From: Streptomyces sp. NBC_01353
GTDB lineage: Bacteria > Actinomycetota > Actinomycetes > Streptomycetales > Streptomycetaceae
DNA: 64,000 nt
Reading direction: 5' to 3'
NCBI RefSeq assembly: GCF_036237275.1
Contig: NZ_CP108352.1
Span: 6,076,001-6,140,000 of the forward strand
The position numbers and the translations under genes were made by a program. Within the stretch, counting starts at the first letter, position 1. The number at the start of each line of letters is the position of its first letter. The notes below the pieces were generated by a model. It had not been told where the DNA came from. It worked only from the letters and a program-made list of their open reading frames with translations, and made no database searches. This document shows positions 1-64,000 of the stretch, one piece after another.

Positions 1-1
1 C

Positions 2-1864
2 CACTTCGACGAACCGCTGCTCCACGTCCCGCCCGTCCCCGGGGCGGACGCCACCGCCGAGGGCCACGGCGCGACCTCCCACCGGGCACGGCAGCTCGCC
101 CGCGAGATACGGGGGAATGTCGAGCGGCAGCAGCGCCGCGACATGGGCAGCACGGCTCTCCTCGACGTGGCCCGCGAGTTCCTGGCCAGCCACGGCGTCG
201 ACGAGCTGCTACGGCTGACCTGCCGCCGGGCGCGGACGCTGCTCAGCCTCGACATCGCGTACCTCTGCCTGTACGACCAGAAGACCGACAGCCATGTCGT
301 CAAGGCCGTCGACGGCCACTCCTCCGATCTGACACCGGGCTTCGTGGTGCCGCCCGGCGCGGGACTCGCCAATCCCGCCACCCGGCGGGCGGCACCCGTG
401 TGGACCCAGGACTACCTCGCCGACGCCCGGATCAACCACTCCGCCTCCATCGACGAGGTGGTACGGGCGGAGGGGCTGCGCGCGATCATCGCCGTCCCCC
501 TCGGCGGCAACGGCACCAACTTCGGGGTCCTGTACGCGGGACACCGCACGGTCCGCCACTTCTCCCCGGAGGAGGCGGCGCTCCTCGGGACCTTGAGCGA
601 GATGGCGGCGGCGGCCCTGGAGAACGCCGGACTCCTGGACGAGGTGAGGGCCGAGACCACCGCGCGGGCCACCGAGGCCGTGCGGATCGGCGAGGAGCTG
701 CGCTCCGTGCGCCGGCTCGCCGAGGGACAGGCCGCGCTGATGGAGCGGACCCTGGACGGCAGTTCGCTGCCGCAGCTCCTGGCCACCGCCGGAGACCTGC
801 TGGGCGGGAGCGTCCTGCTCGCGGACGCGGCGGGCCGTACGGTGGTGGGGCACGGCGCCGCCGAGGCGCAGCCGGCTCCCGAGGCGTTCACGGCGGCGGC
901 CCTGGCGGCGCGGGCGACGGACGCCCCGGTGCTGTCGGCGCCCGGGGTGTGGATCGCTCCGATCCGTGGCGCGGACGACCGGCTCGGCCATCTGGTGTTG
1001 CACCGAGCGGAGCCGCCGACCGCCGAAGACGCCGGCCTGCTGCGGCTCTGCGGCCAGGCCGTGGCCCTGCTGGTGAGACCGGGCGCAGCCACCGAAGAGA
1101 CCGTTCTGCGCGAGGAACTCGCCGAGGCCCTGTTGGTCGGCGGCGAGTGGATCGGGCAGCGGCTGATCGCCCACGGCCGGACCGTCGGCCTCGACTTCAC
1201 GGCACCGTTCGTCGTGGTGGCCGCCCGGCCCGTGGCCGGACTCACCGACCGGGCCCTCGCCTGGGCCGCCGCGTACACCCGCGACCACGGGGGTCTGCGG
1301 GTCCGGATCGACGACCACCTCGTCCTGCTGCTGCCGGGCGAGGACCCGGCCGAAGCTGCCCGTACGGTCGAGGCGTTCGCCCGCGGCATGGGCAGCCCGG
1401 CCACCGTGGGCGCCGCGGGTCCGGTGACGGAGGGCCCGGGCGCCCTGCCCGCCATGTACGACCGGTCCGTACGGTGCCTGGGCACCCTCACGGCGCTCGG
1501 CGCCACCGGTAAGGCGGCATCCGCGCAGCAACTCGGCCCGGTGATGACGCTGCTCTCCCATGAGCGTGACGTCGACGGCTTCATCCGGGCGACGATCGGC
1601 CCGGTCCTGGAGTTCGACGCCCGGCGCTCCGCCGACCTCGCGGTCACCCTCGAGGCGTACTACGCGGCGGGAGGCAGCCCCACCCGGGCAGCGCGCCGCC
1701 TCTACCTCCACCCCAACACCGTCTCCCGGCGGCTCGACCGGATCACCGAACTCCTCGGCCCCCAGTGGCAGGACCTGACCGCAGGCCTCGACATCCAGCT
1801 CGCCCTGCGCCTCCACCGGACACGGGAGTCCCTCGCGCCCTGCCCGGGTTCGGCAGACCGCTGA
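2..1864 (+). CDS. GAF domain / PucR-type transcriptional regulator, 5' end outside window
   Basis: The frame is open from the left edge, so the gene is probably partial; the first ATG that would give a free-standing protein is at 143 (573 aa). After that ATG, residues about 15-150 read as a GAF sensor domain that ends in a long helix (EMAAAALENAGLLDEV). A poorly conserved middle part follows, and the last 70 residues form the PucR/CdaR-type helix-turn-helix with the diagnostic stretch YLHPNTVSRRLDRI. Such proteins are cytoplasmic DNA-binding regulators that respond to a small ligand. The target is unknown because the upstream neighbour is not in the window. It converges on the transposase-like gene, with a hairpin between them. 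Family is confident, function is not. Confidence 0.85.
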   Translation, partial: HFDEPLLHVPPVPGADATAEGHGATSHRARQLAREIRGNVERQQRRDMGSTALLDVAREFLASHGVDELLRLTCRRARTLLSLDIAYLCLYDQKTDSHVVKAVDGHSSDLTPGFVVPPGAGLANPATRRAAPVWTQDYLADARINHSASIDEVVRAEGLRAIIAVPLGGNGTNFGVLYAGHRTVRHFSPEEAALLGTLSEMAAAALENAGLLDEVRAETTARATEAVRIGEELRSVRRLAEGQAALMERTLDGSSLPQLLATAGDLLGGSVLLADAAGRTVVGHGAAEAQPAPEAFTAAALAARATDAPVLSAPGVWIAPIRGADDRLGHLVLHRAEPPTAEDAGLLRLCGQAVALLVRPGAATEETVLREELAEALLVGGEWIGQRLIAHGRTVGLDFTAPFVVVAARPVAGLTDRALAWAAAYTRDHGGLRVRIDDHLVLLLPGEDPAEAARTVEAFARGMGSPATVGAAGPVTEGPGALPAMYDRSVRCLGTLTALGATGKAASAQQLGPVMTLLSHERDVDGFIRATIGPVLEFDARRSADLAVTLEAYYAAGGSPTRAARRLYLHPNTVSRRLDRITELLGPQWQDLTAGLDIQLALRLHRTRESLAPCPGSADR

Positions 1865-1911
1865 GCGGACCGTCGGCCTGAGCGGACCGTCGGCCCGAGC
1901 GGACCGACGGC
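1861..1911. repeat. 17-bp tandem repeat, three copies
   Basis: Three head-to-tail copies of a 17-bp unit that includes GAGCGGACCG start at 1861, 1878 and 1895; the third copy carries two changes. The array begins on the stop codon of the regulator gene. Its GGACCGTCGG and CCGACGG parts can also pair with each other. Confidence 0.7.
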
Positions 1912-1926
1912 CGAAGCGAGCTTCGG
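1911..1926. terminator. Hairpin between convergent genes
   Basis: CCGAAG at 1911-1916 pairs perfectly with CTTCGG at 1921-1926 around the tetraloop CGAG. It sits between two convergent genes, next to the 17-bp repeats. There is no U tract, as is common in Streptomyces. Confidence 0.45.
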
Positions 1927-1949
1927 CGACAACGGCGGTCCGCGGGGCC

Positions 1950-3206
1950 TCAGACCGGCACGGCGGTCCGCCGGCGCGGCCGCGGGCCGACCCGCTGCTC
2001 CGATGGCCACGCGGGCGCCACGGCACCACCTCCGTCCGGCCCGGCCGGCTCCCGTGGTGCGAGCGTCCGTACCGCTTGGGCCACCGACACCATCGTCATG
2101 TGCCGGTGCCAGCCGGCGAAGGACCGGCCGCCGTAGTCGTGCAACCCCGAGCGACCGACCGACCCGCTCTCCGGCGAGTCCTCCGACGGCGGCGTCGACG
2201 AGCTGCCGCCCGCGAGTTCGGTCAGCCGCAACAGGGCGGAGAGCGGCGCCGTCGTCAGATCGGTCAGCCACAACCGGTCCGGCGCCGCCTGCGGCCCGAA
2301 CCACTCCCCGACCAGGAGCCGTTCGCCCGGCTGTCCGTGGCGCCGTCGACCTCCTTGTTCGCCCGTCCCGGTCGGCAGGCTCACCCGCAGCGCCACCGCC
2401 ATCCGGCACCCGTCGGCCCGGGTCACCGGGCGCCGCACCCCGGCCGAGGAGAGTAACTGCCGTGCCATGACCGAGTGTTGGCGCGCCCCGGCCTGCCCGC
2501 TGTCGCCGGCCAGCACCCGGGTGGCGCCGCTGATCCGGGCCAGCAGTGGTACCCGCGCCGCCTCGAACCGGCGCAGCAGCGTCACCAGTGCGGCGCGCCG
2601 CGCGTCGACGACGACCGGGCGGTACGCCGAGGCCCGCCGGAGCGGCAGCTCCAGGGCAGTGGCCACCGTCGAGTCCTCCGGTGACACCGGCGCCGCGTAG
2701 TCCGCCGGTACTCCGGCCCGCGCCCGTTCGGCCGGGTCGCCGAGGAGGCTCTCGGGCAGGTCGAGGTGCCAGTTGACCGGGATCTCGCCGCTCGACGAGG
2801 TCTGCCACAACCCGTAGCCGAACTGGCCGTTCACGGTCCGTCCGAGCTCCGGTACCCAGCGCCGGTCGATCCCCACGAGCCGCCCCCCGGTCTTCGGCAG
2901 GGTGATCGGTCGCACCACCCATGCCGCCGGTGGGGCGGTCCGCTCCAGGAAGTGGACCAGCGCCTCGCGGACGGGCCGCCAGTCCCAGCCGGAGCTGGCG
3001 ATGAAGTGGTGGAAGCGCTGCTCGGCCGCCGGCTCCCCGGAGTGCGTCGCGATGTTCCGCGCCGTCTTGCGGCCCGGCACTGTGAGCATGCCGCGCAGGT
3101 ACTGGTCCGCGGTGCGCCGTTGGTCGCTTCTTCGCAGCGAGGCGAACACCTCGCGGCTCAGGTCCACGAAGAGGTCCTCATCACTGTGCGTAGCGATGGG
3201 ATACAT
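1950..3206 (-). CDS. IS701-type transposase homologue, catalytic residues lost
   Basis: A 418-residue protein with the overall pattern of IS701-family DDE transposases: a RFHHFI segment near residue 65, an LPKTGGRLVGIDR block near 103, VNGQFGYGLW, a DLPESLLGD block and a C-terminal DYGGRSFAGWHRH block. In active relatives the first block reads W-V-x-D-D-T-G-F-P-K; here the aspartates are R99 and P100. The glutamate expected in the last block (YEGRS) is glycine. Start ATG 3206 is chosen because AGGAGG lies 10 nt upstream; a longer frame to 3281 lacks a ribosome site. No terminal inverted repeats or target duplications were seen. It is probably a domesticated non-transposing protein; its role is unknown. 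Confidence 0.75.
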   Translation of the reverse strand: MYPIATHSDEDLFVDLSREVFASLRRSDQRRTADQYLRGMLTVPGRKTARNIATHSGEPAAEQRFHHFIASSGWDWRPVREALVHFLERTAPPAAWVVRPITLPKTGGRLVGIDRRWVPELGRTVNGQFGYGLWQTSSSGEIPVNWHLDLPESLLGDPAERARAGVPADYAAPVSPEDSTVATALELPLRRASAYRPVVVDARRAALVTLLRRFEAARVPLLARISGATRVLAGDSGQAGARQHSVMARQLLSSAGVRRPVTRADGCRMAVALRVSLPTGTGEQGGRRRHGQPGERLLVGEWFGPQAAPDRLWLTDLTTAPLSALLRLTELAGGSSSTPPSEDSPESGSVGRSGLHDYGGRSFAGWHRHMTMVSVAQAVRTLAPREPAGPDGGGAVAPAWPSEQRVGPRPRRRTAVPV

Positions 3207-3596
3207 GCCGGACCGGCCTCCTGCCGCTCGTCGAATGAGTTTTCGCACCTCAGACGCTTCCGGCTGGCGACGATCCGGCACAAGGAGCGCCGGTCACACG
3301 ACCGACGGTCTCTCAGGGTGACCCAGTCGTCGGCCCTGATGTCATGAGCACGTTCCACCGGCACCGGTCCCGGGCAGTGTGCCCGGACCACAGTGCGGCG
3401 GCCGTGGATGGTGGTGGCCGGGCTCCCTGGGGTCCGGCTCGGGCCGGCCCCGTCCGGCCGTACGGCGGCCGAGGGGTGGCCTCGCCACCGGCCCAGGCCC
3501 CGGAAGGGGGCCCATCGCCCGGACGGAGTCGCCCGGGTGGCGGAGCCGTGGGGCCGACGCGAGGCTGAGGCCGAAGCCCACGAGGGAGGTCACGTC
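3207..3596. other. 390-bp divergent intergenic region
   Basis: The region lies between the divergent transposase-like gene and the lipoprotein gene. It should hold both promoters. The only structure I see is an imperfect inverted repeat at about 3365-3391 (GGTCCCGGGCA then TGCCCGGACC). No convincing small ORF or RNA gene was recognised. Confidence 0.4.
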
Positions 3597-4139
3597 GTGC
3601 CCGGTCCCGTTCCGATACGCCGCGGAGTCGTGGCCCTCTTCCTGTCCTGCGCCCTGCTCCTGACGACCGCCGCCTGCGGCGGTGACGACGGGAGCGCGAG
3701 CGGCAGTGCGTCGCCGTCCGGCACGGTCGAGCAGCAGCGGCTCGCCAAGACCCGGTTCGTCGCCAACGCGGGCCTGGCGGCCGGCGCGACGTACCAATGG
3801 ATCGTCAAGCCGTACCGTGAGGGCAAGTTCAAGAAGGGCGCCGACGGCCAGAAGTTCGCGCTGGTCAAAGCGGGTCTCGCCGGAGCGTTCGCGTACAACC
3901 GGCTCAAGGCGGCGGTGAACAACGCCAAGGGTGACGAGCTGCTCTCGAAGGCGGTCGCGCCGCTGACGGCGGGCATCGACAAACTGAAGGACCTCGGCAC
4001 CAAGCTCCGTAAGGGCGAGGCGAGCGAGGCGGATGTCGGGGCGTTCGAGGACGTCATCAACGACGTGAAGGACGCCGGGAGGAGCGCGGGCGCCGTGGTG
4101 ACCGACAAGGTGCCCAGCACGTCCCAGCTGGGCGGGTGA
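3597..4139 (+). CDS. Small lipoprotein of unknown function
   Basis: A 180-residue protein starting at GTG 3597, chosen because GAGGGAGG ends 7 nt upstream and because the start places a normal signal peptide at the N terminus. The signal has positive residues RR, a hydrophobic core and a lipobox-like TAAC with the modified Cys at residue 27. The mature part starts with a Gly/Ser-rich spacer and continues as a charged, mostly helical domain (about residues 45-180) with no motif I recognise. It should be anchored to the outer face of the membrane. It stands alone and converges on the F420 oxidoreductase gene. Function unknown. Confidence 0.75.
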   Translation: MPGPVPIRRGVVALFLSCALLLTTAACGGDDGSASGSASPSGTVEQQRLAKTRFVANAGLAAGATYQWIVKPYREGKFKKGADGQKFALVKAGLAGAFAYNRLKAAVNNAKGDELLSKAVAPLTAGIDKLKDLGTKLRKGEASEADVGAFEDVINDVKDAGRSAGAVVTDKVPSTSQLGG

Positions 4140-4200
4140 GACCGCCCTTGGCGGCGGCCTCGAGGGGCAGGGCGTCGGGGTGTGAAAGGGCTGCCTCGGA

Positions 4201-5211
4201 CTACGAGTTGAGCTCTGCGAGCAGCCGCAGTGTGGCGAGGTCGGGCGCCGTGACCAGCAGGTCCGTGACCGGCCCCTTCCGCCAGACCTCCAGCCGTTCG
4301 GCGATCCGTTCCCTGGGCCCGACGAGCGAGATCTCGTCCGCGAAGGCGTCCGGCACGGCGAGCACGGCCTCCTCGCGCCGCCCGGCCGCGAACAGCTCCT
4401 GGATGTGCCGGGCCTCGGACTCGTACCCCATGCGCGCCATCAGATCGGCGTGGAAGTTCCTGGCAGCGTGCCCCATGCCGCCGATGTAGAAGCCGAGCAT
4501 CGCCTTGACGGGCAGCAGCCCCTCGGTCCGGTCGTCGCAGAGCTGGGCACGGACCATGGGGGCGACGAGGAAGGACTCCGGGAGCCGGTCGGGGAGCGCG
4601 TAGACCTCCGCGTAACGGGTCGGCGACCAGTAGAGCGGCAGCCAGCCGTCGGCGATCCGGAGCGTCTGGGCGATGTTCTTGGGCCCCTCGGCGCCGAGCA
4701 GCACGGGCAGATCCGCGCGGAGGGGGTGGGTGATCGGCTTGAGGGCCTTCCCTAGCCCGGTGCCGTCCTCCCCGGCGTACGGATGGGAGTGGAACCGCCC
4801 GTCGAGCGCGACGGGCCCCTCGCGCCGCAGCACCTGGCGGATCACGTCCACGTACTCGCGGGTCGCGGTCAGTGGACTGCGCGGGAACGGCCGCCCGTAC
4901 CATCCCTCGACGACCTGCGGCCCGGACAGCCCGAGCCCGAGCTTCATCCGGCCGCCGGAGAGATGGTCGAGCGTGAGCGCGTGCATGGCGGTGGCGGTGG
5001 GCGTCCGGGCTGCCATCTGCGCGACGGCGGTCCCGAGTCCGATGCGCGAGGTGTGCGCGGCGATCCAGGTCAACGCGGTGAACGCGTCGGACCCCCAGGC
5101 CTCGGCGGTCCACACGGAGTCGTACCCGAGCCGCTCGGCCTCCCGGGCGAGTTCGAGGTGCGCGGGCGAGGGGCCGCGTCCCCAGTAGCCGAGGGCGAGT
5201 CCGAGACGCAT
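4201..5211 (-). CDS. LLM-class (luciferase-like) F420-dependent oxidoreductase
   Basis: A 336-residue protein of the bacterial luciferase-like monooxygenase fold. The N terminus MRLGLALGYWGRG is the first beta strand of the TIM barrel, followed by the family blocks DSVWTAEAW, IGLGTAVAQM, LDHLSGGR and GLGLSGPQVVEGWYG, and later PVLLGAEGPKNI and ADGWLP. Length is typical for deazaflavin (F420)-using members; the substrate cannot be read from sequence. AGGAAGG lies about 9 nt before the ATG. A 15-bp palindrome (5226-5240), identical in layout to palindromes before two acyl-CoA operons in this window, overlaps the leader, so it may belong to the same regulon. An F420:NADPH oxidoreductase is encoded at 59287. 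Confidence 0.85.
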   Translation of the reverse strand: MRLGLALGYWGRGPSPAHLELAREAERLGYDSVWTAEAWGSDAFTALTWIAAHTSRIGLGTAVAQMAARTPTATAMHALTLDHLSGGRMKLGLGLSGPQVVEGWYGRPFPRSPLTATREYVDVIRQVLRREGPVALDGRFHSHPYAGEDGTGLGKALKPITHPLRADLPVLLGAEGPKNIAQTLRIADGWLPLYWSPTRYAEVYALPDRLPESFLVAPMVRAQLCDDRTEGLLPVKAMLGFYIGGMGHAARNFHADLMARMGYESEARHIQELFAAGRREEAVLAVPDAFADEISLVGPRERIAERLEVWRKGPVTDLLVTAPDLATLRLLAELNS

Positions 5212-5225
5212 GGCAGGACGCCTTC

Positions 5226-5240
5226 CTGACGGTCTGTCAG
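5226..5240. promoter_or_regulatory. CTGAC-N5-GTCAG palindrome, candidate repressor site
   Basis: CTGACGGTCTGTCAG lies 15-29 bp upstream of the F420 oxidoreductase start, downstream of a possible -10 element (TAGAGT on the minus strand). A bound TetR-type repressor here would block transcription. The same arms occur at 15384 and 22690. Confidence 0.55.
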
Positions 5241-5265
5241 ATCACTTTCGGGGACTCTACGACAA

Positions 5266-5295
5266 CGGCCCCCCGCCCGGAAGGGCGAGGGGCCG
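5266..5295 (-). terminator. Rho-independent-type hairpin
   Basis: CGGCCCC...CGCCC at 5266-5278 pairs with GGGCG.GGGGCCG at 5283-5295 around a short GGAA loop. It lies just downstream of the stop of the minus-strand membrane protein gene at 5310. Confidence 0.65.
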
Positions 5296-5309
5296 CTGAG
5301 GTGGAACGC

Positions 5310-6140
5310 TCAGCCGCGCTGGATGCCGGTCGTGTCCTGGAGGACGCCGCGGCGGCCGTCCTGGGTCTGGGCGATCAGACCCGGGCCGCGCTGCTCCACG
5401 GCCAGGTACCAGGTGCCGGGGGCCAGCTCCGCGATCGGGGTCGGCGATCCGTCCTCCGCGTACAGAGGGCGGGCCACCGGGACCGCGAACCAGAACGGCG
5501 CGAAGTCGTCGGCGGGCGCCTGGGCCTGCGCCTGCGTCGGCTGCGGGGCGGCCGGGGCGGCGGCCTGCGGGTCGGGCTGCTGCTGGCCGGGGTACGGCTG
5601 GGGCTGCGCGCCGAACGGCTGCTGCTGGGCGCCCGGGTAGCCGTAGCCGCCGGGAACGCCCGGCTGGCCGGGCTGACCCGGCTGGACGCCGTACGGCTGC
5701 GGGGTCTGCGGCTTCGGCGCGCTCAGCAGCGGGCCCTTGAGGGCCGGGACCAGCGGGGCGGCGACAGCGGCGCCGGCCAGGATCAGGGAGGCGATCAGGC
5801 CGAGGATGAGGCCCGCGCCGGCGTTCTCCGACTCGAAGATCCACATCAGCAGGTTCCAGGCCGTGGCCACGGTGAACGCGACACCGACCTGGCCCAGCTC
5901 GAGACCGACGACCTTGCGCGGCTGCGGCAGCGCGCGGGAGAGGACGACGAGGGCGGCGCCCGCGATGCCGAGAAGGAAGGCACCCCAGCCGAGCGGGGAG
6001 AACTCCCAGGAGTTCGGGGAGTCGACGTTCGCACAGAAGCTGCCTTCGCAGCTGCTGGTGCTGAGGAACGAGGCGATGAACAGCACCACCGCTGCACCGA
6101 TCAGCACGCCATCGCCTCGAGTGAGGGAGCGGATATTCAC
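5310..6140 (-). CDS. Membrane protein with Pro/Gln/Gly-rich linker
   Basis: A 276-residue protein starting at GTG 6140; AAGGA lies 7 nt upstream. The N-terminal half has four hydrophobic segments (about residues 10-30, 45-70, 80-105 and 112-140), with two cysteines in the first outside loop (SCEGSFC). A low-complexity linker of Pro, Gln, Gly and Tyr (about 150-215) follows, then a small C-terminal domain with the block FWFAVPVARPLYAEDGS and a WYLAVEQRGPGL motif. Such linkers are common in actinobacterial membrane proteins that carry a soluble tail. The function is not known. It is followed by a strong hairpin and preceded by the amidase gene in the same direction. Confidence 0.75.
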   Translation of the reverse strand: MNIRSLTRGDGVLIGAAVVLFIASFLSTSSCEGSFCANVDSPNSWEFSPLGWGAFLLGIAGAALVVLSRALPQPRKVVGLELGQVGVAFTVATAWNLLMWIFESENAGAGLILGLIASLILAGAAVAAPLVPALKGPLLSAPKPQTPQPYGVQPGQPGQPGVPGGYGYPGAQQQPFGAQPQPYPGQQQPDPQAAAPAAPQPTQAQAQAPADDFAPFWFAVPVARPLYAEDGSPTPIAELAPGTWYLAVEQRGPGLIAQTQDGRRGVLQDTTGIQRG

Positions 6141-6230
6141 GTAAGAGTCCTTCGTCGGGTCGTCTCGTCGGGGTGGCGCGAAGCACGGGGGCGGCCCCAT
6201 CGTACGGAGCGAATCTATCGCCCGCGGGTT

Positions 6231-7103
6231 CTACCCCTTGAGGTAGGTCCCGATGCCGTCCGCGATCCCTTGCGCCGCTTTCTGCCGCCACGCCGCATCG
6301 GTGAGGAGTGCGGCATCCTTCGGATCACGCATATTGCCGCATTCGACGAAGACCTTGGGAACGGTTGAGAGATTGAGTCCCCCGAGATCCTCGCGCACGT
6401 CCAACCCGCTGCCGGAACCGAGGTAGTTGGCGGGCGCGGTGCCGGTCGCGAGAGCGAAGTGGCGGGCAACCGCCTCGCCGAGCCTACGGGAGGGGCCGAC
6501 GATCTTCGAGGTGTTTGCGGCGCCGGAGCTGACGCGTGCGGGCAGGATCACATGGAACCCGCGGTTGCCGGTGCCGGAGCCGTCGGCGTGCAGGGAGACG
6601 ACGGCGTCGGCGTGGGCCTCGTTGCCGATCCGGGCGCGCTCGTCGATGCAGGGGCCGTAGGGACGCTCGGCGTCATGGGTGAGGACGACCTTCGCGCCCT
6701 GGGCCTTGAGGAGATCACGCAGACGGTGTGAAACATCGAGGGTGAACGCGGCTTCTGTGTAATCGGCGTTCGTGGAGGTGCCAGTGGTGTCGCATTCCTT
6801 GCGGGTCGTGCCGATATCAACCTTTTGGTTGATTTCCCGGGAGTGCTGGAAATTGCGGGGATTGTGGCCGGGGTCGATGACGACCGTGCGTCCGGAGAGG
6901 GGCCTGGCGGCCTGTGGCTTGTCCCGCGTCGGCTCGGGGGTGGGGGCGAGCGTGAGCGTGGGGGTGGGCGTGCCGGTCGCCTTCGCGTTGGCGGCCTTCG
7001 GAGGCTGCGACGCCCCGCCGCAGCCGGCGAGCACGGCGCAGGCGGCGAGGGCGCAGGCGAGGGCGCTCGCGCGGGCGGGGATCTTCCGGTGGTCGTACGG
7101 CAC
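6231..7103 (-). CDS. N-acetylmuramoyl-L-alanine amidase, lipoprotein
   Basis: A 290-residue protein of the Amidase_3 (AmiC-like) zinc hydrolase family, which cuts the bond between MurNAc and L-Ala in peptidoglycan. It begins with a lipoprotein signal (lipobox LAGC, Cys 28), then a Thr/Pro-rich spacer and the catalytic domain from about residue 70. Zinc and catalytic residues are visible: His in VIDPGHNP, Glu in YTEAAF, His in SLHADGSG and Glu in FVECGNM. It should act outside the membrane in cell-wall remodelling. The gene is divergent from the membrane protein at 7233 and 90 bp ahead of the next minus-strand gene. Confidence 0.9.
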   Translation of the reverse strand: MPYDHRKIPARASALACALAACAVLAGCGGASQPPKAANAKATGTPTPTLTLAPTPEPTRDKPQAARPLSGRTVVIDPGHNPRNFQHSREINQKVDIGTTRKECDTTGTSTNADYTEAAFTLDVSHRLRDLLKAQGAKVVLTHDAERPYGPCIDERARIGNEAHADAVVSLHADGSGTGNRGFHVILPARVSSGAANTSKIVGPSRRLGEAVARHFALATGTAPANYLGSGSGLDVREDLGGLNLSTVPKVFVECGNMRDPKDAALLTDAAWRQKAAQGIADGIGTYLKG

Positions 7104-7232
7104 CTTGCGACTCTAGTGGGAGGCGCCGCAGAACAATCCGTCGACGCGGAGCGACTGTGAAGGGACTGTGGCGGGTATGGGGAAGGTGAGTGCGTCGGTG
7201 AGGGGCACCGCGCACGGATCACGGGGGGCACT

Positions 7233-9068
7233 GTGGCGGGGGAAGAGCCGAACGACGCACGTCCATCGGGTGAGCGGGACGAGCCGACGTCGCCGGGAGA
7301 GCCGGGTGGGTCGGGCGAGCCTTCGCGTCCGGGAGAGCCGACGTGGCCGGGGGTCTCGGAGACGCCTTGGGCGTACGGGGCGCCGGGGACGCCCGGGGCC
7401 TCGGGCACACCCGCCGGGGCAGGGCAGGAAGCCGGGCAGGGAGCGTGGTCGGGGGCGGCGTTACCGCCGCCGCCCGCGCAGCCGCCCGGGATGCCGCCCT
7501 CGCAGCCGTACGGGGCGCCGGACCCCGGTCCGCCCGCGCCGCCGCCCGAATCGAACCCCGCGCAGGCCGTCCTGGTCGGGCTGCTGAACCTGTCCTGCCT
7601 GGGGCTCGGGTACGCACTGCTCAAGCAGTGGGTCCTCGCAGCCGTCTGCTGGGTCGCCACGGCGGTCCTGCTGCTTGTCGCGCTGCCCGCCGACGTGGAC
7701 GGCGTACCCACCGGCCTCCTCGTCGGTTACGGCGTGTTTCTGCTGGCCGCGGCCGCCGACGGAGCGCGGCGCGGGCTGCGCGCCCCGCTGGCCCTCGGCT
7801 CCGGATCGAGCGCCGCGCCCGGGCGCCTCGCGCTCCCGCTGGCCCTGGCGCTCGTTCTGCTCGTCGTGCCGGTGGGCGGCTCGGTCGCCTACGGAGTGGC
7901 GCGCGACGAGGCCGTGGAGCAGTCGCTCCTGGACCGCCTCGCCGCGGCCGACACCCAGGTGAAGTCCGTGGCGGGTCAGAGCTTCGGCGGAGCCGAGCAC
8001 ACCTACCGCAAGGCGCTCGCCGTCTATCAGGACCTCGGCACCGAGCACGCGGGATCGCGGGCGGGCCGGCTCGTCCCCGACCGGCTCGGGGACTACTACC
8101 AGGCGGTCTCCGCGCCGTACGAGCAGAAGAAGTACTGCGAGGCCGTCCCGGCCCTCAAGCATCTGCGGGCGCTGCCGGAGACGGTGGACCGCGGCCTGCT
8201 CGACGGGCTGATCGGCAAGGCCGACGACCCGCTCGCCCACTCCTGGTACGAGTGCGGGATCGGCGGACTCGGCGTCGCGGGGGTGGAGACGGCGGCCGGC
8301 GAGCACCTGAACGCGCTCCTGTCGACGTTCCCCGAGTCGTCGTACGCGCGGCAGGTCGAGCCCAAGGTCGCGGAGGGCATCAGGACCCGCTCCGCCGCGA
8401 TCTCGGGCGGGACCACCGACCCGTGCGCCGGGGTGGCCGAACTGCGGCGCTACGGCACCACGGTCGACCTGCTGCCCAAGGCGAGCTTCGCCGGAGTCTC
8501 GCAGCAGCACGGCGAGGCGGTGCAGAAGGGCGACTTCGCCTGCGGGGTCGATCAGTTCAAGGACAAGGAGTACACGCGGGCCGTCGAGACGATGACGCAG
8601 TACGCCAAGGACCACCCGAGCAGCCCGCAGGCCGGGCACGCGCGGAGCATAGCCATCGCCGCCGAGATCGCCGACGAGGCCCCGGCGGCCGGGAAGCAGC
8701 TGCCCCCGGCCACGGCTCCCGGTGGCTCCCGGATGGTCATGGTCGTCAGCAACGACGGCCCGGGAGCGGTCGAACTCCTCTACACCGGACCGACCACGGG
8801 CCGCGTCACCCTCAAGGCATGCGGCACGTGCACGGCGTATCCCGGCAGCCTCGCCCGCAACGCGCCCAAGATCAAGGCGTGCTCGGGCCCGTCGTCGAAG
8901 TACCCCAAGGTGACGCTCCTGCTGCCCGCCGGCGACTACCACTTCCTCCAGAAGCGGGACAGGACGACGGGCTCCGCGTCCGCGGCGGACAAGGCGAGCA
9001 CGGCCAAGGTCGAACCTGGTTACAGCTACACGAACTGCCTGTACGTGACCTCGGGATTCGGCTTCTAG
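7233..9068 (+). CDS. Large membrane protein with extracytoplasmic repeat domain
   Basis: A 611-residue protein with GTG start. Residues 1-105 are Pro/Gly/Glu-rich and lack order. Several hydrophobic segments follow (about 110-165), then one long transmembrane helix (about 188-212). The rest is a soluble domain, presumably outside, that contains TPR-like helical pairs (for example TYRKALAVYQDLG and EYTRAVETMTQYAKDHPSS) and several cysteines. The last 120 residues form a beta-rich domain ending in YTNCLYVTSGFGF. I do not recognise a named family. It may be a surface or scaffold protein. It is divergent from the amidase gene. Confidence 0.75.
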   Translation: MAGEEPNDARPSGERDEPTSPGEPGGSGEPSRPGEPTWPGVSETPWAYGAPGTPGASGTPAGAGQEAGQGAWSGAALPPPPAQPPGMPPSQPYGAPDPGPPAPPPESNPAQAVLVGLLNLSCLGLGYALLKQWVLAAVCWVATAVLLLVALPADVDGVPTGLLVGYGVFLLAAAADGARRGLRAPLALGSGSSAAPGRLALPLALALVLLVVPVGGSVAYGVARDEAVEQSLLDRLAAADTQVKSVAGQSFGGAEHTYRKALAVYQDLGTEHAGSRAGRLVPDRLGDYYQAVSAPYEQKKYCEAVPALKHLRALPETVDRGLLDGLIGKADDPLAHSWYECGIGGLGVAGVETAAGEHLNALLSTFPESSYARQVEPKVAEGIRTRSAAISGGTTDPCAGVAELRRYGTTVDLLPKASFAGVSQQHGEAVQKGDFACGVDQFKDKEYTRAVETMTQYAKDHPSSPQAGHARSIAIAAEIADEAPAAGKQLPPATAPGGSRMVMVVSNDGPGAVELLYTGPTTGRVTLKACGTCTAYPGSLARNAPKIKACSGPSSKYPKVTLLLPAGDYHFLQKRDRTTGSASAADKASTAKVEPGYSYTNCLYVTSGFGF

Positions 9069-9104
9069 CGGCCGGGCCGCGCGGGAGCGGGGCGCGCGGA
9101 GCGG

Positions 9105-10460
<1,356 letters not shown>

Positions 10461-12122
10461 TCAGCAGGCCTTGAGTGCCGCAAGGAAGTCCAGCCGGGTC
10501 TCCAGCCGGGCCAGGTCCCGGCCGGTGATCTGCTCGATGCGGGCGATGCGGTGACGCAACGAGTTCACGTGCAGGTGGAGTTGGGCGGCGCATGTGGTCC
10601 AGGACGCGTCGCACTCGAGGAACCTCTCCAGCGTGGGCAGCAGGTCGGTCCGGTGGCGGCTGTCGTGATCGCGCAGGGGGCCGAGCAGACGGGACGCGAA
10701 GGCGCGCCGGGTCTCGGCCGGGATGAGTGGCAGCAGCGTCAGGATGTGCGAGGTGAGGTCGTCAGGGCCGCGCACGGCCACTCGGTCCGGGTGGTCATGG
10801 GCGATCCGCAGCGCCGTGCGTGCCGCGTCGAGCGCTCGGCGTGCCTGCTCGGCTGCTGCCACCGGAGAGCTGACACCGATGGAGACGCTGCCCGTGGGGC
10901 CGAGCCAGCGCGTGAGTACCGCAGCGAGCCTCTGCTGCAGGGCGACGCAGTCGAGGGCCGGTTCGGGGAGTCCGTCCGTGGGCTCGGGCACCAGAACGAA
11001 GAGCACGGCCTGCTCGTGGTCGACGGTGGCGGCGATGTCCTGCGTCGAGACGGGCACGGGGCCGTCCGGTTGGATCAGGGCCTCCTCCAGGAGTACGCGG
11101 AGGGCCGAGGCAGGGATGGGGCCGGTGCCGCGCCACTCTCCCTCGGCAACCACGAACTGGCAGCGCTGCCAGGTGTCCTTCTGGCTGACGACGGCCTGCG
11201 CGGTGCTGCTCAGCCGGACGGGGATCTCGGCGGGTGGGACGTGGCTGTGCAGCAGGTCGAGGAGTCGACGGGCCAGGTCGTTCAGCGCCACCTTCGTCTG
11301 GTCGTGTGCGGATCGCGCGTCGACGGCCAGTTCGACGATCCGGTCGAGGAGTTGCACATCGCCCGCAGGCCAGTTCGACGTGTCGGTCGCCACGGCGAGT
11401 AGCCAGTCGCCCAATTCGGCCGCCTCCCCCGTCGCGGTCGACGGCGTCGACGGGTCTGTGGCGCTGCGAACCGGCACGAGCGAGTAGTGCCGATCGCCGA
11501 CCGTGACGCCATGGGGTGCCGCCTCGCGTGAGCGGCGCGCGGCGAGATATCTCGCGGCCAGCGCCACCGCCGTCCTGGCGCGCAGCGGAGGGTGGGCCCC
11601 GGCGATCTGGCGCCCGGTCGAGGACAGGACGTGGGCATCGAGGCCGAGGCTGTGCTGCAGGAGCTCCAGTACGGCATCCGGGCCGCCCTGCCCGGTGAGG
11701 AGCCGTCGATGGCGTTCGACCACGGCGGCGAGGCTGCCGACGTGCCGGGGTTGCAGACGACGCAGAACGTGTTCGGTGATCGCGGTGAACGATATGTCCT
11801 GGTTTACGGCGACGAGTGGAAGGCCGTGGCGTCGGCAGGCGTGCACGAGGTCGTCCGGGACGAGCCCGTGTTCGGCTTCGCCGGCGGCGAGGACCGTGAC
11901 GCCCGCCCGGTCGAGGATGCGCACGAACGACTCGGCGTCTCCGTCCTCCCGCCACCAGGCAAGCCCGGTGAGGACGAGTTCGCCGCCGGCGAGGAAGCGA
12001 CCGGGGTCGGCCAGGTCGGTGGTCAGGACGGCGCGTACCTCTCGATCGAGAGCGCCGCCCTCGGCGTCCTGGTCCACGAGCAGGAACAGCCCCAGTTCGT
12101 CCAGGAGTTCGCGTAGCCGCAT
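10461..12122 (-). CDS. PucR-family transcriptional regulator
   Basis: A 553-residue protein. The N-terminal PucR domain (about residues 1-120, with VRAVLTTDLADPGRFLAGGE and GLAWW) is followed by a central GGDEF-like/CdaR-like region. The C-terminal helix-turn-helix contains CAAQLHLHVNSLRHRIARIEQ. Relatives such as PucR of Bacillus control purine catabolism. The divergent neighbours are xanthine dehydrogenase genes, so this is probably their regulator. ATG 12122 is preferred over 12167 because it starts directly with the PucR domain (MRLRELLDELG) and has an AAGG-type ribosome site. It precedes the cysteine hydrolase gene by 85 bp in the same direction. Confidence 0.9.
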   Translation of the reverse strand: MRLRELLDELGLFLLVDQDAEGGALDREVRAVLTTDLADPGRFLAGGELVLTGLAWWREDGDAESFVRILDRAGVTVLAAGEAEHGLVPDDLVHACRRHGLPLVAVNQDISFTAITEHVLRRLQPRHVGSLAAVVERHRRLLTGQGGPDAVLELLQHSLGLDAHVLSSTGRQIAGAHPPLRARTAVALAARYLAARRSREAAPHGVTVGDRHYSLVPVRSATDPSTPSTATGEAAELGDWLLAVATDTSNWPAGDVQLLDRIVELAVDARSAHDQTKVALNDLARRLLDLLHSHVPPAEIPVRLSSTAQAVVSQKDTWQRCQFVVAEGEWRGTGPIPASALRVLLEEALIQPDGPVPVSTQDIAATVDHEQAVLFVLVPEPTDGLPEPALDCVALQQRLAAVLTRWLGPTGSVSIGVSSPVAAAEQARRALDAARTALRIAHDHPDRVAVRGPDDLTSHILTLLPLIPAETRRAFASRLLGPLRDHDSRHRTDLLPTLERFLECDASWTTCAAQLHLHVNSLRHRIARIEQITGRDLARLETRLDFLAALKAC

Positions 12123-12412
12123 GGTCGCCACCTTCTCATGTCCGCACCAGGCCGAGCCGTTCTCCATGGCATGAATTGCCGCAGGTCACAGCCGCGCGGC
12201 GGTGGGAAAGCACGGTGTTCCACAGGCGATGGAGAAGCCGGTTCTGGGGGATCGGTGACTGCCGTGTCCGCTTGATCGCTCGGTCTACTTCTACGGGTCC
12301 GGCCGACAGCGTGTGAACGAGTCGATCGAGGGCTTCGGGCCCCTGGGCCGCACGCCCCGGACGAACGACTCCCCACGAACCACGCGCCACGAACGACTGA
12401 GGAGAGCCATCC

Positions 12413-12919
12413 ATGGACTTCCTTCGCCCCACCGGCTGGGAGGAGGCGCTCGCCGCCAAGGCCGAGCACCCGACTGCCGTACCGATCGCGGGTGGCGAGG
12501 TCGTCACCGTCGAGGGGCTGGCCGGCTTCGCCGAGCAGCGCGAAGAGCACGGCGGGCACGGCGATCGTGCCACCGGTGCCTGTGGCACCTCGCTCGACGC
12601 CGCCAAGGAGTGGGAGGCACGCCCGTCCGACAGCGAGCTGCGCTCGCGGGCGGGTCAGGACTCGCAGACCGGTGAGGGTGTCGAACTCTCGCCGATCCAG
12701 CAGGCGTTCATCGACGCCGGCGCCGTCCAGTGCGGCTTCTGCACCCCCGGTCTCCTGGTCGCGGCCGACGAGCTGCTCGAACGTCACAGGGAGCCGTCCG
12801 ACCAGGACATCCGCGAGGCACTCTCCGGCAATCTCTGCCGGTGCACGGGTTACGAGAAGATCCTGGACGCGGTCCGCCTGGCCGCGGCCCGCCAGGAACG
12901 TCAGAAAGAGACGGTCTGA
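12413..12919 (+). pseudogene. Chimeric remnant: FAD subunit start fused to 2Fe-2S subunit end of xanthine dehydrogenase
   Basis: A 168-residue frame made of two pieces. Residues 1-28 (MDFLRPTGWEEALAAKAEHP...IAGG) match the start of the FAD-binding subunit. From residue 29 (EVVTVEGLAG) onward it reads as the C-terminal two thirds of the 2Fe-2S subunit, with the second cluster cysteines CGFC and CRC intact (QCGFCTPG, GNLCRCTGYEK). Missing are about 260 residues of the FAD subunit and about the first 70 of the 2Fe-2S subunit, including the plant-ferredoxin cluster. The fusion is in frame and keeps a good ribosome site (GAGGAG). The enzyme cannot pass electrons to FAD through this product. Confidence 0.8.
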
Positions 12920-12921
12920 TC

Positions 12922-15312
12922 ATGGCTGGTACCACCACGGGTATCCCCACCAACGTCACGCAGGGCTCCCGGACCAAGGGCGGCATCGGCGAGTCCACGC
13001 TCCGCCCGGACGGCACCCTCAAGGTCACCGGCGAGTTCGCGTACTCCTCGGACATGTGGCACGAGGACATGCTGTGGGGCCAGATCCTGCGCTCCACGGT
13101 CGCGCACGCCGAGATCGTGTCCATCGACACCTCCGAGGCCGTGGCCATGTCGGGCGTCTACGCGGTGATGACGTACGACGACCTGCCGGCCGAGATGAAG
13201 AACTACGGCATGGAGTTCAAGGACACCCCGGTCCTGGCGCACGGCAAGGTCCGCCATCACGGCGAGCCGGTCGCCCTCGTGGCCGCCGACCACCCGGAGA
13301 CCGCGCGCCGCGCCGCCGCGAAGATCAGGGTCGAGTACAAGGAGCTGCCCCTCATCACAGACGAGGCCTCCGCGCTCGCTTCCGACGCCGTGCTCGTGCA
13401 CGAGAGCCGCGACGACCACCACGCCGGTCACGTCCCGCACCCGAACATCGTGCACCGCCAGCCGATCATCCGCGGCAAAGCGGACGAGGCCGCCGAGCAG
13501 GCCGACGTCATCGTCACGGGCGAGTACACCTTCGGCATGCAGGACCAGGCCTTCCTCGGCCCGGAGTCCGGCCTCGCCGTGCCCGCCGAGGACGGCGGCG
13601 TCGACCTGTACTGCGCCACCCAGTGGCTGCACTCGGACCTGTACCAGATCGCTCCGGTCCTCGGCCTGCCCGAGGAGAAGGTGCGTATGACGATGGCCGG
13701 TGTGGGCGGCGCGTTCGGCGGTCGCGAGGACATCTCGATGCAGATCCACGCCTGCCTGCTCGCCCTGCGCACCGGTAAGCCCGTCAAGATCGTCTACAAC
13801 CGCTTCGAGTCGTTCTTCGGGCACGTGCACCGTCACCCGGCGAAGCTCTGGTACGAGCACGGCGCCACCAAGGACGGCAAGATCACGCACATGAAGTGCA
13901 AGATCGTGCTCGACGGCGGCGCCTACGCGTCGTCCACGGCCTCGGTCGTCGGCAACGCCGCGTCCCTCTCGGTCGGCCCGTACGTCATCGACGATGTCGA
14001 GATCGAGGCGATCGGCCTCTACACGAACAACCCGCCCTGCGGTGCGATGCGCGGCTTCGGCGCGGTCCAGGCGTGCTTCGCGTACGAGGCACAGATGGAC
14101 AAGCTGGCCGCCAAGCTGGGCATGGACCCGGTGGAGTTCCGGCAGAAGAACGCGATGGAGCAGGGCACGATCATGCCGACCGGTCAGGTCGTGGACTCGC
14201 CGGCGCCGGTCGCCGAGCTGCTGCGCAGGGTCAAGGCGCGCCCGATGCCGCCGGAGCGCCAGTGGGAGGTGGCCGGTGAGGGCGCGGACGTCCGCGCGTT
14301 GCCGGGCGGCCTCTCGAACACGACGCACGGCGAGGGCATGGTCCGCGGCGTCGGCTACGCCGTCGGCATCAAGAACGTCGGCTTCTCCGAGGGCTTCGAC
14401 GACTACTCGACCGCCAAGGTGCGCATCGAGGTCGTCAACGGCGAGCCCGTCGCGATGGTCCACACCGCCATGGCGGAGGTCGGCCAGGGCGGTGTCACCG
14501 TCCACGCGCAGATCGCCCGCACGGAGCTGGGTGTCACGCAGGTGACCATCCACCCGGCCGACACCCAGGTCGGCTCCGCCGGTTCGACGTCCGCGGGCCG
14601 CCAGACGTACATGACCGGCGGGGCCGTCAAGAACACCTGCGAACTCGTCCGGGAGAAGGTCCTGGAGATCGGCCGGCGCAAGTTCGGCTCGTACCACCCG
14701 GCGTGGGCCACCGCCGAACTGCTCCTGGAGGGCGGCAAGGTCGTCACCGACGGCGGCGAGGTCCTCTCCACACTCGTGGACGTCCTGGAGGACGAGGCCG
14801 TGGAGGTCGAGGAGGAGTGGCGGCACCGCCCCACCGAGGCCTTCGACCTGCGCACCGGCCAGGGCGACGGTCACGTCCAGTACTCGTTCGCCGCGCACCG
14901 CGCGGTCGTCGAGGTGGACACCGAGCTCGGTCTGGTCAAGGTCGTCGAGCTGGCCTGTGCACAGGACGTCGGCAAGGCGCTCAACCCGCTCTCCGTGGTC
15001 GGCCAGATCCAGGGTGGTACCACCCAGGGCCTGGGCGTCGCGGTGATGGAGGAGATCATCGTGGACCCGAAGACGGCGAAGGTGCGCAACCCCTCCTTCA
15101 CGGACTACCTGATCCCGACGATCCTCGACACCCCGGCCATTCCGGTCGACTACCTCGAGCTGGCGGACCCGAACGCGCCGTACGGAGTGCGCGGCATCGG
15201 GGAGGCCCCGACCCTGTCCGCGACACCGGCCGTCCTCGCGGCGATCCGGAACGCGACGGGCCTGGAGCTGAACAAGACGCCGGTCCGCCCCGAGCACCTC
15301 ACCGGGATCTGA
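12922..15312 (+). CDS. Xanthine dehydrogenase, molybdenum-binding subunit
   Basis: A 796-residue protein with the full domain order of the large subunit of molybdenum hydroxylases. Two aldehyde-oxidase-type domains come first (hammerhead part around SSDMWHEDMLWGQILRSTV). The Moco-binding blocks are GVGGAFGGREDIS near 260, CGAMRGFGAVQACFAYEAQ with the conserved Arg, and GQGGVTVHAQIA, with the catalytic Glu in VRGIGEAPTLS near the C terminus. It oxidises hypoxanthine/xanthine or a related purine at molybdenum. The start is 3 nt after the stop of the chimeric gene, so they are co-transcribed. The subunit is intact although its electron-transfer partners are broken just upstream. A free-standing FAD subunit may exist elsewhere. 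Confidence 0.9.
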   Translation: MAGTTTGIPTNVTQGSRTKGGIGESTLRPDGTLKVTGEFAYSSDMWHEDMLWGQILRSTVAHAEIVSIDTSEAVAMSGVYAVMTYDDLPAEMKNYGMEFKDTPVLAHGKVRHHGEPVALVAADHPETARRAAAKIRVEYKELPLITDEASALASDAVLVHESRDDHHAGHVPHPNIVHRQPIIRGKADEAAEQADVIVTGEYTFGMQDQAFLGPESGLAVPAEDGGVDLYCATQWLHSDLYQIAPVLGLPEEKVRMTMAGVGGAFGGREDISMQIHACLLALRTGKPVKIVYNRFESFFGHVHRHPAKLWYEHGATKDGKITHMKCKIVLDGGAYASSTASVVGNAASLSVGPYVIDDVEIEAIGLYTNNPPCGAMRGFGAVQACFAYEAQMDKLAAKLGMDPVEFRQKNAMEQGTIMPTGQVVDSPAPVAELLRRVKARPMPPERQWEVAGEGADVRALPGGLSNTTHGEGMVRGVGYAVGIKNVGFSEGFDDYSTAKVRIEVVNGEPVAMVHTAMAEVGQGGVTVHAQIARTELGVTQVTIHPADTQVGSAGSTSAGRQTYMTGGAVKNTCELVREKVLEIGRRKFGSYHPAWATAELLLEGGKVVTDGGEVLSTLVDVLEDEAVEVEEEWRHRPTEAFDLRTGQGDGHVQYSFAAHRAVVEVDTELGLVKVVELACAQDVGKALNPLSVVGQIQGGTTQGLGVAVMEEIIVDPKTAKVRNPSFTDYLIPTILDTPAIPVDYLELADPNAPYGVRGIGEAPTLSATPAVLAAIRNATGLELNKTPVRPEHLTGI

Positions 15313-15383
15313 CCGACACCCTTCTCCGGGCGTGTTCCGGGCGGCGCGTCTCGGTACGCCGCGCCGCCCCATCACTTCGGTAT

Positions 15384-15398
15384 CTGACCTTCCGTCAG
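15384..15398. promoter_or_regulatory. CTGAC-N5-GTCAG palindrome before acyl-CoA operon
   Basis: CTGACCTTCCGTCAG lies around the -35 region of the acyl-CoA dehydrogenase promoter, only 3 bp upstream of a KstR-like box. Same arms as at 5226 and 22690. Confidence 0.6.
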
Positions 15399-15400
15399 AA

Positions 15401-15414
15401 TGGAACGTGTTCTA
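15401..15414. promoter_or_regulatory. KstR-like operator
   Basis: TGGAACGTGTTCTA fits the known KstR pattern TnnAACnnGTTnnA at every fixed position. It lies between the presumed -35 and -10 elements. KstR is the TetR-type repressor of sterol catabolism genes in mycobacteria and rhodococci. Its gene is not in this window. Confidence 0.7.
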
Positions 15415-15418
15415 GTCT
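15413..15418 (+). promoter_or_regulatory. Putative -10 element of a leaderless promoter
   Basis: TAGTCT is followed by 7 nt and then ATG 15426. No ribosome site precedes the ATG, which fits transcription starting at or next to the start codon. Confidence 0.5.
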
Positions 15419-15425
15419 GCCGCGC

Positions 15426-17588
15426 ATGGGCATCGGAATCACGCAAGAGCAGCGGGAGTTGGCCCGGTCCGTGCGCGGCTGGCTCGGTCGGGCCGTACCG
15501 CCCGAGGATGTGCGCAAGCTCCTCGACGCGCCGGCCGACAGCGTCACCGGACGCCCCGCCCACTGGGACGGGCTCGCCGCGCAGGGGCTCCTCGGGATCC
15601 ATCTGCCCGAGGAGTACGGGGGAGGGGGCGGCGATCTCGTCGATCTGGCCGTCGTGCTCGAGGAGGCCGCGAGGGCGCTGCTCCCGGGGCCGTATCTGCC
15701 CTCCGTCCTCGCCGGCGAGGTCCTGGCCCGGGCCGGGCAGCGGGAGCTGACCGCCGCCCTCGCCGCCGGGGAGCGCATCGGGGCCGTCACCCTCGCGCAC
15801 GGCGGAATGACCGCTGTCGAGACCGAGGGCGGGCTGCTCCTCGACGGGGCCGCGCCACCCGTCCTCGGCGGCTCCCAGGCCGATGTGCTGATCCTCGCCG
15901 CGAGCACCGCGCGCGGCACGGTCTGGGCCGCCGTGGACGCCGACACCCTCGCCGTACGCCCGCACCGGAGCGCCGACCCCACCCGGCCCACCGCCGAGGT
16001 CACCGCGGCCGGGGCACTCGTGCCCGCGCACCGGATCCTGGACGTCGACCCGGCCCTCGTCACGGATCTCGCGGCCGTGCTGTACGCCGCCGACGCCTGC
16101 GGGAACGCCGCCCGGGCGCTGGAGACGGCCGCGGAGTACGCCAAGGTGCGCGAGCAGTTCGGGCGGCCCATCGGGCAGTTCCAGGGGGTCAAGCACCTCT
16201 GCGCCGACATGCTCGTACGGGTCGAGCAGGCCCGCGCCCTCACCTGGGACGCGGCCCGGTCCACCGAGGACGCGTCACGCTCCCTGACCGCAGCGCTCGC
16301 CGCCGCCACCGCCCTCGACGCCGCCTACGACTGCGCCAAGGACTGCATCCAGATCCTCGGCGGCATCGGCTTCACCTGGGAGCACGACGCCCATCTCTCC
16401 CTGCGCCGAGCCCTCGTCGCACGCCAGCTCCTCGGCCCCGGCGACACCCACCGCGCGCACGCCGTCCGGCTCGCCGCCCAGGGGACCCGCCGCGAACTCC
16501 GGCTCGAACTGCCGCCCGAGGCCGACGCGTTCCGCGCCGAGGCGCGCGCGGCGATCGCCCACGCCGCAGGCCTCGACCCGGGCGCCGCCCGCCGCGCGCT
16601 TGCCGACACCGGCCATGCCGCCCCGCACCTGCCGCCGCCGTACGGCCTGGGCGCGGGACCGCTCCAGCAGCTCGCCGTACAGCGGGAGCTGGACGCGGCC
16701 GGCGTCAAGCTCAGCGGGCTCGGGATCGCGACCTGGGTCGTTCCCTCCCTCCTCGCGTACGGGACGGCGGAGCAGCGGGAGCGCCACCTCGGCCCGACCC
16801 TGCGGGGCGAGCTGCTGTGGTGCCAGCTCTTCTCCGAACCCGGCGCCGGGTCCGATCTCGCCTCGCTGCGCACCAGGGCGGAACGCACCGAGGACGGCCG
16901 CTGGCGGATCAACGGGCAGAAGGTGTGGACGAGCGCCGCCCAGTGGGCCGACCACGGCATCCTGCTCGCCCGGACCGACCCGGACGCCCCCAAACACCAG
17001 GGGCTCACGTACTTCCTCGTCGACATGAGGAACACGCCGGGGATCGACATCCGGCCGCTGAAGGAGATCACCGGCGACTCGCTCTTCAACGAGGTGTACT
17101 TCGACGACGTCCTGCTGCCGGCCGACGCCGTCGTCGGCGAGGTGAACGACGGCTGGAAGGTCGCCCGCAACACCCTCGGCAACGAACGCGTCCACATGGC
17201 CGACCAGGTCGCCTTCGACTCCGGCCTGGAGGCGCTGATCGACCTGGCGGCGGACGCCGACAGCGCCGTACGGGGACGGATCGGGGCGCTCGCCGCCGAG
17301 GCGCACGCGCTCGCCTGCATCGGGTTGCGGACCACGATGCTCCAGGTCTCCGGCCTGGAACCGGGCGCGGGTGCGTCCGTCCGCAAGCTCGTCCAGACCG
17401 TCCACCAGCAGAAGGTCGCCGAGCTCACGCTCGAACTGCTCGGCCCCGAGGGAGCGGTACGGGAAGGCGCGGGGGAGCGGGCCGTCCACGGCCTGCTGAT
17501 GTCCCGCTGCCTGACCATCGCGGGCGGCACCACGCAGGTCCAGCTCAATGTCGTCGCCGAGCGCCTGCTCGGCCTGCCGAGAGACTGA
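15426..17588 (+). CDS. Single-chain double acyl-CoA dehydrogenase (FadE34/ChsE3-like)
   Basis: A 720-residue protein holding two acyl-CoA dehydrogenase halves in one chain. The N-half (about 1-360) has the C-terminal helical blocks [12 protein letters not shown] and [18 protein letters not shown]. The C-half (about 370-720) has the FAD/substrate blocks [16 protein letters not shown] and INGQKVWTS and the closing block [19 protein letters not shown]. Most acyl-CoA dehydrogenases have one half; actinobacterial steroid side-chain enzymes act as alpha2beta2 pairs, and FadE34 fuses both. It should desaturate a bulky acyl-CoA using FAD. The KstR-like box just upstream supports sterol-type substrates. 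The gene starts leaderless and runs into a thiolase gene 13 bp later. Confidence 0.85.
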
Positions 17589-17601
17589 GGGGGAACCGAA
17601 G

Positions 17602-18795
17602 ATGGGGAAGGCGTACATCGTCGGCGTCGGGATGACGAAGTTCGAGAAGCCCGAGACGCGCGACTGGCAGTACTGGGACATGGCGCGCGAGGCGGGGACG
17701 GCGGCGCTCGCCGACGCCGGGATCTCGTACGCGCAGGTGGAGCAGGTGCCCGTCGGCTACTGCTTCCAGGCGTCGACGGCCGGGCAGCGCGCCGCGTACG
17801 AACTCGGCCTGACCGGCGTTCCCGTCTACAACGTCAACAACAACTGCGCGACGGCGTCCACGGCGCTGATGATGGCCCGGCAGTTCGTGGAGGGCGGGAT
17901 CTCCGACTGCGTCCTCGCCCTCGGCTTCGAGAAGATGGCGCGCGGGGCGCTGGGCGGGGGCTCGGACGGCGGAGACTTCAAGACCTCGCCGGTCGCGCGG
18001 CACTACGGGATCATGGCCGCCGCCCACGGCTTCGAGATGTCCCCGCCGACCGCGCAGATCTTCGGGAACGCGGCCCGGGAACACATGGAGCGGTACGGGA
18101 CGACGGAGGTCCAGCTCGCCGCCGTCGGCGCCAAGAACCACCGGCACTCGGCGAACAACCCCAACGCCCAGTTCCAGGACGTGTACTCGGTCGAGGAGAT
18201 CCTCGCGGCGAAGACGATCCACCGGCCGCTGACCAAACTGCAGTGCTCGCCGACCTCGGACGGCTCCGCGGCGGCGGTCGTGGTGTCGGAACGGTTCGTC
18301 GTCGAACACGGGCTGCACGACAAGGCCGTCGAGATCGCGGCGCAGGCCATGACGACCGACACCGGGGAGTCCTTCGACTCGGGATCGTGCATCGACGCGG
18401 TGGGCCGGCCGATGTCCCGCGCCGCCGCCCGGCAGGTGTACGAGCGCTCCGGCCTCGGCATCGAGGACGTGGACGTCGTGGAACTGCACGACTGCTTCTC
18501 CATCAACGAGCTCCTGACCTACGAGGCCCTCGGCATGTGCGAGGAGGGCGCGTCCGGCAAGCTCGTCGAGTCGGGCGCGACCACGTACGGCGGGCGATGG
18601 GTGGTGAACCCTTCGGGCGGGCTGATCTCGAAGGGCCACCCCCTGGGCGCCACCGGTCTGGCCCAGGCCGCCGAACTGGTCTGGCAGCTACGGGGCGAGG
18701 CCGGCGCCCGCCAGGTCGAGGGCGCCCGCGTCGGCCTCGCGCACAACATCGGGCTCGGCGGCGCGGCGGTCGTGACCATGCTTCGGAGGTCGTAG
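17602..18795 (+). CDS. SCP2-type thiolase / lipid-transfer protein
   Basis: A 397-residue thiolase-fold protein of the SCP-x/lipid-transfer group. The nucleophile is in VNNNCATAS near residue 87, the C-terminal catalytic His in [15 protein letters not shown], and the family block [15 protein letters not shown] is present. These enzymes cleave 3-ketoacyl-CoA, often from sterol side chains or branched acids. It has a good ribosome site (GAGGGGGA) and lies 13 bp after the double acyl-CoA dehydrogenase gene, so both form an operon under the KstR-like box. With the hydratase and dehydrogenases at 22898-25808 it would complete a beta-oxidation round. All key thiolase residues that I can identify are present. 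Confidence 0.9.
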
Positions 18796-18844
18796 GACCG
18801 AATCCCGATGTACGGGGCACGGGCCGTCTGCGACCATCACAGGC

Positions 18845-20269
18845 ATGGTCCGTACCGAGTCAGTCGCCGAGCAGTCCACCTCCATACGCCCCGCCCCGCG
18901 CACCTGGCTCGTGGTACTCGCCGCGTGCGCGGGCCAGTTCCTGGTGGTGCTCGACGTGTCGGTGGTGAACGTCGCGCTCCCGTCGATGCGGGCCGACCTC
19001 GGCCTCTCGGCCACCGGACTGCAGTGGGTCCTCAGTGCGTACTCCATCGCCTTCGCCGGGTTCATGCTGCTCGGCGGCCGGGCGGCCGATCTCTTCGGCC
19101 GGAAGCGGATGTTCCTGCTCGGTCTCGGGCTCTTCACCGCCGCCTCCGTCGCCGGCGGGCTCGCGCAGGAGGGCTGGCAACTGATCGCGGCCCGTGCTGC
19201 CCAAGGTCTCGGCGCCGCGGTGCTCGCGCCGGCGACCCTCACCATCGTGACCGCCGCCGTACCGGTCGGGCCCGCGCGAACCCGGGCCATCGGCACCTGG
19301 ACGGCGGTCGGCGCGGCCGGCGGCGCGGCGGGCGGGTTCGTCGGCGGTGTGCTGGTGGACCTGCTCTCCTGGCGCTGGGTGCTCCTGATCAACGTCCCGG
19401 TCGGCGTCCTGGTCCTGGTGGGTGCCATGCTGTGGCTGAGCGAGAGCCGGACCGGGGGCGGCCGTCGGCTGGACCTGCCGGGCGCCGTCCTCGTCACCGC
19501 CGGCCTCGCCGCCGTCGCGTACGGCATCGTGCAGACGGAGGAGGTCGGCTGGGGCGATCCGGCCACGCTGCTGCCCCTGTGCGGCGGCCTGGTGCTCCTC
19601 GCGGTCTTCGTCGCCGTCGAGGCGCGCACGGCAGCCCCTTTGATGCCGCTGAAGGTGTTCCGCTCGCGAGCCGTCGCGGCCGCCAACGTGGCGATCCTTG
19701 TGTGCGGTTCGACCTCCTTCGCCATGTGGTTCTTCATGACGGTGTACGCGCAGAACGTCCTCGGCTACACCCCGCTCCAGGCCGGTCTCGCCCTGGTGCC
19801 CAGCTCGGTCAGCGTCATCGTCGGCTCCAAGCTGGCCCCGCGTCTGATGCCGGCGGCGGGCGCCCGCAACCTCGCCGTCATCGGCGCCCTCGTCGCCGCG
19901 ACCGGCTTCGGCTGGCAGTCGACGATGACCGCCGACGACACGTTCCTCACCGTCATCCTGGGCCCCGGCATCCTGATGATGCTCGGCATGGGCCTGCTCA
20001 CCACGCCCCTCGCCACGCTCGCCACGTCGAGCGCCGCCCCCGGCGACGCGGGTCTCGTCTCCGGCCTCGTCAACACCTCCCGCACGATGGGCGGCGCGCT
20101 GGGCCTGGCCGTCCTCTCCACCGTCGCGGTGGCACGGACCGGCGGCGCCACGACCCCCGAGGCGCTGACCGAGGGCTACGCCCTGGCCTTCCGTACGGCG
20201 ACGGGCGTGCTGGTCGCCGCGGCGGCCCTCATGCTGCTCTGGCTGCCGAGGCCGGAGCCCAGGGGGTGA
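18845..20269 (+). CDS. MFS drug-type exporter (EmrB/QacA, DHA2 family)
   Basis: A 474-residue integral membrane protein with about 14 hydrophobic helices, the DHA2 layout. Motif A is GGRAADLFGRKRMFLLGL after helix 2 and motif C is seen as GGAAGGFVGGVLVD in helix 5. The early block FLVVLDVSVVNVALPSM is typical for proton-driven multidrug exporters. It starts 49 bp after the thiolase stop, in the same direction, and has its own weak ribosome site, so readthrough from the acyl-CoA operon is possible. Substrate unknown. Confidence 0.85.
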   Translation: MVRTESVAEQSTSIRPAPRTWLVVLAACAGQFLVVLDVSVVNVALPSMRADLGLSATGLQWVLSAYSIAFAGFMLLGGRAADLFGRKRMFLLGLGLFTAASVAGGLAQEGWQLIAARAAQGLGAAVLAPATLTIVTAAVPVGPARTRAIGTWTAVGAAGGAAGGFVGGVLVDLLSWRWVLLINVPVGVLVLVGAMLWLSESRTGGGRRLDLPGAVLVTAGLAAVAYGIVQTEEVGWGDPATLLPLCGGLVLLAVFVAVEARTAAPLMPLKVFRSRAVAAANVAILVCGSTSFAMWFFMTVYAQNVLGYTPLQAGLALVPSSVSVIVGSKLAPRLMPAAGARNLAVIGALVAATGFGWQSTMTADDTFLTVILGPGILMMLGMGLLTTPLATLATSSAAPGDAGLVSGLVNTSRTMGGALGLAVLSTVAVARTGGATTPEALTEGYALAFRTATGVLVAAAALMLLWLPRPEPRG

Positions 20270-20302
20270 CGACTCGGAACCGACCGCTCAGGGGCCGACG
20301 GC

Positions 20303-20908
20303 TCAGAGCCAGCCCTGCTGCCGGGCCGCCCGCACCGCCTCCATACGGTTGCGGGTGCCTGTCTTGCCGATGGCGGACGAGAGGTAGTTCCGGACGGTCG
20401 ACTCGGACAGATGCAGCGTCGTGGCGATGTCGGCGATCGTCGCGCCGTCCACGGACGCCCCCAGGGCGTCCCGTTCGCGGGCGGTCAACGGGTTCGGGCC
20501 CGCGCTGAGAGCGGCGGCGGCGAGGGCCGGGTCGATGACCGTCTCCCCCCGAAGGACCTGGCGGATCGCCACCGCCAGCTCCTCCACCGGGCCGTCCTTC
20601 ACCAGGAACCCGGCCGCCCCGGCCTCCATCGCCCGGCGCAGATAGCCCGGGCGCCCGAAGGTGGTCAGGATCAGGACCCGGCAGTCGGGGACCTCGTCAC
20701 GCAGGTCGGCGGCGGCGTCGAGGCCGGAACGGCCCGGGAGTTCGATGTCGAGGAGAGCCACCTCGGGCCGGCTGTTCAGCGCCGCGTCGACGATCTGGTC
20801 ACCCCGCCCCACCTGCGCGACGACCTCGATGTCGGGCTCCATCCCCAGCAACAGCGCCAGCGCGCCCCGCATCATGCCCTGGTCCTCGGCGAGCAGAACT
20901 CTGATCAT
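20303..20908 (-). CDS. NarL/LuxR-type response regulator
   Basis: A 201-residue two-component regulator. The receiver domain (1-120) has the acidic pocket in LLAEDQ, the phosphorylated Asp in VALLDIELPGRSG near residue 53, the conserved Thr in ILTTFGR and Lys in FLVKDGPVEE. The C-terminal LuxR helix-turn-helix reads LTARERD, then TIADIATTLHLSESTVRNYLSS. Its ATG overlaps the TGA of the histidine kinase gene (ATGA), so the two are translationally coupled. The likely original target is the ABC transporter whose remains lie just upstream. Confidence 0.92.
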   Translation of the reverse strand: MIRVLLAEDQGMMRGALALLLGMEPDIEVVAQVGRGDQIVDAALNSRPEVALLDIELPGRSGLDAAADLRDEVPDCRVLILTTFGRPGYLRRAMEAGAAGFLVKDGPVEELAVAIRQVLRGETVIDPALAAAALSAGPNPLTARERDALGASVDGATIADIATTLHLSESTVRNYLSSAIGKTGTRNRMEAVRAARQQGWL

Positions 20909-22059
20909 CGCGTGGTCTCCCACTCCTGCGACGCCTGGGTCTCCACAGGGAGTTCCGCGGTGACCCGGAACCCTCCGCGCGGGGCGGGTCCCGAGTCAAG
21001 GGTGCCGCCTGCGGCCGCGACCCGCTCGCGCAGGCCCTTCAGACCGCTGCCGGTGGCGGCCGCGTCGCCACCACGGCCGTTGTCGGTGACGGTCAGCCGG
21101 ACCCGTTCAGGAGTGCCGCCGACCTCGATCTCGCAGCGAGTCGCCCCGCTGTGCCGGAGGGCGTTCGTCGCCGACTCCCGTACCACCCAGCTCAGCAGCG
21201 CCTCCGTCCGAGGCTCCAGGGGAGGGCCGGACTGGCGGACCACCGGCTCGATCCCGCCCGACGAAAGGGCGTCGCGCGCCCGGTCCAGCTCGGTGGCCAG
21301 GCTGCCTTCGCGGTAGCCCGTGACGGCTTCCCGGATCTCCGTGAGGGCCTGACGGCCGACGGACTCGATGTCGGCGACCTGCCCGAGCGCGGCGTCGATG
21401 TCGCGCGGGGCGAGCCGGCGGGCGGCCTCCGACTTCACGACGATGACGGACAGGGTGTGTCCGAGCAGATCGTGCAGATCGCGGGAGAACCGCAGGCGCT
21501 CCTTCTCGACGGCTGTTCTGGCCAGCTCCTCCCGGGTCGCCCGCAGCTGCCGGACCGTCTCGTCCAGGGCGAGGATCGCCGCCGTCACCATGACCGAGAT
21601 GAAGGTGCCGTACACCACGCCGAAGGAGTTCCAGCCGTCCCGCCAGAACGTCACCACCCCGACCGCCAGGACCAGCGGGAAGGTGATCCTCGACAGCAGC
21701 TTCCGCCGCCGAAGCACCGCCCCCACCGCGAGTCCCAGGAGGGGGAAGAGGAGCAGCCACTCCCTTCCGTAGCCGATGGCCAGCGCGAAGGTGAGCGCGG
21801 CCAGGGCGGTGAGAAGTCCCCAGGTGAGCGGGGTCTCCCGGTGGCACGGGGAGAAGGCCCGGAAGACGATCGCGATGTAGAGGGTGTTGAAGGCGAGCAG
21901 GCCGAGACCGCCGACCCACGGGTTCGGGGCGTCGCCCTGGACGAGGTGGGAGAGCGCGCCCACTCCCATCAGCAGCCATGGCAGCAGGCTCAGCCCGCTA
22001 GGTCCCCCCTCCGACCGCGCTCGTGCCGCCACGGTCCACCGCCGCCAGGTGTTCCCCAT
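20905..22059 (-). CDS. Sensor histidine kinase (HisKA_3 / NarX-like class)
   Basis: A 384-residue membrane kinase. Five or six hydrophobic helices fill residues 20-150. The dimerisation helix has the H box RFSRDLHDLLGHTLSV with the phosphorylated His near 190. The ATPase domain has the N box ESATNALRHS, the G1 box VTDNGRGG and the G2 block GSGLKGLRERV. It pairs with the response regulator that overlaps it by 4 bp. ATG 22059 with GGGAG about 6 nt upstream is preferred; GTG 22065 is an in-frame alternative. Kinase-regulator pairs of this type normally control an adjacent drug-type ABC transporter, here reduced to fragments. Confidence 0.9.
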   Translation of the reverse strand: MGNTWRRWTVAARARSEGGPSGLSLLPWLLMGVGALSHLVQGDAPNPWVGGLGLLAFNTLYIAIVFRAFSPCHRETPLTWGLLTALAALTFALAIGYGREWLLLFPLLGLAVGAVLRRRKLLSRITFPLVLAVGVVTFWRDGWNSFGVVYGTFISVMVTAAILALDETVRQLRATREELARTAVEKERLRFSRDLHDLLGHTLSVIVVKSEAARRLAPRDIDAALGQVADIESVGRQALTEIREAVTGYREGSLATELDRARDALSSGGIEPVVRQSGPPLEPRTEALLSWVVRESATNALRHSGATRCEIEVGGTPERVRLTVTDNGRGGDAAATGSGLKGLRERVAAAGGTLDSGPAPRGGFRVTAELPVETQASQEWETTR

Positions 22060-22068
22060 GCCCACTCC

Positions 22069-22431
22069 CTACACCCTCTGTGCCGAACGACGGTACGAGA
22101 TCGCCGCGCACGTGCCGAACAGTGCCGTCCACCCGGCGAGCACGGCCAGGGCCGCCGCCCCCGGGGCGGTGCCCTCCGTCATCGCCCGGCCCAGCTCCGC
22201 GAAGCGGTTGGTCGGGGTGTACGCGGAGATCGTGCGCAGCCAGCCGGGAAGGAGCGCGACGGGGAACCAGAGTCCTCCGACGACCGCCAGGCCGAGATTG
22301 CAGCCGACGTTCACGACACCGGTGGTCTGGGCGGTGAGCCGGTAGCCGTTGCCCATGCCGAGCAGGGTGAAGGGGAGCGCGCCGAGCCAGAGGGCGACGG
22401 TGACGGCGACCCATTGCCAGGCGGCGTCCAT
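22069..22431 (-). pseudogene. C-terminal half of an ABC-2 type permease
   Basis: A 120-residue fragment starting at a chance ATG. It contains three hydrophobic segments and the typical ABC-2 permease end (GGLWFPVALLPGWLRTISAYTPTNRFAELG, split here as GGLWFPVALLPGW and YTPTNRFAELG). About the first 120 residues of a normal permease are absent. The fragment begins directly after the stump of the ATPase gene in a different frame, so one deletion removed the end of one gene and the start of the next. It cannot form a working transporter. Confidence 0.75.
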
Positions 22432-22439
22432 CCGGACCC

Positions 22440-22592
22440 CGGAGCGATCGTCGTGGACTTGCCGGCGCCGTTGCGGCCCTGCAGCGCGACGGTCTCGCCG
22501 CGCCGGACGGTCAGGTCCATGCCGTCCACGGCGCGGACGTCGCCGTATCTCTTCGTCGTGGCCTCGAAGACCACCGCGGGCTCGTTCGTCAT
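22440..22592 (-). pseudogene. N-terminal stump of an ABC transporter ATPase
   Basis: About 50 residues of a normal ABC ATPase start: [19 protein letters not shown], then the Walker A motif [11 protein letters not shown]. After this the similarity stops and the frame enters the permease gene out of register. The signature motif, Walker B and H loop are all missing. The gene order (ATPase, permease, kinase, regulator) is that of a self-regulated exporter. The breakpoint lies at about 22435-22450. Confidence 0.75.
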
Positions 22593-22689
22593 GCCTTCGA
22601 AGCTACGGATCCGGGCCCGCCCGGCGGCAGGAGTGAATGTACGGACCTCGTAGGGACGAATGTCCTGCCCCTCGCGCCGGACACGACAA

Positions 22690-22704
22690 CTGACGTACCG
22701 TCAG
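22690..22704. promoter_or_regulatory. CTGAC-N5-GTCAG palindrome upstream of MaoC operon
   Basis: CTGACGTACCGTCAG lies 194 bp before the MaoC start and about 40 bp upstream of a TATACAT-like -10 element. It has the same arms as the sites at 5226 and 15384. Confidence 0.55.
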
Positions 22705-22765
22705 GCATGGGTGCCAGGGGGTTCTCAACTCACCCCCGCTCGGCTATACATGAGGATCTACCGAC

Positions 22766-22781
22766 CTAGAACGCGTTCTAG
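22766..22781. promoter_or_regulatory. Perfect palindromic KstR-like operator
   Basis: CTAGAACGCGTTCTAG is a perfect 16-bp palindrome that contains TnnAACnnGTTnnA. A further AGAAC half site follows directly (22780-22784). It lies shortly downstream of a possible -10 element, so it would act as a repressor site. Confidence 0.7.
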
Positions 22782-22897
22782 AACGGGCGCGTACGGGACG
22801 GTCCCGCACGGCCTCGGTGCGGCCGACGGTGCGGACGGTCGCGCCGAGGTCTTCCCTCTTCAAGGATCCTCCGGGATCTTCAAGGAGCAGCATCCCG

Positions 22898-23761
22898 ATG
22901 CCCATTGACGCCGCCAAGGCCGTGGCCGCCGAGCCCCGCAGCGCCGAGATCGCCTGGGACCACAAGGACATCCAGCTCTACCACCTCGGACTCGGCGCCG
23001 GCATCCCCGCCACCGACCCCGACGAGCTCCGCTACACCCTCGAATCCCGGCTGCACGTCCTGCCCAGCTTCGCCACCGTCGCCGGCGCCGGCATGGGAGT
23101 CGTCGGCGGGCTCTCCGCGCCCGGCATCGACATCAACCTCGCCGCCGTCCTGCACGGCGGCCAGACGATCACCCTCCACCGGCCCATCCCCGTCAAGGGC
23201 AGGGCCGTCACCACCTCCCGCGTCGCCGCCGTCCACGACAAGGGCAAGGCCGCCGTCCTCGTCCTGCGCTCCGAGGTCGCCGACGACGACGGCCCGCTGT
23301 GGACCAGCGACGCCCAGATCTTCGTGCGGGGAGAGGGCGGCTGGGGCGGCGACCGAGGGCCCTCCGAGCGCCTCGAACTCCCCGGCCGCGAGCCCGACAA
23401 GACCGTCGAGCGGGCCATCCGCCCGGACCAGGCCCTGCTCTACCGGCTCTCCGGCGACTGGAACCCGCTCCACGCCGACCCCGAGTTCGCCGAGCTCGCC
23501 GGCTTCGACCGGCCGATCCTCCACGGACTCTGCACGTACGGCATGACCCTCAAGGCGGTGGTGGACACGGTGCTCGGCGGAGACGTCGCCCGCGTCCGGT
23601 CCTACCGCACCCGTTTCGCCGGGATCGTCTTCCCCGGCGAGACCCTGCGTATCCGGATCTGGCAGGACTCTCCCGAGCCCGGCCGCGTCCAGGTGTCGGT
23701 CACGGCGGTCGAGCGCGACGACGCTCCGGTGCTCGCCGACACCCTCGTCGAGTATTCGTGA
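22898..23761 (+). CDS. MaoC-family enoyl-CoA hydratase (Hsd4B/ChsH3-like)
   Basis: A 287-residue double hot-dog protein. The N half holds LHVLPSFATVAG. The C half carries the hydratase motif: YRLSGDWNPLHADPEFAELAGF and then RPILHGLCTYG, with the catalytic Asp and His in GDWNPLHADP. This layout matches MFE-2-type and Hsd4B hydratases that add water to 2-enoyl-CoA with bulky chains. AAGGAG lies 10 nt before ATG 22898. It is the first gene of a three-gene operon behind a KstR-like box. It would hydrate the product of the double acyl-CoA dehydrogenase, the SDR at 24867 being the likely next step. Confidence 0.9.
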   Translation: MPIDAAKAVAAEPRSAEIAWDHKDIQLYHLGLGAGIPATDPDELRYTLESRLHVLPSFATVAGAGMGVVGGLSAPGIDINLAAVLHGGQTITLHRPIPVKGRAVTTSRVAAVHDKGKAAVLVLRSEVADDDGPLWTSDAQIFVRGEGGWGGDRGPSERLELPGREPDKTVERAIRPDQALLYRLSGDWNPLHADPEFAELAGFDRPILHGLCTYGMTLKAVVDTVLGGDVARVRSYRTRFAGIVFPGETLRIRIWQDSPEPGRVQVSVTAVERDDAPVLADTLVEYS

Positions 23762-23775
23762 TTGGAGCCCGCACC

Positions 23776-24852
23776 ATGCGCGCAGCCGTACTGCACGAGA
23801 TCGGCCAGGACAAACTGGAGGTCCTCGACGACGTCGAGGCGGTGGGCTTCGGCCCCGGCAAGGTGAAGATCCGGGTCAGGGCGACCGGACTCTGCCACTC
23901 CGACGTCTCCGCCATGAGCGGTGTGCTCCCGCAGCCCGCGCCGTTCATCCCCGGCCACGAGGGCGCGGGCGAGATCCTCGACGTCGGCGACGGCGTCACC
24001 GGGCTGAGCGAAGGGCAGCGGGTCCTGCTCTGCTGGCTGCCCGCCTGCGGGGTCTGTCCCGCCTGCAAGCGCGGTCAGACGCAGCTGTGCCTGGCCGGAT
24101 TCATGAACGCCGGCACCCCCAACTTCCGCAGGCCCGGAGGGGAGGTCTTCGGTTTCGCGGGGACCGGAACGTTCACCGAGGAGGTCGTCGTCGACGCCGG
24201 CTGCGCCGTGCCGATCCCCGACGACGTGCCCTTCGACATCGCCGCCCTCATCGGCTGCGGCGTCACCACCGGGCTCGGCGCGGCCATCAACACGGCGCGG
24301 GTGCAGGCCGGTTCCTCGGTCGCCGTCATCGGCTGCGGGGGCGTCGGCATCTCGGCGATCCAGGGCGCCAAGCTCCAGGGGGCTGCCCAGATCGTCGCCG
24401 TCGACCCGGTCGAGTCCCGGCGCGAGGCGGCCCTGCGCTTCGGCGCGACGGAGGCCGTCGCGCCCGACGCGCTCGCCGACGCCAAGCAGCGGATCACCGC
24501 GGGTGAGGGCTTCGACTACGTCTTCGAGGTCGTCGGCAAGTCCGCCACCGCCCGCACCGCGTACGAGACGACCCGGCGCGGCGGCACGCTCTGCGTGGTC
24601 GGCGCGGGCGCGCTCGACGACTTCCTGCAGCTCAACATGTTCGAGCTGTTCTTCGACGAGAAGAAGATCCTGCCGTCGATGTACGGGGGCGGTGACGTGC
24701 TGCACTCGTACGAGCGGGCCATCGCGCTCTGGCAGGCGGGCCGGATCGACCTGGAGTCGCTGATCACCCACCGGGTGCCGCTCTCCGGAATCAACGAGGC
24801 GATCGAGCAGATGCGTACGGGTGTCGCGCTGCGTACCTGCATCGAGATCTGA
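23776..24852 (+). CDS. Zinc-dependent alcohol dehydrogenase (class III-like)
   Basis: A 358-residue medium-chain dehydrogenase. Catalytic zinc ligands lie in ATGLCHSDV (Cys 39) and IPGHEGAG (His). The structural zinc lobe has the four cysteines of CGVCPACKRGQTQLC. The NAD-binding Rossmann motif is VAVIGCGGVGISAIQGAK near residue 180, followed by an acidic VAVDP. It starts 14 bp after the MaoC gene. Relatives in actinobacterial sterol and lipid gene sets oxidise long-chain alcohols or hydroxy intermediates. The exact substrate is unknown. Confidence 0.9.
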   Translation: MRAAVLHEIGQDKLEVLDDVEAVGFGPGKVKIRVRATGLCHSDVSAMSGVLPQPAPFIPGHEGAGEILDVGDGVTGLSEGQRVLLCWLPACGVCPACKRGQTQLCLAGFMNAGTPNFRRPGGEVFGFAGTGTFTEEVVVDAGCAVPIPDDVPFDIAALIGCGVTTGLGAAINTARVQAGSSVAVIGCGGVGISAIQGAKLQGAAQIVAVDPVESRREAALRFGATEAVAPDALADAKQRITAGEGFDYVFEVVGKSATARTAYETTRRGGTLCVVGAGALDDFLQLNMFELFFDEKKILPSMYGGGDVLHSYERAIALWQAGRIDLESLITHRVPLSGINEAIEQMRTGVALRTCIEI

Positions 24853-24866
24853 GAGGACCACGACAC

Positions 24867-25808
24867 ATGTCACTCCCCCTTGAGGGTCTGTCCGCGATCG
24901 TCACGGGCGCCGGCCGGGGTCTCGGCCGGGCCGAGGCGCTGGAACTCGCCCGGCTGGGCGCGTCCGTCGTCGTCAACGACTACGGACAGGCCGGGCGGGA
25001 CGGCTCCGGCGAGGCGTCGGCCGCGCCCGCCGAGGAGGTCGCGGCGGAGATCCGCGCGGCGGGCGGCCGGGCGGTGGCGCACCTGGGCGACGTCGCCGAC
25101 TTCGAGACCGCGCGGGGCCTTGTCGACCTGGCGGTCGGCGAGTTCGGCAAGCTGGACATCCTGGTCAACAACGCGGGCATTCTGCGGGACCGGATGGTCT
25201 TCTCGATGAGCGAGGAGGAGTGGGACTCGGTGATCCGGGTCCACCTCAAGGGGCACTTCAACACCACGCACTTCGCGGCGGTGCACTGGCGGGGGAGGGC
25301 GAAGGCGGGGGAGTCCGGCGTGTACGGCCGGATCGTCAACACCTCGTCGGAGGCCTTCCTCGCGGGCTCCGCCGGGCAGCCGAACTACGCGGCGGCCAAG
25401 GGCGGGATCGTGGGTCTTACGACGTCGACGGCGCTGGCTCTGGCGAAGTACGGCGTCACGGCGAACGCGATCTGCCCGCGAGCGCGCACTCGTATGACGG
25501 AGGACGTCTTCGCGGGCTTCGCGGAGCCGACGGCGGGGGAGCTGGACGCGCTCGCGCCGGAGCATGTGGCCCCGCTGGTCGGCTACCTGGCCTCGCCGGC
25601 GGCGGCGTCGGTCAACGGCCAGCTGCTGGTGGTCCACGGCGGGATGGTCGCGATCGTGGACCGCCCGAGGGTGACGGCCAAGTTCGACACGTCGAAGGAC
25701 GCGTTCACGTACGAGGAACTGGATGGACTGCTGTCCCCGCACTACGCGGGCCGCCCGCCGGGCGAGACGTTCGCGGCGGCGGAGGTCCTGGGCCTGAAGA
25801 AGGGGTGA
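24867..25808 (+). CDS. Short-chain dehydrogenase (Hsd4A/FabG-like)
   Basis: A 313-residue SDR. The cofactor motif is [11 protein letters not shown] near residue 12, the stability motif LVNNAGILRD, and the catalytic Ser, Tyr and Lys are in NTSSEAF and PNYAAAKGG. The insert after ALGRA (VVNDYGQAGRDGSG) and the tail of about 50 residues after the fold are typical of MFE-type 3-hydroxyacyl-CoA dehydrogenases. It should turn 3-hydroxyacyl-CoA into 3-ketoacyl-CoA, the substrate of the thiolase at 17602. It is the last gene of the operon, 14 bp after the alcohol dehydrogenase, and a hairpin follows it. Confidence 0.9.
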   Translation: MSLPLEGLSAIVTGAGRGLGRAEALELARLGASVVVNDYGQAGRDGSGEASAAPAEEVAAEIRAAGGRAVAHLGDVADFETARGLVDLAVGEFGKLDILVNNAGILRDRMVFSMSEEEWDSVIRVHLKGHFNTTHFAAVHWRGRAKAGESGVYGRIVNTSSEAFLAGSAGQPNYAAAKGGIVGLTTSTALALAKYGVTANAICPRARTRMTEDVFAGFAEPTAGELDALAPEHVAPLVGYLASPAAASVNGQLLVVHGGMVAIVDRPRVTAKFDTSKDAFTYEELDGLLSPHYAGRPPGETFAAAEVLGLKKG

Positions 25809-25845
25809 GGGGCGGCCTCGTGCCGTCATGCGTTTCGGGAACGGG

Positions 25846-25875
25846 AACGGCCCCGGGGGAGCCCTCGGGGCCGTT
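25846..25875 (+). terminator. Terminator of the MaoC-ADH-SDR operon
   Basis: AACGGCCCCG at 25846-25855 pairs perfectly with CGGGGCCGTT at 25866-25875, with extra GGG/CCC pairs inside. It lies 38 bp after the SDR stop. Confidence 0.75.
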
Positions 25876-25942
25876 CGTGTCTGCCGTGGCAGCGGCGGGG
25901 CCGGGCGGGGAGGTCGTCCCCGAAGCGGGCGCCGTGCCGTCG

Positions 25943-26068
25943 CTACTGGTCGGCGTCGCGGCGGTGGCGGCCGTGGGGGGAGGAGGTGGAATCCTCCGAC
26001 GGCGCCGCCTCGCCGCGATGCTTTCCGGAGCCGTTCGGCTCCGTCCCGTCCGTACGTGCTTCCGACAT
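25943..26068 (-). CDS. Putative 41-residue hydrophilic protein
   Basis: A short frame that begins with ATG 26068 and ends with TAG at 25943. The product starts MSEARTDG, is rich in Glu, Ser, Gly and His, and ends with PHGRHRRDADQ. Small hydrophilic proteins ending in such Arg/His-rich tails are frequent in Streptomyces, though none has a role I know. GTGAG lies about 7 nt before the start. It follows the minus-strand gene at 26116 by 47 bp and may be co-transcribed. The opposite strand carries an open frame with one hydrophobic stretch that I judged less likely. Confidence 0.45.
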   Translation of the reverse strand: MSEARTDGTEPNGSGKHRGEAAPSEDSTSSPHGRHRRDADQ

Positions 26069-26115
26069 GGTGGAACTCACCCCGTAGTGATCGCTGTTCT
26101 CGTGCGGCCGTGAGT

Positions 26116-27231
26116 CTAACCAGCGGCTTTACGGTCGGCGAGCGGTGCCTGCTGGAGTGGGACCGGGCGGCAGACCCGCGGCTCCACGGTGACCTCGACC
26201 CGCGCCGGTTCCGGGTCCGGCGGGACCTCCAGGCCGGCGAGTCCGCAGGGCGTCCCCTCCGTCGTGTACGGAAGCCGCAGCACGCCCTCCGCGGTCCAGA
26301 GCCCCGACCCGGCCAGCCACCCCGCCGGGACCGCCAGTTGGTGCATCCGGCGATCCGTCGGGCGCCACATTCCGACCCAGCTCCCCGCCGCCGCGTCGAT
26401 CCGCAGCGCGACCGAGCAGGTCTCCGGCAGCAGCACCTGCCCCGGCTGCACCGCGAACGGGGTGACCGCCGCGTCGTCCAGCCGCAGGCATTCGGGGAAA
26501 CGAATCGGCAGCAGACTGCCGAGGACGCCCCAGCCGAGCCGCTCGTGCCCCGGTGACGGAGCGTCCGAGCGGATCAGCAGCAGCCCGCTGTCCGGGTCGG
26601 CCATCAGCAGCCGGTCGTCGCTCTCCTCGGTGATCTGGAGCAGCGGCGTCACCTCCCCGCCCCGCTCCAGGTCGACCGCCACCGCCTTGACCGGGCCGTC
26701 GTCCAGCCGTCGGTCGAGGGCGAGCATCCGTCCCGTACGGTCCAGCCAGACCCCGCCCGTGCAGCGGCCCTTGACCTCGGCGACCTGCTCGGGCCCGAAC
26801 GCCCCGCCCGCCACCAGCCAGATCGTGGTGGTGTCCGCCCCGACGCACATCGCGTACGCGCAGATGCCGTCGGGCGAGGGCGGCAGCAGGGTGAGGTCCG
26901 CGGACTCGACGGCCCCCAGGGACAGTTCTCCCGTCCCCGGTCCCGTCGGGTACAGCAGCGAGAACGTGTGGCGGTCGCCGTCCACCCGGCGTCCGGTCAG
27001 CACCCGTCCGTCCGCCAGCGGCAGCAGCTGCGTGTGGCGCTCCTCGGGCTGGTCGAGCGGAAGGGGTACGGCGTACGGCTCCGGCCCGTCCAGGGTCCAA
27101 CGCTCCGCGTACAGGGCGTCCCCCGTACCGGCGAGCCGCGCCGCGTACGCCCCGTTCGCCGTGATCGTGAACCGCGACGGCCACACCGCGCCGCCGCCCC
27201 CCGCCGCCGTCTCGATGGCACAGGCTGTCAT
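26116..27231 (-). CDS. Hypothetical protein with beta-propeller-like repeats
   Basis: A 371-residue protein. The start ATG 27231 is chosen for the strong GGAGGTGA 7 nt upstream. It has no signal peptide or membrane helix. The sequence is rich in short beta-strand blocks with regularly spaced W/G/D residues (for example DALYAERWTLDG, TTIWLVAGGAFGPE, GGVWLDRTGRMLALD), which suggests a beta-propeller. I recognise no catalytic motif. It is divergent from the siderophore-binding lipoprotein gene, whose iron box lies 145 bp away, so iron control is possible but not shown. Confidence 0.7.
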   Translation of the reverse strand: MTACAIETAAGGGGAVWPSRFTITANGAYAARLAGTGDALYAERWTLDGPEPYAVPLPLDQPEERHTQLLPLADGRVLTGRRVDGDRHTFSLLYPTGPGTGELSLGAVESADLTLLPPSPDGICAYAMCVGADTTTIWLVAGGAFGPEQVAEVKGRCTGGVWLDRTGRMLALDRRLDDGPVKAVAVDLERGGEVTPLLQITEESDDRLLMADPDSGLLLIRSDAPSPGHERLGWGVLGSLLPIRFPECLRLDDAAVTPFAVQPGQVLLPETCSVALRIDAAAGSWVGMWRPTDRRMHQLAVPAGWLAGSGLWTAEGVLRLPYTTEGTPCGLAGLEVPPDPEPARVEVTVEPRVCRPVPLQQAPLADRKAAG

Positions 27232-27375
27232 CGTCTCGTCACCTCCGGCCACCGAAGCTAGTTTTCGCACTTCCTGCCGAACAACACGAGCCCGGTCACT
27301 TCACACATAAGGGTGGCCATGAATCGATTCTGCTGAGGGGAGGGGGGTGGTTGTGCTGGAGAGAGCGGTGGGGCA

Positions 27376-27394
27376 TAAGGTAAGGCGACCCTAA
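27376..27394. promoter_or_regulatory. Iron box (DtxR/DmdR1-type)
   Basis: TAAGGTAAGGCGACCCTAA matches the actinobacterial iron-box consensus TTAGGTTAGGCTCACCTAA at 14 of 19 positions. It overlaps a possible -10 (CATAAG, 27374-27379), which lies 17 bp after TTGTGC. It precedes the siderophore-binding protein gene by about 96 bp. Confidence 0.75.
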
Positions 27395-27490
27395 GTGGAG
27401 TCTGGGACTCCGGGTGCGAGGCCGGGTAGGGGACCCGTTCCGTACCCGATCCCGAGCCGCCGTCCCCGTACTTGTACAGGAGAACCCCTC

Positions 27491-28528
27491 ATGTCCCTCC
27501 GCCGCCGCGGCACCGCCGCAGCCGTCGCCCTCGCCGCCGCGCTCTCCCTCGCGGCATGCGGAAGCGGCGACGACGCATCGGGCGCCACCTCGGAAAAGAA
27601 GGAAGGCGCCGCCAAGAAGGACGTCGCCACGGGCGGCAAGGACTTCGGTGACGCGGCGGCCAAGACGGCGGCCATGGGTACGGACGCCAAGGCCGGCCAG
27701 TTCCCCCGCACCCTCACCCACGCGCTCGGCAGGACCGAGATCAAGTCCGCCCCGAAGCGGGTCGTCGTCCTCGACGTCGGCGAGCTCGACAACGTCGTCT
27801 CGCTCGGGATCCAGCCCGTCGGCTACGCCCCCGCCGAGGGAGACGATGGCATTCCCACGTATCTGAAGAAGGACGCCGGCAGCCCCAAGTCCGTCGGCAC
27901 CATCAACAACCTCAACCTCGAGGCGATCGCCAATCTGGAGCCCGACCTGATCCTCGGCAGCCAGCTGCGCGCCGCGGACAAGTACGACGAGCTCTCGAAG
28001 ATCGCCCCCACCGTCTTCTCCATCCGCCCCGGCTTCACCTGGAAGGAGAACTACCTCCTCAACGCCGCGGCCCTGGACAAGACCGCCGACGCGAAGACGA
28101 AGCTCGCCGCCTACGAGACCAAGGCGAAGCAGCTGGGCACGGACATCGGTCCCAACAAGCCGTCCATCTCGATGGTCCGTTACCTCCCGGGCAAGATCCG
28201 TCTCTACGCCAAGGCGTCGTTCATCGGCACGATCCTTGAGGACACGGGCCTGCCCCGGCCCAAGAACCAGCAGATCAACGACCTCGCCGCCGAGATCAGC
28301 CCCGAGAAGATCGACCAGGCCGACGCCGACTGGATCTTCACCGGCGTCTACGGCGACCCGAAGGCCACCAAGCGCGACACCGCCCAGGCCAACCCGCTGT
28401 GGAAGAACCTCACGGCGGTCAAGGCCGGCCGCGCCAAGGACGTCCCGGACGAGACCTGGTACCTCGGCCTCGGTGTGACGGCGGCCAACAGCGTCCTCGA
28501 CGACCTGCGCGCCGACCTCGTGAAGTAG
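27491..28528 (+). CDS. Iron-siderophore ABC transporter substrate-binding lipoprotein
   Basis: A 345-residue protein of the FhuD/FepB type (periplasmic-binding class III). It has a lipoprotein signal with lipobox LAAC (Cys about 22), then an Ala/Lys-rich spacer. The two lobes are joined by a long helix. The block KRVVVLDVGELDNVVSLGIQP and NLEAIANLEPDLILGSQ are typical for siderophore binders. AGGAG lies 8 nt before ATG 27491. No permease or ATPase gene is next to it, so it must work with a transporter encoded elsewhere. The iron box upstream predicts expression under iron shortage. A hairpin follows the stop. Confidence 0.9.
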   Translation: MSLRRRGTAAAVALAAALSLAACGSGDDASGATSEKKEGAAKKDVATGGKDFGDAAAKTAAMGTDAKAGQFPRTLTHALGRTEIKSAPKRVVVLDVGELDNVVSLGIQPVGYAPAEGDDGIPTYLKKDAGSPKSVGTINNLNLEAIANLEPDLILGSQLRAADKYDELSKIAPTVFSIRPGFTWKENYLLNAAALDKTADAKTKLAAYETKAKQLGTDIGPNKPSISMVRYLPGKIRLYAKASFIGTILEDTGLPRPKNQQINDLAAEISPEKIDQADADWIFTGVYGDPKATKRDTAQANPLWKNLTAVKAGRAKDVPDETWYLGLGVTAANSVLDDLRADLVK

Positions 28529-28537
28529 GCGGCGAAA

Positions 28538-28565
28538 CCCCTGGCGCCGACAGGCGGCGCCGGGG
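28538..28565 (+). terminator. Terminator after siderophore-binding gene
   Basis: CCCCTGGCGCC at 28538-28548 pairs with GGCGCCGGGG near 28556-28565 with one bulge. A TTTC stretch follows. It starts 10 bp after the stop codon. Confidence 0.7.
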
Positions 28566-28681
28566 GACTCTTTCGCCCGAGATCACCGCAACCATCGATT
28601 GAGCAACCCGACGGCGGTGGACCACCTCCGCGAAAGCGGCGCCGGTTTAGGCGCACAAGGCAGCCAGGTAGCCTTTCCCTC

Positions 28682-29500
28682 GTGCCCCGTCTGTCTGAAG
28701 TCATCGCCGCGCTCGACGCTCTCTGGCCGCCCGAGCGGGCCGAGGAGTGGGACGCCGTCGGCACGGTCTGCGGCGACCCCGACGCCGAGGTCAGCCGTGT
28801 CCTGTTCGCCGTGGACCCCGTCCAGGAGATCGCCGACGAGGCGATCGCGCTCGGCGCCGACCTGATCGTCACCCACCACCCGCTCTATCTGCGCGGTACG
28901 ACGACGGTCGCGGCCTCCCACTTCAAGGGCCGCGTCGTGCACACGCTGATCAAGCAGGACATCGCCCTGCACGTCGCGCACACCAACGCCGACACCGCCG
29001 ACCCCGGGGTGTCCGACGCCCTGGCCGGCGCCCTGGACCTGCGGATCACCGGCCCCCTGGTCCCCGAGACCAACCTCGGCCGGATCTGCGAGCTGGACCA
29101 CCCCGAGACGCTCGCCGAGTTCGCGGCCCGCGCCGCGAAGCGGCTGCCCGCCACCGCGCAGGGGATCCGGGTCGCCGGAGACCCGGGCATGACCGTCCGC
29201 CGGGTCGCGGTCAGCGGCGGCTCCGGCGACGGCCTCTTCGGCGCCGTACGGGCCGCCGGCGTCGACGCCTTCCTCACCGCGGACCTGCGTCATCACGCGG
29301 TCTCCGAAGCCACCCAGCACGCTCCGATCGGCCTGATCGACGCCGCCCACTGGGCCACCGAATGGCCCTGGTGCGAGCAGGCCGCCGCCCAGCTCGACGA
29401 GATTTCCGACCGCCACGGCTGGGGCCTCCGCGTCCACGTCTCGAAGACGGTCACCGACCCCTGGTCCTCCCATCACAACTCCCCTGGAGCCCCCAACTGA
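28682..29500 (+). CDS. Nif3-like dinuclear metal-centre protein
   Basis: A 272-residue protein of the NIF3/YbgI/YqfO family. Metal ligands are visible in IVTHHPLYLRG (His pair), HVAHTNADTA (Asp) and, near the C terminus, IDAAHWATEWPW (His, Glu). The family forms ring-shaped hexamers; its biochemical role is still uncertain, with a GTP cyclohydrolase-like function proposed for some members. It starts at GTG 28682 with no clear ribosome site, so it may be leaderless. It is the first gene of a tight operon with the zinc-ribbon and RNase H genes, an order also known from mycobacteria (Rv2230c-Rv2228c). Confidence 0.9.
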   Translation: MPRLSEVIAALDALWPPERAEEWDAVGTVCGDPDAEVSRVLFAVDPVQEIADEAIALGADLIVTHHPLYLRGTTTVAASHFKGRVVHTLIKQDIALHVAHTNADTADPGVSDALAGALDLRITGPLVPETNLGRICELDHPETLAEFAARAAKRLPATAQGIRVAGDPGMTVRRVAVSGGSGDGLFGAVRAAGVDAFLTADLRHHAVSEATQHAPIGLIDAAHWATEWPWCEQAAAQLDEISDRHGWGLRVHVSKTVTDPWSSHHNSPGAPN

Positions 29501-30240
29501 ACGCCGCGCCCGCCGACCAGATCCGACTCCTCGACGTCCAGGCCCTGGACGTCCGTCTCCAGCAGCTCGCCCACAAGCGCAAGTCCCTGTCCGAGCACGC
29601 CGAGATCGAGTCGCTGAACAAGGACCTCACGCAGCTGCGCGACCTGCTCGTCGCGGCGCAGACCGAGGAGAGCGACTGCGCCCGCGAGCAGACCAAGGCC
29701 GAGCAGGACGTCGACCAGGTGCGCCAGCGCGCCGTCCGGGACCAGCAGCGCCTGGACTCCGGCGCCGTCTCCTCCCCGAAGGATCTGGAGAGCCTCCAGC
29801 GCGAGATCACCTCGCTCGCCAAGCGCCAGGGCGACCTGGAGGACATCGTCCTCGAGGTCATGGAGCGCCGTGAGTCCGCGACCGAGCGGGTCGCCGAGCT
29901 GACCGAGCGGGCCTCCGCCGTCCAGGCCAAGGCCGACGACGCGACCGCCCGCCGCGACACGGCCCAGGGCGAGCTGGACGCCGAGGCGGCGTCGGTCGGC
30001 AAGGAGCGCGAGCTCGTGGCCGGCTCCGTCCCGGCCGACCTGCTGAAGCTCTACGAGAAGCTGCGCGAGCAGCAGGGCGGTGTCGGCGCGGCGCGGCTGT
30101 ACCAGCGCAAGTGCGAGGGCTGCCACATCGAGCTGAACATCACCGAGCTCAACGAGGTCCGGGCGGCTGCCGCGGACACGGTGGTGCGGTGCGAGAACTG
30201 CCGTCGGATCCTGGTCCGCACGTCGGAGTCCGGCCTGTAA
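29497..30240 (+). CDS. Coiled-coil protein with C4-type zinc ribbon
   Basis: A 247-residue protein. Residues 5-190 form a long coiled coil (LLDVQALDVRLQQLAHKRK through the VQAKADDATARRD region). The C-terminal zinc ribbon has CEGCH and then CENCRR (two CxxC pairs). I place the start at CTG 29497, because TGGAG lies 7 nt upstream and the protein is expected to begin just before APADQIRLLDVQ; no ATG or GTG is near. The start overlaps the Nif3 stop (CTGA), which suggests coupling. Relatives with this fold are thought to bind nucleic acid; the role is unproven. Confidence 0.85.
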   Translation: MNAAPADQIRLLDVQALDVRLQQLAHKRKSLSEHAEIESLNKDLTQLRDLLVAAQTEESDCAREQTKAEQDVDQVRQRAVRDQQRLDSGAVSSPKDLESLQREITSLAKRQGDLEDIVLEVMERRESATERVAELTERASAVQAKADDATARRDTAQGELDAEAASVGKERELVAGSVPADLLKLYEKLREQQGGVGAARLYQRKCEGCHIELNITELNEVRAAAADTVVRCENCRRILVRTSESGL

Positions 30241-31718
30241 TGACGGCCATCACGGAAGTCGTCGTCGAGGCCGACGGAGGCTCCCGGGGGAACCCGGGGC
30301 CGGCCGGGTACGGGGCGGTCGTCCTGGACCCGGTGACCGGCGAGACGCTCGCGGAGCGAGCCGAGTACATCGGCGTCGCGACGAACAACGTCGCCGAGTA
30401 CAAGGGCCTGGTGGCCGGTCTGAAGGCGGCGCGTGAGCTGTTCCCGGACGCCAAGGTGCACGTCCGGATGGACTCCAAGCTGGTCGTCGAGCAGATGTCC
30501 GGCCGCTGGAAGATCAAGCACCCGGACATGAAGCCGCTGGCGGCGGAGGCGGCACGGGTCTTCCCCGCGCGCCAGGTCCGCTACGAGTGGATCCCGCGCG
30601 AGAAGAACAAGCACGCGGACCGCCTCGCCAACGAGGCGATGGACGCGGGCAAGCGGGGCAAGCAGTGGGAGCCTTCGGCCTCCTCGGCCGCCCTGGACAC
30701 GTCGGCGGCGCGCAACGCGGTGACCGCGGCCTCGGGCCCTCCCCCACTGCCTGCGGCGTGGGAGGGACCCCCAGGCGACGCGACGGCGGGGGCGGCCCGC
30801 GCGCGGGCCGCGCTCGCGGGTACGGCCGCCGGTACGCGTACGGGCTCCGGTACGCGTTCGGATGCGGGTGTCCCGACCGACGACGGCCTCTTCGCCGCCG
30901 ACGAGACCATCGCGGCCCAGGCCCGCGCCTCGCTGGCGGCGGCCGCCACGGCCGAGCGTGAGTCCGCGGAGAGCGGCGACTTCGAGGCCGAGGCGGGTGT
31001 CCTCGGCCACGAGCCCAAGCCTGCCGTGTCCGGTGCCGAGGGTGCCGCCCGCACCGGCGGTGCCGCCGCGCCCGGTTGGGGGGCGCCCGACATGGGGGCT
31101 CCCGCCACCTTCGTGCTGCTCCGGCACGGGGAGACCGCGCTCACGCCCGAGAAGCGGTTCTCGGGGAGCGGGGGCACCGACCCCGAGCTGTCCGCCGCCG
31201 GGATGCGGCAGGCCGAGGCCGTCGCCGCCGCGCTCGCCGCGCGCGGGACGATCCAGGAGATCGTCAGCTCGCCGCTCAAGCGCTGCCGCCAGACCGCGGA
31301 GACCGTCGCCGCCCGCCTGGGCCTCGACGTGCGCATCGAGGACGGGCTGCGCGAGACCGACTTCGGTGCCTGGGAGGGGCTGACCTTCGCCGAGGTACGG
31401 GAGCGGTACGGCGACGACCTCGACGCCTGGCTCGCCTCGCCCAAGGCCGTCCCGACCGGCGGCGGTGAGAGCTTCGCGACCGTCGCCCGTCGCGTCTCCG
31501 CGACCCGGGACCGGCTGACCGCCGCGTACGGCGGCCGTACGGTCCTCCTCGTCACGCACGTCACGCCCATCAAGACCCTCGTGCGGCTGGCCCTCGGCGC
31601 CCCGCCCGAGTCGCTGTTCCGGATGGAGCTCTCGGCGGCCTCGCTGTCGGCGGTCGCGTACTACGCGGACGGCAACGCCTCCGTACGACTCCTGAACGAC
31701 ACCTCGCACCTGAGGTGA
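30240..31718 (+). CDS. Bifunctional RNase H / acid phosphatase (CobC-like)
   Basis: A 492-residue fusion. Residues 1-135 form a type I RNase H domain with the acidic residues in VEADGGSRGNPGPAG, AEYKGLVAGL, RMDSKLVVEQM and the final Asp in NKHADRLANEA. Residues about 280-492 form a histidine phosphatase domain with LLRHGETALT (catalytic His) and VTHVTPIKTLV. This matches Rv2228c of M. tuberculosis, which cuts RNA in RNA:DNA hybrids and has alpha-ribazole phosphatase activity. The ATG overlaps the previous stop (TAATG). The linker (about 140-275) is Ala/Gly-rich and includes a palindromic DNA element coding for PPPLPAAWEGPPGD. Confidence 0.93.
   Translation: MTAITEVVVEADGGSRGNPGPAGYGAVVLDPVTGETLAERAEYIGVATNNVAEYKGLVAGLKAARELFPDAKVHVRMDSKLVVEQMSGRWKIKHPDMKPLAAEAARVFPARQVRYEWIPREKNKHADRLANEAMDAGKRGKQWEPSASSAALDTSAARNAVTAASGPPPLPAAWEGPPGDATAGAARARAALAGTAAGTRTGSGTRSDAGVPTDDGLFAADETIAAQARASLAAAATAERESAESGDFEAEAGVLGHEPKPAVSGAEGAARTGGAAAPGWGAPDMGAPATFVLLRHGETALTPEKRFSGSGGTDPELSAAGMRQAEAVAAALAARGTIQEIVSSPLKRCRQTAETVAARLGLDVRIEDGLRETDFGAWEGLTFAEVRERYGDDLDAWLASPKAVPTGGGESFATVARRVSATRDRLTAAYGGRTVLLVTHVTPIKTLVRLALGAPPESLFRMELSAASLSAVAYYADGNASVRLLNDTSHLR
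30736..30775. repeat. Palindromic element inserted in a coding linker
   Basis: An imperfect palindrome whose arms are CCCTCCCCCAC and GTGGGAGGG, followed by ACCCCCAGG. It adds the Pro/Gly-rich peptide PPPLPAAWEGPPGD to the RNase H-phosphatase linker without breaking the frame. Very similar elements are dispersed in Streptomyces genomes. Confidence 0.6.
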
Positions 31719-31737
31719 CCCGCGACGGAAGCAGACG

Positions 31738-31768
31738 GGAGGGGTCACGGAAATCCGTGGCCCCTTCC
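31738..31768 (+). terminator. Terminator of the Nif3 operon
   Basis: GGAGGGGTCACGGA pairs with TCCGTGGCCCCTTCC around an AA loop, with a G-T pair and a bulge. It lies 20 bp after the RNase H-phosphatase stop. Confidence 0.65.
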
Positions 31769-31793
31769 CTCGTTCCGTAGCACCATCGACGCC

Positions 31794-32621
31794 ATGAGCT
31801 GGCACATCACCGACGACGTCGACGCCTTCCGCGCTGCGGCCCACGAGCACTTCGCCGCCGATCCCGCGCGGAACACCGTGCTGCTCACCCTCAGCGAGGG
31901 CGCCCGGCGGCGGCCCGTCGAGTCCGCGCGGTACGGCTGGTGGACCGAGGCGGACGGCCGGGTGACCGGTGCCTTCCTGTTCACGCTGCCCCACGAGCCG
32001 GCGCTCGGACCGATGCCCGCGGCGGCGGCCCGCGCCCTCGTCCACGCACTGCCGGACGCGGCCGAGGTGACCGGCGTGCGCGGCGAGGAGGAGACGGCGG
32101 AGGTCTTCGCCCGGGAGCTGTGCGGCGGGGACCGCGCGTGGACGACCACGCGCCGGATGCGGCTCTACCGGCTCGGCACGCTCACCCCGCCGGATCCCGC
32201 GCCGCCGGGACGGCCGCGGACGGCGGCCGCCGCCGACATTCCGCTCGCCGTGTCATGGATGCGTGACTTCGCCCGGGACATCGGGGAGGACGCCGACGTC
32301 GACCACACCCCGAACATCGAGCCCCGTGTCGCCGAAGGCCGCCTCCACTTCTGGGAGACCGGCGAGGGCCCGGTGTCGATGGCGAGCATCTCGCCGATCG
32401 TGGCGGGCCAGGCCCGGGTCTCACCGGTGTACACACCGGCCGAGCTCCGCGGTCGCGGCTACGCGGGAGCCGTCACCGGTGCGGTCAGCCGGGCCGCCCT
32501 GGACGCGGGCGCGGAGCAGGTCCTGCTCTTCACGGACCTCGCCAACCCCACCAGCAACGCCTTGTACCAGCGGCTCGGGTACCGCCCCGTGACCGACCAC
32601 GTCGGCCTGACGCTCTCCTGA
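31794..32621 (+). CDS. GNAT-family N-acetyltransferase
   Basis: A 275-residue protein. The C-terminal 130 residues are a GNAT domain with the acetyl-CoA binding loop RGRGYAGAV and the usual ending ALYQRLGYRPVTDH. The N-terminal 130 residues are a second, degenerate GNAT-like half (FLFTLPHEPAL), as in two-domain acetyltransferases. The substrate is not predictable. It stands alone, follows a terminator and converges on the KDPG aldolase gene; both stop codons fall within a short CTGAC-N5-GTCAG sequence. Confidence 0.85.
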   Translation: MSWHITDDVDAFRAAAHEHFAADPARNTVLLTLSEGARRRPVESARYGWWTEADGRVTGAFLFTLPHEPALGPMPAAAARALVHALPDAAEVTGVRGEEETAEVFARELCGGDRAWTTTRRMRLYRLGTLTPPDPAPPGRPRTAAAADIPLAVSWMRDFARDIGEDADVDHTPNIEPRVAEGRLHFWETGEGPVSMASISPIVAGQARVSPVYTPAELRGRGYAGAVTGAVSRAALDAGAEQVLLFTDLANPTSNALYQRLGYRPVTDHVGLTLS

Positions 32622-32632
32622 CGGTCGGTCAG
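32618..32632. promoter_or_regulatory. CTGAC-N5-GTCAG palindrome at convergent stops
   Basis: CTGACGGTCGGTCAG carries the same arms as the three operators upstream of genes, but here it covers the stop codons of two convergent genes (TGA and its reverse). It may be chance or act in termination rather than promoter control. Confidence 0.3.
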
Positions 32633-33261
32633 TGAGCCCGCAGCGCCGCCGCCTCGCGCGCCAGCGATTCGACCCGCGCCCAGTCGCGGGCCGCGAGGGC
32701 GTCGGCGGGCAGCATCCATGTACCGCCGACGCAGCCGACGTTCGGCAGCGCGAGGTAGGCGGGGGCGGAGGCCAGGGAGACGCCGCCGGTCGGGCAGAAC
32801 CGGGCCTGGGGGAGCGGGCCGGAGAGCGACTTCAGATACGGGACGCCGCCCGCCGCCTCGGCGGGGAAGAACTTCATCTCGCGCACCCCGCGCTCCAGGA
32901 GCGCCACGACCTCCGAGGTGGTGGAGACGCCCGGCAGGAACGGCACGCCCGAGGACGTCATGGCGTCCAGCAGGCTCTCCGTCCAGCCGGGGCTCACCAG
33001 GAAGCGTGAACCGGCCGCGACCGCGTCCGCGACCCCGGCCGCCGAGATGACGGTGCCGGCGCCGACGACCGCGTCGGGGACCTCGGCGGCGATCGCGCTG
33101 ATGGCGTCGAGCGCCGCCGGGGTCCGCAGGGTCACCTCGATCGCGGGCAGTCCGCCCGCGACGAGGGCGCGGGCGAGAGGTACGGCGTCGGCGGCGTCCT
33201 CCATGACGACGACCGGGACGACGGGGGCGAGGTCGAGGACGGAGGGCAGCGCGGAGGTCAT
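32629..33261 (-). CDS. eda: 2-keto-3-deoxy-6-phosphogluconate (KDPG) aldolase
   Basis: A 210-residue class I aldolase of the KDPG/KHG family. The catalytic Glu 42 is in AIEVTLRTP, the Schiff-base Lys 130 in VREMKFFPAE, and the phosphate loop is CPTGGVS. It splits KDPG into pyruvate and glyceraldehyde 3-phosphate, the last step of the Entner-Doudoroff route, or acts on a related keto-acid. No other gene of that route is next to it. GAGG-type ribosome signals are weak; ATG 33261 gives the normal length. Confidence 0.9.
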   Translation of the reverse strand: MTSALPSVLDLAPVVPVVVMEDAADAVPLARALVAGGLPAIEVTLRTPAALDAISAIAAEVPDAVVGAGTVISAAGVADAVAAGSRFLVSPGWTESLLDAMTSSGVPFLPGVSTTSEVVALLERGVREMKFFPAEAAGGVPYLKSLSGPLPQARFCPTGGVSLASAPAYLALPNVGCVGGTWMLPADALAARDWARVESLAREAAALRAH

Positions 33262-33406
33262 GGCCCCATCCTGCCCGTGCACGACAACACACGCAACGGG
33301 CGTTGCGCACAGTGCAACGCCCAACGCCCGTCGAGTACTCGTCGACCGCTCGGCCCGCGACGCCACATGCGCCCGAGCACCCCACTCCGGGGTCGTGCGG
33401 GCACTG

Positions 33407-34171
33407 CTAGTGGATCTCCTCCACGAGGACGTCGAGGGCCCCCGCCTTCCCCTCCTCCACCACGTACTTAAGGTCCCGCAGCGCCTCCACCAGCTCCACC
33501 GGGTCCTTCGGCGCCGCACCCGCCTCGAGGAGGCTGCGCACGATCCGCCCCTTCGTCGCCTTGTTGAAGTGGCTGACCACCTTGCGGGTCGGCGCGTGCA
33601 GCACCCGCACCGTCGCCGTCCGCACCGCCACCTCGCCCTTCGGCTTCCACGCCGAGGTGTACGCAGAGGACCGCAGATCCAGAACCAGTCCGTCGCCCGC
33701 CGCCTCCGGCAGCACGGTCGCCATCGCACCCCGCCAGTGCGCACCCAGCGCCCCGAGACCCGGCAGCTTCACGCCCATGGAGCAGCGGTACGACGGAATC
33801 CGGTCGTCCACGCGCACCGCGCCCCACAGCCCCGAGAACACCAGGAGCGAGGCCCGCGCCCGCTTCCGCGCCGCCGCGTCCAGCGTGGCCAGGCCAAGCG
33901 CGTCGTACAGCACCCCCGTGTAGATCTCGCCGGCCGGACGCGCACCCGCCGTCCGCAGCTCCGTGTTCTTGGCGATCTCGCCGCGCAGCCCCTCGCTCAG
34001 CCCGAGCACCTCGCGCGCCTTCTCCTCGTCGGCGACGCACAGCTCGACCAGCTCGTCCAGGACCGCCGCCCGCGCCCCGGCCAGGCCCGGCAGCGACAGG
34101 GACTCCGGCTTGAGCGGCGCCCCACGCCCCGAAGCGGCCTTACCCTCCGACGGCGGCAACAGCACGAGCAC
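33407..34171 (-). CDS. yaaA: YaaA family peroxide stress protein
   Basis: A 254-residue protein of the UPF0246/YaaA family. Conserved family blocks are LVLLPPSEGKA at the N terminus, YTGVLYDALG, LVFSGLWGAVRVDDRIPSYRCSMG and VSHFNKATKGRIVR. In E. coli YaaA limits free iron during hydrogen peroxide stress and has a DNA-binding fold. Start GTG 34171 is supported by GAAGGAG 7 nt upstream. It is divergent from the RNB ribonuclease gene. Confidence 0.9.
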   Translation of the reverse strand: MLVLLPPSEGKAASGRGAPLKPESLSLPGLAGARAAVLDELVELCVADEEKAREVLGLSEGLRGEIAKNTELRTAGARPAGEIYTGVLYDALGLATLDAAARKRARASLLVFSGLWGAVRVDDRIPSYRCSMGVKLPGLGALGAHWRGAMATVLPEAAGDGLVLDLRSSAYTSAWKPKGEVAVRTATVRVLHAPTRKVVSHFNKATKGRIVRSLLEAGAAPKDPVELVEALRDLKYVVEEGKAGALDVLVEEIH

Positions 34172-34267
34172 GGTGGTTCTCCTTCGTACGTACGGGGCTG
34201 GGGGTGCGGCCCCAGAACGTTCAGCCTACAAAGTGCCGGGCCAGGTCCCCCGCCATACGCTCGGTCC

Positions 34268-35707
34268 ATGCCACGCCGCCACATTCACGTGACCGGCGCA
34301 GCCGAGGACCTGCGGGCCGCGCTGCGCGCACTGAGAACCCGGATGCAGGTCCCGGCAGAGTTCCCGCCGGCGGTCCTCGCCGAGGCGGAGGCGGCCGCGG
34401 CGTCCCCGCGGCTGCCGGACCACGACGCCACCGACATCCCTCTCTTCACCATCGACCCGCCGGGCTCCCGCGACCTCGACCAGGCCGTGCACATCGCCCG
34501 CCGCCCGGGCGGCTATCGCGTCCACTACGCCATCGCCGATGTCGCCGCGTTCGTCACCGCCGGTGGCGCCGTCGACAAGGAGGCCCATCAGCGCGTCGAG
34601 ACCCTCTACTTCCCCGACGAGAAGATCCCGCTGCACCCTCCGGTCCTCTCCGAGGGCGCGGCCAGTCTGCTGCCGAACCAGACCGTGCCCGCCCTGCTCT
34701 GGCGCTTCGACCTGGACGCCTACGGCCGCCAGGTCGCCGTCGACGTACGCCGTGCGCGCGTCCGCAGCCGCCTCAGGCTCGACTACGCCGGCGCCCAGCA
34801 GCTGATCGACGCCGGCACGGCGGAGGAACCGCTCGCCCTGCTCAAGACGGTGGGCACCCTCCGCGAGGCCCTGGAGGTCGAACGCGGAGGGGTCTCCCTC
34901 GATCTCCCCGAGCAGGAGGTCGTCGAGACCGGCGCCTCGTACACCCTCGTCTATCGCGCTCCGCGCCCCGTCGACGGCTGGAACGAGCAGATCTCCCTGC
35001 TCACCGGCATGGCCGCCGCCGATCTGATGATCGCTGCGGGCACGGGGATCCTGCGCACCCTCGGCGCCGCCCCGGACGGGGTCGACAAGCTGCGCCGCTC
35101 CGCACAGGCGTTGGAGATCGACTGGCCGCACCACGTCTCGTACGCGGAGCTCATCCGCTCGCTCGATCCGGCGAATCCCCGGCACGCCGCCTTCCTGCTG
35201 GACGCCACCGGCCTGTTCCAGAAGTCCGCGTACGTCCACTTCACGGACGGCACTCTTCCGGATTCCCTGATCCATTCGGCCATCGCCGACGAGTACACCA
35301 GTTGCACCGCGCCCCTGCGCCGCCTGGTCGACCGCTATGTGGGCGAGCTGTGTCTGGCGGCCGTCGCGGGCCAGGCACCACCCGGGTGGGTGAAGGACGC
35401 GCTGACGAAGGTGCCGGAGGAGATGGCGAGGGGCCGTGGCAAGGACGCCGACAGGGAGAGCATGGACGTCGTCGAGGCGGCGCTCCTGAAGGACCGGATC
35501 GGCCAGGTCTTCGACGGGTTCGTGATCGACGTGAAGGACGCGGCCATGAAGAAGGGCGTCGTGCATCTGAAGGACCCGGCCGTGGTGGGCACCGTGAAGA
35601 GCCAGCAGGGGCTGAAGCAGGGGAACCGGGTGCGGGTGAAGCTGAAGAAGGCGGACCCGGCGGCGCCGGACAGGGACAAGGTCCTCTTCGAGCACGTGCC
35701 GGAGTGA
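34268..35707 (+). CDS. RNB-domain ribonuclease (RNase II/R-like)
   Basis: A 479-residue exoribonuclease of the RNB family. The metal-binding core is DIPLFTIDPPGSRDLDQAVH near residue 60, with the three acidic residues of the family, followed by HYAIADVAAFV and the block FPDEKIPLHP. The 3' part has YTSCTAPLRRLVDRYV, the second active-site region. It lacks the long N-terminal cold-shock domains of RNase R and ends with a short S1-like part (KGVVHLKDPAVVGTVK). It should degrade single-stranded RNA 3' to 5'. A TACGCT -10 close to the ATG suggests a leaderless or very short leader. Confidence 0.9.
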   Translation: MPRRHIHVTGAAEDLRAALRALRTRMQVPAEFPPAVLAEAEAAAASPRLPDHDATDIPLFTIDPPGSRDLDQAVHIARRPGGYRVHYAIADVAAFVTAGGAVDKEAHQRVETLYFPDEKIPLHPPVLSEGAASLLPNQTVPALLWRFDLDAYGRQVAVDVRRARVRSRLRLDYAGAQQLIDAGTAEEPLALLKTVGTLREALEVERGGVSLDLPEQEVVETGASYTLVYRAPRPVDGWNEQISLLTGMAAADLMIAAGTGILRTLGAAPDGVDKLRRSAQALEIDWPHHVSYAELIRSLDPANPRHAAFLLDATGLFQKSAYVHFTDGTLPDSLIHSAIADEYTSCTAPLRRLVDRYVGELCLAAVAGQAPPGWVKDALTKVPEEMARGRGKDADRESMDVVEAALLKDRIGQVFDGFVIDVKDAAMKKGVVHLKDPAVVGTVKSQQGLKQGNRVRVKLKKADPAAPDRDKVLFEHVPE

Positions 35708-35708
35708 G

Positions 35709-36572
35709 TCAGACGCTCACGACGGCCTGCCTCAGCGCTCGGTGCAGCGCGCGGGCGTCGTCCGCGTGGAAGCGGAGGGTGTGGACGGGCCGAGGCCCGC
35801 CGAGGAACCGGGGCGCGTCGACGGGCTCCGTCAGCTCGACGGTGACGGAGGTCTGGGAGGCGACGGCCAGGTTCAGCTCCCCCTCCTTCTTCTCGTGGGT
35901 GAAGAGCAGTTCGTACCGGACGGCGGCGATCTTCTCCAGCGGGATGCGGAGGTCGATGTGCGCGGCCCTCCGCAGACGGAGCGCGTCGGGGGTGAGGACG
36001 TGCGGCCGGGTCACGGAGGCGGCGTGCACCCCGAGGACGAACAGAATCCCCGAGTACACGTCCAGGACCAGCACGATCGCGTGGACCACGGGCCAGTCGG
36101 CCAGCAGGTACGACATCCCGACGGTCTCGACGAGACAGACGAACGCGAAGCCGTACATGAGGGCTGCCTGGTCGCGGGCGTGAGGGAACACCTGGTCGCC
36201 GGGGCGCACGCCGCTGCGGCGCCGGGCGACCCACAGCGCGAGGCTCGCCAGGAGCCGCAGCTCGTGCCCGATGAGCCGCAGCACCGGCTCGGGCACGAGT
36301 TCGCCGAGGGCCTCCCGGGCGGAGAACCCGCGGCGGTGGAGCCGTCCGTACGCCACGAGTCCGGCGACCAGCAGGAGAAGAGCGGCGGCCTCGGCGGCGA
36401 CGAGGGCGAGCGGCGCGATCCGTACACCCGCGACGAGACAGACGACGATCACGACTTCGGCGGGGAGCGAGGCGTACGCGGCACCGCGCAGCAGCCGGGT
36501 GGTGACGGCACGGCTCCCGGGGATCCTTGCGGCGGCACGTGGCTCGGCGGCGGCCGGCCGACGGCCCGTCAT
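35709..36572 (-). CDS. Membrane protein coupled to a MerR regulator
   Basis: A 287-residue protein. Two N-terminal hydrophobic helices (about 40-60 and 62-78) and two central ones (about 130-152 and 155-175) are visible. The C-terminal 110 residues form a soluble beta-rich domain (FTHEKKEGELNLAVASQ, HTLRFHADDARALHRALR). No named family is recognised. Its ATG overlaps the TGA of the MerR gene (ATGA), so both are coupled. It is probably the main target of the MerR promoter. Both genes are transcribed away from rnpB. Confidence 0.8.
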   Translation of the reverse strand: MTGRRPAAAEPRAAARIPGSRAVTTRLLRGAAYASLPAEVVIVVCLVAGVRIAPLALVAAEAAALLLLVAGLVAYGRLHRRGFSAREALGELVPEPVLRLIGHELRLLASLALWVARRRSGVRPGDQVFPHARDQAALMYGFAFVCLVETVGMSYLLADWPVVHAIVLVLDVYSGILFVLGVHAASVTRPHVLTPDALRLRRAAHIDLRIPLEKIAAVRYELLFTHEKKEGELNLAVASQTSVTVELTEPVDAPRFLGGPRPVHTLRFHADDARALHRALRQAVVSV

Positions 36573-37333
36573 CGGGCCCGCTCCTGGACCAGGAGCAGAG
36601 CGTGATGGACGACCGCGGTCTGGGCGGGGGAGAAGTCCCCGAAGAACACCTCGGTGAGTCGCCCCTGCGGCAGGCCCTCCCCGCCGAGCTGCGCCACCAC
36701 CTCGTCCGGCAGACAGTCGGCGAGCGCCTGCGCCGCCTCAGCCACGCGCGGGTCGTCGGGCGCGGCGTCCACGAGGGCGTCGAGCCGGGCGTACACGTCA
36801 TGGGCGCGCGCGACGGCCCGCGGATCCTCGGCCATGCTCCGCATCGTGCTCATGAGCTTCGCCCGCTCCTCCTCCGGAGCCACGGTGTCGAGCAGGGCGA
36901 GCAGCTCCCGGTCCATCGCGGCCATACGGGATGCCGGGACCTCGCCCAGATCCGCGAACAGGCCGGCCAGCTCCGTCGACACCGGCCCTTCGGCGGTCAC
37001 CCGCCCGGCCCGCGCCTCGCCCAGCAGCTCGGCGAGGCGCGCCCGCCGCTCGCGGATCACCGCCTCCTGCCGCCCGAGGTCGGCGTCCAGCTCCTCCAGT
37101 ACCTCCACCAGCTCCCGCCCCTCGTCGTTCGCGAGCACGTCCCGTACCTCGTCGAGCCCGAGGCCGAGCTCGGTCAGCCGCCGGATACGGGCGAGCAGGA
37201 CGGCGTCCCGGATGCCGTACTCGCGGTAGCCGTTGGCCCGCCGTACGGGCTCGGGCAGCAGCCCGAGATGGTGGTAGTGCCGCACGGCCCGCGGGGTGAC
37301 CCCGACGAGCGCGGCGATCTCGCCGATTCGCAT
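36569..37333 (-). CDS. MerR-family transcriptional regulator
   Basis: A 254-residue protein. The N-terminal winged helix is typical: MRIGEIAALVGVTPRAVRHYH, then GLLPEPVRRANGYREYG. A coiled dimer helix (about 75-110, DEVRDVLANDEGRELVEVLEEL) follows. The C-terminal 140 residues are a helical effector domain without the metal-binding cysteines of metal sensors, so an organic or protein signal is more likely. A MerR-type spacer palindrome with an adjoining TTGACC sits upstream of its own gene (37348-37370), pointing to self-control. It forms an operon with the overlapping membrane protein gene. Confidence 0.9.
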   Translation of the reverse strand: MRIGEIAALVGVTPRAVRHYHHLGLLPEPVRRANGYREYGIRDAVLLARIRRLTELGLGLDEVRDVLANDEGRELVEVLEELDADLGRQEAVIRERRARLAELLGEARAGRVTAEGPVSTELAGLFADLGEVPASRMAAMDRELLALLDTVAPEEERAKLMSTMRSMAEDPRAVARAHDVYARLDALVDAAPDDPRVAEAAQALADCLPDEVVAQLGGEGLPQGRLTEVFFGDFSPAQTAVVHHALLLVQERAR

Positions 37334-37347
37334 GAGCCCAGTAGAAA

Positions 37348-37370
37348 CCCTGACGCTGCGACAAGGTCAA
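37348..37370 (-). promoter_or_regulatory. MerR-type promoter with spacer palindrome
   Basis: Reading the minus strand, TTGACC (-35, at 37370-37365) overlaps an inverted repeat CCTTGTCGC-A-GCGTCAGGG with 7 of 9 matching arm positions. Such dyads between -35 and -10 are the sites where MerR proteins twist the promoter. It ends 15 bp upstream of the MerR ATG, so transcription is close to leaderless. Confidence 0.6.
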
Positions 37371-37404
37371 GCACGGCCGACACGGCGGGTAGCATGGTCG
37401 GCAC

Positions 37405-37817
37405 GGCAGACGAGCCGGGCGGGCGGCCGCGTGGGGATCCTCGGATCCTCCCGAGGAACGTCCGGGCTCCACAGGGCAGGGTGGTGGCTAACGGCCACCC
37501 GGGGTGACCCGCGGGACAGTGCCACAGAAAACAGACCGCCGGGGACCTCGGTCCTCGGTAAGGGTGAAACGGTGGTGTAAGAGACCACCAGCGCCTGAGG
37601 TGACTCAGGCGGCTAGGTAAACCCCACCCGGAGCAAGGTCAAGAGGGGCCGCCTGGAGACAGGCGACTCTGCGCGAACGCTTGAGGGCTGCCCGCCCGAG
37701 TTCGCGGGTAGACCGCACGAGACCGGCGGCAACGCCGGTCCTAGATGGATGGCCGTCACCCCGACGACCGCGAGGTCCCGGGGTACAGAACCCGGCGTAC
37801 AGCCCGGCTCGTCTGCC
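37405..37817 (+). ncRNA. rnpB: RNase P RNA, class A
   Basis: The catalytic RNA that cuts the 5' leader from tRNA precursors. The conserved 5' core GAGGAACGTCCGGGCTCC lies at about 37452-37469, followed by ACAGGGCAGGGTGGTGGCTA and, further on, GTGCCACAGAAAACAGACCG. The 3' core AGATGGATGGCCGTCAC is near 37743. The ends pair as helix P1: GCAGACGAGCCGGGC at 37406-37420 with GCCCGGCTCGTCTGC at 37802-37816. This pairing fixes the limits; length is about 413 nt, normal for Streptomyces. A strong hairpin follows. It sits between the MerR unit and a MazG-like gene. Confidence 0.95.
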
Positions 37818-37826
37818 TCCGGCTTC

Positions 37827-37866
37827 GAGAAGCCCCCGCCCGGGCATCACCCGGCGGGGGCTTCTC
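37827..37866 (+). terminator. Strong terminator of rnpB
   Basis: GAGAAGCCCCCGCC at 37827-37840 pairs without mismatch with GGCGGGGGCTTCTC at 37853-37866 around a 12-nt loop. It starts 9 bp after the RNase P RNA. Confidence 0.85.
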
Positions 37867-37915
37867 GCTGCGCGGTCAGCTCGCGTAGCCCCGACGAGCC
37901 CGACCCGCCCCGGCC

Positions 37916-38230
37916 TCACTCCGGCAGCGACCGCTCCGCCACCCGCCGAACGTGACCCGCGAAGACCTCGGACGCGTCCGGGGTGAGCGTCCGCAGGGCC
38001 ACCATCGCGGTGATGATCACGTCGCAGAGCTCGGCCTCGACGTCCTGCCAGGTGTGGCTCGTCCCCTTGCGCGGGTTCTGGCCGGTCGCGCCGATGACGG
38101 CCTGTGCCACCTCGCCGACCTCCTCCGAGAGCTTCAGGACGCGCAGCACGACGTCCTGTTCGGGCCGGAGGGTGTGGTTCGAGGAGATCCAGGCCGTCAG
38201 GCGGTCGATGGTGTTCCACGGGTCGGTCAT
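37916..38230 (-). CDS. MazG-like nucleotide pyrophosphohydrolase
   Basis: A 104-residue all-alpha NTP pyrophosphatase. The metal-binding EExxE motif is LKLSEEVGEVAQAV near residue 35, and the second acidic pair is DVEAELCDVIIT near 68. Such small MazG-like proteins hydrolyse abnormal or excess (d)NTPs. The ATG at 38230 gives a complete fold. It is convergent with rnpB and divergent from the 38274 gene, with only 43 bp between the two starts. Confidence 0.85.
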   Translation of the reverse strand: MTDPWNTIDRLTAWISSNHTLRPEQDVVLRVLKLSEEVGEVAQAVIGATGQNPRKGTSHTWQDVEAELCDVIITAMVALRTLTPDASEVFAGHVRRVAERSLPE

Positions 38231-38273
38231 GGGGCAGAAGACTGCCAGCTCGGCGCGTCGGTAGGGTACGCGG

Positions 38274-39290
38274 ATGATGTTCCGGCGCGGGGGGCGGCTG
38301 CGAGCCGCCGTAGGGGAGTTCGAGACCGCCGTGCGGGCGCAGGATGGCGCCGCCGCCGAGCGGGCCTTCGGAGGGCTGCACAGGGCCTTCGGTCGGGCGG
38401 GTGACGCGGAGCTGCTGGAGGCCGGGCCCCGGCTCGCGGCGTTCCTCGGCGAGGTGCCCCCGGGGCCGCGCGCCGTGACCGCGGTGATGATCGGGGCCTG
38501 TGTGGAGCGCGGCGCCGACGCCGTCGCCTCCGCGCCCGCCGTCTTCGCGGGGGCGCGTGAGGCGTTCGAGGCCGCAGAGGTGTTCTGCGAGCGGTGGGCG
38601 GCCACCGGCGGCGGCGACCTGCCGGGCCATGAGGACGACGACCTGACGGAGGCCGACGTCGAGCGGGTCGGCTACGACGCCGTCGTCGGCTGGGAGTCGC
38701 TCCCGCAGTGGGAGATGGCCTGTGTCGCGATGCTCAACGCGAAGGCGGTACGGCGCGAGGCCGGCGGCAAGCGGGAGCTGCGGGCGGTCGTGGAGCGCGT
38801 GCGGGAGACGTCGGGGGAGCCGTTCAAGTGCCTCGCCTACGCCCTGGACGTGCTGGACGACGAGCCGCTCGTCGTCCTCGACCGGAAGACCGGTGCCGGC
38901 TTCGTCGTACGCGTCTCGGGGATCGGCGACAACTTCCAGCTGCACACCCTCCTCGCCGACGCCCTGATCGGCGGCGGGCACCTCCCCGGTGCGGCGCCCT
39001 CCGTGCAGGCCGCCGCCATGTGCCGCGACCAGCCCGGGATGAGCCCGACCACCGGCTCGTTCAACCTCGTCGGCGCCGACGGCGAATGGATCTGGAACGA
39101 GGGCAACCCCTCCGAGATCCCGCTCGTCGACGGGGTACGGATCGTGGTCCTCGACCCGCCTTCGTACGAGCGGAGTTGGCCCGCCGGCCGGTTCTTCCCC
39201 GGGATGACCGGCGAGCTGGTCCTCGAACGCGTCCTGACCGGGAGCGAGGCCGCGGCCCTGCTCGTCCAGGTGGCCGAGTCCGTGCGCTGA
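38274..39290 (+). CDS. Conserved hypothetical protein
   Basis: A 338-residue soluble protein without signal peptide or membrane helix. The N-terminal part (1-110) is helical. The middle and C-terminal part has ordered blocks such as FKCLAYALDVLDDEPLVVLDRKTG, split here as FKCLAYALDVL and EPLVVLDRKTG, then GNPSEIPLVDGVRIVVLDPPS. It looks like a protein found widely in Streptomyces, but I do not recognise a domain with a known function. ATG 38277 directly after the first ATG is an equal start. It is followed by the NTF2-like gene. Confidence 0.75.
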   Translation: MMFRRGGRLRAAVGEFETAVRAQDGAAAERAFGGLHRAFGRAGDAELLEAGPRLAAFLGEVPPGPRAVTAVMIGACVERGADAVASAPAVFAGAREAFEAAEVFCERWAATGGGDLPGHEDDDLTEADVERVGYDAVVGWESLPQWEMACVAMLNAKAVRREAGGKRELRAVVERVRETSGEPFKCLAYALDVLDDEPLVVLDRKTGAGFVVRVSGIGDNFQLHTLLADALIGGGHLPGAAPSVQAAAMCRDQPGMSPTTGSFNLVGADGEWIWNEGNPSEIPLVDGVRIVVLDPPSYERSWPAGRFFPGMTGELVLERVLTGSEAAALLVQVAESVR

Positions 39291-39353
39291 GCCGCGCCAC
39301 ACGCGCGGCCCGGATCCGTGGGGATCGGGGCGGGGCGGTGTACGGGTAGGCCC

Positions 39354-39677
39354 ATGACGATTCCCGTGGACAGACTCACCGACCCGGCCGTGCGCGCCTT
39401 CGTCGCGGCACTCAACGCCAACGACCGCGACGCCTTCTTCGCGGTCCTCACCCCCGGCGCCACCATGTCCGACGACGGCTCCGACCGGAACGTCGACGAG
39501 TGGACCGACAAGGAGATCTTCTCCTCGCGCGGCCATATGGAGATCGAGTCCGAGAAGGACGGCGGGCACGCCCTCGTCGCCCGCTACCGCAACGACACCT
39601 GGGGTGAGATGCGGACGGCCTGGCGGTTCCACGTGCAGGACGGGAAGATCACCCGCTTCGAGACCGGCCAGGCGTAG
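39354..39677 (+). CDS. NTF2-like (SnoaL-type) small protein
   Basis: A 107-residue protein with the NTF2-like cone fold pattern: helix VRAFVAALNANDRDAFFAVL, then TPGATMSDDG, and C-terminal beta strands with MRTAWRFHVQDGKITRFETGQA (AWRFHVQDGKITRFE is the family-like end). The fold serves as enzyme or binding scaffold; no catalytic set is clear here. It lies 63 bp after the hypothetical gene and is followed by a GC-rich hairpin before a convergent SDR gene. Confidence 0.8.
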   Translation: MTIPVDRLTDPAVRAFVAALNANDRDAFFAVLTPGATMSDDGSDRNVDEWTDKEIFSSRGHMEIESEKDGGHALVARYRNDTWGEMRTAWRFHVQDGKITRFETGQA

Positions 39678-39686
39678 CGTCCGAGG

Positions 39687-39713
39687 GGCCTCCCCGGGTC
39701 CCCCCGGGGGGCC
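39687..39713. terminator. GC-rich hairpin between convergent genes
   Basis: GGCCTCCCCGGG pairs with CCCGGGGGGCC with a small mismatch. It lies between the convergent NTF2-like and SDR genes. Two copies of CCTCCCGGCACGC follow at about 39723-39749. Confidence 0.55.
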
Positions 39714-39761
39714 TGCCGGGGCCTCCCGGCACGCCCTCCCGGCACGCCCTTCCGAGGGCCC

Positions 39762-40517
39762 CTATCCCCGCCCGATGTACGGCATCGCCGATGCCATCAC
39801 CGTCGCGAACTGCACGTTCGCCTCCAGCGGCAGCCCCGCCATGTGCACCACCGTCGCCGCCACATCCGCCGCGTCCATGACCGGCTCCACCGCCAGCTCC
39901 CCGTTGGCCTGCAGAATCCCCGTCTGCATCCGCGCCGTCATCTCCGTCGCCGCGTTCCCGATGTCGATCTGACCGCAGGCGATCCGGTACGGGCGCCCGT
40001 CCAGGGACAGCGACTTCGTCAGCCCCGTCATCGCGTGCTTCGTCGCCGTGTACGCGATCGAGTGCGGGCGCGGCACGTGCGCCGAGATCGAGCCGTTGTT
40101 GATGATCCGGCCGCCCTGCGGGGACTGCTCCTTCATCGCCCGGTAGGCCGCCTGGGCGCACAAGAAGGCGCCCGTCAGGTTCACGTCGACGACCGAGCGC
40201 CAGGTCTCGTGGTCCAGCTCCTCGACCGGGACGCCGCCGCCCGCGAACGTACCCGCGTTGTTGAAGAGCAGGTCGACCCGGCCGAACCGGTCCCGTACCG
40301 CCTCGAAGAGGGCCGTCACCGCCTCCGGTGAGGTCACGTCCGTCGGTACGCACAGGACGTCGGACGACGAAACGGACGCGGCCGTCTCCTCCAGGGGTTC
40401 CCGCCGGCGGCCCGCCAGCGCCACCGACCAGCCCGCCTCGGCCAGGGCCCGTGCCACGCCGCGGCCGATGCCCGAACCCGCTCCCGTCACCACTGCGATG
40501 CGCGACTCAGTACTCAT
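39762..40517 (-). CDS. Short-chain dehydrogenase/reductase
   Basis: A 251-residue classical SDR. It has the cofactor motif [13 protein letters not shown] near residue 10, RR in AGRRREP (fits NADP use), the structural [10 protein letters not shown], catalytic Ser in NNGSISAH and the Tyr-Lys pair in [12 protein letters not shown]. Substrate unknown. It is divergent from the PhoD gene, with 135 bp between the starts. Confidence 0.88.
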
Positions 40518-40652
40518 GGGCGCGCAGCGTACGGCAGACGCGTGCCCCATGAACTCATCCGTCCGACACGTGGATGTTCTGTACCCGACAACGTGGCGTC
40601 GTCCCACCCCACTCCAATACCGGACGGACAACATCCGCCTGGGGAGGGATAC

Positions 40653-42284
40653 ATGACACACACTCAGCAGCGCGAAGGCGAACTGCGGGCCGCCGCCCGC
40701 CACTTCGACCGACGTCGCTTCCTCACCGTCACCGGGGCCGCCGCCGCGCTCGCCTTCGCGGTCAACCTGCCGGCCGCCGGCGCCGCGAGCGCCGCCGAGC
40801 TGAACCCTGCTCGAATCACCGAGAACCCGTTCACCCTGGGGGTGGCATCCGGCGACCCGCTGCCCCGCTCCGTCGTCCTCTGGACACGGCTCGCGCCCCG
40901 CCCCTTCGAGCCCGACAGCGGACTGCCCCGCGAGCGCGTCGCCGTCCACTGGGAGCTCGCCCACGACGAGCGCTTCGGCCGTACCGTCCGGCGCGGCAAG
41001 GTCACCGCCCATCCCGAGTACCAGCACAGCGTCCATGTCGAGATCGACCAGCTGGACTCGGACCGCGTGTACTTCTACCGGTTCCGCGCCGGCGACTGGA
41101 CCAGCCCGGTCGGCCGCACCCGGACCGCGCCCGCCGCCGGCGCCCGGATATCCGAGCTCACCCTCGCCGCCGTCTCCTGCCAGGCGTACCACGACGGCTA
41201 CTTCACCGCGTACGGACATCTCGCCCAGGAGGACGTCGACGTCGTCTTCCACCTCGGCGACTACCTCTACGAGTACGCCGTCAACGCCACCGGCGGCGCC
41301 CGCGCCTACACCTACCGGCGCCTGCCCGCCGTCTTCAACCGGGAGACGATCACCCTGGAGGACTACCGGCTGCGGTACGCCCTCTACAAGTCCGACCCCG
41401 ACCTGCAGGCCGCGCACGCCGCCCACCCCTTCGTCGTCACCTGGGACGACCACGAGACCGAGAACAACTACGCGGGCGAGATTCCCGAGAACGACGTGCC
41501 GCCGGAGGAGTTCCTGCTCCGCCGCGCCGCCGCCTACCGCGCCTACTGGGAGAACCAGCCCCTCCGCAGGCCCCAGCAGCCCGAGGGCCCCGACATGCGG
41601 CTCTACCGCCGCCTCCGCTTCGGCCGGCTGGCGCAGTTCGACATCCTCGACACCCGCCAGTACCGCTCCAACCAGGCGTACGGCGACGGCTGGCAGGTCC
41701 CCGGGCCCGAGTCCGAGGACCCGAGCCGCACCATGACCGGCGCCACGCAGGAGCGGTGGCTGCTCGACGGCTGGCACGACTCGCGCGCGCTGTGGAACGT
41801 CCTCCCGCAGCAGGTCGTCTTCGCCGAGCGGCGCAATGTGCCCACCGCCGACTTCAAGCTGTCCATGGACTCCTGGGACGGCTATCCGGCCTCCCGGCAG
41901 CGCCTCCTGGACGGCGCGGCGGCGGCCGGGGTCGAGAACCTGATGGTGCTCACCGGCGACGTCCACGTCGGCTACGGCCTCGACATCAAGGCCGACCACC
42001 GCGACCCCGCGTCCCGGACCCTCGGCACCGAGATCGTCGCCACCTCCATCGCCAGCGGCAAGGACGGCGCCGACCGGCCCGCCAACTACGACGCCCTCAC
42101 CCAGGCCAACCCGCACATGAAGTTCTACAACGGGCGGCGCGGCTATGTGACGGTCGCGCTCGGCCTGGACAGCGCCCGCGCCGACTTCCGTACGGTCTCG
42201 GCCGTGACGACCCCGGGCGCCCCGGTCGTCACGGCCGGCTCCTACGTCACGGAGGCGGGCAACCCGGGCCTCAAGCCCGCGTGA
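40653..42284 (+). CDS. phoD: Alkaline phosphatase D, Tat-exported
   Basis: A 543-residue secreted phosphodiesterase/phosphatase of the PhoD family. The Tat signal is [13 protein letters not shown] near residue 18, followed by a hydrophobic core and AxA cleavage near 45. The family start [23 protein letters not shown] is split here as [10 protein letters not shown] and VVLWTRLAP. Metal ligands lie in [22 protein letters not shown] and [10 protein letters not shown]. It should release phosphate from extracellular esters. The ribosome site GGAGGG precedes ATG 40653. I saw no clear PHO box in the upstream 135 bp. Its 3' end overlaps the convergent oxidoreductase gene by 14 bp. Confidence 0.92.
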
Positions 42285-43281
42285 CCGACAGCTCGGACGG
42301 ATAGCGGACGCCGACACGGTCCCGTACCGCGTCGAGCGTCCGCATCACCGCGAGCGAACCCTCCAGCGGCACGAGCGGAGACTCCGTCTCGCCCGCGCGC
42401 AGACACCGCATGACCTCCGCCGCCTCATGGCGGAGCGAGTGCGGATCGTCCTCGTTCACGAACTCCTCCGGCTCCCGGCCGGCCCGGTGCAGCGTGAACC
42501 GGTCCAGGAAGAAGAAGCCGCGCGGAACGTCGATCCGGCCCCGCGACCCCGTCACCGACGCGGTCAGCGGGGTGTCCGCCACGAGCGAGCAGGACAGCAG
42601 GGCCGAGGCTCCGGAGTCCCAGCCCAGAAGCATCCCCGTGTTCAGGTCGACGCCCTCGGGCGAGAGGAGGGCGTGCGCCTGCACCGAGTCGGGCTCGCCG
42701 AGCAGCAGCTGCGCGAACGAGACGGGGTACACCCCGAGGTCCAGGAGCGCCCCGCCGCCCACCGCCGGGTCCCGCAGCCGGTGGTCCGCGGCGAACGCGC
42801 CCGCGAGCCCGAAGTCCGCCTGCACGGTCCTGACCTCACCGATCGCCCCGTCCGCGACCAGCTCCCGGATACGCCGGATCAGGGGGTTGCAGTACATCCA
42901 CATGGCCTCCATCAGGAAGAGACCACGGTCCCGTGCGAGGGCGACCAACTCCTCTGCCTCGCCCGCGTTGAGCGTGAAAGCCTTCTCGCAGAGGACCGCC
43001 TTGCCCGCCTCCAGGGCGAGCCCGGCGGCCGCGCGGTGCGCGTGGTGCGGGGTCGCCACGTACACCACGTCGACGTCGGGGTCGGAGGTGAGCGCCTCCC
43101 ACTCCCCGTACGCCCGCGGTATCCCGAACCGGTCGGCGAAGGCCTTCGCCGACGCCTCCGTACGGGAGGCGACGGCCACGACCTCCGCGCCCTCCATCGT
43201 CAGCAGATCGGTGGTGAACCGGGCGGCGATCCCGCCGGTCGCCAGCACACCCCACCGCACGGTCTTCCCGGACGTTCCCAT
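42271..43281 (-). CDS. Gfo/Idh/MocA-family oxidoreductase
   Basis: A 336-residue NAD(P)-dependent dehydrogenase. The N-terminal Rossmann part has [18 protein letters not shown] and [10 protein letters not shown], and the conserved Lys-containing loop is [10 protein letters not shown]. The C-terminal alpha/beta domain includes [19 protein letters not shown]. It oxidises or reduces a sugar, inositol or diol; a trans-dihydrodiol dehydrogenase-like activity is possible. ATG 43281 is chosen because it starts one residue block before the Rossmann fold and follows GGGGTGGGGC. It is divergent from the MFS gene at 43358. Confidence 0.88.
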
Positions 43282-43357
43282 GCCCCACCCCAAAAGGTCT
43301 CGACCATCCCGGACGAGCTGAGAGCATAGGGAAAGTTTCAACGAAATGGAGCAGTCG

Positions 43358-44629
43358 ATGCCGGAGAGCGGCCGGACCAGCACGAAAGATCACATAGTCG
43401 AAGGGCCGGTCGTCGCAGCCCGGCGCGCGGGGCTGCTCGTCACCCTGGTCCTCGGTGGACTCACGGCCCTGCCCCCGCTCTCCATGGACATGTACCTGCC
43501 CGCCCTGCCGGAGGTCACGGAGTCGCTGCGCTCGCCCGCCGCGACCGTCCAGCTGACCCTCACCGCCTGCCTCGCCGGCATGGCGCTCGGCCAACTCGTC
43601 GTGGGCCCCATGAGCGACAAGTGGGGACGCCGGCGGCCGCTGCTCATCGGCATGATCGTGTACGTCGCCGCCACCGCGGTCTGCGCGCTCGCGCCCTCCG
43701 CCGAACTCCTCATCGCCTTCCGGCTGCTCCAGGGCCTGGCGGGCGCGGCCGGCATCGTCATCGCCCGAGCCGTCGTCCGTGACCTGTACGACGGCGTCGA
43801 CATGGCGCGGTTCTTCTCCACCCTGATGCTGATCTCCGGCGTCGCCCCGATCATCGCCCCGCTCATCGGCGGCCAGATCCTGCGGATCACCGACTGGCGC
43901 GGCGTCTTCCACGTCCTCACCGTCATCGGCGTCCTGCTCACCGTGGTGGTGTGGAAGTTCCTCGCCGAGACCCTGCCGCCCGAGCGGCGGCACGCGGGCG
44001 GGGTCGGCGAGGCGCTGCGGACCATGCGCGGGCTGCTCGCGGACCGGGTCTTCACCGGCTACATGCTGGCCGGCGGGCTCGCCTTCGCCGCGCTCTTCGC
44101 GTACATCTCGGCGTCCCCGTTCGTCGTGCAGGAGATCTACGGCGCGTCCCCGCAGACCTTCAGCCTCCTCTTCGGCCTCAACTCCATCGGGCTCGTCGCC
44201 GTCGGCCAGATCAACGGCAAGCTGCTCGTCGGACGCGTCAGCCTGGACAAGGCGCTGGGCTTCGGGCTGAGCGTGATCCTGCTCGCCTCGGTGGCGCTGG
44301 TGCTCATGACGAGCGGCCTGTTCGGGAAGCTGGGTCTCGTCCCGATCGCCGCCGGTCTGTTCGTCCTGATGTCGGCGATGGGTCTGGCGATGCCGAACAC
44401 CAACGCGCAGGCGTTGATGCGAACCCCGCACGCTGCGGGCTCCGCGTCGGCGCTGCTCGGCACCTCGTCCTTCCTGATCGGCGCGATCGCGTCGCCGCTC
44501 GTGGGCATCGCGGGGGAGGCGACGGCGGTCCCGATGGCGGTGGTGCAACTGGTGTGCGCGATCGCGGCACTCGGCTGCTTCCTCGCGCTGTGCCGCCCAT
44601 GGAGGAAGGCGCAGGCGCAGGAGGCCTGA
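43358..44629 (+). CDS. Bcr/CflA-type multidrug MFS exporter
   Basis: A 423-residue membrane protein with 12 predicted helices. The DHA1 Bcr/CflA features are visible: LPPLSMDMYLPALPEV in helix 1, motif A GPMSDKWGRRRPLLIG after helix 2, and LLQGLAGAAGIVIARAVVRD at helix 4. These proton antiporters export drugs or metabolites (bicyclomycin, cysteine and others). ATG 43358 has GGAG 6 nt upstream; ATG 43346 is an in-frame alternative without a ribosome site. A long repeat-rich gap follows the gene. Confidence 0.88.
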   Translation: MPESGRTSTKDHIVEGPVVAARRAGLLVTLVLGGLTALPPLSMDMYLPALPEVTESLRSPAATVQLTLTACLAGMALGQLVVGPMSDKWGRRRPLLIGMIVYVAATAVCALAPSAELLIAFRLLQGLAGAAGIVIARAVVRDLYDGVDMARFFSTLMLISGVAPIIAPLIGGQILRITDWRGVFHVLTVIGVLLTVVVWKFLAETLPPERRHAGGVGEALRTMRGLLADRVFTGYMLAGGLAFAALFAYISASPFVVQEIYGASPQTFSLLFGLNSIGLVAVGQINGKLLVGRVSLDKALGFGLSVILLASVALVLMTSGLFGKLGLVPIAAGLFVLMSAMGLAMPNTNAQALMRTPHAAGSASALLGTSSFLIGAIASPLVGIAGEATAVPMAVVQLVCAIAALGCFLALCRPWRKAQAQEA

Positions 44630-45032
44630 GGCGGCGGACGCGGGGCGATGCCACGGGTCGGTCGGGGGCCGGCCTGGGCTACGCCCGGTCCTGCTCCGCA
44701 GACGGCCGATCCCGGCCGGCAGACGGCCGGTCCCGGCCCGCCCTGCCCACCGCGGTCGGTCCCTGCCCACCGCAGTCGGTCCCTGCCCACCGCGGCCAGT
44801 CCCGGCCCGCCCTGCCCACTGCGGCCAGTCCCGGCCCGCCCTGCCCACCGCGGCCGGTCCCGGCCCGCCGAGGTCGGTCCCGGGTCCACCCGCGGTCGGT
44901 CCCGGCCGCCAGGGTCCCTCCGTACGCCCCGGGTCGCACGGCCCACCGCGGCCCCGCCCCCATGGCCGGTCCCGGGCGGCCGCACGGCCCGTCGCGGTCG
45001 GGGCCGGGTGGTCTTCGGCGCACGCCTAAAAT
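44630..45032. other. 403-bp non-coding gap with repeats
   Basis: No gene is supported here. Most of the stretch is occupied by the degenerate GTCCCGGCC-type tandem array (about 44708-44910). Near the right end, TAAAAT at 45027-45032 could serve as the -10 of the next gene. Confidence 0.5.
44708..44910. repeat. Degenerate 20/29-bp tandem repeat array
   Basis: Units begin with CCCGGCCCGC or CCCTGCCCAC and end with GCGG(T/C)C(G/A)GT. Three 20-bp copies run from 44741 to 44800, and 29-bp copies start at 44732, 44801 and 44830, with shorter relatives on both sides (44711, 44859, 44879). The array is non-coding on the strand of its neighbours. Confidence 0.75.
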
Positions 45033-46022
45033 GTGGAGGTGAACGCCTCTCCCTCCCTCGCCTCCGGTGACACGTTGCGCGTCGCCCTCGCCGGGCTTCT
45101 CGACGGGCTGCCGCCGCGCCAGGCGGCCCAGGCCGTCGACCGGCTGATCGCCACATACCGGGGGACCACCCCGACCGACGCCCCCGTGCTGCGCGACCGC
45201 TCCGACGTCGCCGCGTACGCCGCGTACCGGATGCCGGCGACCTTCGAGGCGGTACGGGCGGCTCTCGACGCGCTGCGGGACGCGGCGCCCGCGTGGGAGC
45301 CGGCGACGCACACCGACATCGGCGGCGGCACAGGCGCGGCGAGCTGGGCGGTCGCCGAGGCGTGGGACAGCCCCACGAGCACGACGGTCCTGGACTGGGC
45401 GGAGCCGGCGCTCGCGCTCGGCCGGGAGCTGGCGGCCGGCGTGTTCGAGGCGGAGTGGCGGCGGGCCCGCATCAGCGGCGCGCTCAAGCTCGACGAGACG
45501 GACCTCGTCACGGTCTCGTACGTCCTGAAGGAGCTCACCGAGGCCGACCGTCGGGCGGTCGTCACCGAGGCCGCGCGCGTGGCGCAGGCCGTCGTGATCG
45601 TCGAGCCCGGCACCCCCGACGGCTACGAGCGGATCATCGCGGCCCGCACGCTCCTCGTCGAGGCGGGGCTCACCGTGGCCGCGCCGTGCCCGCACAGCGG
45701 GGCGTGCCCGATCGAGCCGGGCGCGGACTGGTGCCACTTCGCCGCCCGGGTGAGCAGGTCGTCCCTGCACCGGCAGGTGAAGGGCGGCTCGCTGCCGTAC
45801 GAGGACGAGAAGTTCAGCTACGTCGCGGCGACCAGGTTCCCCGTGACGCCGACGGTGTCCCGGGTGACCCGTAAGCCCCAGATCCGCAAGGGCCAGGTCC
45901 TGCTGGAGCTCTGCGGCGCGGAGGAGACGGGCCTCACGCGCGAGACGGTCACCAAGCGCCACGGGACCCTCTACAAGGCCGCGAGGGACGCGGAGTGGGG
46001 CGACGCCTGGCCCCCGGAGTAG
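45033..46022 (+). CDS. Rsm22-family methyltransferase
   Basis: A protein of about 329 residues (GTG 45033) or 327 residues (GTG 45039). The SAM-binding motif is TDIGGGTGAASWA near residue 95, followed by the acidic loop VLDWAEPALALGRE. The Rsm22-type cysteine cluster CPHSGACPIEP and GADWCHFAARV lies near 225, and a last Cys is in LLELCGAEE. Relatives in mitochondria act on or near the small ribosomal subunit and bind an iron-sulfur cluster. If TAAAAT (45027-45032) is the -10, the mRNA would begin at about GTG 45039 and be leaderless. The 3' end is repeated downstream. Confidence 0.85.
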   Translation: MEVNASPSLASGDTLRVALAGLLDGLPPRQAAQAVDRLIATYRGTTPTDAPVLRDRSDVAAYAAYRMPATFEAVRAALDALRDAAPAWEPATHTDIGGGTGAASWAVAEAWDSPTSTTVLDWAEPALALGRELAAGVFEAEWRRARISGALKLDETDLVTVSYVLKELTEADRRAVVTEAARVAQAVVIVEPGTPDGYERIIAARTLLVEAGLTVAAPCPHSGACPIEPGADWCHFAARVSRSSLHRQVKGGSLPYEDEKFSYVAATRFPVTPTVSRVTRKPQIRKGQVLLELCGAEETGLTRETVTKRHGTLYKAARDAEWGDAWPPE

Positions 46023-46180
46023 CGGAGCCGGGGCCGGCGATCGGGCCCCGCGACGCCCGATCGTCGGAGTAGCCGAGTGGGGCGACGCCTGGCCCCCGGA
46101 GTAGCCGAGCCGGGGCGACAGTCGGGCCCCGCGAGGCCCGATCGCCGGAACAGCCGAGTGGGGCGATGCCCTGCCCCCGA
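45993..46180. repeat. 82-bp tandem duplication of a gene end
   Basis: The last 30 bp of the Rsm22-type gene plus the following 52 bp (45993-46074) are repeated at 46075-46155 with about 85 to 90 percent identity, and the first part a third time from 46156. All three copies begin GAGTGGGGCGA. The third copy is built into the terminator. Confidence 0.75.
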
Positions 46181-46201
46181 GCAGGGGCAGGGCATCGCCC
46201 C
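46160..46201. terminator. Perfect 18-bp hairpin, bidirectional
   Basis: GGGGCGATGCCCTGCCCC at 46160-46177 pairs without mismatch with 46184-46201 around a 6-nt loop. It lies between the convergent Rsm22-type and DDAH-like genes and ends 7 bp from the stop of the latter. Confidence 0.85.
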
Positions 46202-46207
46202 GCGGCG

Positions 46208-47077
46208 TCAGGAGCGCAGCTCCTGCGTGCAGCACTTCACGCTGCCGCCGCCCTTGAGGAGTTCCGACAGGTCCATCCCCAGCGGCTCGAAGCCCCGCTC
46301 ACGCAGCGGGGCGAAGAGCCCCACCGCCGCCTGCGGCAGCAGCACGTGGCGGCCGTCGCTCACCGCGTTGAGACCCAGCGCCGCCGCGTCGACGTCCGTC
46401 GCCAGCAGTGCGTCGGGGAAGAGCCGGGCGAGGACCGCCCGGCTCCCGGGGGAGAAGGCGTCGGGGTAGTACATGACCTCGTCGCCCTCCGCGTCCAGGA
46501 CGCACAGCGCCGTGTCCAGGTGGTAGTAGCGCGGGTCGACCAGCTCCAGGCCGATGACCGGGCGCCCGAAGAACTCCTGTGCCTCGTGGTGCGCGAGTGG
46601 GCTGGAGCGGAAGCCCCGGCCGGCCAGGATCCACGACGCGGTCACCGCGAAGTCGCCCTCGCCCTCGTTCACGTGCTCCGGCACCCATACCTCCGGGTAA
46701 CCGTTCCTGCGGAACCAGTCCCGATGCGCCGCCGCCTCGTCCGTACGTTCCGGATGGGCGAACTTCGCGCCCAGCACCCGCCCGTCCACCACGGTCGCGC
46801 CGTTCGCGGCGAAGACCATGTCCGGCAGGCCGGGGTCCGGGTCGAGGAGTTCGACGGTGTGGCCGAGCGAGACGTAGCGGGCCTGCAGGTCCTCCCACTG
46901 TGCGAGGGCGAGCGGCAGGTCGACCGGTTTCGTGGGGTCCATCCAGGGGTTGATGGAGTACGTCACCTTGAAGTGCGTGGGTGGGCACATCAGATAACGG
47001 CGGGGCGAGGCCTCGCGCGGAGTCAGGCGCAATGAGGGCTCCTCACGGACGAAGTGAGATGGTCGGACGGAGCCCAT
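46208..47077 (-). CDS. DDAH-like amidinotransferase/dimethylargininase
   Basis: A 289-residue protein of the arginine-modifying pentein fold. The substrate-binding block is INPWMDPTKPVD, with DMVFAANGATVV (Asp/Asn), the catalytic His in YYHLDTALCVLD and the nucleophilic Cys in GGSVKCCTQEL at the C terminus. Members hydrolyse methylarginines to citrulline or act as ornithine-forming or amidinotransferase variants. It may start later, at the MCPPTHFKV methionine, but 47077 keeps a conserved lead. A TetR-type palindrome lies 62 bp upstream, between this gene and the divergent TetR gene. Confidence 0.85.
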   Translation of the reverse strand: MGSVRPSHFVREEPSLRLTPREASPRRYLMCPPTHFKVTYSINPWMDPTKPVDLPLALAQWEDLQARYVSLGHTVELLDPDPGLPDMVFAANGATVVDGRVLGAKFAHPERTDEAAAHRDWFRRNGYPEVWVPEHVNEGEGDFAVTASWILAGRGFRSSPLAHHEAQEFFGRPVIGLELVDPRYYHLDTALCVLDAEGDEVMYYPDAFSPGSRAVLARLFPDALLATDVDAAALGLNAVSDGRHVLLPQAAVGLFAPLRERGFEPLGMDLSELLKGGGSVKCCTQELRS

Positions 47078-47139
47078 GGTCCGCTTTCCACCGCCTCGGC
47101 GCAGTGGACCGTTCGGGTGGTTCGAGCGAACATCGCGTA

Positions 47140-47158
47140 GCGAGACGCAGCGTCTCGC
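47140..47158. promoter_or_regulatory. Perfect palindrome, likely TetR operator
   Basis: GCGAGACG-CAG-CGTCTCGC is an 8-bp perfect inverted repeat 20 bp before the TetR ATG and 62 bp before the divergent DDAH-like start. This is the usual place for a self-regulated TetR repressor. Confidence 0.65.
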
Positions 47159-47177
47159 CTGCTGCTAGATTGGACGC

Positions 47178-47798
47178 ATGTCCGACACCAAGGCCCCCGA
47201 TGCCTCCCGCCGCAGCGAACGCTCCCGCCGCGCCATCTTCGACGCCGCCCTCGCCCTCGTCTCCGAGGCCGGCTACACCAAGACCACCATCGAGGGCATC
47301 GCCGCCCGCGCCGGCGTCGGCAAGCAGACCATCTACCGCTGGTGGCCCTCCAAGGCCGCCGTCCTGCTCGACGCCTTCCTCGACCTCGCCGCCCAGGCCA
47401 ACGAGGCCCTCGGCGGCGACGCCGAGAGTGAGATCCCCGACACCGGCGACCTCGCCGCCGACCTGAAGTACGTGCTCCGCGCCACCGTCGACGAGCTGAA
47501 CAACCCCACGTACGACGCCCCCTCCCGCGCCCTCGCCGCCGAGGGCATCGTCAACGCCGAACTCGGCACCCAGTTCGTGGAGCGGCTCCTGGAACCTCAG
47601 CTCCAGCACTACGTACGCCGCATCGAGGCCGCCCAGGCCGCCGGGGACATCGACCCCGCCGTCGACCCGCGCATCGCCCTCGAACTCCTCGTCGGCCCCC
47701 TGAACCACCGCTGGCTGCACCGCACGCTGCCGCTCACCCACGCCTACGCCGACACCCTCGTCGACTACGCGCTGCGCGGGCTCGCGCCCAGGGCGTAA
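47178..47798 (+). CDS. TetR-family transcriptional regulator
   Basis: A 206-residue repressor. The N-terminal helix-turn-helix reads AIFDAALALVSEAGYTKTTI, then GVGKQTIYRWWPSKAAVL. The C-terminal helical domain (about 75-200) includes the TetR_C-type block AELGTQFVERLLEPQLQ and would bind an unknown ligand. The gene is divergent from the DDAH-like gene, with the palindrome at 47140-47158 between them, so both may be under its control. A TAGATT sequence just upstream could be its -10. Confidence 0.92.
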   Translation: MSDTKAPDASRRSERSRRAIFDAALALVSEAGYTKTTIEGIAARAGVGKQTIYRWWPSKAAVLLDAFLDLAAQANEALGGDAESEIPDTGDLAADLKYVLRATVDELNNPTYDAPSRALAAEGIVNAELGTQFVERLLEPQLQHYVRRIEAAQAAGDIDPAVDPRIALELLVGPLNHRWLHRTLPLTHAYADTLVDYALRGLAPRA

Positions 47799-47911
47799 CC
47801 CCGGTACGTACCCCGGTTGGGGACTCCGGTCACCTGAAGCAGCGGAAGATGCGACGATGGGCAGAGCCGAACGGGCGAGCACAACGGGCTAGCGCAGGTG
47901 TGAGGGGATAG

Positions 47912-48682
47912 ATGGGCGACGGTATCGGCCGCTACCGCGGCACGGAGAGCAAACTCGCGCAGTGGCTGCGCAGGCGTCCCAAGCGCACAGCGGCGGACGA
48001 CGAGAACCACCGTGTGAAGCTGCTCCTGGACGCCGCTGCCGCAGGCCTGCCCCTCGCCCCCGCCGCGTACCCCGTCGGATACCGCTGTTCCTGTGAACGC
48101 ATCGGCTGTCCGACCCCGGCCCGGCACCCTGTCTCCTTCGCCTGGCAGACCCAGTCGACCACCGACCGCGCCCAGATCGAGCGCTGGGCACTGGGCGAGC
48201 CCGAGGCGAACTTCATCACCGCCACCGGCATGGTCCACGACGTCCTCGACGTCCCCCTGGAGGCCGGCCGCGCCGCCCTGGAGCGACTGCTCGCCCAGGG
48301 CATCGACGTCGGGCCCGTCGCCGAATCCGCCGAGAGCGCGGGGGACGGCGGCCGGATGCTCTTCTTCACCGCCACCCGCGGCACCCCTGAGGACGAGGAC
48401 GAGTGGTGGCCGTGCGAGCTGGACTGCCATCCCGAGACCATGGACGAGCATCCGGGGCTGCGCTGGCACTGCCGCGGCAGCTACGTCCTCGTACCGCCGG
48501 CCCGGCTCATCGGTGACGAGGACGAGCAGCCGGCTCTCGCCTGGGTCCGCGGCCCCGAGCACGCCCTGCCCGACCCGCTGAACCTTCTGGAGACCCTCAC
48601 CGACGCCTGCGCCCGGCACGCCGCCGAGCAGGGTGAGCAGCACACCGGGCACGAGGTGGCCTGGCCGCTCGGCCGCCGCTGA
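47912..48682 (+). CDS. Bifunctional primase/polymerase-like (prim-pol N) protein
   Basis: A 256-residue protein resembling the N-terminal prim-pol domain. Characteristic parts are AAAAGLPLAPAAYPVGYRC, a cysteine group CSCERIGCPTPARHP, WQTQSTTDRAQIERWA and FITATGMVHDVLDVP. In full replication proteins this domain makes primers, but here no helicase part follows and the acidic triad is not obvious. Short versions like this one are common single-copy chromosomal genes in Streptomyces, and their role is unknown. GAGGGGATAG precedes ATG 47912. No plasmid genes are near. Confidence 0.75.
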   Translation: MGDGIGRYRGTESKLAQWLRRRPKRTAADDENHRVKLLLDAAAAGLPLAPAAYPVGYRCSCERIGCPTPARHPVSFAWQTQSTTDRAQIERWALGEPEANFITATGMVHDVLDVPLEAGRAALERLLAQGIDVGPVAESAESAGDGGRMLFFTATRGTPEDEDEWWPCELDCHPETMDEHPGLRWHCRGSYVLVPPARLIGDEDEQPALAWVRGPEHALPDPLNLLETLTDACARHAAEQGEQHTGHEVAWPLGRR

Positions 48683-48784
48683 GGGACGACGGCGGCCTGC
48701 GGGGGAGTACGAGTCGGGAGGCGGGGAGCCGGCGTCACGAACCCAGGGCCCAGGGCGGCTACGAGTGGGGTGACGAAACCGCCG

Positions 48785-49780
48785 CTACGAGCCCTTGGCC
48801 CCCGTGACGCCCTGCAGCCGGCCCGCGATCGTGACCCCGTCCTGCTCCGTGCCCGTCGGCTTCACGAGGACGGCCTGGCTCGACACCCACTCCTTGGTGA
48901 CCGTGTTCTTCACCTCGCCCGTCAGCAGGGCCTTCACATCGGGCGTGACCTTCGGCCGGTAGCCCTGCGCCGCCGTCTGCCGCTCGAAGTAGCGCGTCGC
49001 GAAGAAGACCAGCGCCCCGCCGTCCTCGGTCGCGAGGGCCAGCGGCGCGAAGTCCCCGGCGTCGGTGACCTGGTCGATGTACTGCGTCGCCATGCCGACC
49101 CGCTTCGCGGCCTTCTGCCGTTCGTCCCGCCACTCCGTGGTGTGCGGCCCCGCCGCGAACTGGCCCTGCTCCCCGCCGCCGAGGAGTGAGACATAGCTCC
49201 GGCCCAGGTCCTTGGGCGCCACCGCGAGTTCCGCGGAGTCCGCGTCGACCGGCACCGCGTACCCGCCGTCCGTCTTGAACGCCGGGATCTCGTCCGGGGT
49301 CAGGATCGCCAGATAGGCGGCCTCCCACAGCTGCTCGGAGCCGTTGCGCACGAAGACAAGGAGCCAGCGGTTGTCACCGCTGCCCTGATCGGTGTCCCGG
49401 TTGGAGTCGGTGTCCACCACGAACCAGCGCGGCCAGCCCGCCTTCTTCGGCAGCACGAACTTCGCGTCCGTCAGCTCCAGCGGGCGGTGGTCGGGATTGC
49501 CGTTGGGACTGGTGATCGAACGGGACCTCAGACCCGCCTGGTTGATCGCCCCGAGCGGCCCGGTGACCCGGCCGGCGTCGAGCGCGGGGTCGTACGCCTT
49601 GTCCGCCTTGTTGTAGGCGTCGGTGAAGTCCTTGAGGGCCTGCTCGGCCTCACTCTTCGTCGCCGCCGGGAGCAGTTCCCGCTCGCCGTGCACCGTCACG
49701 CAGCCGCTCGCCGTCAGCGCCAGCACGGTCGCCGCCGTCGTCGCCACGAGTGCCCTCGACGGTCGCCTCAGCCTTCTCAT
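48785..49780 (-). CDS. Secreted lipoprotein of unknown function
   Basis: A 331-residue protein with a lipoprotein signal: RRLRRPSR, a hydrophobic core and lipobox TASGC with Cys at about residue 27. The mature part is a two-domain soluble protein without motif known to me (blocks WFVVDTDSNRDT, LWEAAYLAILTPDEIPAF). The start overlaps the last 131 bp of the iron permease gene in another frame. The signal peptide lies fully inside that overlap, so the start is likely right. It may be translated together with the iron-uptake genes, but a link to iron is not shown. Confidence 0.75.
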   Translation of the reverse strand: MRRLRRPSRALVATTAATVLALTASGCVTVHGERELLPAATKSEAEQALKDFTDAYNKADKAYDPALDAGRVTGPLGAINQAGLRSRSITSPNGNPDHRPLELTDAKFVLPKKAGWPRWFVVDTDSNRDTDQGSGDNRWLLVFVRNGSEQLWEAAYLAILTPDEIPAFKTDGGYAVPVDADSAELAVAPKDLGRSYVSLLGGGEQGQFAAGPHTTEWRDERQKAAKRVGMATQYIDQVTDAGDFAPLALATEDGGALVFFATRYFERQTAAQGYRPKVTPDVKALLTGEVKNTVTKEWVSSQAVLVKPTGTEQDGVTIAGRLQGVTGAKGS

Positions 49781-50618
49781 CGATCGCCTTCTGCTTCTTC
49801 ACCGGCACGGACGGACCCGACCCTACCGGGGCCAGGAACAGTGCGAGCGTCGGGATCAGATAGAGCGCCCACACCGTGACCTGAAGAACCGTCGGATCGG
49901 GCTGGAAGTTGAAGACTCCCTTCAGGAGCGTCCCGTACCAGCTGTCCGGCGGAATCGTCGCCGAGACGTCGAACGCCTTGTTCGCGAGCCCGTCCAGGAA
50001 GCGCGCCTCCTGGAGGTCGTGCACGCCGTACGCGAGGACACCGGCGGCCACCACGACCAGCATGCCGCCGGTCCAGGTGAAGAACCTCGCCAGGTTGATC
50101 CTCAGCGCCCCGCGGTAGAACAGCCAGGCCAGCAGCACGGCCGTCGCGATGCCGAGCAGCACCCCGACCAGGGGCGCGGACGTGCCGTCGGAGGACGCCC
50201 GCACCGACGCCCAGACGAACAGCGCGGTCTCCAGGCCCTCACGGCCGACCGCCAGGAAGGCGGTGGTCACCAGCGCGCCCGTGCCCATCCGCAGGGCCGC
50301 GTCCAGCCTGCCGTGCAGCTCCGCCCGCAGATGCCGGGCGGTGCGCCGCATCCAGAAGACCATCCAGGTCACCAGGACGACGGCGAGGATGGAGAGCGTG
50401 CCGCCGAGCAGCTCCTGTGCCTCGAAGGTCAGCTCCTGCGAGCCGAACTCGAGGCCTGCACCGAAGGCCAGCGCGATACCGACGGCGACCCCGATGCCGA
50501 TCCAGATCGGCCTCAGGGCCTCACGGTGGTCCGTCTTCACCAGGTACGCGATGAGGATGCAGACGACCAGGCCGGCCTCCAGGCCCTCGCGCAGGCCGAT
50601 CAGATAGTTGCCGAACAC
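49650..50618 (-). CDS. efeU: Ferrous/ferric iron permease EfeU (FTR1 family)
   Basis: A 322-residue membrane protein with seven hydrophobic helices. The two iron-transport motifs REGLE are at residues 10-14 and 126-130, both intact. It imports iron across the cell membrane together with EfeO and EfeB. It is the last gene of efeO-efeB-efeU, 25 bp after efeB. The C-terminal tail (about 275-322) is charged, looks disordered and overlaps the next gene; it may be an extension caused by loss of an earlier stop. Confidence 0.92.
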   Translation of the reverse strand: MFGNYLIGLREGLEAGLVVCILIAYLVKTDHREALRPIWIGIGVAVGIALAFGAGLEFGSQELTFEAQELLGGTLSILAVVLVTWMVFWMRRTARHLRAELHGRLDAALRMGTGALVTTAFLAVGREGLETALFVWASVRASSDGTSAPLVGVLLGIATAVLLAWLFYRGALRINLARFFTWTGGMLVVVAAGVLAYGVHDLQEARFLDGLANKAFDVSATIPPDSWYGTLLKGVFNFQPDPTVLQVTVWALYLIPTLALFLAPVGSGPSVPVKKQKAIDEKAEATVEGTRGDDGGDRAGADGERLRDGARRAGTAPGGDEE

Positions 50619-50643
50619 GGCGTCTCCTTGTCTCCGTCCGCGG

Positions 50644-51942
50644 CTACGAGAACAGTGCCCGGCCCCACCAGTCGTCCTTGTCGCGGACGCCCGGCGGGAC
50701 GGCGAACAGGGCCGAACCCACGTGCTGGATGTACTCGTTGAGGACGTCCGCGCGGGCCAGCGAGGTCTGTACCGGGACGAATCCTGTACGGACGTCCCGC
50801 TGGTACGCGAGGAAGAACAGGCCCGCCTCCAGACGGCCGAGACCGTCCGTGCCGTCCGTGAAGGAGTAGCCGCGGCGCAGGATCGTCGCCCCGTTGTTGG
50901 AGTCCGGGTGCGCGAGCCGGACGTGCGCCTCGGGCTTCATCGCCTTCAGGAACGGCTCGTCGTGCTCCTTGGCCTTGCCGACGGGCGCGCCCTCGCGCTT
51001 GTCGCGGCCGAAGATGTCCTCCTGCTCGGCGAGCGGGGTGCGGTCCCAGGTCTCGACGTTCATCCGGATGCGGCGGGCGACGAGGTAGGAGCCGCCCGTC
51101 ATCCAGGCCGCCCGGCCCGGGGCGTCCTTGGCGGGGACCCACACGTGCTTGTCCAGGGCGGCCGTGTCGGTGCCCGCGATGTTGCGGGTGCCGTCCTTGA
51201 AACCGAACAGATTGCGCGGGGTCTGCGCGTCGGGCGTCGTGGAGGACGTCTTGCCGAAGCCCAGCTGCGACCAGCGCACCGCCACCTTGCCGAAGCCGAT
51301 CCTGGCGAGGTTGCGGATCGCGTGCACCGCGACCTGCGGGTCGTCCGCGCAGGCCTGGACGCACAGGTCGCCGCCGCTGCGGGCCGGGTCCAGGTTGTCG
51401 CCGGGGAACTTGGGCAGGTCGACCAACGCGCCGGGCCGCCTGTCCTTGAGACCGAAGCGGCCGTCGAAGAGGGAGGGGCCGAAGCCGATGGTGAGGGTGA
51501 GCCGGGAGGGTTTGAGACCGAGGGCCTCGCCGGTGTCGTCCGGCGGGGCCTCCGGCAGGCCGCCGTAGGCACCTTCGCCGACTTCGTGACCGGCCGTCAT
51601 GCGCTCGGCGGCCCGCGTCCAGTCCTTGAGGAGCTGGACCAGCTCGGCGCGGTCGGTCGTCTTCACGTCGAAGGCGGCGAAGTGCAGCCGGTCCTGCACG
51701 GCGGTGGCGATACCGGCCTGGTGCGGCCCGTGGAAGGGGACGGCCGCGCCACTGTCGGCGACGGGCGCGGTGCTGTCCCCGCGACGGGTCAGGACGACGG
51801 CGCCGCCGGCCGCGGCGGCGCCGAGCGCGAGCCCGGCGCCGCCCCAGCCGAGGAGCGTGCGCCGCGAGGTCGCGTCGGACTCTCGCGGGTCGCCGGCGGG
51901 CGGGCCGCTCTCGCTCGCTTGGTTCTCGCTCGCGTCGGGCAT
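50644..51942 (-). CDS. efeB: Deferrochelatase/peroxidase EfeB (DyP type)
   Basis: A 432-residue Tat-exported heme protein. The twin-arginine motif is TSRRTLLGWGGAG near residue 26. The DyP motif GFKDGTRNI (GxxDG) lies near 235, and the heme-binding His is in HVRLAHPDSNNGA. EfeB oxidises ferrous iron for uptake and can take iron out of heme in enterics. It lies 12 bp after efeO and 25 bp before efeU. The heme oxygenase at 55272 offers a second route to heme iron. Confidence 0.93.
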   Translation of the reverse strand: MPDASENQASESGPPAGDPRESDATSRRTLLGWGGAGLALGAAAAGGAVVLTRRGDSTAPVADSGAAVPFHGPHQAGIATAVQDRLHFAAFDVKTTDRAELVQLLKDWTRAAERMTAGHEVGEGAYGGLPEAPPDDTGEALGLKPSRLTLTIGFGPSLFDGRFGLKDRRPGALVDLPKFPGDNLDPARSGGDLCVQACADDPQVAVHAIRNLARIGFGKVAVRWSQLGFGKTSSTTPDAQTPRNLFGFKDGTRNIAGTDTAALDKHVWVPAKDAPGRAAWMTGGSYLVARRIRMNVETWDRTPLAEQEDIFGRDKREGAPVGKAKEHDEPFLKAMKPEAHVRLAHPDSNNGATILRRGYSFTDGTDGLGRLEAGLFFLAYQRDVRTGFVPVQTSLARADVLNEYIQHVGSALFAVPPGVRDKDDWWGRALFS

Positions 51943-51954
51943 GTCCGTGTCCTC

Positions 51955-53109
51955 CTACTTCACAACCGCGGCGGCGAGCTTGGAGAGCGGCTCGGCCAGC
52001 GCGTTGACGCCGTCCGACAGCTCCTTGCGCTCGGCCTTGCCGACCTTGTCGTACGAGGTGAAGACGTAGCTCGCCTTGTCCGTGCGGTACTTGTCGAGGA
52101 GAGCGTTCAGCGCGGCGAACTGCTTGTCGAGTTCGGCGACGAGCTTCGGGTCGTTCTTCGAGGCGACCGGCTTGAGCAGCTCGAACGACTTCTGCGCGCC
52201 CTCGACGTTCGCCTTGAAGTCGACCAGGTCGGTGTGGGAGTAACGCTCCTCCTCGCCCGTGACCTTGCCGGTGGCGACCTCGTCCAGGAGCTCCTTGGCG
52301 CCGTTGGCCATCGAGGTCGGGGTGATGTCGGCCTTGCCGACCCGCTTCACCCAGTCCGCCAGGTCCTTGTCGAGGGTGTCCGCGAGCTGCTTCTCCCGGT
52401 CGCCGATCTTCTTGTCCTGCCAGAGCGCCTTCTCCAGGCGGTGCCAGCCGGTCCAGTCCTTCGCCGGGTCCTGCCCCTCCTCCAGGCCGTCCTCGCGGAC
52501 GTCGACCTTCGGGTCGATGTCGCCGAAGGACTCGGCGACCGGCTCGGTGCGCTCCCAGCCGATACGGGAGTCGGCGTACGCCTTCTTCGCGGCCTCGACG
52601 TCACCGGCGCGGACGGCGTCGGTGAAGACCTTCACCTTCGGCAGCGTCTCGTCGGCCTGCGCCTGTACGTACTGGCGGTAGGCGGCGACGGCGGCGTCCA
52701 TCTCCGGGGAGCGCTTCGCGGCCGCGGCCCCACCGGTGACGGTGACCTTCTGCCGGATGCCGTCACCCTTCATGCCGGGCTTGCAGGCGATCTCGTACTC
52801 ACCGGCCTTGACCTCGGCGGTGATGGTGGCCTTGGTGCCGGGGCCGATGTTCTCGCGCTCGGTCACGATCCGGTCGTCCGGGTACAGGACGTAGACCTCG
52901 GTGACCTTCGAGCCCTTGTTCTCCACGGCGAGCTTCACATGCCCGGCCGGGAACTCCTTCTTCGACACCTCACAGGAGTCGTCCTTCGCGACGACCTGGA
53001 TCGAGCCGTCGTCGCCCTTGGCGTCGCTTTTCTGGGTGCAGCCCGTGACGGCTGTCAGAGCCGCCACTGCGGTGGCGGCGGTGACGACGGAGAGACGGAC
53101 GGCTCGCAT
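51955..53109 (-). CDS. efeO: Iron uptake lipoprotein EfeO
   Basis: A 384-residue protein with a lipoprotein-type signal (ALTAVTGC, Cys 24). An N-terminal cupredoxin-like domain (about 35-130, with CEVSKKEFPAGHVKL and IACKPGMKGDG) is followed by an M75 imelysin-type helical domain with the HxxE motif in WHRLEKALW near 220. It binds iron outside the cell and hands it to EfeU. It is the first gene of the operon, and an iron box lies about 45-60 bp upstream. Confidence 0.93.
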   Translation of the reverse strand: MRAVRLSVVTAATAVAALTAVTGCTQKSDAKGDDGSIQVVAKDDSCEVSKKEFPAGHVKLAVENKGSKVTEVYVLYPDDRIVTERENIGPGTKATITAEVKAGEYEIACKPGMKGDGIRQKVTVTGGAAAAKRSPEMDAAVAAYRQYVQAQADETLPKVKVFTDAVRAGDVEAAKKAYADSRIGWERTEPVAESFGDIDPKVDVREDGLEEGQDPAKDWTGWHRLEKALWQDKKIGDREKQLADTLDKDLADWVKRVGKADITPTSMANGAKELLDEVATGKVTGEEERYSHTDLVDFKANVEGAQKSFELLKPVASKNDPKLVAELDKQFAALNALLDKYRTDKASYVFTSYDKVGKAERKELSDGVNALAEPLSKLAAAVVK

Positions 53110-53152
53110 AGGGGCTCCAGTGAGGACGGGGACGGGGTGAGGCGGACCTAAC

Positions 53153-53171
53153 TTAACCGAGGCTTACCTCA
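53153..53171. promoter_or_regulatory. Iron box upstream of efeO
   Basis: TTAACCGAGGCTTACCTCA (plus strand) is an imperfect palindrome that matches the DtxR/DmdR iron-box consensus at about 13 of 19 positions on the minus strand. It overlaps the presumed efeO promoter. Confidence 0.65.
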
Positions 53172-53262
53172 CCCAAACCGGGGCGTCCAGTGATTCGGCT
53201 CTCACGTTCCTGGCTCAGGCACGACAAGGTCACGACGTGCTCATCGGCGCCCCATGGCAGGG

Positions 53263-53559
53263 TCAAGTGCGGGTCAAGGAGCCGGGTTTGTCCGTTTCGG
53301 CGGCGAGCGGGGTGCGGCGCGGGACGACCAGAGGGACGCCGGTCCGTGGATGTGGCAACACCTCAACCGGCTGCCGGTGCACGCGGCTCAGCAGCTCCTC
53401 GTCGAAGACGTCGGCCGGTGGCCCGTCGGCGGCGATCCGGCCGTCGTGCAGCACCCCGACGCGGTCCGCGTGCGCGGCGGCGAGCCCGAGGTCGTGCAGC
53501 ACGACCACGACCGCGACCCCGGCGGCGGCGCGCTCACGGCAGACCCGGAGCACCAGGTG
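53263..53559 (-). pseudogene. C-terminal stump of a heme ABC transporter ATPase (HmuV-like)
   Basis: About 98 codons that match only the end of heme/siderophore ATPases: HLVLRVCRERAAAGVAVVVV, then LHDLGLAAAHADRVGVLHDG (the H-loop His is in VLHDL) and ADGPPADVFDEELLSRVHR. Walker A, the signature motif and Walker B are absent; similarity begins abruptly at 53559, next to the start of an unrelated gene. There is no usable start codon. The location between efeO and heme oxygenase suggests that a heme uptake operon once stood here. Confidence 0.75.
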
Positions 53560-53592
53560 CGGCCCTGCCGCGTGCGCGGCTAGCGTGCGGGC

Positions 53593-54457
53593 ATGCGACT
53601 GTTCCCCGAGACCTCCTTCGGACCGGTGTACCGCGCGGAGGGTCCGGCCGAACCGCCCGCACTGCGCTGGGAGATGACGGACGGCCGCAGGATGCTGCTG
53701 CGCCAGGCGGGACGGCCCGTCCTGCTCGCCCGGCTCGACGAGGACCGGGGCGGGGTCAGGCTCCACCGCCGCGCCGGGTACCGCTCACCGCTGCCGCCGA
53801 TACGGGCCGACGAGTCCCGGCTGATGCCCGACTGGCAGCGCCGGTACGCCGATCGGCTGGCAGCCTCCGACGAGGGGCCCGGTGCATCCGGGGCGTTGGG
53901 TGTTCGGGACTCGGGAGGTGTTCCCGCCGTACGTCTGGGGTGAGGACTTCGTCACCGCGTGGCCGTACGGACATCTGGACTGGGGCAAGAACGGCTGGAA
54001 CGGCGTCGTCCCGCTGCGGAAGCTCTCGGCCCCGGACGCTCCTCGCGTCAAGGCGTACCGCAAGCGGGCCGGGGACGGCACTCTCGCGCCCGTACTGCTG
54101 TGGTGGATCACCGCCCTCGACGGCTGGCTGCTCCTCGACGGGCACGATCGTGCCGTCGCAGCGCTCGCCGAGGATCGTGCGCCGCACACGGTCGTCCTGG
54201 CCATGGCTGAGGACGAAGCGACGTCGGCCGAGCGGTTCGCGGCACTCCCCCAGCGGGAGGAGGAGCTGCGGACGCGCGCGTTCGGCGGTCCCGACCCGGA
54301 GCGGCAGCGCGCGGCGTTCCTGCGTGGCCTCAACGACTACGCCGCAGCGATTCCGTACGAGGAAGCCCGCACCCGTGCCTGGCCGATTCCCGGTGGACCG
54401 GCGGAATGGGACGCCTGGATGCTTGAATTCCGCCATGCACACGACCGTGACGAGTAG
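53593..54457 (+). pseudogene. Hypothetical gene split by a single-base frameshift
   Basis: Two adjoining frames look like one protein of about 288 residues. Part one (53593 to about 53880, MRLFPETSFGPVYRAEG... ADRLAASDEGP) continues smoothly in the +1 frame from about 53882 (VHPGRWVFGTREVFPPYVWG ... EFRHAHDRDE). The switch falls at GGGGCCCGGTGC, where one C fewer would restore a single frame. Codon third positions are GC-rich on both sides, in the two frames respectively. It is either a sequencing error in a C run or a real mutation. No domain recognised. The end overlaps the PhzF-like gene by 23 bp. Confidence 0.65.
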
Positions 54458-55151
54458 CGCCACCGACATCGACGTCCTGCGGGTCTTCTGCGCGGGCGAC
54501 GGCCGGTACGGCAACGCCCTGGGTGTCGTCCGCGACGGGCGCACGCATCCCGACGAGGCGTCCCGGCAGGCGCTCGCCAAGGAGCTCGGCTTCAGCGAGA
54601 CCGTGTTCGTCGACGACCCCGAGCGCGGGGATGTCGACATATATACGCCCGGAGTGCGGCTGCCGTTCGCCGGTTACCCGCTCGTCGGCGCGGCCTGGCT
54701 GCTCGATGTGGAGGTCGTCCGCCCGCCCGCGGGCGAGGTCTGGGTGCGCGGGGACGGGGAGTTCACCTGGATCGAGGCCCGCGCCGAGTGGGCCCCGCCG
54801 CGCACGCTGCGGCGGTACGGGTCGGCCGCCGAGGTCGAGGCGCTGGACGTGCCCGAGCCGGGGGTGGGGGTCCCCCCAGGACGAAGTCCTAGGGGGAGGA
54901 TCTACGCCTGGGCCTGGGAGGACGAGGCGGCCGGACGGATCCGGGCGCGAGGGTTCCCGGGGCGCGGGGACGGCATCGACGAGGACGAGGCGACCGGCGC
55001 GGCCGCCCTGCTGCTCACCGCCGAGCTGGGCCGGGCCCTGAACATCACACAGGGCCTGGGGTCGCAGATCCTGACGGCCCCCGGCCCCGACGGCGTGATC
55101 GAGCTGGGCGGACGGGTTCGCCTGGAGCGGACCCTCACCCTCCCGCGCTGA
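54435..55151 (+). CDS. PhzF-family isomerase-like protein, short form
   Basis: A 238-residue protein of the PhzF/diaminopimelate-epimerase fold. The N-lobe start VLRVFCAGDGRYGNALGVV, the block LGFSETVFVDDPE and the mid motif PGVRLPFAGYPLVGAAWLL are clear. The C lobe has DEDEATGAAALLLTAELG and ITQGLGSQIL. Normal members have 260-300 residues, so some of the second lobe is trimmed. A palindromic DNA element inside the gene adds GVGVPPGRSPRGR near residue 145. The reaction is unknown. Its start overlaps the frameshifted gene. Confidence 0.8.
   Translation: MHTTVTSSATDIDVLRVFCAGDGRYGNALGVVRDGRTHPDEASRQALAKELGFSETVFVDDPERGDVDIYTPGVRLPFAGYPLVGAAWLLDVEVVRPPAGEVWVRGDGEFTWIEARAEWAPPRTLRRYGSAAEVEALDVPEPGVGVPPGRSPRGRIYAWAWEDEAAGRIRARGFPGRGDGIDEDEATGAAALLLTAELGRALNITQGLGSQILTAPGPDGVIELGGRVRLERTLTLPR
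54864..54900. repeat. Palindromic element inside the PhzF-like gene
   Basis: TCCCCCCAGGAC at 54871-54882 pairs with GTCCTAGGGGGA at 54886-54897 around GAA, 11 of 12 positions. It is preceded by GGTGGGGG. The insert is read in frame. It resembles dispersed Streptomyces palindromes and the one at 30736. Confidence 0.65.
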
Positions 55152-55156
55152 GACGC

Positions 55157-55262
55157 GACCGGCGCCGCCGCCGTTTACGTGCTGAGGCGACTCACGTGCT
55201 CACCGCCGGCGCCCACGCGCTGACGCTCACGCGCCGAGGCCCACGTGCCGCCGCCCACGCGC
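55157..55262. repeat. Degenerate CACGCGC-type repeats between convergent genes
   Basis: Short blocks such as CACGCGCTGA, CACGCGCCGAGG and CACGTGC recur about every 13-27 bp from the PhzF-like stop to the heme oxygenase stop. No clear terminator stem was found. Confidence 0.4.
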
Positions 55263-55271
55263 CGAGGCGCC

Positions 55272-55922
55272 TCACGCGCTGAGCGGGAACTCGCTTCCCA
55301 GTTCCCGGAACACCGCGCCGTTGAAGTCGAACGCGCGCTTGCACTCGTCGATGATCCGCTGCTTCTCCAGGTCGTCGGCGTTCACCGCGTCGAGCAGCTC
55401 CCGGTAGCCCCGCTTGAAGGCCGCCGGGTTCGTGATCTCGTCGAAGACGTAGAACCGGACCCCGTCGCCCTTGCGCGCGAAGCCCCACGTGCGCTCGGCC
55501 TTGTCGCGGATGATCTGGCCGCCGGAGAGGTCGCCCAGGTAGCGCGTGTAGTGGTGCGCCACATAGCCGGCCGGCCACTCCCGCGCGCACTCCGCCACGC
55601 GGGCGGCGTACGCGACGGTCGCGGGCAGGGGCGTGAGCCCCGCGCGCCACTCCGGGCCCCGCAGATGGGCGAGGTCCTGCTCCAGTGCGGCGGTGCGGAA
55701 CAGCTCCGGCTGTATGAAGGGCCCGGCGACCGGGTCGTTCTTCAGCGCCTCGGCGCCGTCCTCCAGGGCGCGGTACACGAACCAGAGCTGCTCCGTGTAC
55801 CGCGTGTAGGCGTCCACGGCGAGACGTCCCCCGAGGAGGTCGCTCATGAAGGTCGACGTCTCGGCCTCGGTGTGCTGCTCGTGCGAGGCCGTGCGGATGA
55901 GCGTCGAGAAGGGCGTGTCCAA
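55272..55922 (-). CDS. Heme oxygenase (biliverdin-forming, HmuO-like)
   Basis: A 216-residue all-helical enzyme. The proximal heme ligand is His 17 in EQHTEAETSTFMSDLL, and the distal helix has the glycine-rich GDLSGGQIIRDKAE near residue 133. It opens heme to biliverdin, CO and iron in the cytoplasm. Start TTG 55922 is supported by GGAGG 6 nt upstream; no ATG is near. The promoter has TTGACT and CAATAT with a 17-bp spacer filled by an iron box, so it should be expressed when iron is scarce. It fits the neighbouring efeUOB genes. Confidence 0.93.
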   Translation of the reverse strand: MDTPFSTLIRTASHEQHTEAETSTFMSDLLGGRLAVDAYTRYTEQLWFVYRALEDGAEALKNDPVAGPFIQPELFRTAALEQDLAHLRGPEWRAGLTPLPATVAYAARVAECAREWPAGYVAHHYTRYLGDLSGGQIIRDKAERTWGFARKGDGVRFYVFDEITNPAAFKRGYRELLDAVNADDLEKQRIIDECKRAFDFNGAVFRELGSEFPLSA

Positions 55923-55962
55923 GGCGTGCCTCCGGGACCGATGGGGACGAGAACCTGCTGCG

Positions 55963-55991
55963 ATATTGCTACTTAGGCTTACCTAAGTCAA
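55963..55991 (-). promoter_or_regulatory. Heme oxygenase promoter with embedded iron box
   Basis: On the minus strand, -35 TTGACT (55991-55986) and -10 CAATAT (55968-55963) have a 17-bp spacer. ACTTAGGTAAGCCTAAGT (55988-55971), an inverted repeat with 7-bp perfect arms, covers the spacer. This is the DtxR/DmdR-type iron box placed for repression. Confidence 0.8.
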
Positions 55992-56036
55992 CTGGTTCCC
56001 GACGACCTGTCGGTAAAAAGCTACCCCGCTACGGGC

Positions 56037-56894
56037 TCAGGGCAACGTGAGGATTTCGGCCCCGGTGTCCGTGACGACCAGCGTGTGCTCGAACTGCGCC
56101 GTCCGCTTGCGGTCCTTGGTCACGACCGTCCAGCCGTCGTCCCACATGTCGTACTCGTGCGTGCCGAGCGTCAGCATCGGCTCGATGGTGAAGGTCATGC
56201 CGGGCTGGATGACCGTGGTGGCGTGCGGGGAGTCGTAGTGCGGGACGATCAGCCCGGAATGGAAGGACGAGTTGATGCCGTGCCCGGTGAAGTCGCGCAC
56301 GACGCCGTAGCCGAAGCGCTTGGCGTACGACTCGATGACCCGGCCGATGATGTTGATCTGGCGGCCCGGCTTGACGGCCTTGATGGCCCGGTTGAGCGAC
56401 TCGCGGGTGCGCTCGACGAGCAGCCGGGACTCGTCGTCCACATCGCCGCAGAGGTAGGTGGCGTTGTTGTCGCCGTGCACCCCGTTGATGTACGCCGTGA
56501 CGTCCAGGTTCACGATGTCGCCGTCCTTGAGGACGGTGGAGTCGGGGATGCCGTGGCAGATGACCTCGTTGACCGAGGAGCAGAGCGACTTCGGGAAGCC
56601 GCGGTAGCCGAGGGTGGAGGGGTACGCCCCGTGGTCGCACATGAACTCGTGCGCGACCCGGTCCAGCTCGTCCGTGGTGACACCCGGCGCGATGTGCTTG
56701 GCGGCCTCCTCCATCGCCTGCGCGGCGATGCGGCCGGCGATCCGCATCCGCTCGACGGTGTCGGAATCCTGCACCTCGGGCCCCGTGTACGGGGTGGGCG
56801 CGGGCTTCCCGACGTACTCGGGACGGCGGATGGCTCCCGGAACGGAGCGGTGGGGGGAGATCTCCCCCGGTGCGAGCAGCGACTGGCCTGACAT
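56037..56894 (-). CDS. map: Methionine aminopeptidase, type I
   Basis: A 285-residue enzyme that removes N-terminal Met from new proteins. The five metal ligands are seen in [19 protein letters not shown] (two Asp), [11 protein letters not shown] (His), FTIEPML (Glu) and QFEHTLVV (Glu). The N-terminal extension of about 45 residues ([21 protein letters not shown]) is typical of actinobacterial long-form MetAP and may bind SH3-type or ribosomal partners. It is divergent from the small 56953 gene. The genome probably has another copy near the ribosomal protein genes. Confidence 0.93.
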
Positions 56895-56952
56895 GTCAGC
56901 GAGTCTAACGACCGCGTCTGGGGCAGCATGGCCTCAGAGGAAGGAGCCGACG

Positions 56953-57183
56953 ATGGCCCTGTTCAAGAAGCGCACGGTGGGCAAACCGGGCGAGTGGTAC
57001 TACTGCCTGGAGCACAAGAAGGTCGAGGAAGGCCCGGAGTGCCCGTCGAAGAACCGCTTCGGCCCGTACGCCACACGTGAGGAGGCGTCCCACGCGATGG
57101 AGACCGCGCGGGAACGCAACGAACAGTGGGAGACGGACCCGAAGTGGCACGACACCCCGAAGCCGGCCGAGCCGCCGGACTAG
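56953..57183 (+). CDS. Small conserved hydrophilic protein
   Basis: A 76-residue protein: MALFKKRTVGKPGEWYYCLE, a central CPSKNRFGPYATREEASHAM block and an acidic Pro-rich tail. The GPYATREEA part resembles SPOR-like or DUF-type hydrophilic modules. No membrane part. AAGGAG lies 7 nt before ATG 56953. It is divergent from map, with 58 bp between the starts. Function unknown. Confidence 0.8.
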   Translation: MALFKKRTVGKPGEWYYCLEHKKVEEGPECPSKNRFGPYATREEASHAMETARERNEQWETDPKWHDTPKPAEPPD

Positions 57184-57205
57184 ACGGTGCCCGACGGATC
57201 GCTCG

Positions 57206-58519
57206 TCAGGCCGGGGCCCCGGTCCCGGCCTCTCGCGCGTCCAGTGCCTCCCGCTCCTCCTGCGCGGCCTTGTGGCGCAGCGCGTCCTCGTCCGTGTCGG
57301 AGTCGTACGTGAGGAGCTTCGGCAGGGTCAGGCAGAGCAGGCCCACCGAGGCCACGCAGGCCACGCCGCCGGACCAGACCGCGGCCCGCGTCCCCGTCCA
57401 GCCCGCCATGGCGCCCGCCCGGACCTGGCCCAGCTGCGGGCCGACACTGTAGGAGAGGACCTCGATCCCGGCGAGCCGGCCGCGCAGCTCCTCCGGGATC
57501 GTCTGGTTCCAGATCGTGGCGCGGCCCAGGCCGCTCGCCATGTCGCCGGCGCCCGCGAACGCCAGGCACAGCAGCACCAGCCAGATGTTCGAGAACCAGC
57601 CGGCCGCCGCGATCGCCAGCCCCCAGGCCGTCGCCCCGCAGACGACCAGGAGCCCGTGCCGGCGGATCCGCGAGGTCCAGCCGCTGGTCAGTCCGAGGAC
57701 GAGCGAGCCGACCGAGCCCGCTGCGTACATCAGGCCCAGCGACCAGTCCGCGTCCAGCTCGTCCGCGAGGAACGGGAAGATCGTGTTGGGGAAGGCGAAG
57801 AACATGGCGGCGAGGTCGATCACGTACGTACCGAGCAGCACCGGCCGTGACCAGGCGTACCGCGCTCCCTCGACGATCCCGCGGAGCGACGGCTTGTCCG
57901 CGTCGTGCGCGGGCGGTGCGGGGGAGAGCCGCAGACACAGGAGTACGGAGACGAGGAAGCCGGCGATCGTCACGCCGTACGCGGGGGCGTGACCGGCGTA
58001 CGCCACCAGCAGGCCCGCGAGGGCCGGTCCGGCGATGGTGCCCATCTGCCAGCGCAGCGAGTTGAGCGCAGCGGCGGCGGTCTGCTGGTCGTGCGGCACG
58101 ATCCGGGCGAGCAGCGAGTCCAGGGCCGGGCGCTGGAGCCCGGCGAGCGCGGAGACGCCGGCCGCGACGACGTACAGCGGCCAGAGCATCGGCTCGGGCA
58201 GAAGCGAGTTGAGGAGCAGGAGCAGGGCGAGCAGCCCGAGCCCGGCCTCGGTGGAGACGAGGACCTTGCGCCGGTCGACGGCGTCGGCGAGCGCGCCGCC
58301 GTAGAGCCCGAAGACGACCAGCGGGACCAGCTCGACCGCGCCCATCGCGCCGACGGCGAGCGGCGATCCGGTCAGATCCTTGATCTGCAGCGGCAGCGCG
58401 ATCATCGCCACGGCGCTGGAGAAGAAGGCCACGAGCCCCTGGACCCACAGCAACCGGAAGTCGCGGGAGGACCGCCACGGCGTCAGATCGGGCAGCACGG
58501 CGGAGAGCTTCGAGGTCAC
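57206..58519 (-). CDS. MFS transporter (EntS/enterobactin-exporter-like)
   Basis: A 437-residue membrane protein with 12 hydrophobic helices. The N terminus RDFRLLWVQGLVAFFSSAVA and motif A-like GGALADAVDRRKVLVSTE are typical for the MFS_3/EntS group, which exports siderophores or drugs. The C-terminal tail (about 410-437) is charged and probably cytoplasmic. Start GTG 58519 gives the usual length. Export of a siderophore would fit the nearby iron genes but is not shown by sequence. Confidence 0.85.
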   Translation of the reverse strand: MTSKLSAVLPDLTPWRSSRDFRLLWVQGLVAFFSSAVAMIALPLQIKDLTGSPLAVGAMGAVELVPLVVFGLYGGALADAVDRRKVLVSTEAGLGLLALLLLLNSLLPEPMLWPLYVVAAGVSALAGLQRPALDSLLARIVPHDQQTAAAALNSLRWQMGTIAGPALAGLLVAYAGHAPAYGVTIAGFLVSVLLCLRLSPAPPAHDADKPSLRGIVEGARYAWSRPVLLGTYVIDLAAMFFAFPNTIFPFLADELDADWSLGLMYAAGSVGSLVLGLTSGWTSRIRRHGLLVVCGATAWGLAIAAAGWFSNIWLVLLCLAFAGAGDMASGLGRATIWNQTIPEELRGRLAGIEVLSYSVGPQLGQVRAGAMAGWTGTRAAVWSGGVACVASVGLLCLTLPKLLTYDSDTDEDALRHKAAQEEREALDAREAGTGAPA

Positions 58520-58580
58520 GAGGCGCCATGCTCCGGCGGCGGTCGTTCGTACGGCAACCGAATTACGGCGTCGAGGCGCG

Positions 58581-59183
58581 CTACCAGCCCGGCGGTGGCG
58601 GTGACGTCAGGTGGTCGGCCAGGCGGGACAGCCGGTCCCGGAGGCGGCGGCGACCGCGTGGCGAGGGCAGGCTGTTCTCGCCGGCCGCCGCGCTCACCAG
58701 GTGCTGCACCGTGTCCAGATCGACCTCCGCGTCCGTCGCCACCGTCAGCGACTCGTGCGCCAGTCCGTGGACCTCCGGGTCGCCGGCGTCCAGGGAGAGC
58801 ACGGTCGCTCCCGCCCTTCGGGCGTCGTGGACCCGCTCCAGCAGCCCCGCGTCGGGCCGCTCCGGCGCCACCATGAGCAGCGTCGTCCCACGCCGCGCCG
58901 CCTCCAGGCGGCCGAGCCCCACCGCCAGGTGCGCCGGATCGCCCGGCCGTACCTGGTGGCGCACCAGCGTCGGCGCCAGCTCCGGCTGCCCCGACCAGGT
59001 CGCCTCGTCCACGAGATGCGCCGTCAGATGCCAGGGCTCGTACCCCGCCGTCCCCACCAGGAGCAGCCCGCCCCCGTGCGGGACGACGGAGGACCGGAGC
59101 GAACCCGCGAAGCCGCGGGCCGCAGCCGGCCACTCGGTCCCGGCCAGCACTTCCCGCAGCAACGCGACCCGTACGGCATCCAT
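58581..59183 (-). CDS. Hypothetical protein of about 200 residues
   Basis: A soluble protein starting at ATG 59183 (AGGA about 12 nt upstream). It has alternating beta and helix parts (GGGLLLVGTAGYEPWHLTAH, GTTLLMVAPERPDAGLLERV, ATVLSLDAGD), which suggests a Rossmann-like sheet without a clear nucleotide motif. The C terminus is Arg-rich. I do not recognise a family. It is in the same direction as the MFS gene, 61 bp ahead, and divergent from the F420:NADPH oxidoreductase gene with 103 bp between the starts. Confidence 0.7.
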   Translation of the reverse strand: MDAVRVALLREVLAGTEWPAAARGFAGSLRSSVVPHGGGLLLVGTAGYEPWHLTAHLVDEATWSGQPELAPTLVRHQVRPGDPAHLAVGLGRLEAARRGTTLLMVAPERPDAGLLERVHDARRAGATVLSLDAGDPEVHGLAHESLTVATDAEVDLDTVQHLVSAAAGENSLPSPRGRRRLRDRLSRLADHLTSPPPPGW

Positions 59184-59286
59184 GGGGCCGCATCCTGCCG
59201 CAGCCGTGTCCGTGCGCGAGGCCGGTTGCCGAGGAACCACCCGTACGGGAGACACGCCGTCACCACCGGCCAGTAATGTCGAGGCC

Positions 59287-59985
59287 ATGACTTCCTCCAC
59301 TCCCGCCCCCGCCCCCAAGGACCCCTGGGACCTCCCGGACGTGTCCGGCCTCGTCGTCGGCGTCCTCGGCGGCACCGGCGACCAGGGCCGCGGTCTCGCC
59401 TACCGGCTCGCGAAGGCGGGCCAGAAGGTGATCATCGGCTCCCGCGCCGCCGAGCGCGCGCAGACCGCCGCCGACGATCTGGGCCTCGGCGTCGAGGGCG
59501 CCGACAACGCCGAGTGCGCCCGCCGCAGCGACATCGTGATCGTCGCCGTTCCGTGGGACGGGCATGCCAAGACCCTGGAGTCGCTGCGCGCCGAACTCGC
59601 CGGCAAGCTCGTCGTCGACTGCGTCAACCCGCTCGGCTTCGACAAGAAGGGCGCCTACGCACTCAAGCCCGAGGAGGGCTCCGCGGCCGAGCAGGCCGCC
59701 GCCCTGCTGCCCGAATCCCGGGTCGCCGCCGCCTTCCACCACCTCTCCGCCGTCCTGCTCCAGGACCCCTCGATCGACGAGATCGACACGGACGTGATGG
59801 TCCTCGGCGAGGAGCGCGCCGACGTCGAGATCGTCCAGGCGCTCGCGGGCCGCATCCCGGGGATGCGCGGCGTCTTCGCCGGCCGACTGCGCAACGCCCA
59901 CCAGGTCGAGTCGCTGGTCGCCAACCTGATCTCGGTCAACCGCCGCTACAAGGCCCACGCGGGCCTGCGCGTCACCGACGTCTGA
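59287..59985 (+). CDS. npdG: F420H2:NADP+ oxidoreductase (NADPH-dependent F420 reductase)
   Basis: A 232-residue protein of the FNO/NpdG family. The N-terminal NADP-binding Rossmann motif is GVLGGTGDQGRGLAYRLA near residue 24, followed by VIIGSRAAERA with Ser/Arg for the 2'-phosphate. F420-binding parts include VAVPWDGHAKTLES and AAAFHHLSAVLLQD. It moves hydride between NADPH and cofactor F420, supplying reduced F420 to enzymes such as the LLM-class protein at 4201-5211. The gene is followed by a small membrane protein gene. Confidence 0.93.
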   Translation: MTSSTPAPAPKDPWDLPDVSGLVVGVLGGTGDQGRGLAYRLAKAGQKVIIGSRAAERAQTAADDLGLGVEGADNAECARRSDIVIVAVPWDGHAKTLESLRAELAGKLVVDCVNPLGFDKKGAYALKPEEGSAAEQAAALLPESRVAAAFHHLSAVLLQDPSIDEIDTDVMVLGEERADVEIVQALAGRIPGMRGVFAGRLRNAHQVESLVANLISVNRRYKAHAGLRVTDV

Positions 59986-60062
59986 CCGGGGCCCGAGCGG
60001 TCGGGGGCATGGGGGACACTGGACGGGCACCATCAGCCGTACCCGGACAGGAGCCGACCCCC

Positions 60063-60251
60063 ATGCCCCGCCTCGCTCTCTACGCCCTCGCCGTCTGCGC
60101 CCTCGCCGTCGTCGCGGCCGTCGTCTCCTTCATGTCGGGCAGCTGGCTCGGCGTCATCTGGGTGCTCCTTGCCGGCCTCTCCTCGAACATGGCCTGGTAC
60201 TACATCCGCCGCGCGAAGACCGAGGCCGCCCGCACCTCCGAGACGGCCTAG
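60063..60251 (+). CDS. Small membrane protein, 62 residues
   Basis: Two hydrophobic helices (about 4-24 and 28-47) separated by a short GSW turn and followed by a charged tail (IRRAKTEAARTSETA). ATG 60063 follows a GGAG sequence (ACAGGAGCC). It lies 77 bp after npdG in the same direction. The stop TAG overlaps the stop of the convergent protease gene. Function unknown. Confidence 0.75.
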   Translation: MPRLALYALAVCALAVVAAVVSFMSGSWLGVIWVLLAGLSSNMAWYYIRRAKTEAARTSETA

Positions 60252-61042
60252 ACCTCGCAGAGCTCCGGCGTCTCCTGCCAGAAGCGGTAGAGGTTCGAGC
60301 CGCAGTAGCGGGAGATCTCCGGCACGCCGAGCGCCCGCATCAGCGCGTCGATCGCGTCGAAGAACGCGCCGTTGATCGCCGGAACGAAGAGCAGCGCGAT
60401 CACGATGAAGAAGCCGTACGGCGCGTACGGCTCGATCTGACGCTTGATCTTGTACGACAGCCAGGGCTCGATCACGCCGTAGCCGTCGAGGCCCGGCACC
60501 GGCAGGAAGTTCAGGAGCGCGGCCGTCACCTGGAGGAACGCCAGGAAGGCCAGCGCGTACTGGAAGGCGAGCGGGACGCCGTCCAGCGCGTCCAGCCAGA
60601 ACGGCGCCGTGCACACGACCGCGAACAGGACGTTGGCCAGCGGGCCCGCCGCCGAGATCAGGCTGTGCTTCCAGCGGCCCTTGATCCGGCCCTGCTCGAT
60701 GAAGACCGCGCCGCCCGGCAGACCGATACCGCCCATGATCACGAAGAGCACCGGCAGGATGATGCTCAGCACGGCATGGGTGTAGGCGAGCGGGTTGAGC
60801 GTGAGATACCCCTTCGCGCCCACCGTGATGTCCCCGCCGTGCAGCGCGGTGCGGGCGTGCGCGTACTCGTGGAGACAGAGCGAGACGATCCACGCCGAGG
60901 TCACGAAGAGGAAGATCGCCACGCCGGGGGAGGCCGCGAAGCCGGTCCACACGGCCCAGCCGGTGACCGCCATGACGGCGAGGATCGCCAGGAAGACCGG
61001 GCTGATCCTGCGCTCGTGGCTACGGGTGGTGGCCGTCGTCAT
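60248..61042 (-). CDS. Site-2 protease family (M50) membrane metalloprotease
   Basis: A 264-residue intramembrane zinc protease with about six helices. The zinc motif HExxH is LCLHEYAHARTAL near residue 60, and the third ligand is in LNFLPVPGLDGYG near 170. It lacks PDZ or CBS domains, so it belongs to the compact S2P group. It should cleave membrane-bound proteins, for example an anti-sigma factor, but no partner is next to it. Confidence 0.9.
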   Translation of the reverse strand: MTTATTRSHERRISPVFLAILAVMAVTGWAVWTGFAASPGVAIFLFVTSAWIVSLCLHEYAHARTALHGGDITVGAKGYLTLNPLAYTHAVLSIILPVLFVIMGGIGLPGGAVFIEQGRIKGRWKHSLISAAGPLANVLFAVVCTAPFWLDALDGVPLAFQYALAFLAFLQVTAALLNFLPVPGLDGYGVIEPWLSYKIKRQIEPYAPYGFFIVIALLFVPAINGAFFDAIDALMRALGVPEISRYCGSNLYRFWQETPELCEV

Positions 61043-61141
61043 CGGTGGGACTCCCTGGGGCGCGGCGGGGTGTGTGCGGGAAACGTGCCGGGGTGGGGGT
61101 GAGTTCCTGCGATGATCCCCGGCTCACGGAGAATAGGGCCT

Positions 61142-64000
61142 GTGCTCTATTCCGTCCTCGGCCCTACCCAGGTCCACACCGTCCACGGCACCCCCGTCGC
61201 TCTCGGCGGGGCCAGGCTGCGGGCGCTGCTGACCGTACTGGCCCTGCGTGCCGGGCGGATCGTGCCGGTCGGCGTCCTCGTCGACGAGGTGTGGGACGGT
61301 GCCCCGCCCGCCGACGGCGCCGCGGCGCTCCAGGCCCTGGTGGGCCGGTTGCGGCGGGCGCTCGGGCGGGAGGCCGTGGAGTCGTCCCCGGGCGGCTACC
61401 GGCTGGCGGCCGGGCCCGAGGACGTGGACGCGCACCGCTTCGAGCGGCTGGCGGGGGAGGGCGTACGGGCGTTCGGTGCGGGCGACCCGGTGCGGGCGGC
61501 TGAGCTGCTCGACGAGGCGCTCGGTCTGTGGCGCGGGCCCGCGCTCGCCGACCTGCCGGACCGCACGGCGGAGGCCGCCCGCTGGGAGGCCCGCCGCCTC
61601 GACGCCCGCCGGGCTCGCCTCGACGCCGCCCTCGCGCTGGGCGAGGGCGCATCGGTCCTCCCCGAACTGGCCGCGCTCTGCGAGGCCCACCCGCTCGACG
61701 AACCCCTCCAGGCCCTGCGCATCCGCGCCCTCCGAGACACGGGCCGCGCGGCGGAGGCCCTCGCCGCGTACGAGTCCTTCCGCCGCGACCTGGCGAACCG
61801 CCTGGGCACGGACCCGTCCCCGTCCCTGCGCGCGCTCCACGCGGAGCTGCTGTCGCCGACGCCGGAGGCCCGGACGGCACGCCCGGGGCAGGGGCCGTAC
61901 GCCGACGGGGTACGCGACGGGGTACGGGGCGCTGCCCGCGAAGCCGTCACGCCGGACCGGGGCGGCATCACCCCGCGGCAGGAATCACCTGCACCCGGCG
62001 AGGCGCAGGACACGACCAGTGGTCCCGCCGGGCCCGCGGGGCGGGGCGGATCCGGGGCCGCGGTGGCCCCGGCGGCCCATCCGGGCGGTCCGGCCCCGGC
62101 GCCGCAGTCCCCGGCCACGGGGCGCGCGGCCGAGCCCCTGACCCCGGGCGGTTCCCAGGACGCCGCAGGCCCTGCGGCGGGGACTCTGCCTCCGGGTGGT
62201 TCCCAGGACGCCGCAGGCCGCGCGGCGGGGAGGCTGGACGAGGGCGGCCCCCGCCGCGGCGCGGAGCCCCTCGCGGGTCACGCGTACCGCGCGGTCTCAC
62301 CACCCCGCCCCGGCAATCTCCGTGCGCGGCTCACCAGTTTCGTCGGGCGCGGGCAGGACATCGCGCAGCTCCGGGACGACCTGTACGGCAGTCGGCTCGT
62401 CACCCTTCTCGGGCCCGGCGGGGCCGGGAAGACGCGGCTCTCTCAGGAGGGGGCCGAGCATGCCGCCGACGGCGGGGCGTGGCCGGACGGGGTCTGGCTC
62501 GCCGAACTCGCGCCCGTGACCGACCCCGAGGCCGTCACCGAGGCCGTGCTCGGCGCCGTCGGGGCGCGCGAGACCGTGCTGCGCGGCGCGGGCGCCGAAG
62601 AGCTGCGCGGCACCGACACCCCGCTCGGGCGCCTCGTCGAACACTGCGCCTCGCGCCGGCTCCTGCTGATCCTGGACAACTGCGAACACGTGGTGGACGC
62701 GGCCGCGGCCCTCGCGGAGTCGCTCCTCGCCCGGTGCCCGGGCGTGACGGTTCTCGCCACGAGCCGCGAACCGCTCGGCGTCCCGGGGGAGTTCCTGCGT
62801 CCCGTGGAGCCGCTGCCGCCCGAGAGCGCGCTGCGTCTGCTCGGGGAGCGCGGGGCCGCGGCCCGGCCCGGTTTCGACCCCGACGACGACCCCGAGGCGT
62901 GTGACGAGATCTGCCGACGCCTCGACGGCCTCCCGCTCGCGATCGAGCTGGCTGCGGCGCGGCTGCGGCTGCTGACCCCACGTCAGATCGCCGACCGCCT
63001 CGACGACCGCTTCCATCTCCTCACCTCGGGAGCCCGTACCGTCCTGCCCCGGCAGCAGACCCTCCGCGCGGTGGTCGACTGGTCCTGGGATCTGCTCGAC
63101 GCGCCCGAACGGGCCGTCCTGCGCCGGCTGTCCGCGTTCACGGGCGGCTGCGACCTGGAGGCGGCGGAGGCGGTCTGCACGGAACCCGTCCGTCCGACCG
63201 CGGAGGCCCACGAGACCGCCCCGCGCGCGGACACCCTCGACGTGCTCGGGTCGCTCGTCGACAAGTCGCTGGTCGTCGCCACGCCCGCCGACGACGGGAC
63301 GATGCGCTACCGCCTCCTGGAGACCGTCGCCGAGTACGCCGGCGAGCGCCTCGACGAGGCGGGGGAGCGGGCGGAGATCGAGCGGCGCCATCTCGTCCAC
63401 TACCGCGAACTCGCCCGCCTCACCGACCCCGAACTCCGCGGCGGCGGCCAGCTCCGCGCCATGACCTGGTTCCGCACCGAGTACGAGAACCTGCGCACCG
63501 CCCTGCGCCACGCCGTCGCCGAACGCGACGAGCACGAGGCGCTCATGCTCGTCCACTGCCTGCTCTGGTACTGGCAGCTGCGCGATCTGCGCGCCGACGC
63601 CCTGCACTGGGCCGAGGCCGCCGCCGCCCTCGGGCCCGACCCCTTCGCGCCGCCGGCCGCCCCCGTCGTACCGCTCCACAAACCCTGCACCGCCGCGGCG
63701 CCTCCGCTGAGCGAGGAGCAGCTGTGGGAGGCCCGGCGCGGGGTTCGGCTGATCGAGCTGCTCAACATGGACTACCAGACGGGCCGGTGGACCACCCCCG
63801 AGGGTGGGGAGCGGCTGCGCCGCATCGTCGCCGTCTACCGGCCGGGGCTGCCGCAGATGTGCCGGCTTCCCGGCTCCTTCGCCATCTTCGCCGTCCTCCT
63901 CGTCGGGGCGGCGGACGAGATGCGGGACGTCCTCGACGCCACCGTCGAGTCGTGCCGTGCCTTCGGGTACGACTGGGAGCTCGCCAACGCCCTCCAGACG
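61142..64000 (+). CDS. AfsR-like regulator (SARP/BTAD plus NB-ARC ATPase), 3' end outside window
   Basis: The frame stays open to the right edge, so the protein is partial (at least 953 residues). Residues 1-95 form an OmpR-type DNA-binding winged helix (LRALLTVLALRAGRIVPVGV, VEDEVW-like block as LVDEVWDGAPP). Residues 95-245 form the BTAD domain. A Pro/Gly/Ala-rich linker (about 245-390) follows, then an NB-ARC-type ATPase with Walker A LLGPGGAGKTRL near 420 and Walker B LLLILDNCEHV near 507. Helical repeat parts come after. Such regulators bind direct repeats upstream of secondary-metabolite genes. Start GTG 61142 may be leaderless. Confidence 0.9.
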   Translation, partial: MLYSVLGPTQVHTVHGTPVALGGARLRALLTVLALRAGRIVPVGVLVDEVWDGAPPADGAAALQALVGRLRRALGREAVESSPGGYRLAAGPEDVDAHRFERLAGEGVRAFGAGDPVRAAELLDEALGLWRGPALADLPDRTAEAARWEARRLDARRARLDAALALGEGASVLPELAALCEAHPLDEPLQALRIRALRDTGRAAEALAAYESFRRDLANRLGTDPSPSLRALHAELLSPTPEARTARPGQGPYADGVRDGVRGAAREAVTPDRGGITPRQESPAPGEAQDTTSGPAGPAGRGGSGAAVAPAAHPGGPAPAPQSPATGRAAEPLTPGGSQDAAGPAAGTLPPGGSQDAAGRAAGRLDEGGPRRGAEPLAGHAYRAVSPPRPGNLRARLTSFVGRGQDIAQLRDDLYGSRLVTLLGPGGAGKTRLSQEGAEHAADGGAWPDGVWLAELAPVTDPEAVTEAVLGAVGARETVLRGAGAEELRGTDTPLGRLVEHCASRRLLLILDNCEHVVDAAAALAESLLARCPGVTVLATSREPLGVPGEFLRPVEPLPPESALRLLGERGAAARPGFDPDDDPEACDEICRRLDGLPLAIELAAARLRLLTPRQIADRLDDRFHLLTSGARTVLPRQQTLRAVVDWSWDLLDAPERAVLRRLSAFTGGCDLEAAEAVCTEPVRPTAEAHETAPRADTLDVLGSLVDKSLVVATPADDGTMRYRLLETVAEYAGERLDEAGERAEIERRHLVHYRELARLTDPELRGGGQLRAMTWFRTEYENLRTALRHAVAERDEHEALMLVHCLLWYWQLRDLRADALHWAEAAAALGPDPFAPPAAPVVPLHKPCTAAAPPLSEEQLWEARRGVRLIELLNMDYQTGRWTTPEGGERLRRIVAVYRPGLPQMCRLPGSFAIFAVLLVGAADEMRDVLDATVESCRAFGYDWELANALQT
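62144..62231. repeat. 48-bp in-frame duplication in the AfsR-like linker
   Basis: A 39-bp segment beginning CCGGG(C/T)GGTTCCCAGGA and coding for PGGSQDAAG is present at 62144-62182 and 62192-62231 with few differences. The period of 48 bp keeps the frame. Confidence 0.65.

Follow-up and report, generated by a model that had tools for sequence, protein, structure and literature searches.

The promoter of a gene for a fused double acyl-CoA dehydrogenase in Streptomyces sp. NBC_01353 carries two distinct operator-like palindromes, one around a putative -35 and one over the start of the -10, and is probably leaderless. We consider it reasonably likely that this is a stacked two-operator promoter at which a KstR-like repressor and a TetR-type repressor encoded beside afsK would both act, and at which two lipid-catabolism regulons would meet. 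Coordinates refer to the window, the whole stretch of 64,000 nucleotides analysed, unless preceded by C1 or by the handle of a locus. The features of the promoter and its operon are:

15384..15398, strand., operator A, the palindrome CTGACCTTCCGTCAG (CTGAC-CTTCC-GTCAG), a member of the CTGACN5GTCAG family whose arms bracket the putative -35
15389..15393, + strand, CTTCC, spacer of operator A and proposed -35 core, 17-18 bp 5' of the -10
15401..15414, strand., operator B, the KstR box TGGAACGTGTTCTA, overlapping the -10 (motif as given in the available part of PMC1995591)
15413..15418, + strand, -10 hexamer TAGTCT (TANNNT), its TA common to the end of the KstR-box palindrome
15426..17588, + strand, FadE34-like fused double acyl-CoA dehydrogenase of 720 aa, probably leaderless (Pfam and structure matches)
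17548..18795, + strand, lipid-transfer/thiolase-like protein of the PRK08256 subfamily (626 bits, cut-off 436)

The layout given in the original prediction, with CTGACCTTCCGTCAG, TGGAACGTGTTCTA, TAGTCT and the ATG, proved exact, the start codon being read directly from the window at 15426-15428. Neither palindrome is due to chance, as judged from shuffles of the window and from reversed-pattern counts across the whole genome. For the KstR pattern, 0.02 occurrences are expected in the window and two are seen, a number reached by none of 100 shuffles; CTGACCTTCCGTCAG with up to two mismatches occurs three times against 0.27 expected. Operator B conforms to the TnnAACnnGTTnnA palindrome of KstR operators and overlaps the -10, TANNNT starting at box position 13 in 29/29 orthologous promoters. 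An RNA hairpin was considered for CTGACCTTCCGTCAG and rejected, since the palindrome sits upstream of the -10.

The arrangement recurs widely in the genus. A combined 31-bp pattern, comprising both boxes and the 2-bp gap, was found in 51 of 199 genomes including the present one, and its reversed counterpart in none. Among the matches listed, an orthologue of the dehydrogenase at about 65% identity or more is present in at least 66 of the 199 genomes, and 49 of these have both boxes exactly 2 bp apart; G036 and G048 have both boxes, yet the orthologue is not among the matches listed for them. In the best 30 orthologous loci the gap is 2 bp in 23, 13 bp in two and 19 bp in two, while two have the KstR box alone and one the CTGAC box alone. 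The KstR box is thus kept in 29/30 promoters, with 13 of its 14 bases invariant across the 29. CTTCC starts 12 bp 5' of the box in 29/29, including promoters in which operator A is missing or displaced, and the end of the box carries TANNNT in 29/29. We infer that CTTCC and TANNNT are the -35 and -10 elements, 17-18 bp apart, so that in the gap-2 promoters the CTGAC palindrome would bracket the -35 and the KstR box would cover the start of the -10. Both boxes are present in 16 of the 18 named Streptomyces loci with at least 67% identity; L040 retains only the KstR box, and L047 that box together with a CTGAC box containing one mismatch. Three Streptomyces loci of about 50% identity (L062, L073, L092) have neither box, and among the 39 of 80 loci examined, those from outside Streptomyces had neither pattern as an exact match within 110 bp upstream.

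That the promoter is leaderless, as originally proposed, is probable here and fits the 19 of the 29 promoters in which an ATG in frame follows the beginning of the KstR box by 24-26 bp; it does not hold for the other ten, whose conserved start lies further downstream and which are consequently not leaderless from this -10. The ribosome site noted as missing is indeed missing, for in all 29 the 16 bases preceding the ATG expected for a leaderless transcript are free of GGAG, GAGG, AGGA and GGGA; in the ten promoters with a downstream start this stretch covers only part of the leader.

Pfam confirms the predicted double acyl-CoA dehydrogenase, with two fused units in one chain. The protein has 105 matches among solved structures, which include Tcur3481 and Tcur3483, a steroid pair, in separate halves, although other acyl-CoA dehydrogenases score higher. 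Its closest named relatives are from Streptomyces (18 loci, 67-79% identity over the dehydrogenase). Among 80 loci of relatives, 16, all from outside Streptomyces, have the gene divergent from a KstR homologue and within 600 bp of it, and in the present genome the two genes are 25 kb apart; the name FadE34-like was chosen for lack of this neighbour, and dehydrogenation of steroid side-chain acyl-CoA is a putative activity. The thiolase-like gene likely belongs to the same operon, and its true start is probably downstream of 17548, since the family match begins at residue 20.

The candidate for binding operator B is encoded outside the window:

C1:6065257-6065931 (L036:2187-2861), KstR-like repressor gene, 25 kb from the dehydrogenase gene

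Its product matches the solved KstR over the full length (6.6e-39), with near-identical recognition regions (VALGTLYRYFPSK in the KstR-like protein, VAVGTLYRYFPSK in KstR). It is called KstR-like because it scored 197.8 bits against the equivalog model NCBIfam NF033703, under the cut-off of 280. The promoter region of the gene itself contains a KstR box, TGAAACTTGTTCTA, at C1:6066071 (140 bp upstream of the predicted start), and a box lies beside the kstR-like gene in five relatives (L047, L049, L051, L053, L055), in three of which (L049, L053, L055) the gene is 7.7-9.0 kb from the dehydrogenase. Genome-wide, TNNAACNNGTTNNA has 36 places and its reversed counterpart 10, so some of these places are chance matches; boxes of the T(A/G)GAAC type lie near acyl-CoA dehydrogenase genes at C1:4467344 and C1:7866030. 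Two repressors on one promoter, as originally suggested, thus has in its favour the two distinct palindromes and this repressor gene, as well as the position of the dehydrogenase beside kstR in other actinobacteria. For the KstR half the biology was already known, the genus being what is new, and SCO2319 of S. coelicolor had been put forward in 2007 as a possible orthologue of KstR (PMC1995591, available part).

The sterol substrate proposed at the outset is weak. KshA_C (PF19298; 3-ketosteroid 9-alpha-hydroxylase) had no match in the genome, against a weak control in which 1 of 14 control genomes matched, below the cut-off; the KshA expected for 9,10-seco steroid degradation was thus not found, under that same weak control. 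A neighbour resembling cholesterol oxidase scored 86 against a family cut-off of 850. Together with the missing KshA_C match, this score makes a full sterol pathway unlikely. In the available part of PMC4810484, 55 of 57 Streptomyces genomes are reported to be without a steroid pathway. Growth on sterols is therefore doubtful, and a partial side-chain breakdown, or breakdown of other cyclic acyl-CoAs, is more plausible than a full pathway.

The CTGAC palindrome belongs to a separate set of promoters, larger than the KstR one. CTGACN5GTCAG occurs at 41 places in the genome against two for the reversed pattern, and the stricter CTGACNNNCCGTCAG at 19 distinct places (21 strand hits) against none. 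With starts taken from our own gene-caller predictions and an upstream limit of 200 bp, 26 of the 41 places lie upstream of a predicted start, six in genes and nine elsewhere, so that 15 are not upstream of a predicted start; one site classed as elsewhere, at window position 22690, belongs to a gene that begins just past the limit. For CTGACNNNCCGTCAG, 16 of the 19 places are upstream. Acyl-CoA or steroid-type genes stand behind 12 of the 26 upstream sites. Among these a FadD3-type ligase, a lipid-transfer thiolase and an Rv3520c-type F420 oxidoreductase exceed curated cut-offs, an HsaB-like protein (flavin reductase) and a CasI/FadD1-like protein (ligase) fall below them, and the rest are the present FadE34-like dehydrogenase, further ligases, an acyl-CoA dehydrogenase and enoyl-CoA hydratases. 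Four further sites precede a DoxX/monooxygenase pair, an amidohydrolase, an SDR and a ferredoxin reductase, and ten precede genes of other or untested kinds. Members of the set in the window, and a second promoter with both boxes, are:

4201..5211, - strand, LLM class F420-dependent oxidoreductase, TIGR03559 F420_Rv3520c (434.8 bits, cut-off 335)
5226..5240, strand., operator A copy CTGACGGTCTGTCAG, 5' of the gene for that oxidoreductase
22690..22704, strand., operator A copy CTGACGTACCGTCAG of the second dual promoter
22767..22780, strand., operator B copy (KstR box) TAGAACGCGTTCTA of the second dual promoter
22898..23761, + strand, MFE-2-type MaoC hydratase, leading gene of the operon behind the second dual promoter

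The boxes of the second dual promoter are 77 bp apart, start to start, and the MaoC hydratase gene is followed by a zinc alcohol dehydrogenase and an SDR (24867-25808). The relatives' hydratase gene has both boxes in 8 of 21 loci examined, at 63-68 bp. Further along the window, a 384-aa ORF on the minus strand (26119-27270) gave no Pfam or NCBIfam match at E 0.001. Elsewhere, at L156:5033-5089, with an acyl-CoA ligase on one side and an enoyl-CoA hydratase on the other, CTGACTGAGTGTCAG is followed 43 bp later by the KstR-like TGCAACCTGTTCCA, which makes this a possible third dual promoter.

The afsK-linked gene stands out as the candidate for the regulator of this set:

C1:4985245-4985892, TetR gene adjoining afsK, SCO4421 orthologue by synteny

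AfsK and AfsR of this genome both exceed curated cut-offs (AfsK with 1522.9 bits against 1300), and the assignment of the TetR gene to SCO4421 follows from its place next to afsK, the S. coelicolor gene SCO4421 being close to afsK too (PMC3878966). According to the available part of the same source, SCO4421 is expressed at a lower level in a whiA mutant, its promoter is active in spores, and its deletion in S. coelicolor gave no overt phenotype, the function being described as unclear. The start region of the present gene, TAAGCTGACGGCATGACAG, looks like a leaderless promoter, and an operator with one mismatch spans the ATG. The site CTGACGGCATGACAG or a close variant lies over the start in 30/30 close orthologues, and a site of this type is found there in 19 of the 20 most divergent orthologues of a 101-genome sample and, among 24 genomes chosen from 13 genera because their site counts were low or high, in 23; each of the two exceptions carries one additional base in the spacer. 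The longer stretch ATGACAGGACAAGT is nearly invariant at the TetR start, wobble positions included, across 13 genera (L160-L189, L190-L209, L216-L239), and since this conservation runs beyond the operator, other constraints act there as well. In two genomes of one other genus (G300, G246) the TetR gene lies within clusters of about 43 and 46 kb that contain 11 CTGACN5GTCAG sites each; the corresponding parts lie apart in the present genome, at about 3.80 and 4.99-5.02 Mb. Two TetR homologues of 53% identity from another family, which are those with loci among 23 out-of-genus matches, both carry CTGACGCCCCGTCGG at 22 bp upstream of the predicted start, with a perfect CTGACCAAGCGTCAG in addition in one of them. 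The gene was found in 24/24 family genomes tested, including one without CTGACNNNCCGTCAG sites, so its presence does not track site number. Among the upstream regions of 107 of 118 TetR genes, three sites with at most one mismatch were found, the candidate's included, against about two expected by chance from the whole-genome rate of such sites. On balance, we regard the afsK-linked TetR protein as a likely binder of CTGACN5GTCAG.

How the two palindromes are to be read can be weighed against several alternatives. It is unlikely, though less so than the readings that follow, that both palindromes are operators and CTGACN5GTCAG is bound by another protein, namely an unlinked TetR or GntR regulator or an AraC/DJ-1-type regulator whose gene stands beside the HsaB-like gene. 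Such an AraC-type gene does lie near the HsaB-like gene in the present genome, and ORFs similar by eye are found at the corresponding place in G300 and G246; the afsK-linked TetR gene persists where the sites are almost absent, and the frequency of one-mismatch sites near TetR genes is close to that expected by chance. Against this, a 15-bp perfect dyad suits a TetR dimer better than an AraC-type protein, the TetR candidate is the one regulator among those examined that both lies in the cluster and has a conserved site across the start of its gene, and the two TetR homologues of another family have upstream sites. The AraC/DJ-1-type genes were seen near the HsaB-like gene in three genomes (L038:16247-17218, L212:12351-13325, L215:13002-14093), the assignment being by Pfam for L038 and by visual likeness of the ORFs for L212 and L215.

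Two further readings do away with one of the operators. The KstR box might be a relic, or might serve non-steroid acyl-CoAs, with the CTGAC regulator alone of importance in the genus. The absent KshA_C match, the score of the KstR-like protein under the curated cut-off and the one promoter of 30 without a KstR box are compatible with this; we regard it as improbable, however, given a box retained by 29 of 30 promoters with 13 of 14 bases invariant and placed next to the kstR-like gene in the five relatives named above. A plain -35 was rejected as an explanation of the other palindrome, since the arms shift while the CTTCC core stays. The related idea that CTGACCTTCCGTCAG is an extended -35 of the core promoter, with incidental symmetry and no operator, could account for a centre that is invariant in 29/29 promoters at 17-18 bp from the -10, but not for arms that shift by 11 or 17 bp or vanish around a fixed CTTCC and that recur before 26 predicted starts with other spacers, and we judge it very improbable.

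On the reading with two stacked operators, the KstR-like repressor would bind TGGAACGTGTTCTA and cover the -10, and a second dimeric repressor, most likely the TetR protein encoded beside afsK, would bind CTGACN5GTCAG with its arms flanking CTTCC, the likely -35. RNA polymerase would gain access only once both repressors have left, an AND-type logic under which the FadE34-like dehydrogenase and its thiolase partner would be produced upon the joint presence of a KstR ligand and a second signal. The CTGAC operator probably governs about 20 other promoters, many of them for acyl-CoA, F420 and side-chain-type catabolism, and probably the TetR gene as well. A broader proposal, that the SCO4421 family is an autoregulated master repressor of an acyl-CoA/cyclic-lipid CTGACN5GTCAG regulon across Streptomycetaceae, gating KstR targets via stacked -35/-10 operators, is tentative, with a chance we would put slightly below even. 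If true, it would tie lipid or sterol-like catabolism to development, since SCO4421 is reported to be whiA-dependent and switched on in spores (PMC3878966, available part). SCO4421 is so far reported as sporulation-induced in that source, whose available part gives it neither an operator nor a regulon, and to its orthologue by synteny we can now add a proposed operator and proposed targets.

The work adds to the original prediction the CTGAC promoter set, a candidate second regulator and the second dual promoter (22690/22767). In mycobacteria, two TetR-type repressors, KstR and KstR2, divide the cholesterol-catabolism genes between them, KstR2 having a different motif and largely separate targets, whereas here individual promoters carry both the CTGAC palindrome and the KstR box. 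The KstR2 regulon is mentioned in PMC4810484 (available part). In the mycobacterial kstR-fadE34 arrangement (Rv3574/Rv3573c), the same 14-bp box overlaps part of the -10 with a related double dehydrogenase downstream, and the KstR homologue adjoins the gene (PMC1995591, available part), as it also does in other actinobacteria among the loci described above. Unlike that arrangement, the present one has a second, unrelated operator at the -35, a kstR-like gene 25 kb away and a probably leaderless transcript. In the open-licence literature we found no earlier account of a CTGAC-type operator, of the CTGAC set, of its candidate regulator as such, of stacked -35/-10 operators or of a Streptomyces FadE34/KstR study; accounts may exist in print elsewhere. 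This single promoter yields a map, open to testing, of two lipid-catabolism regulons that overlap in antibiotic producers, supplies a conserved TetR protein that has no assigned function with a proposed operator and a list of targets, and provides a natural case of two operators on the -35 and -10 of one probably leaderless promoter. It also raises the question of what use KstR has in Streptomyces when KshA is not found.

Some occurrences of the CTGAC palindrome were left out of the count of operators. The site CTGACGGTCGGTCAG at window positions 32618-32632 lies at an ORF end, away from predicted starts, and might be a terminator or a chance site, and the sites at window position 62972 and at C1:6834278 both lie inside ORFs. 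In genomes of the genus group g14 (e.g. G269, G341), CTGACNNNCCGTCAG reaches up to 276 strand hits each and its reversed form almost none, an abundance that far exceeds the size of a regulon and may represent a repeat or hairpin family.
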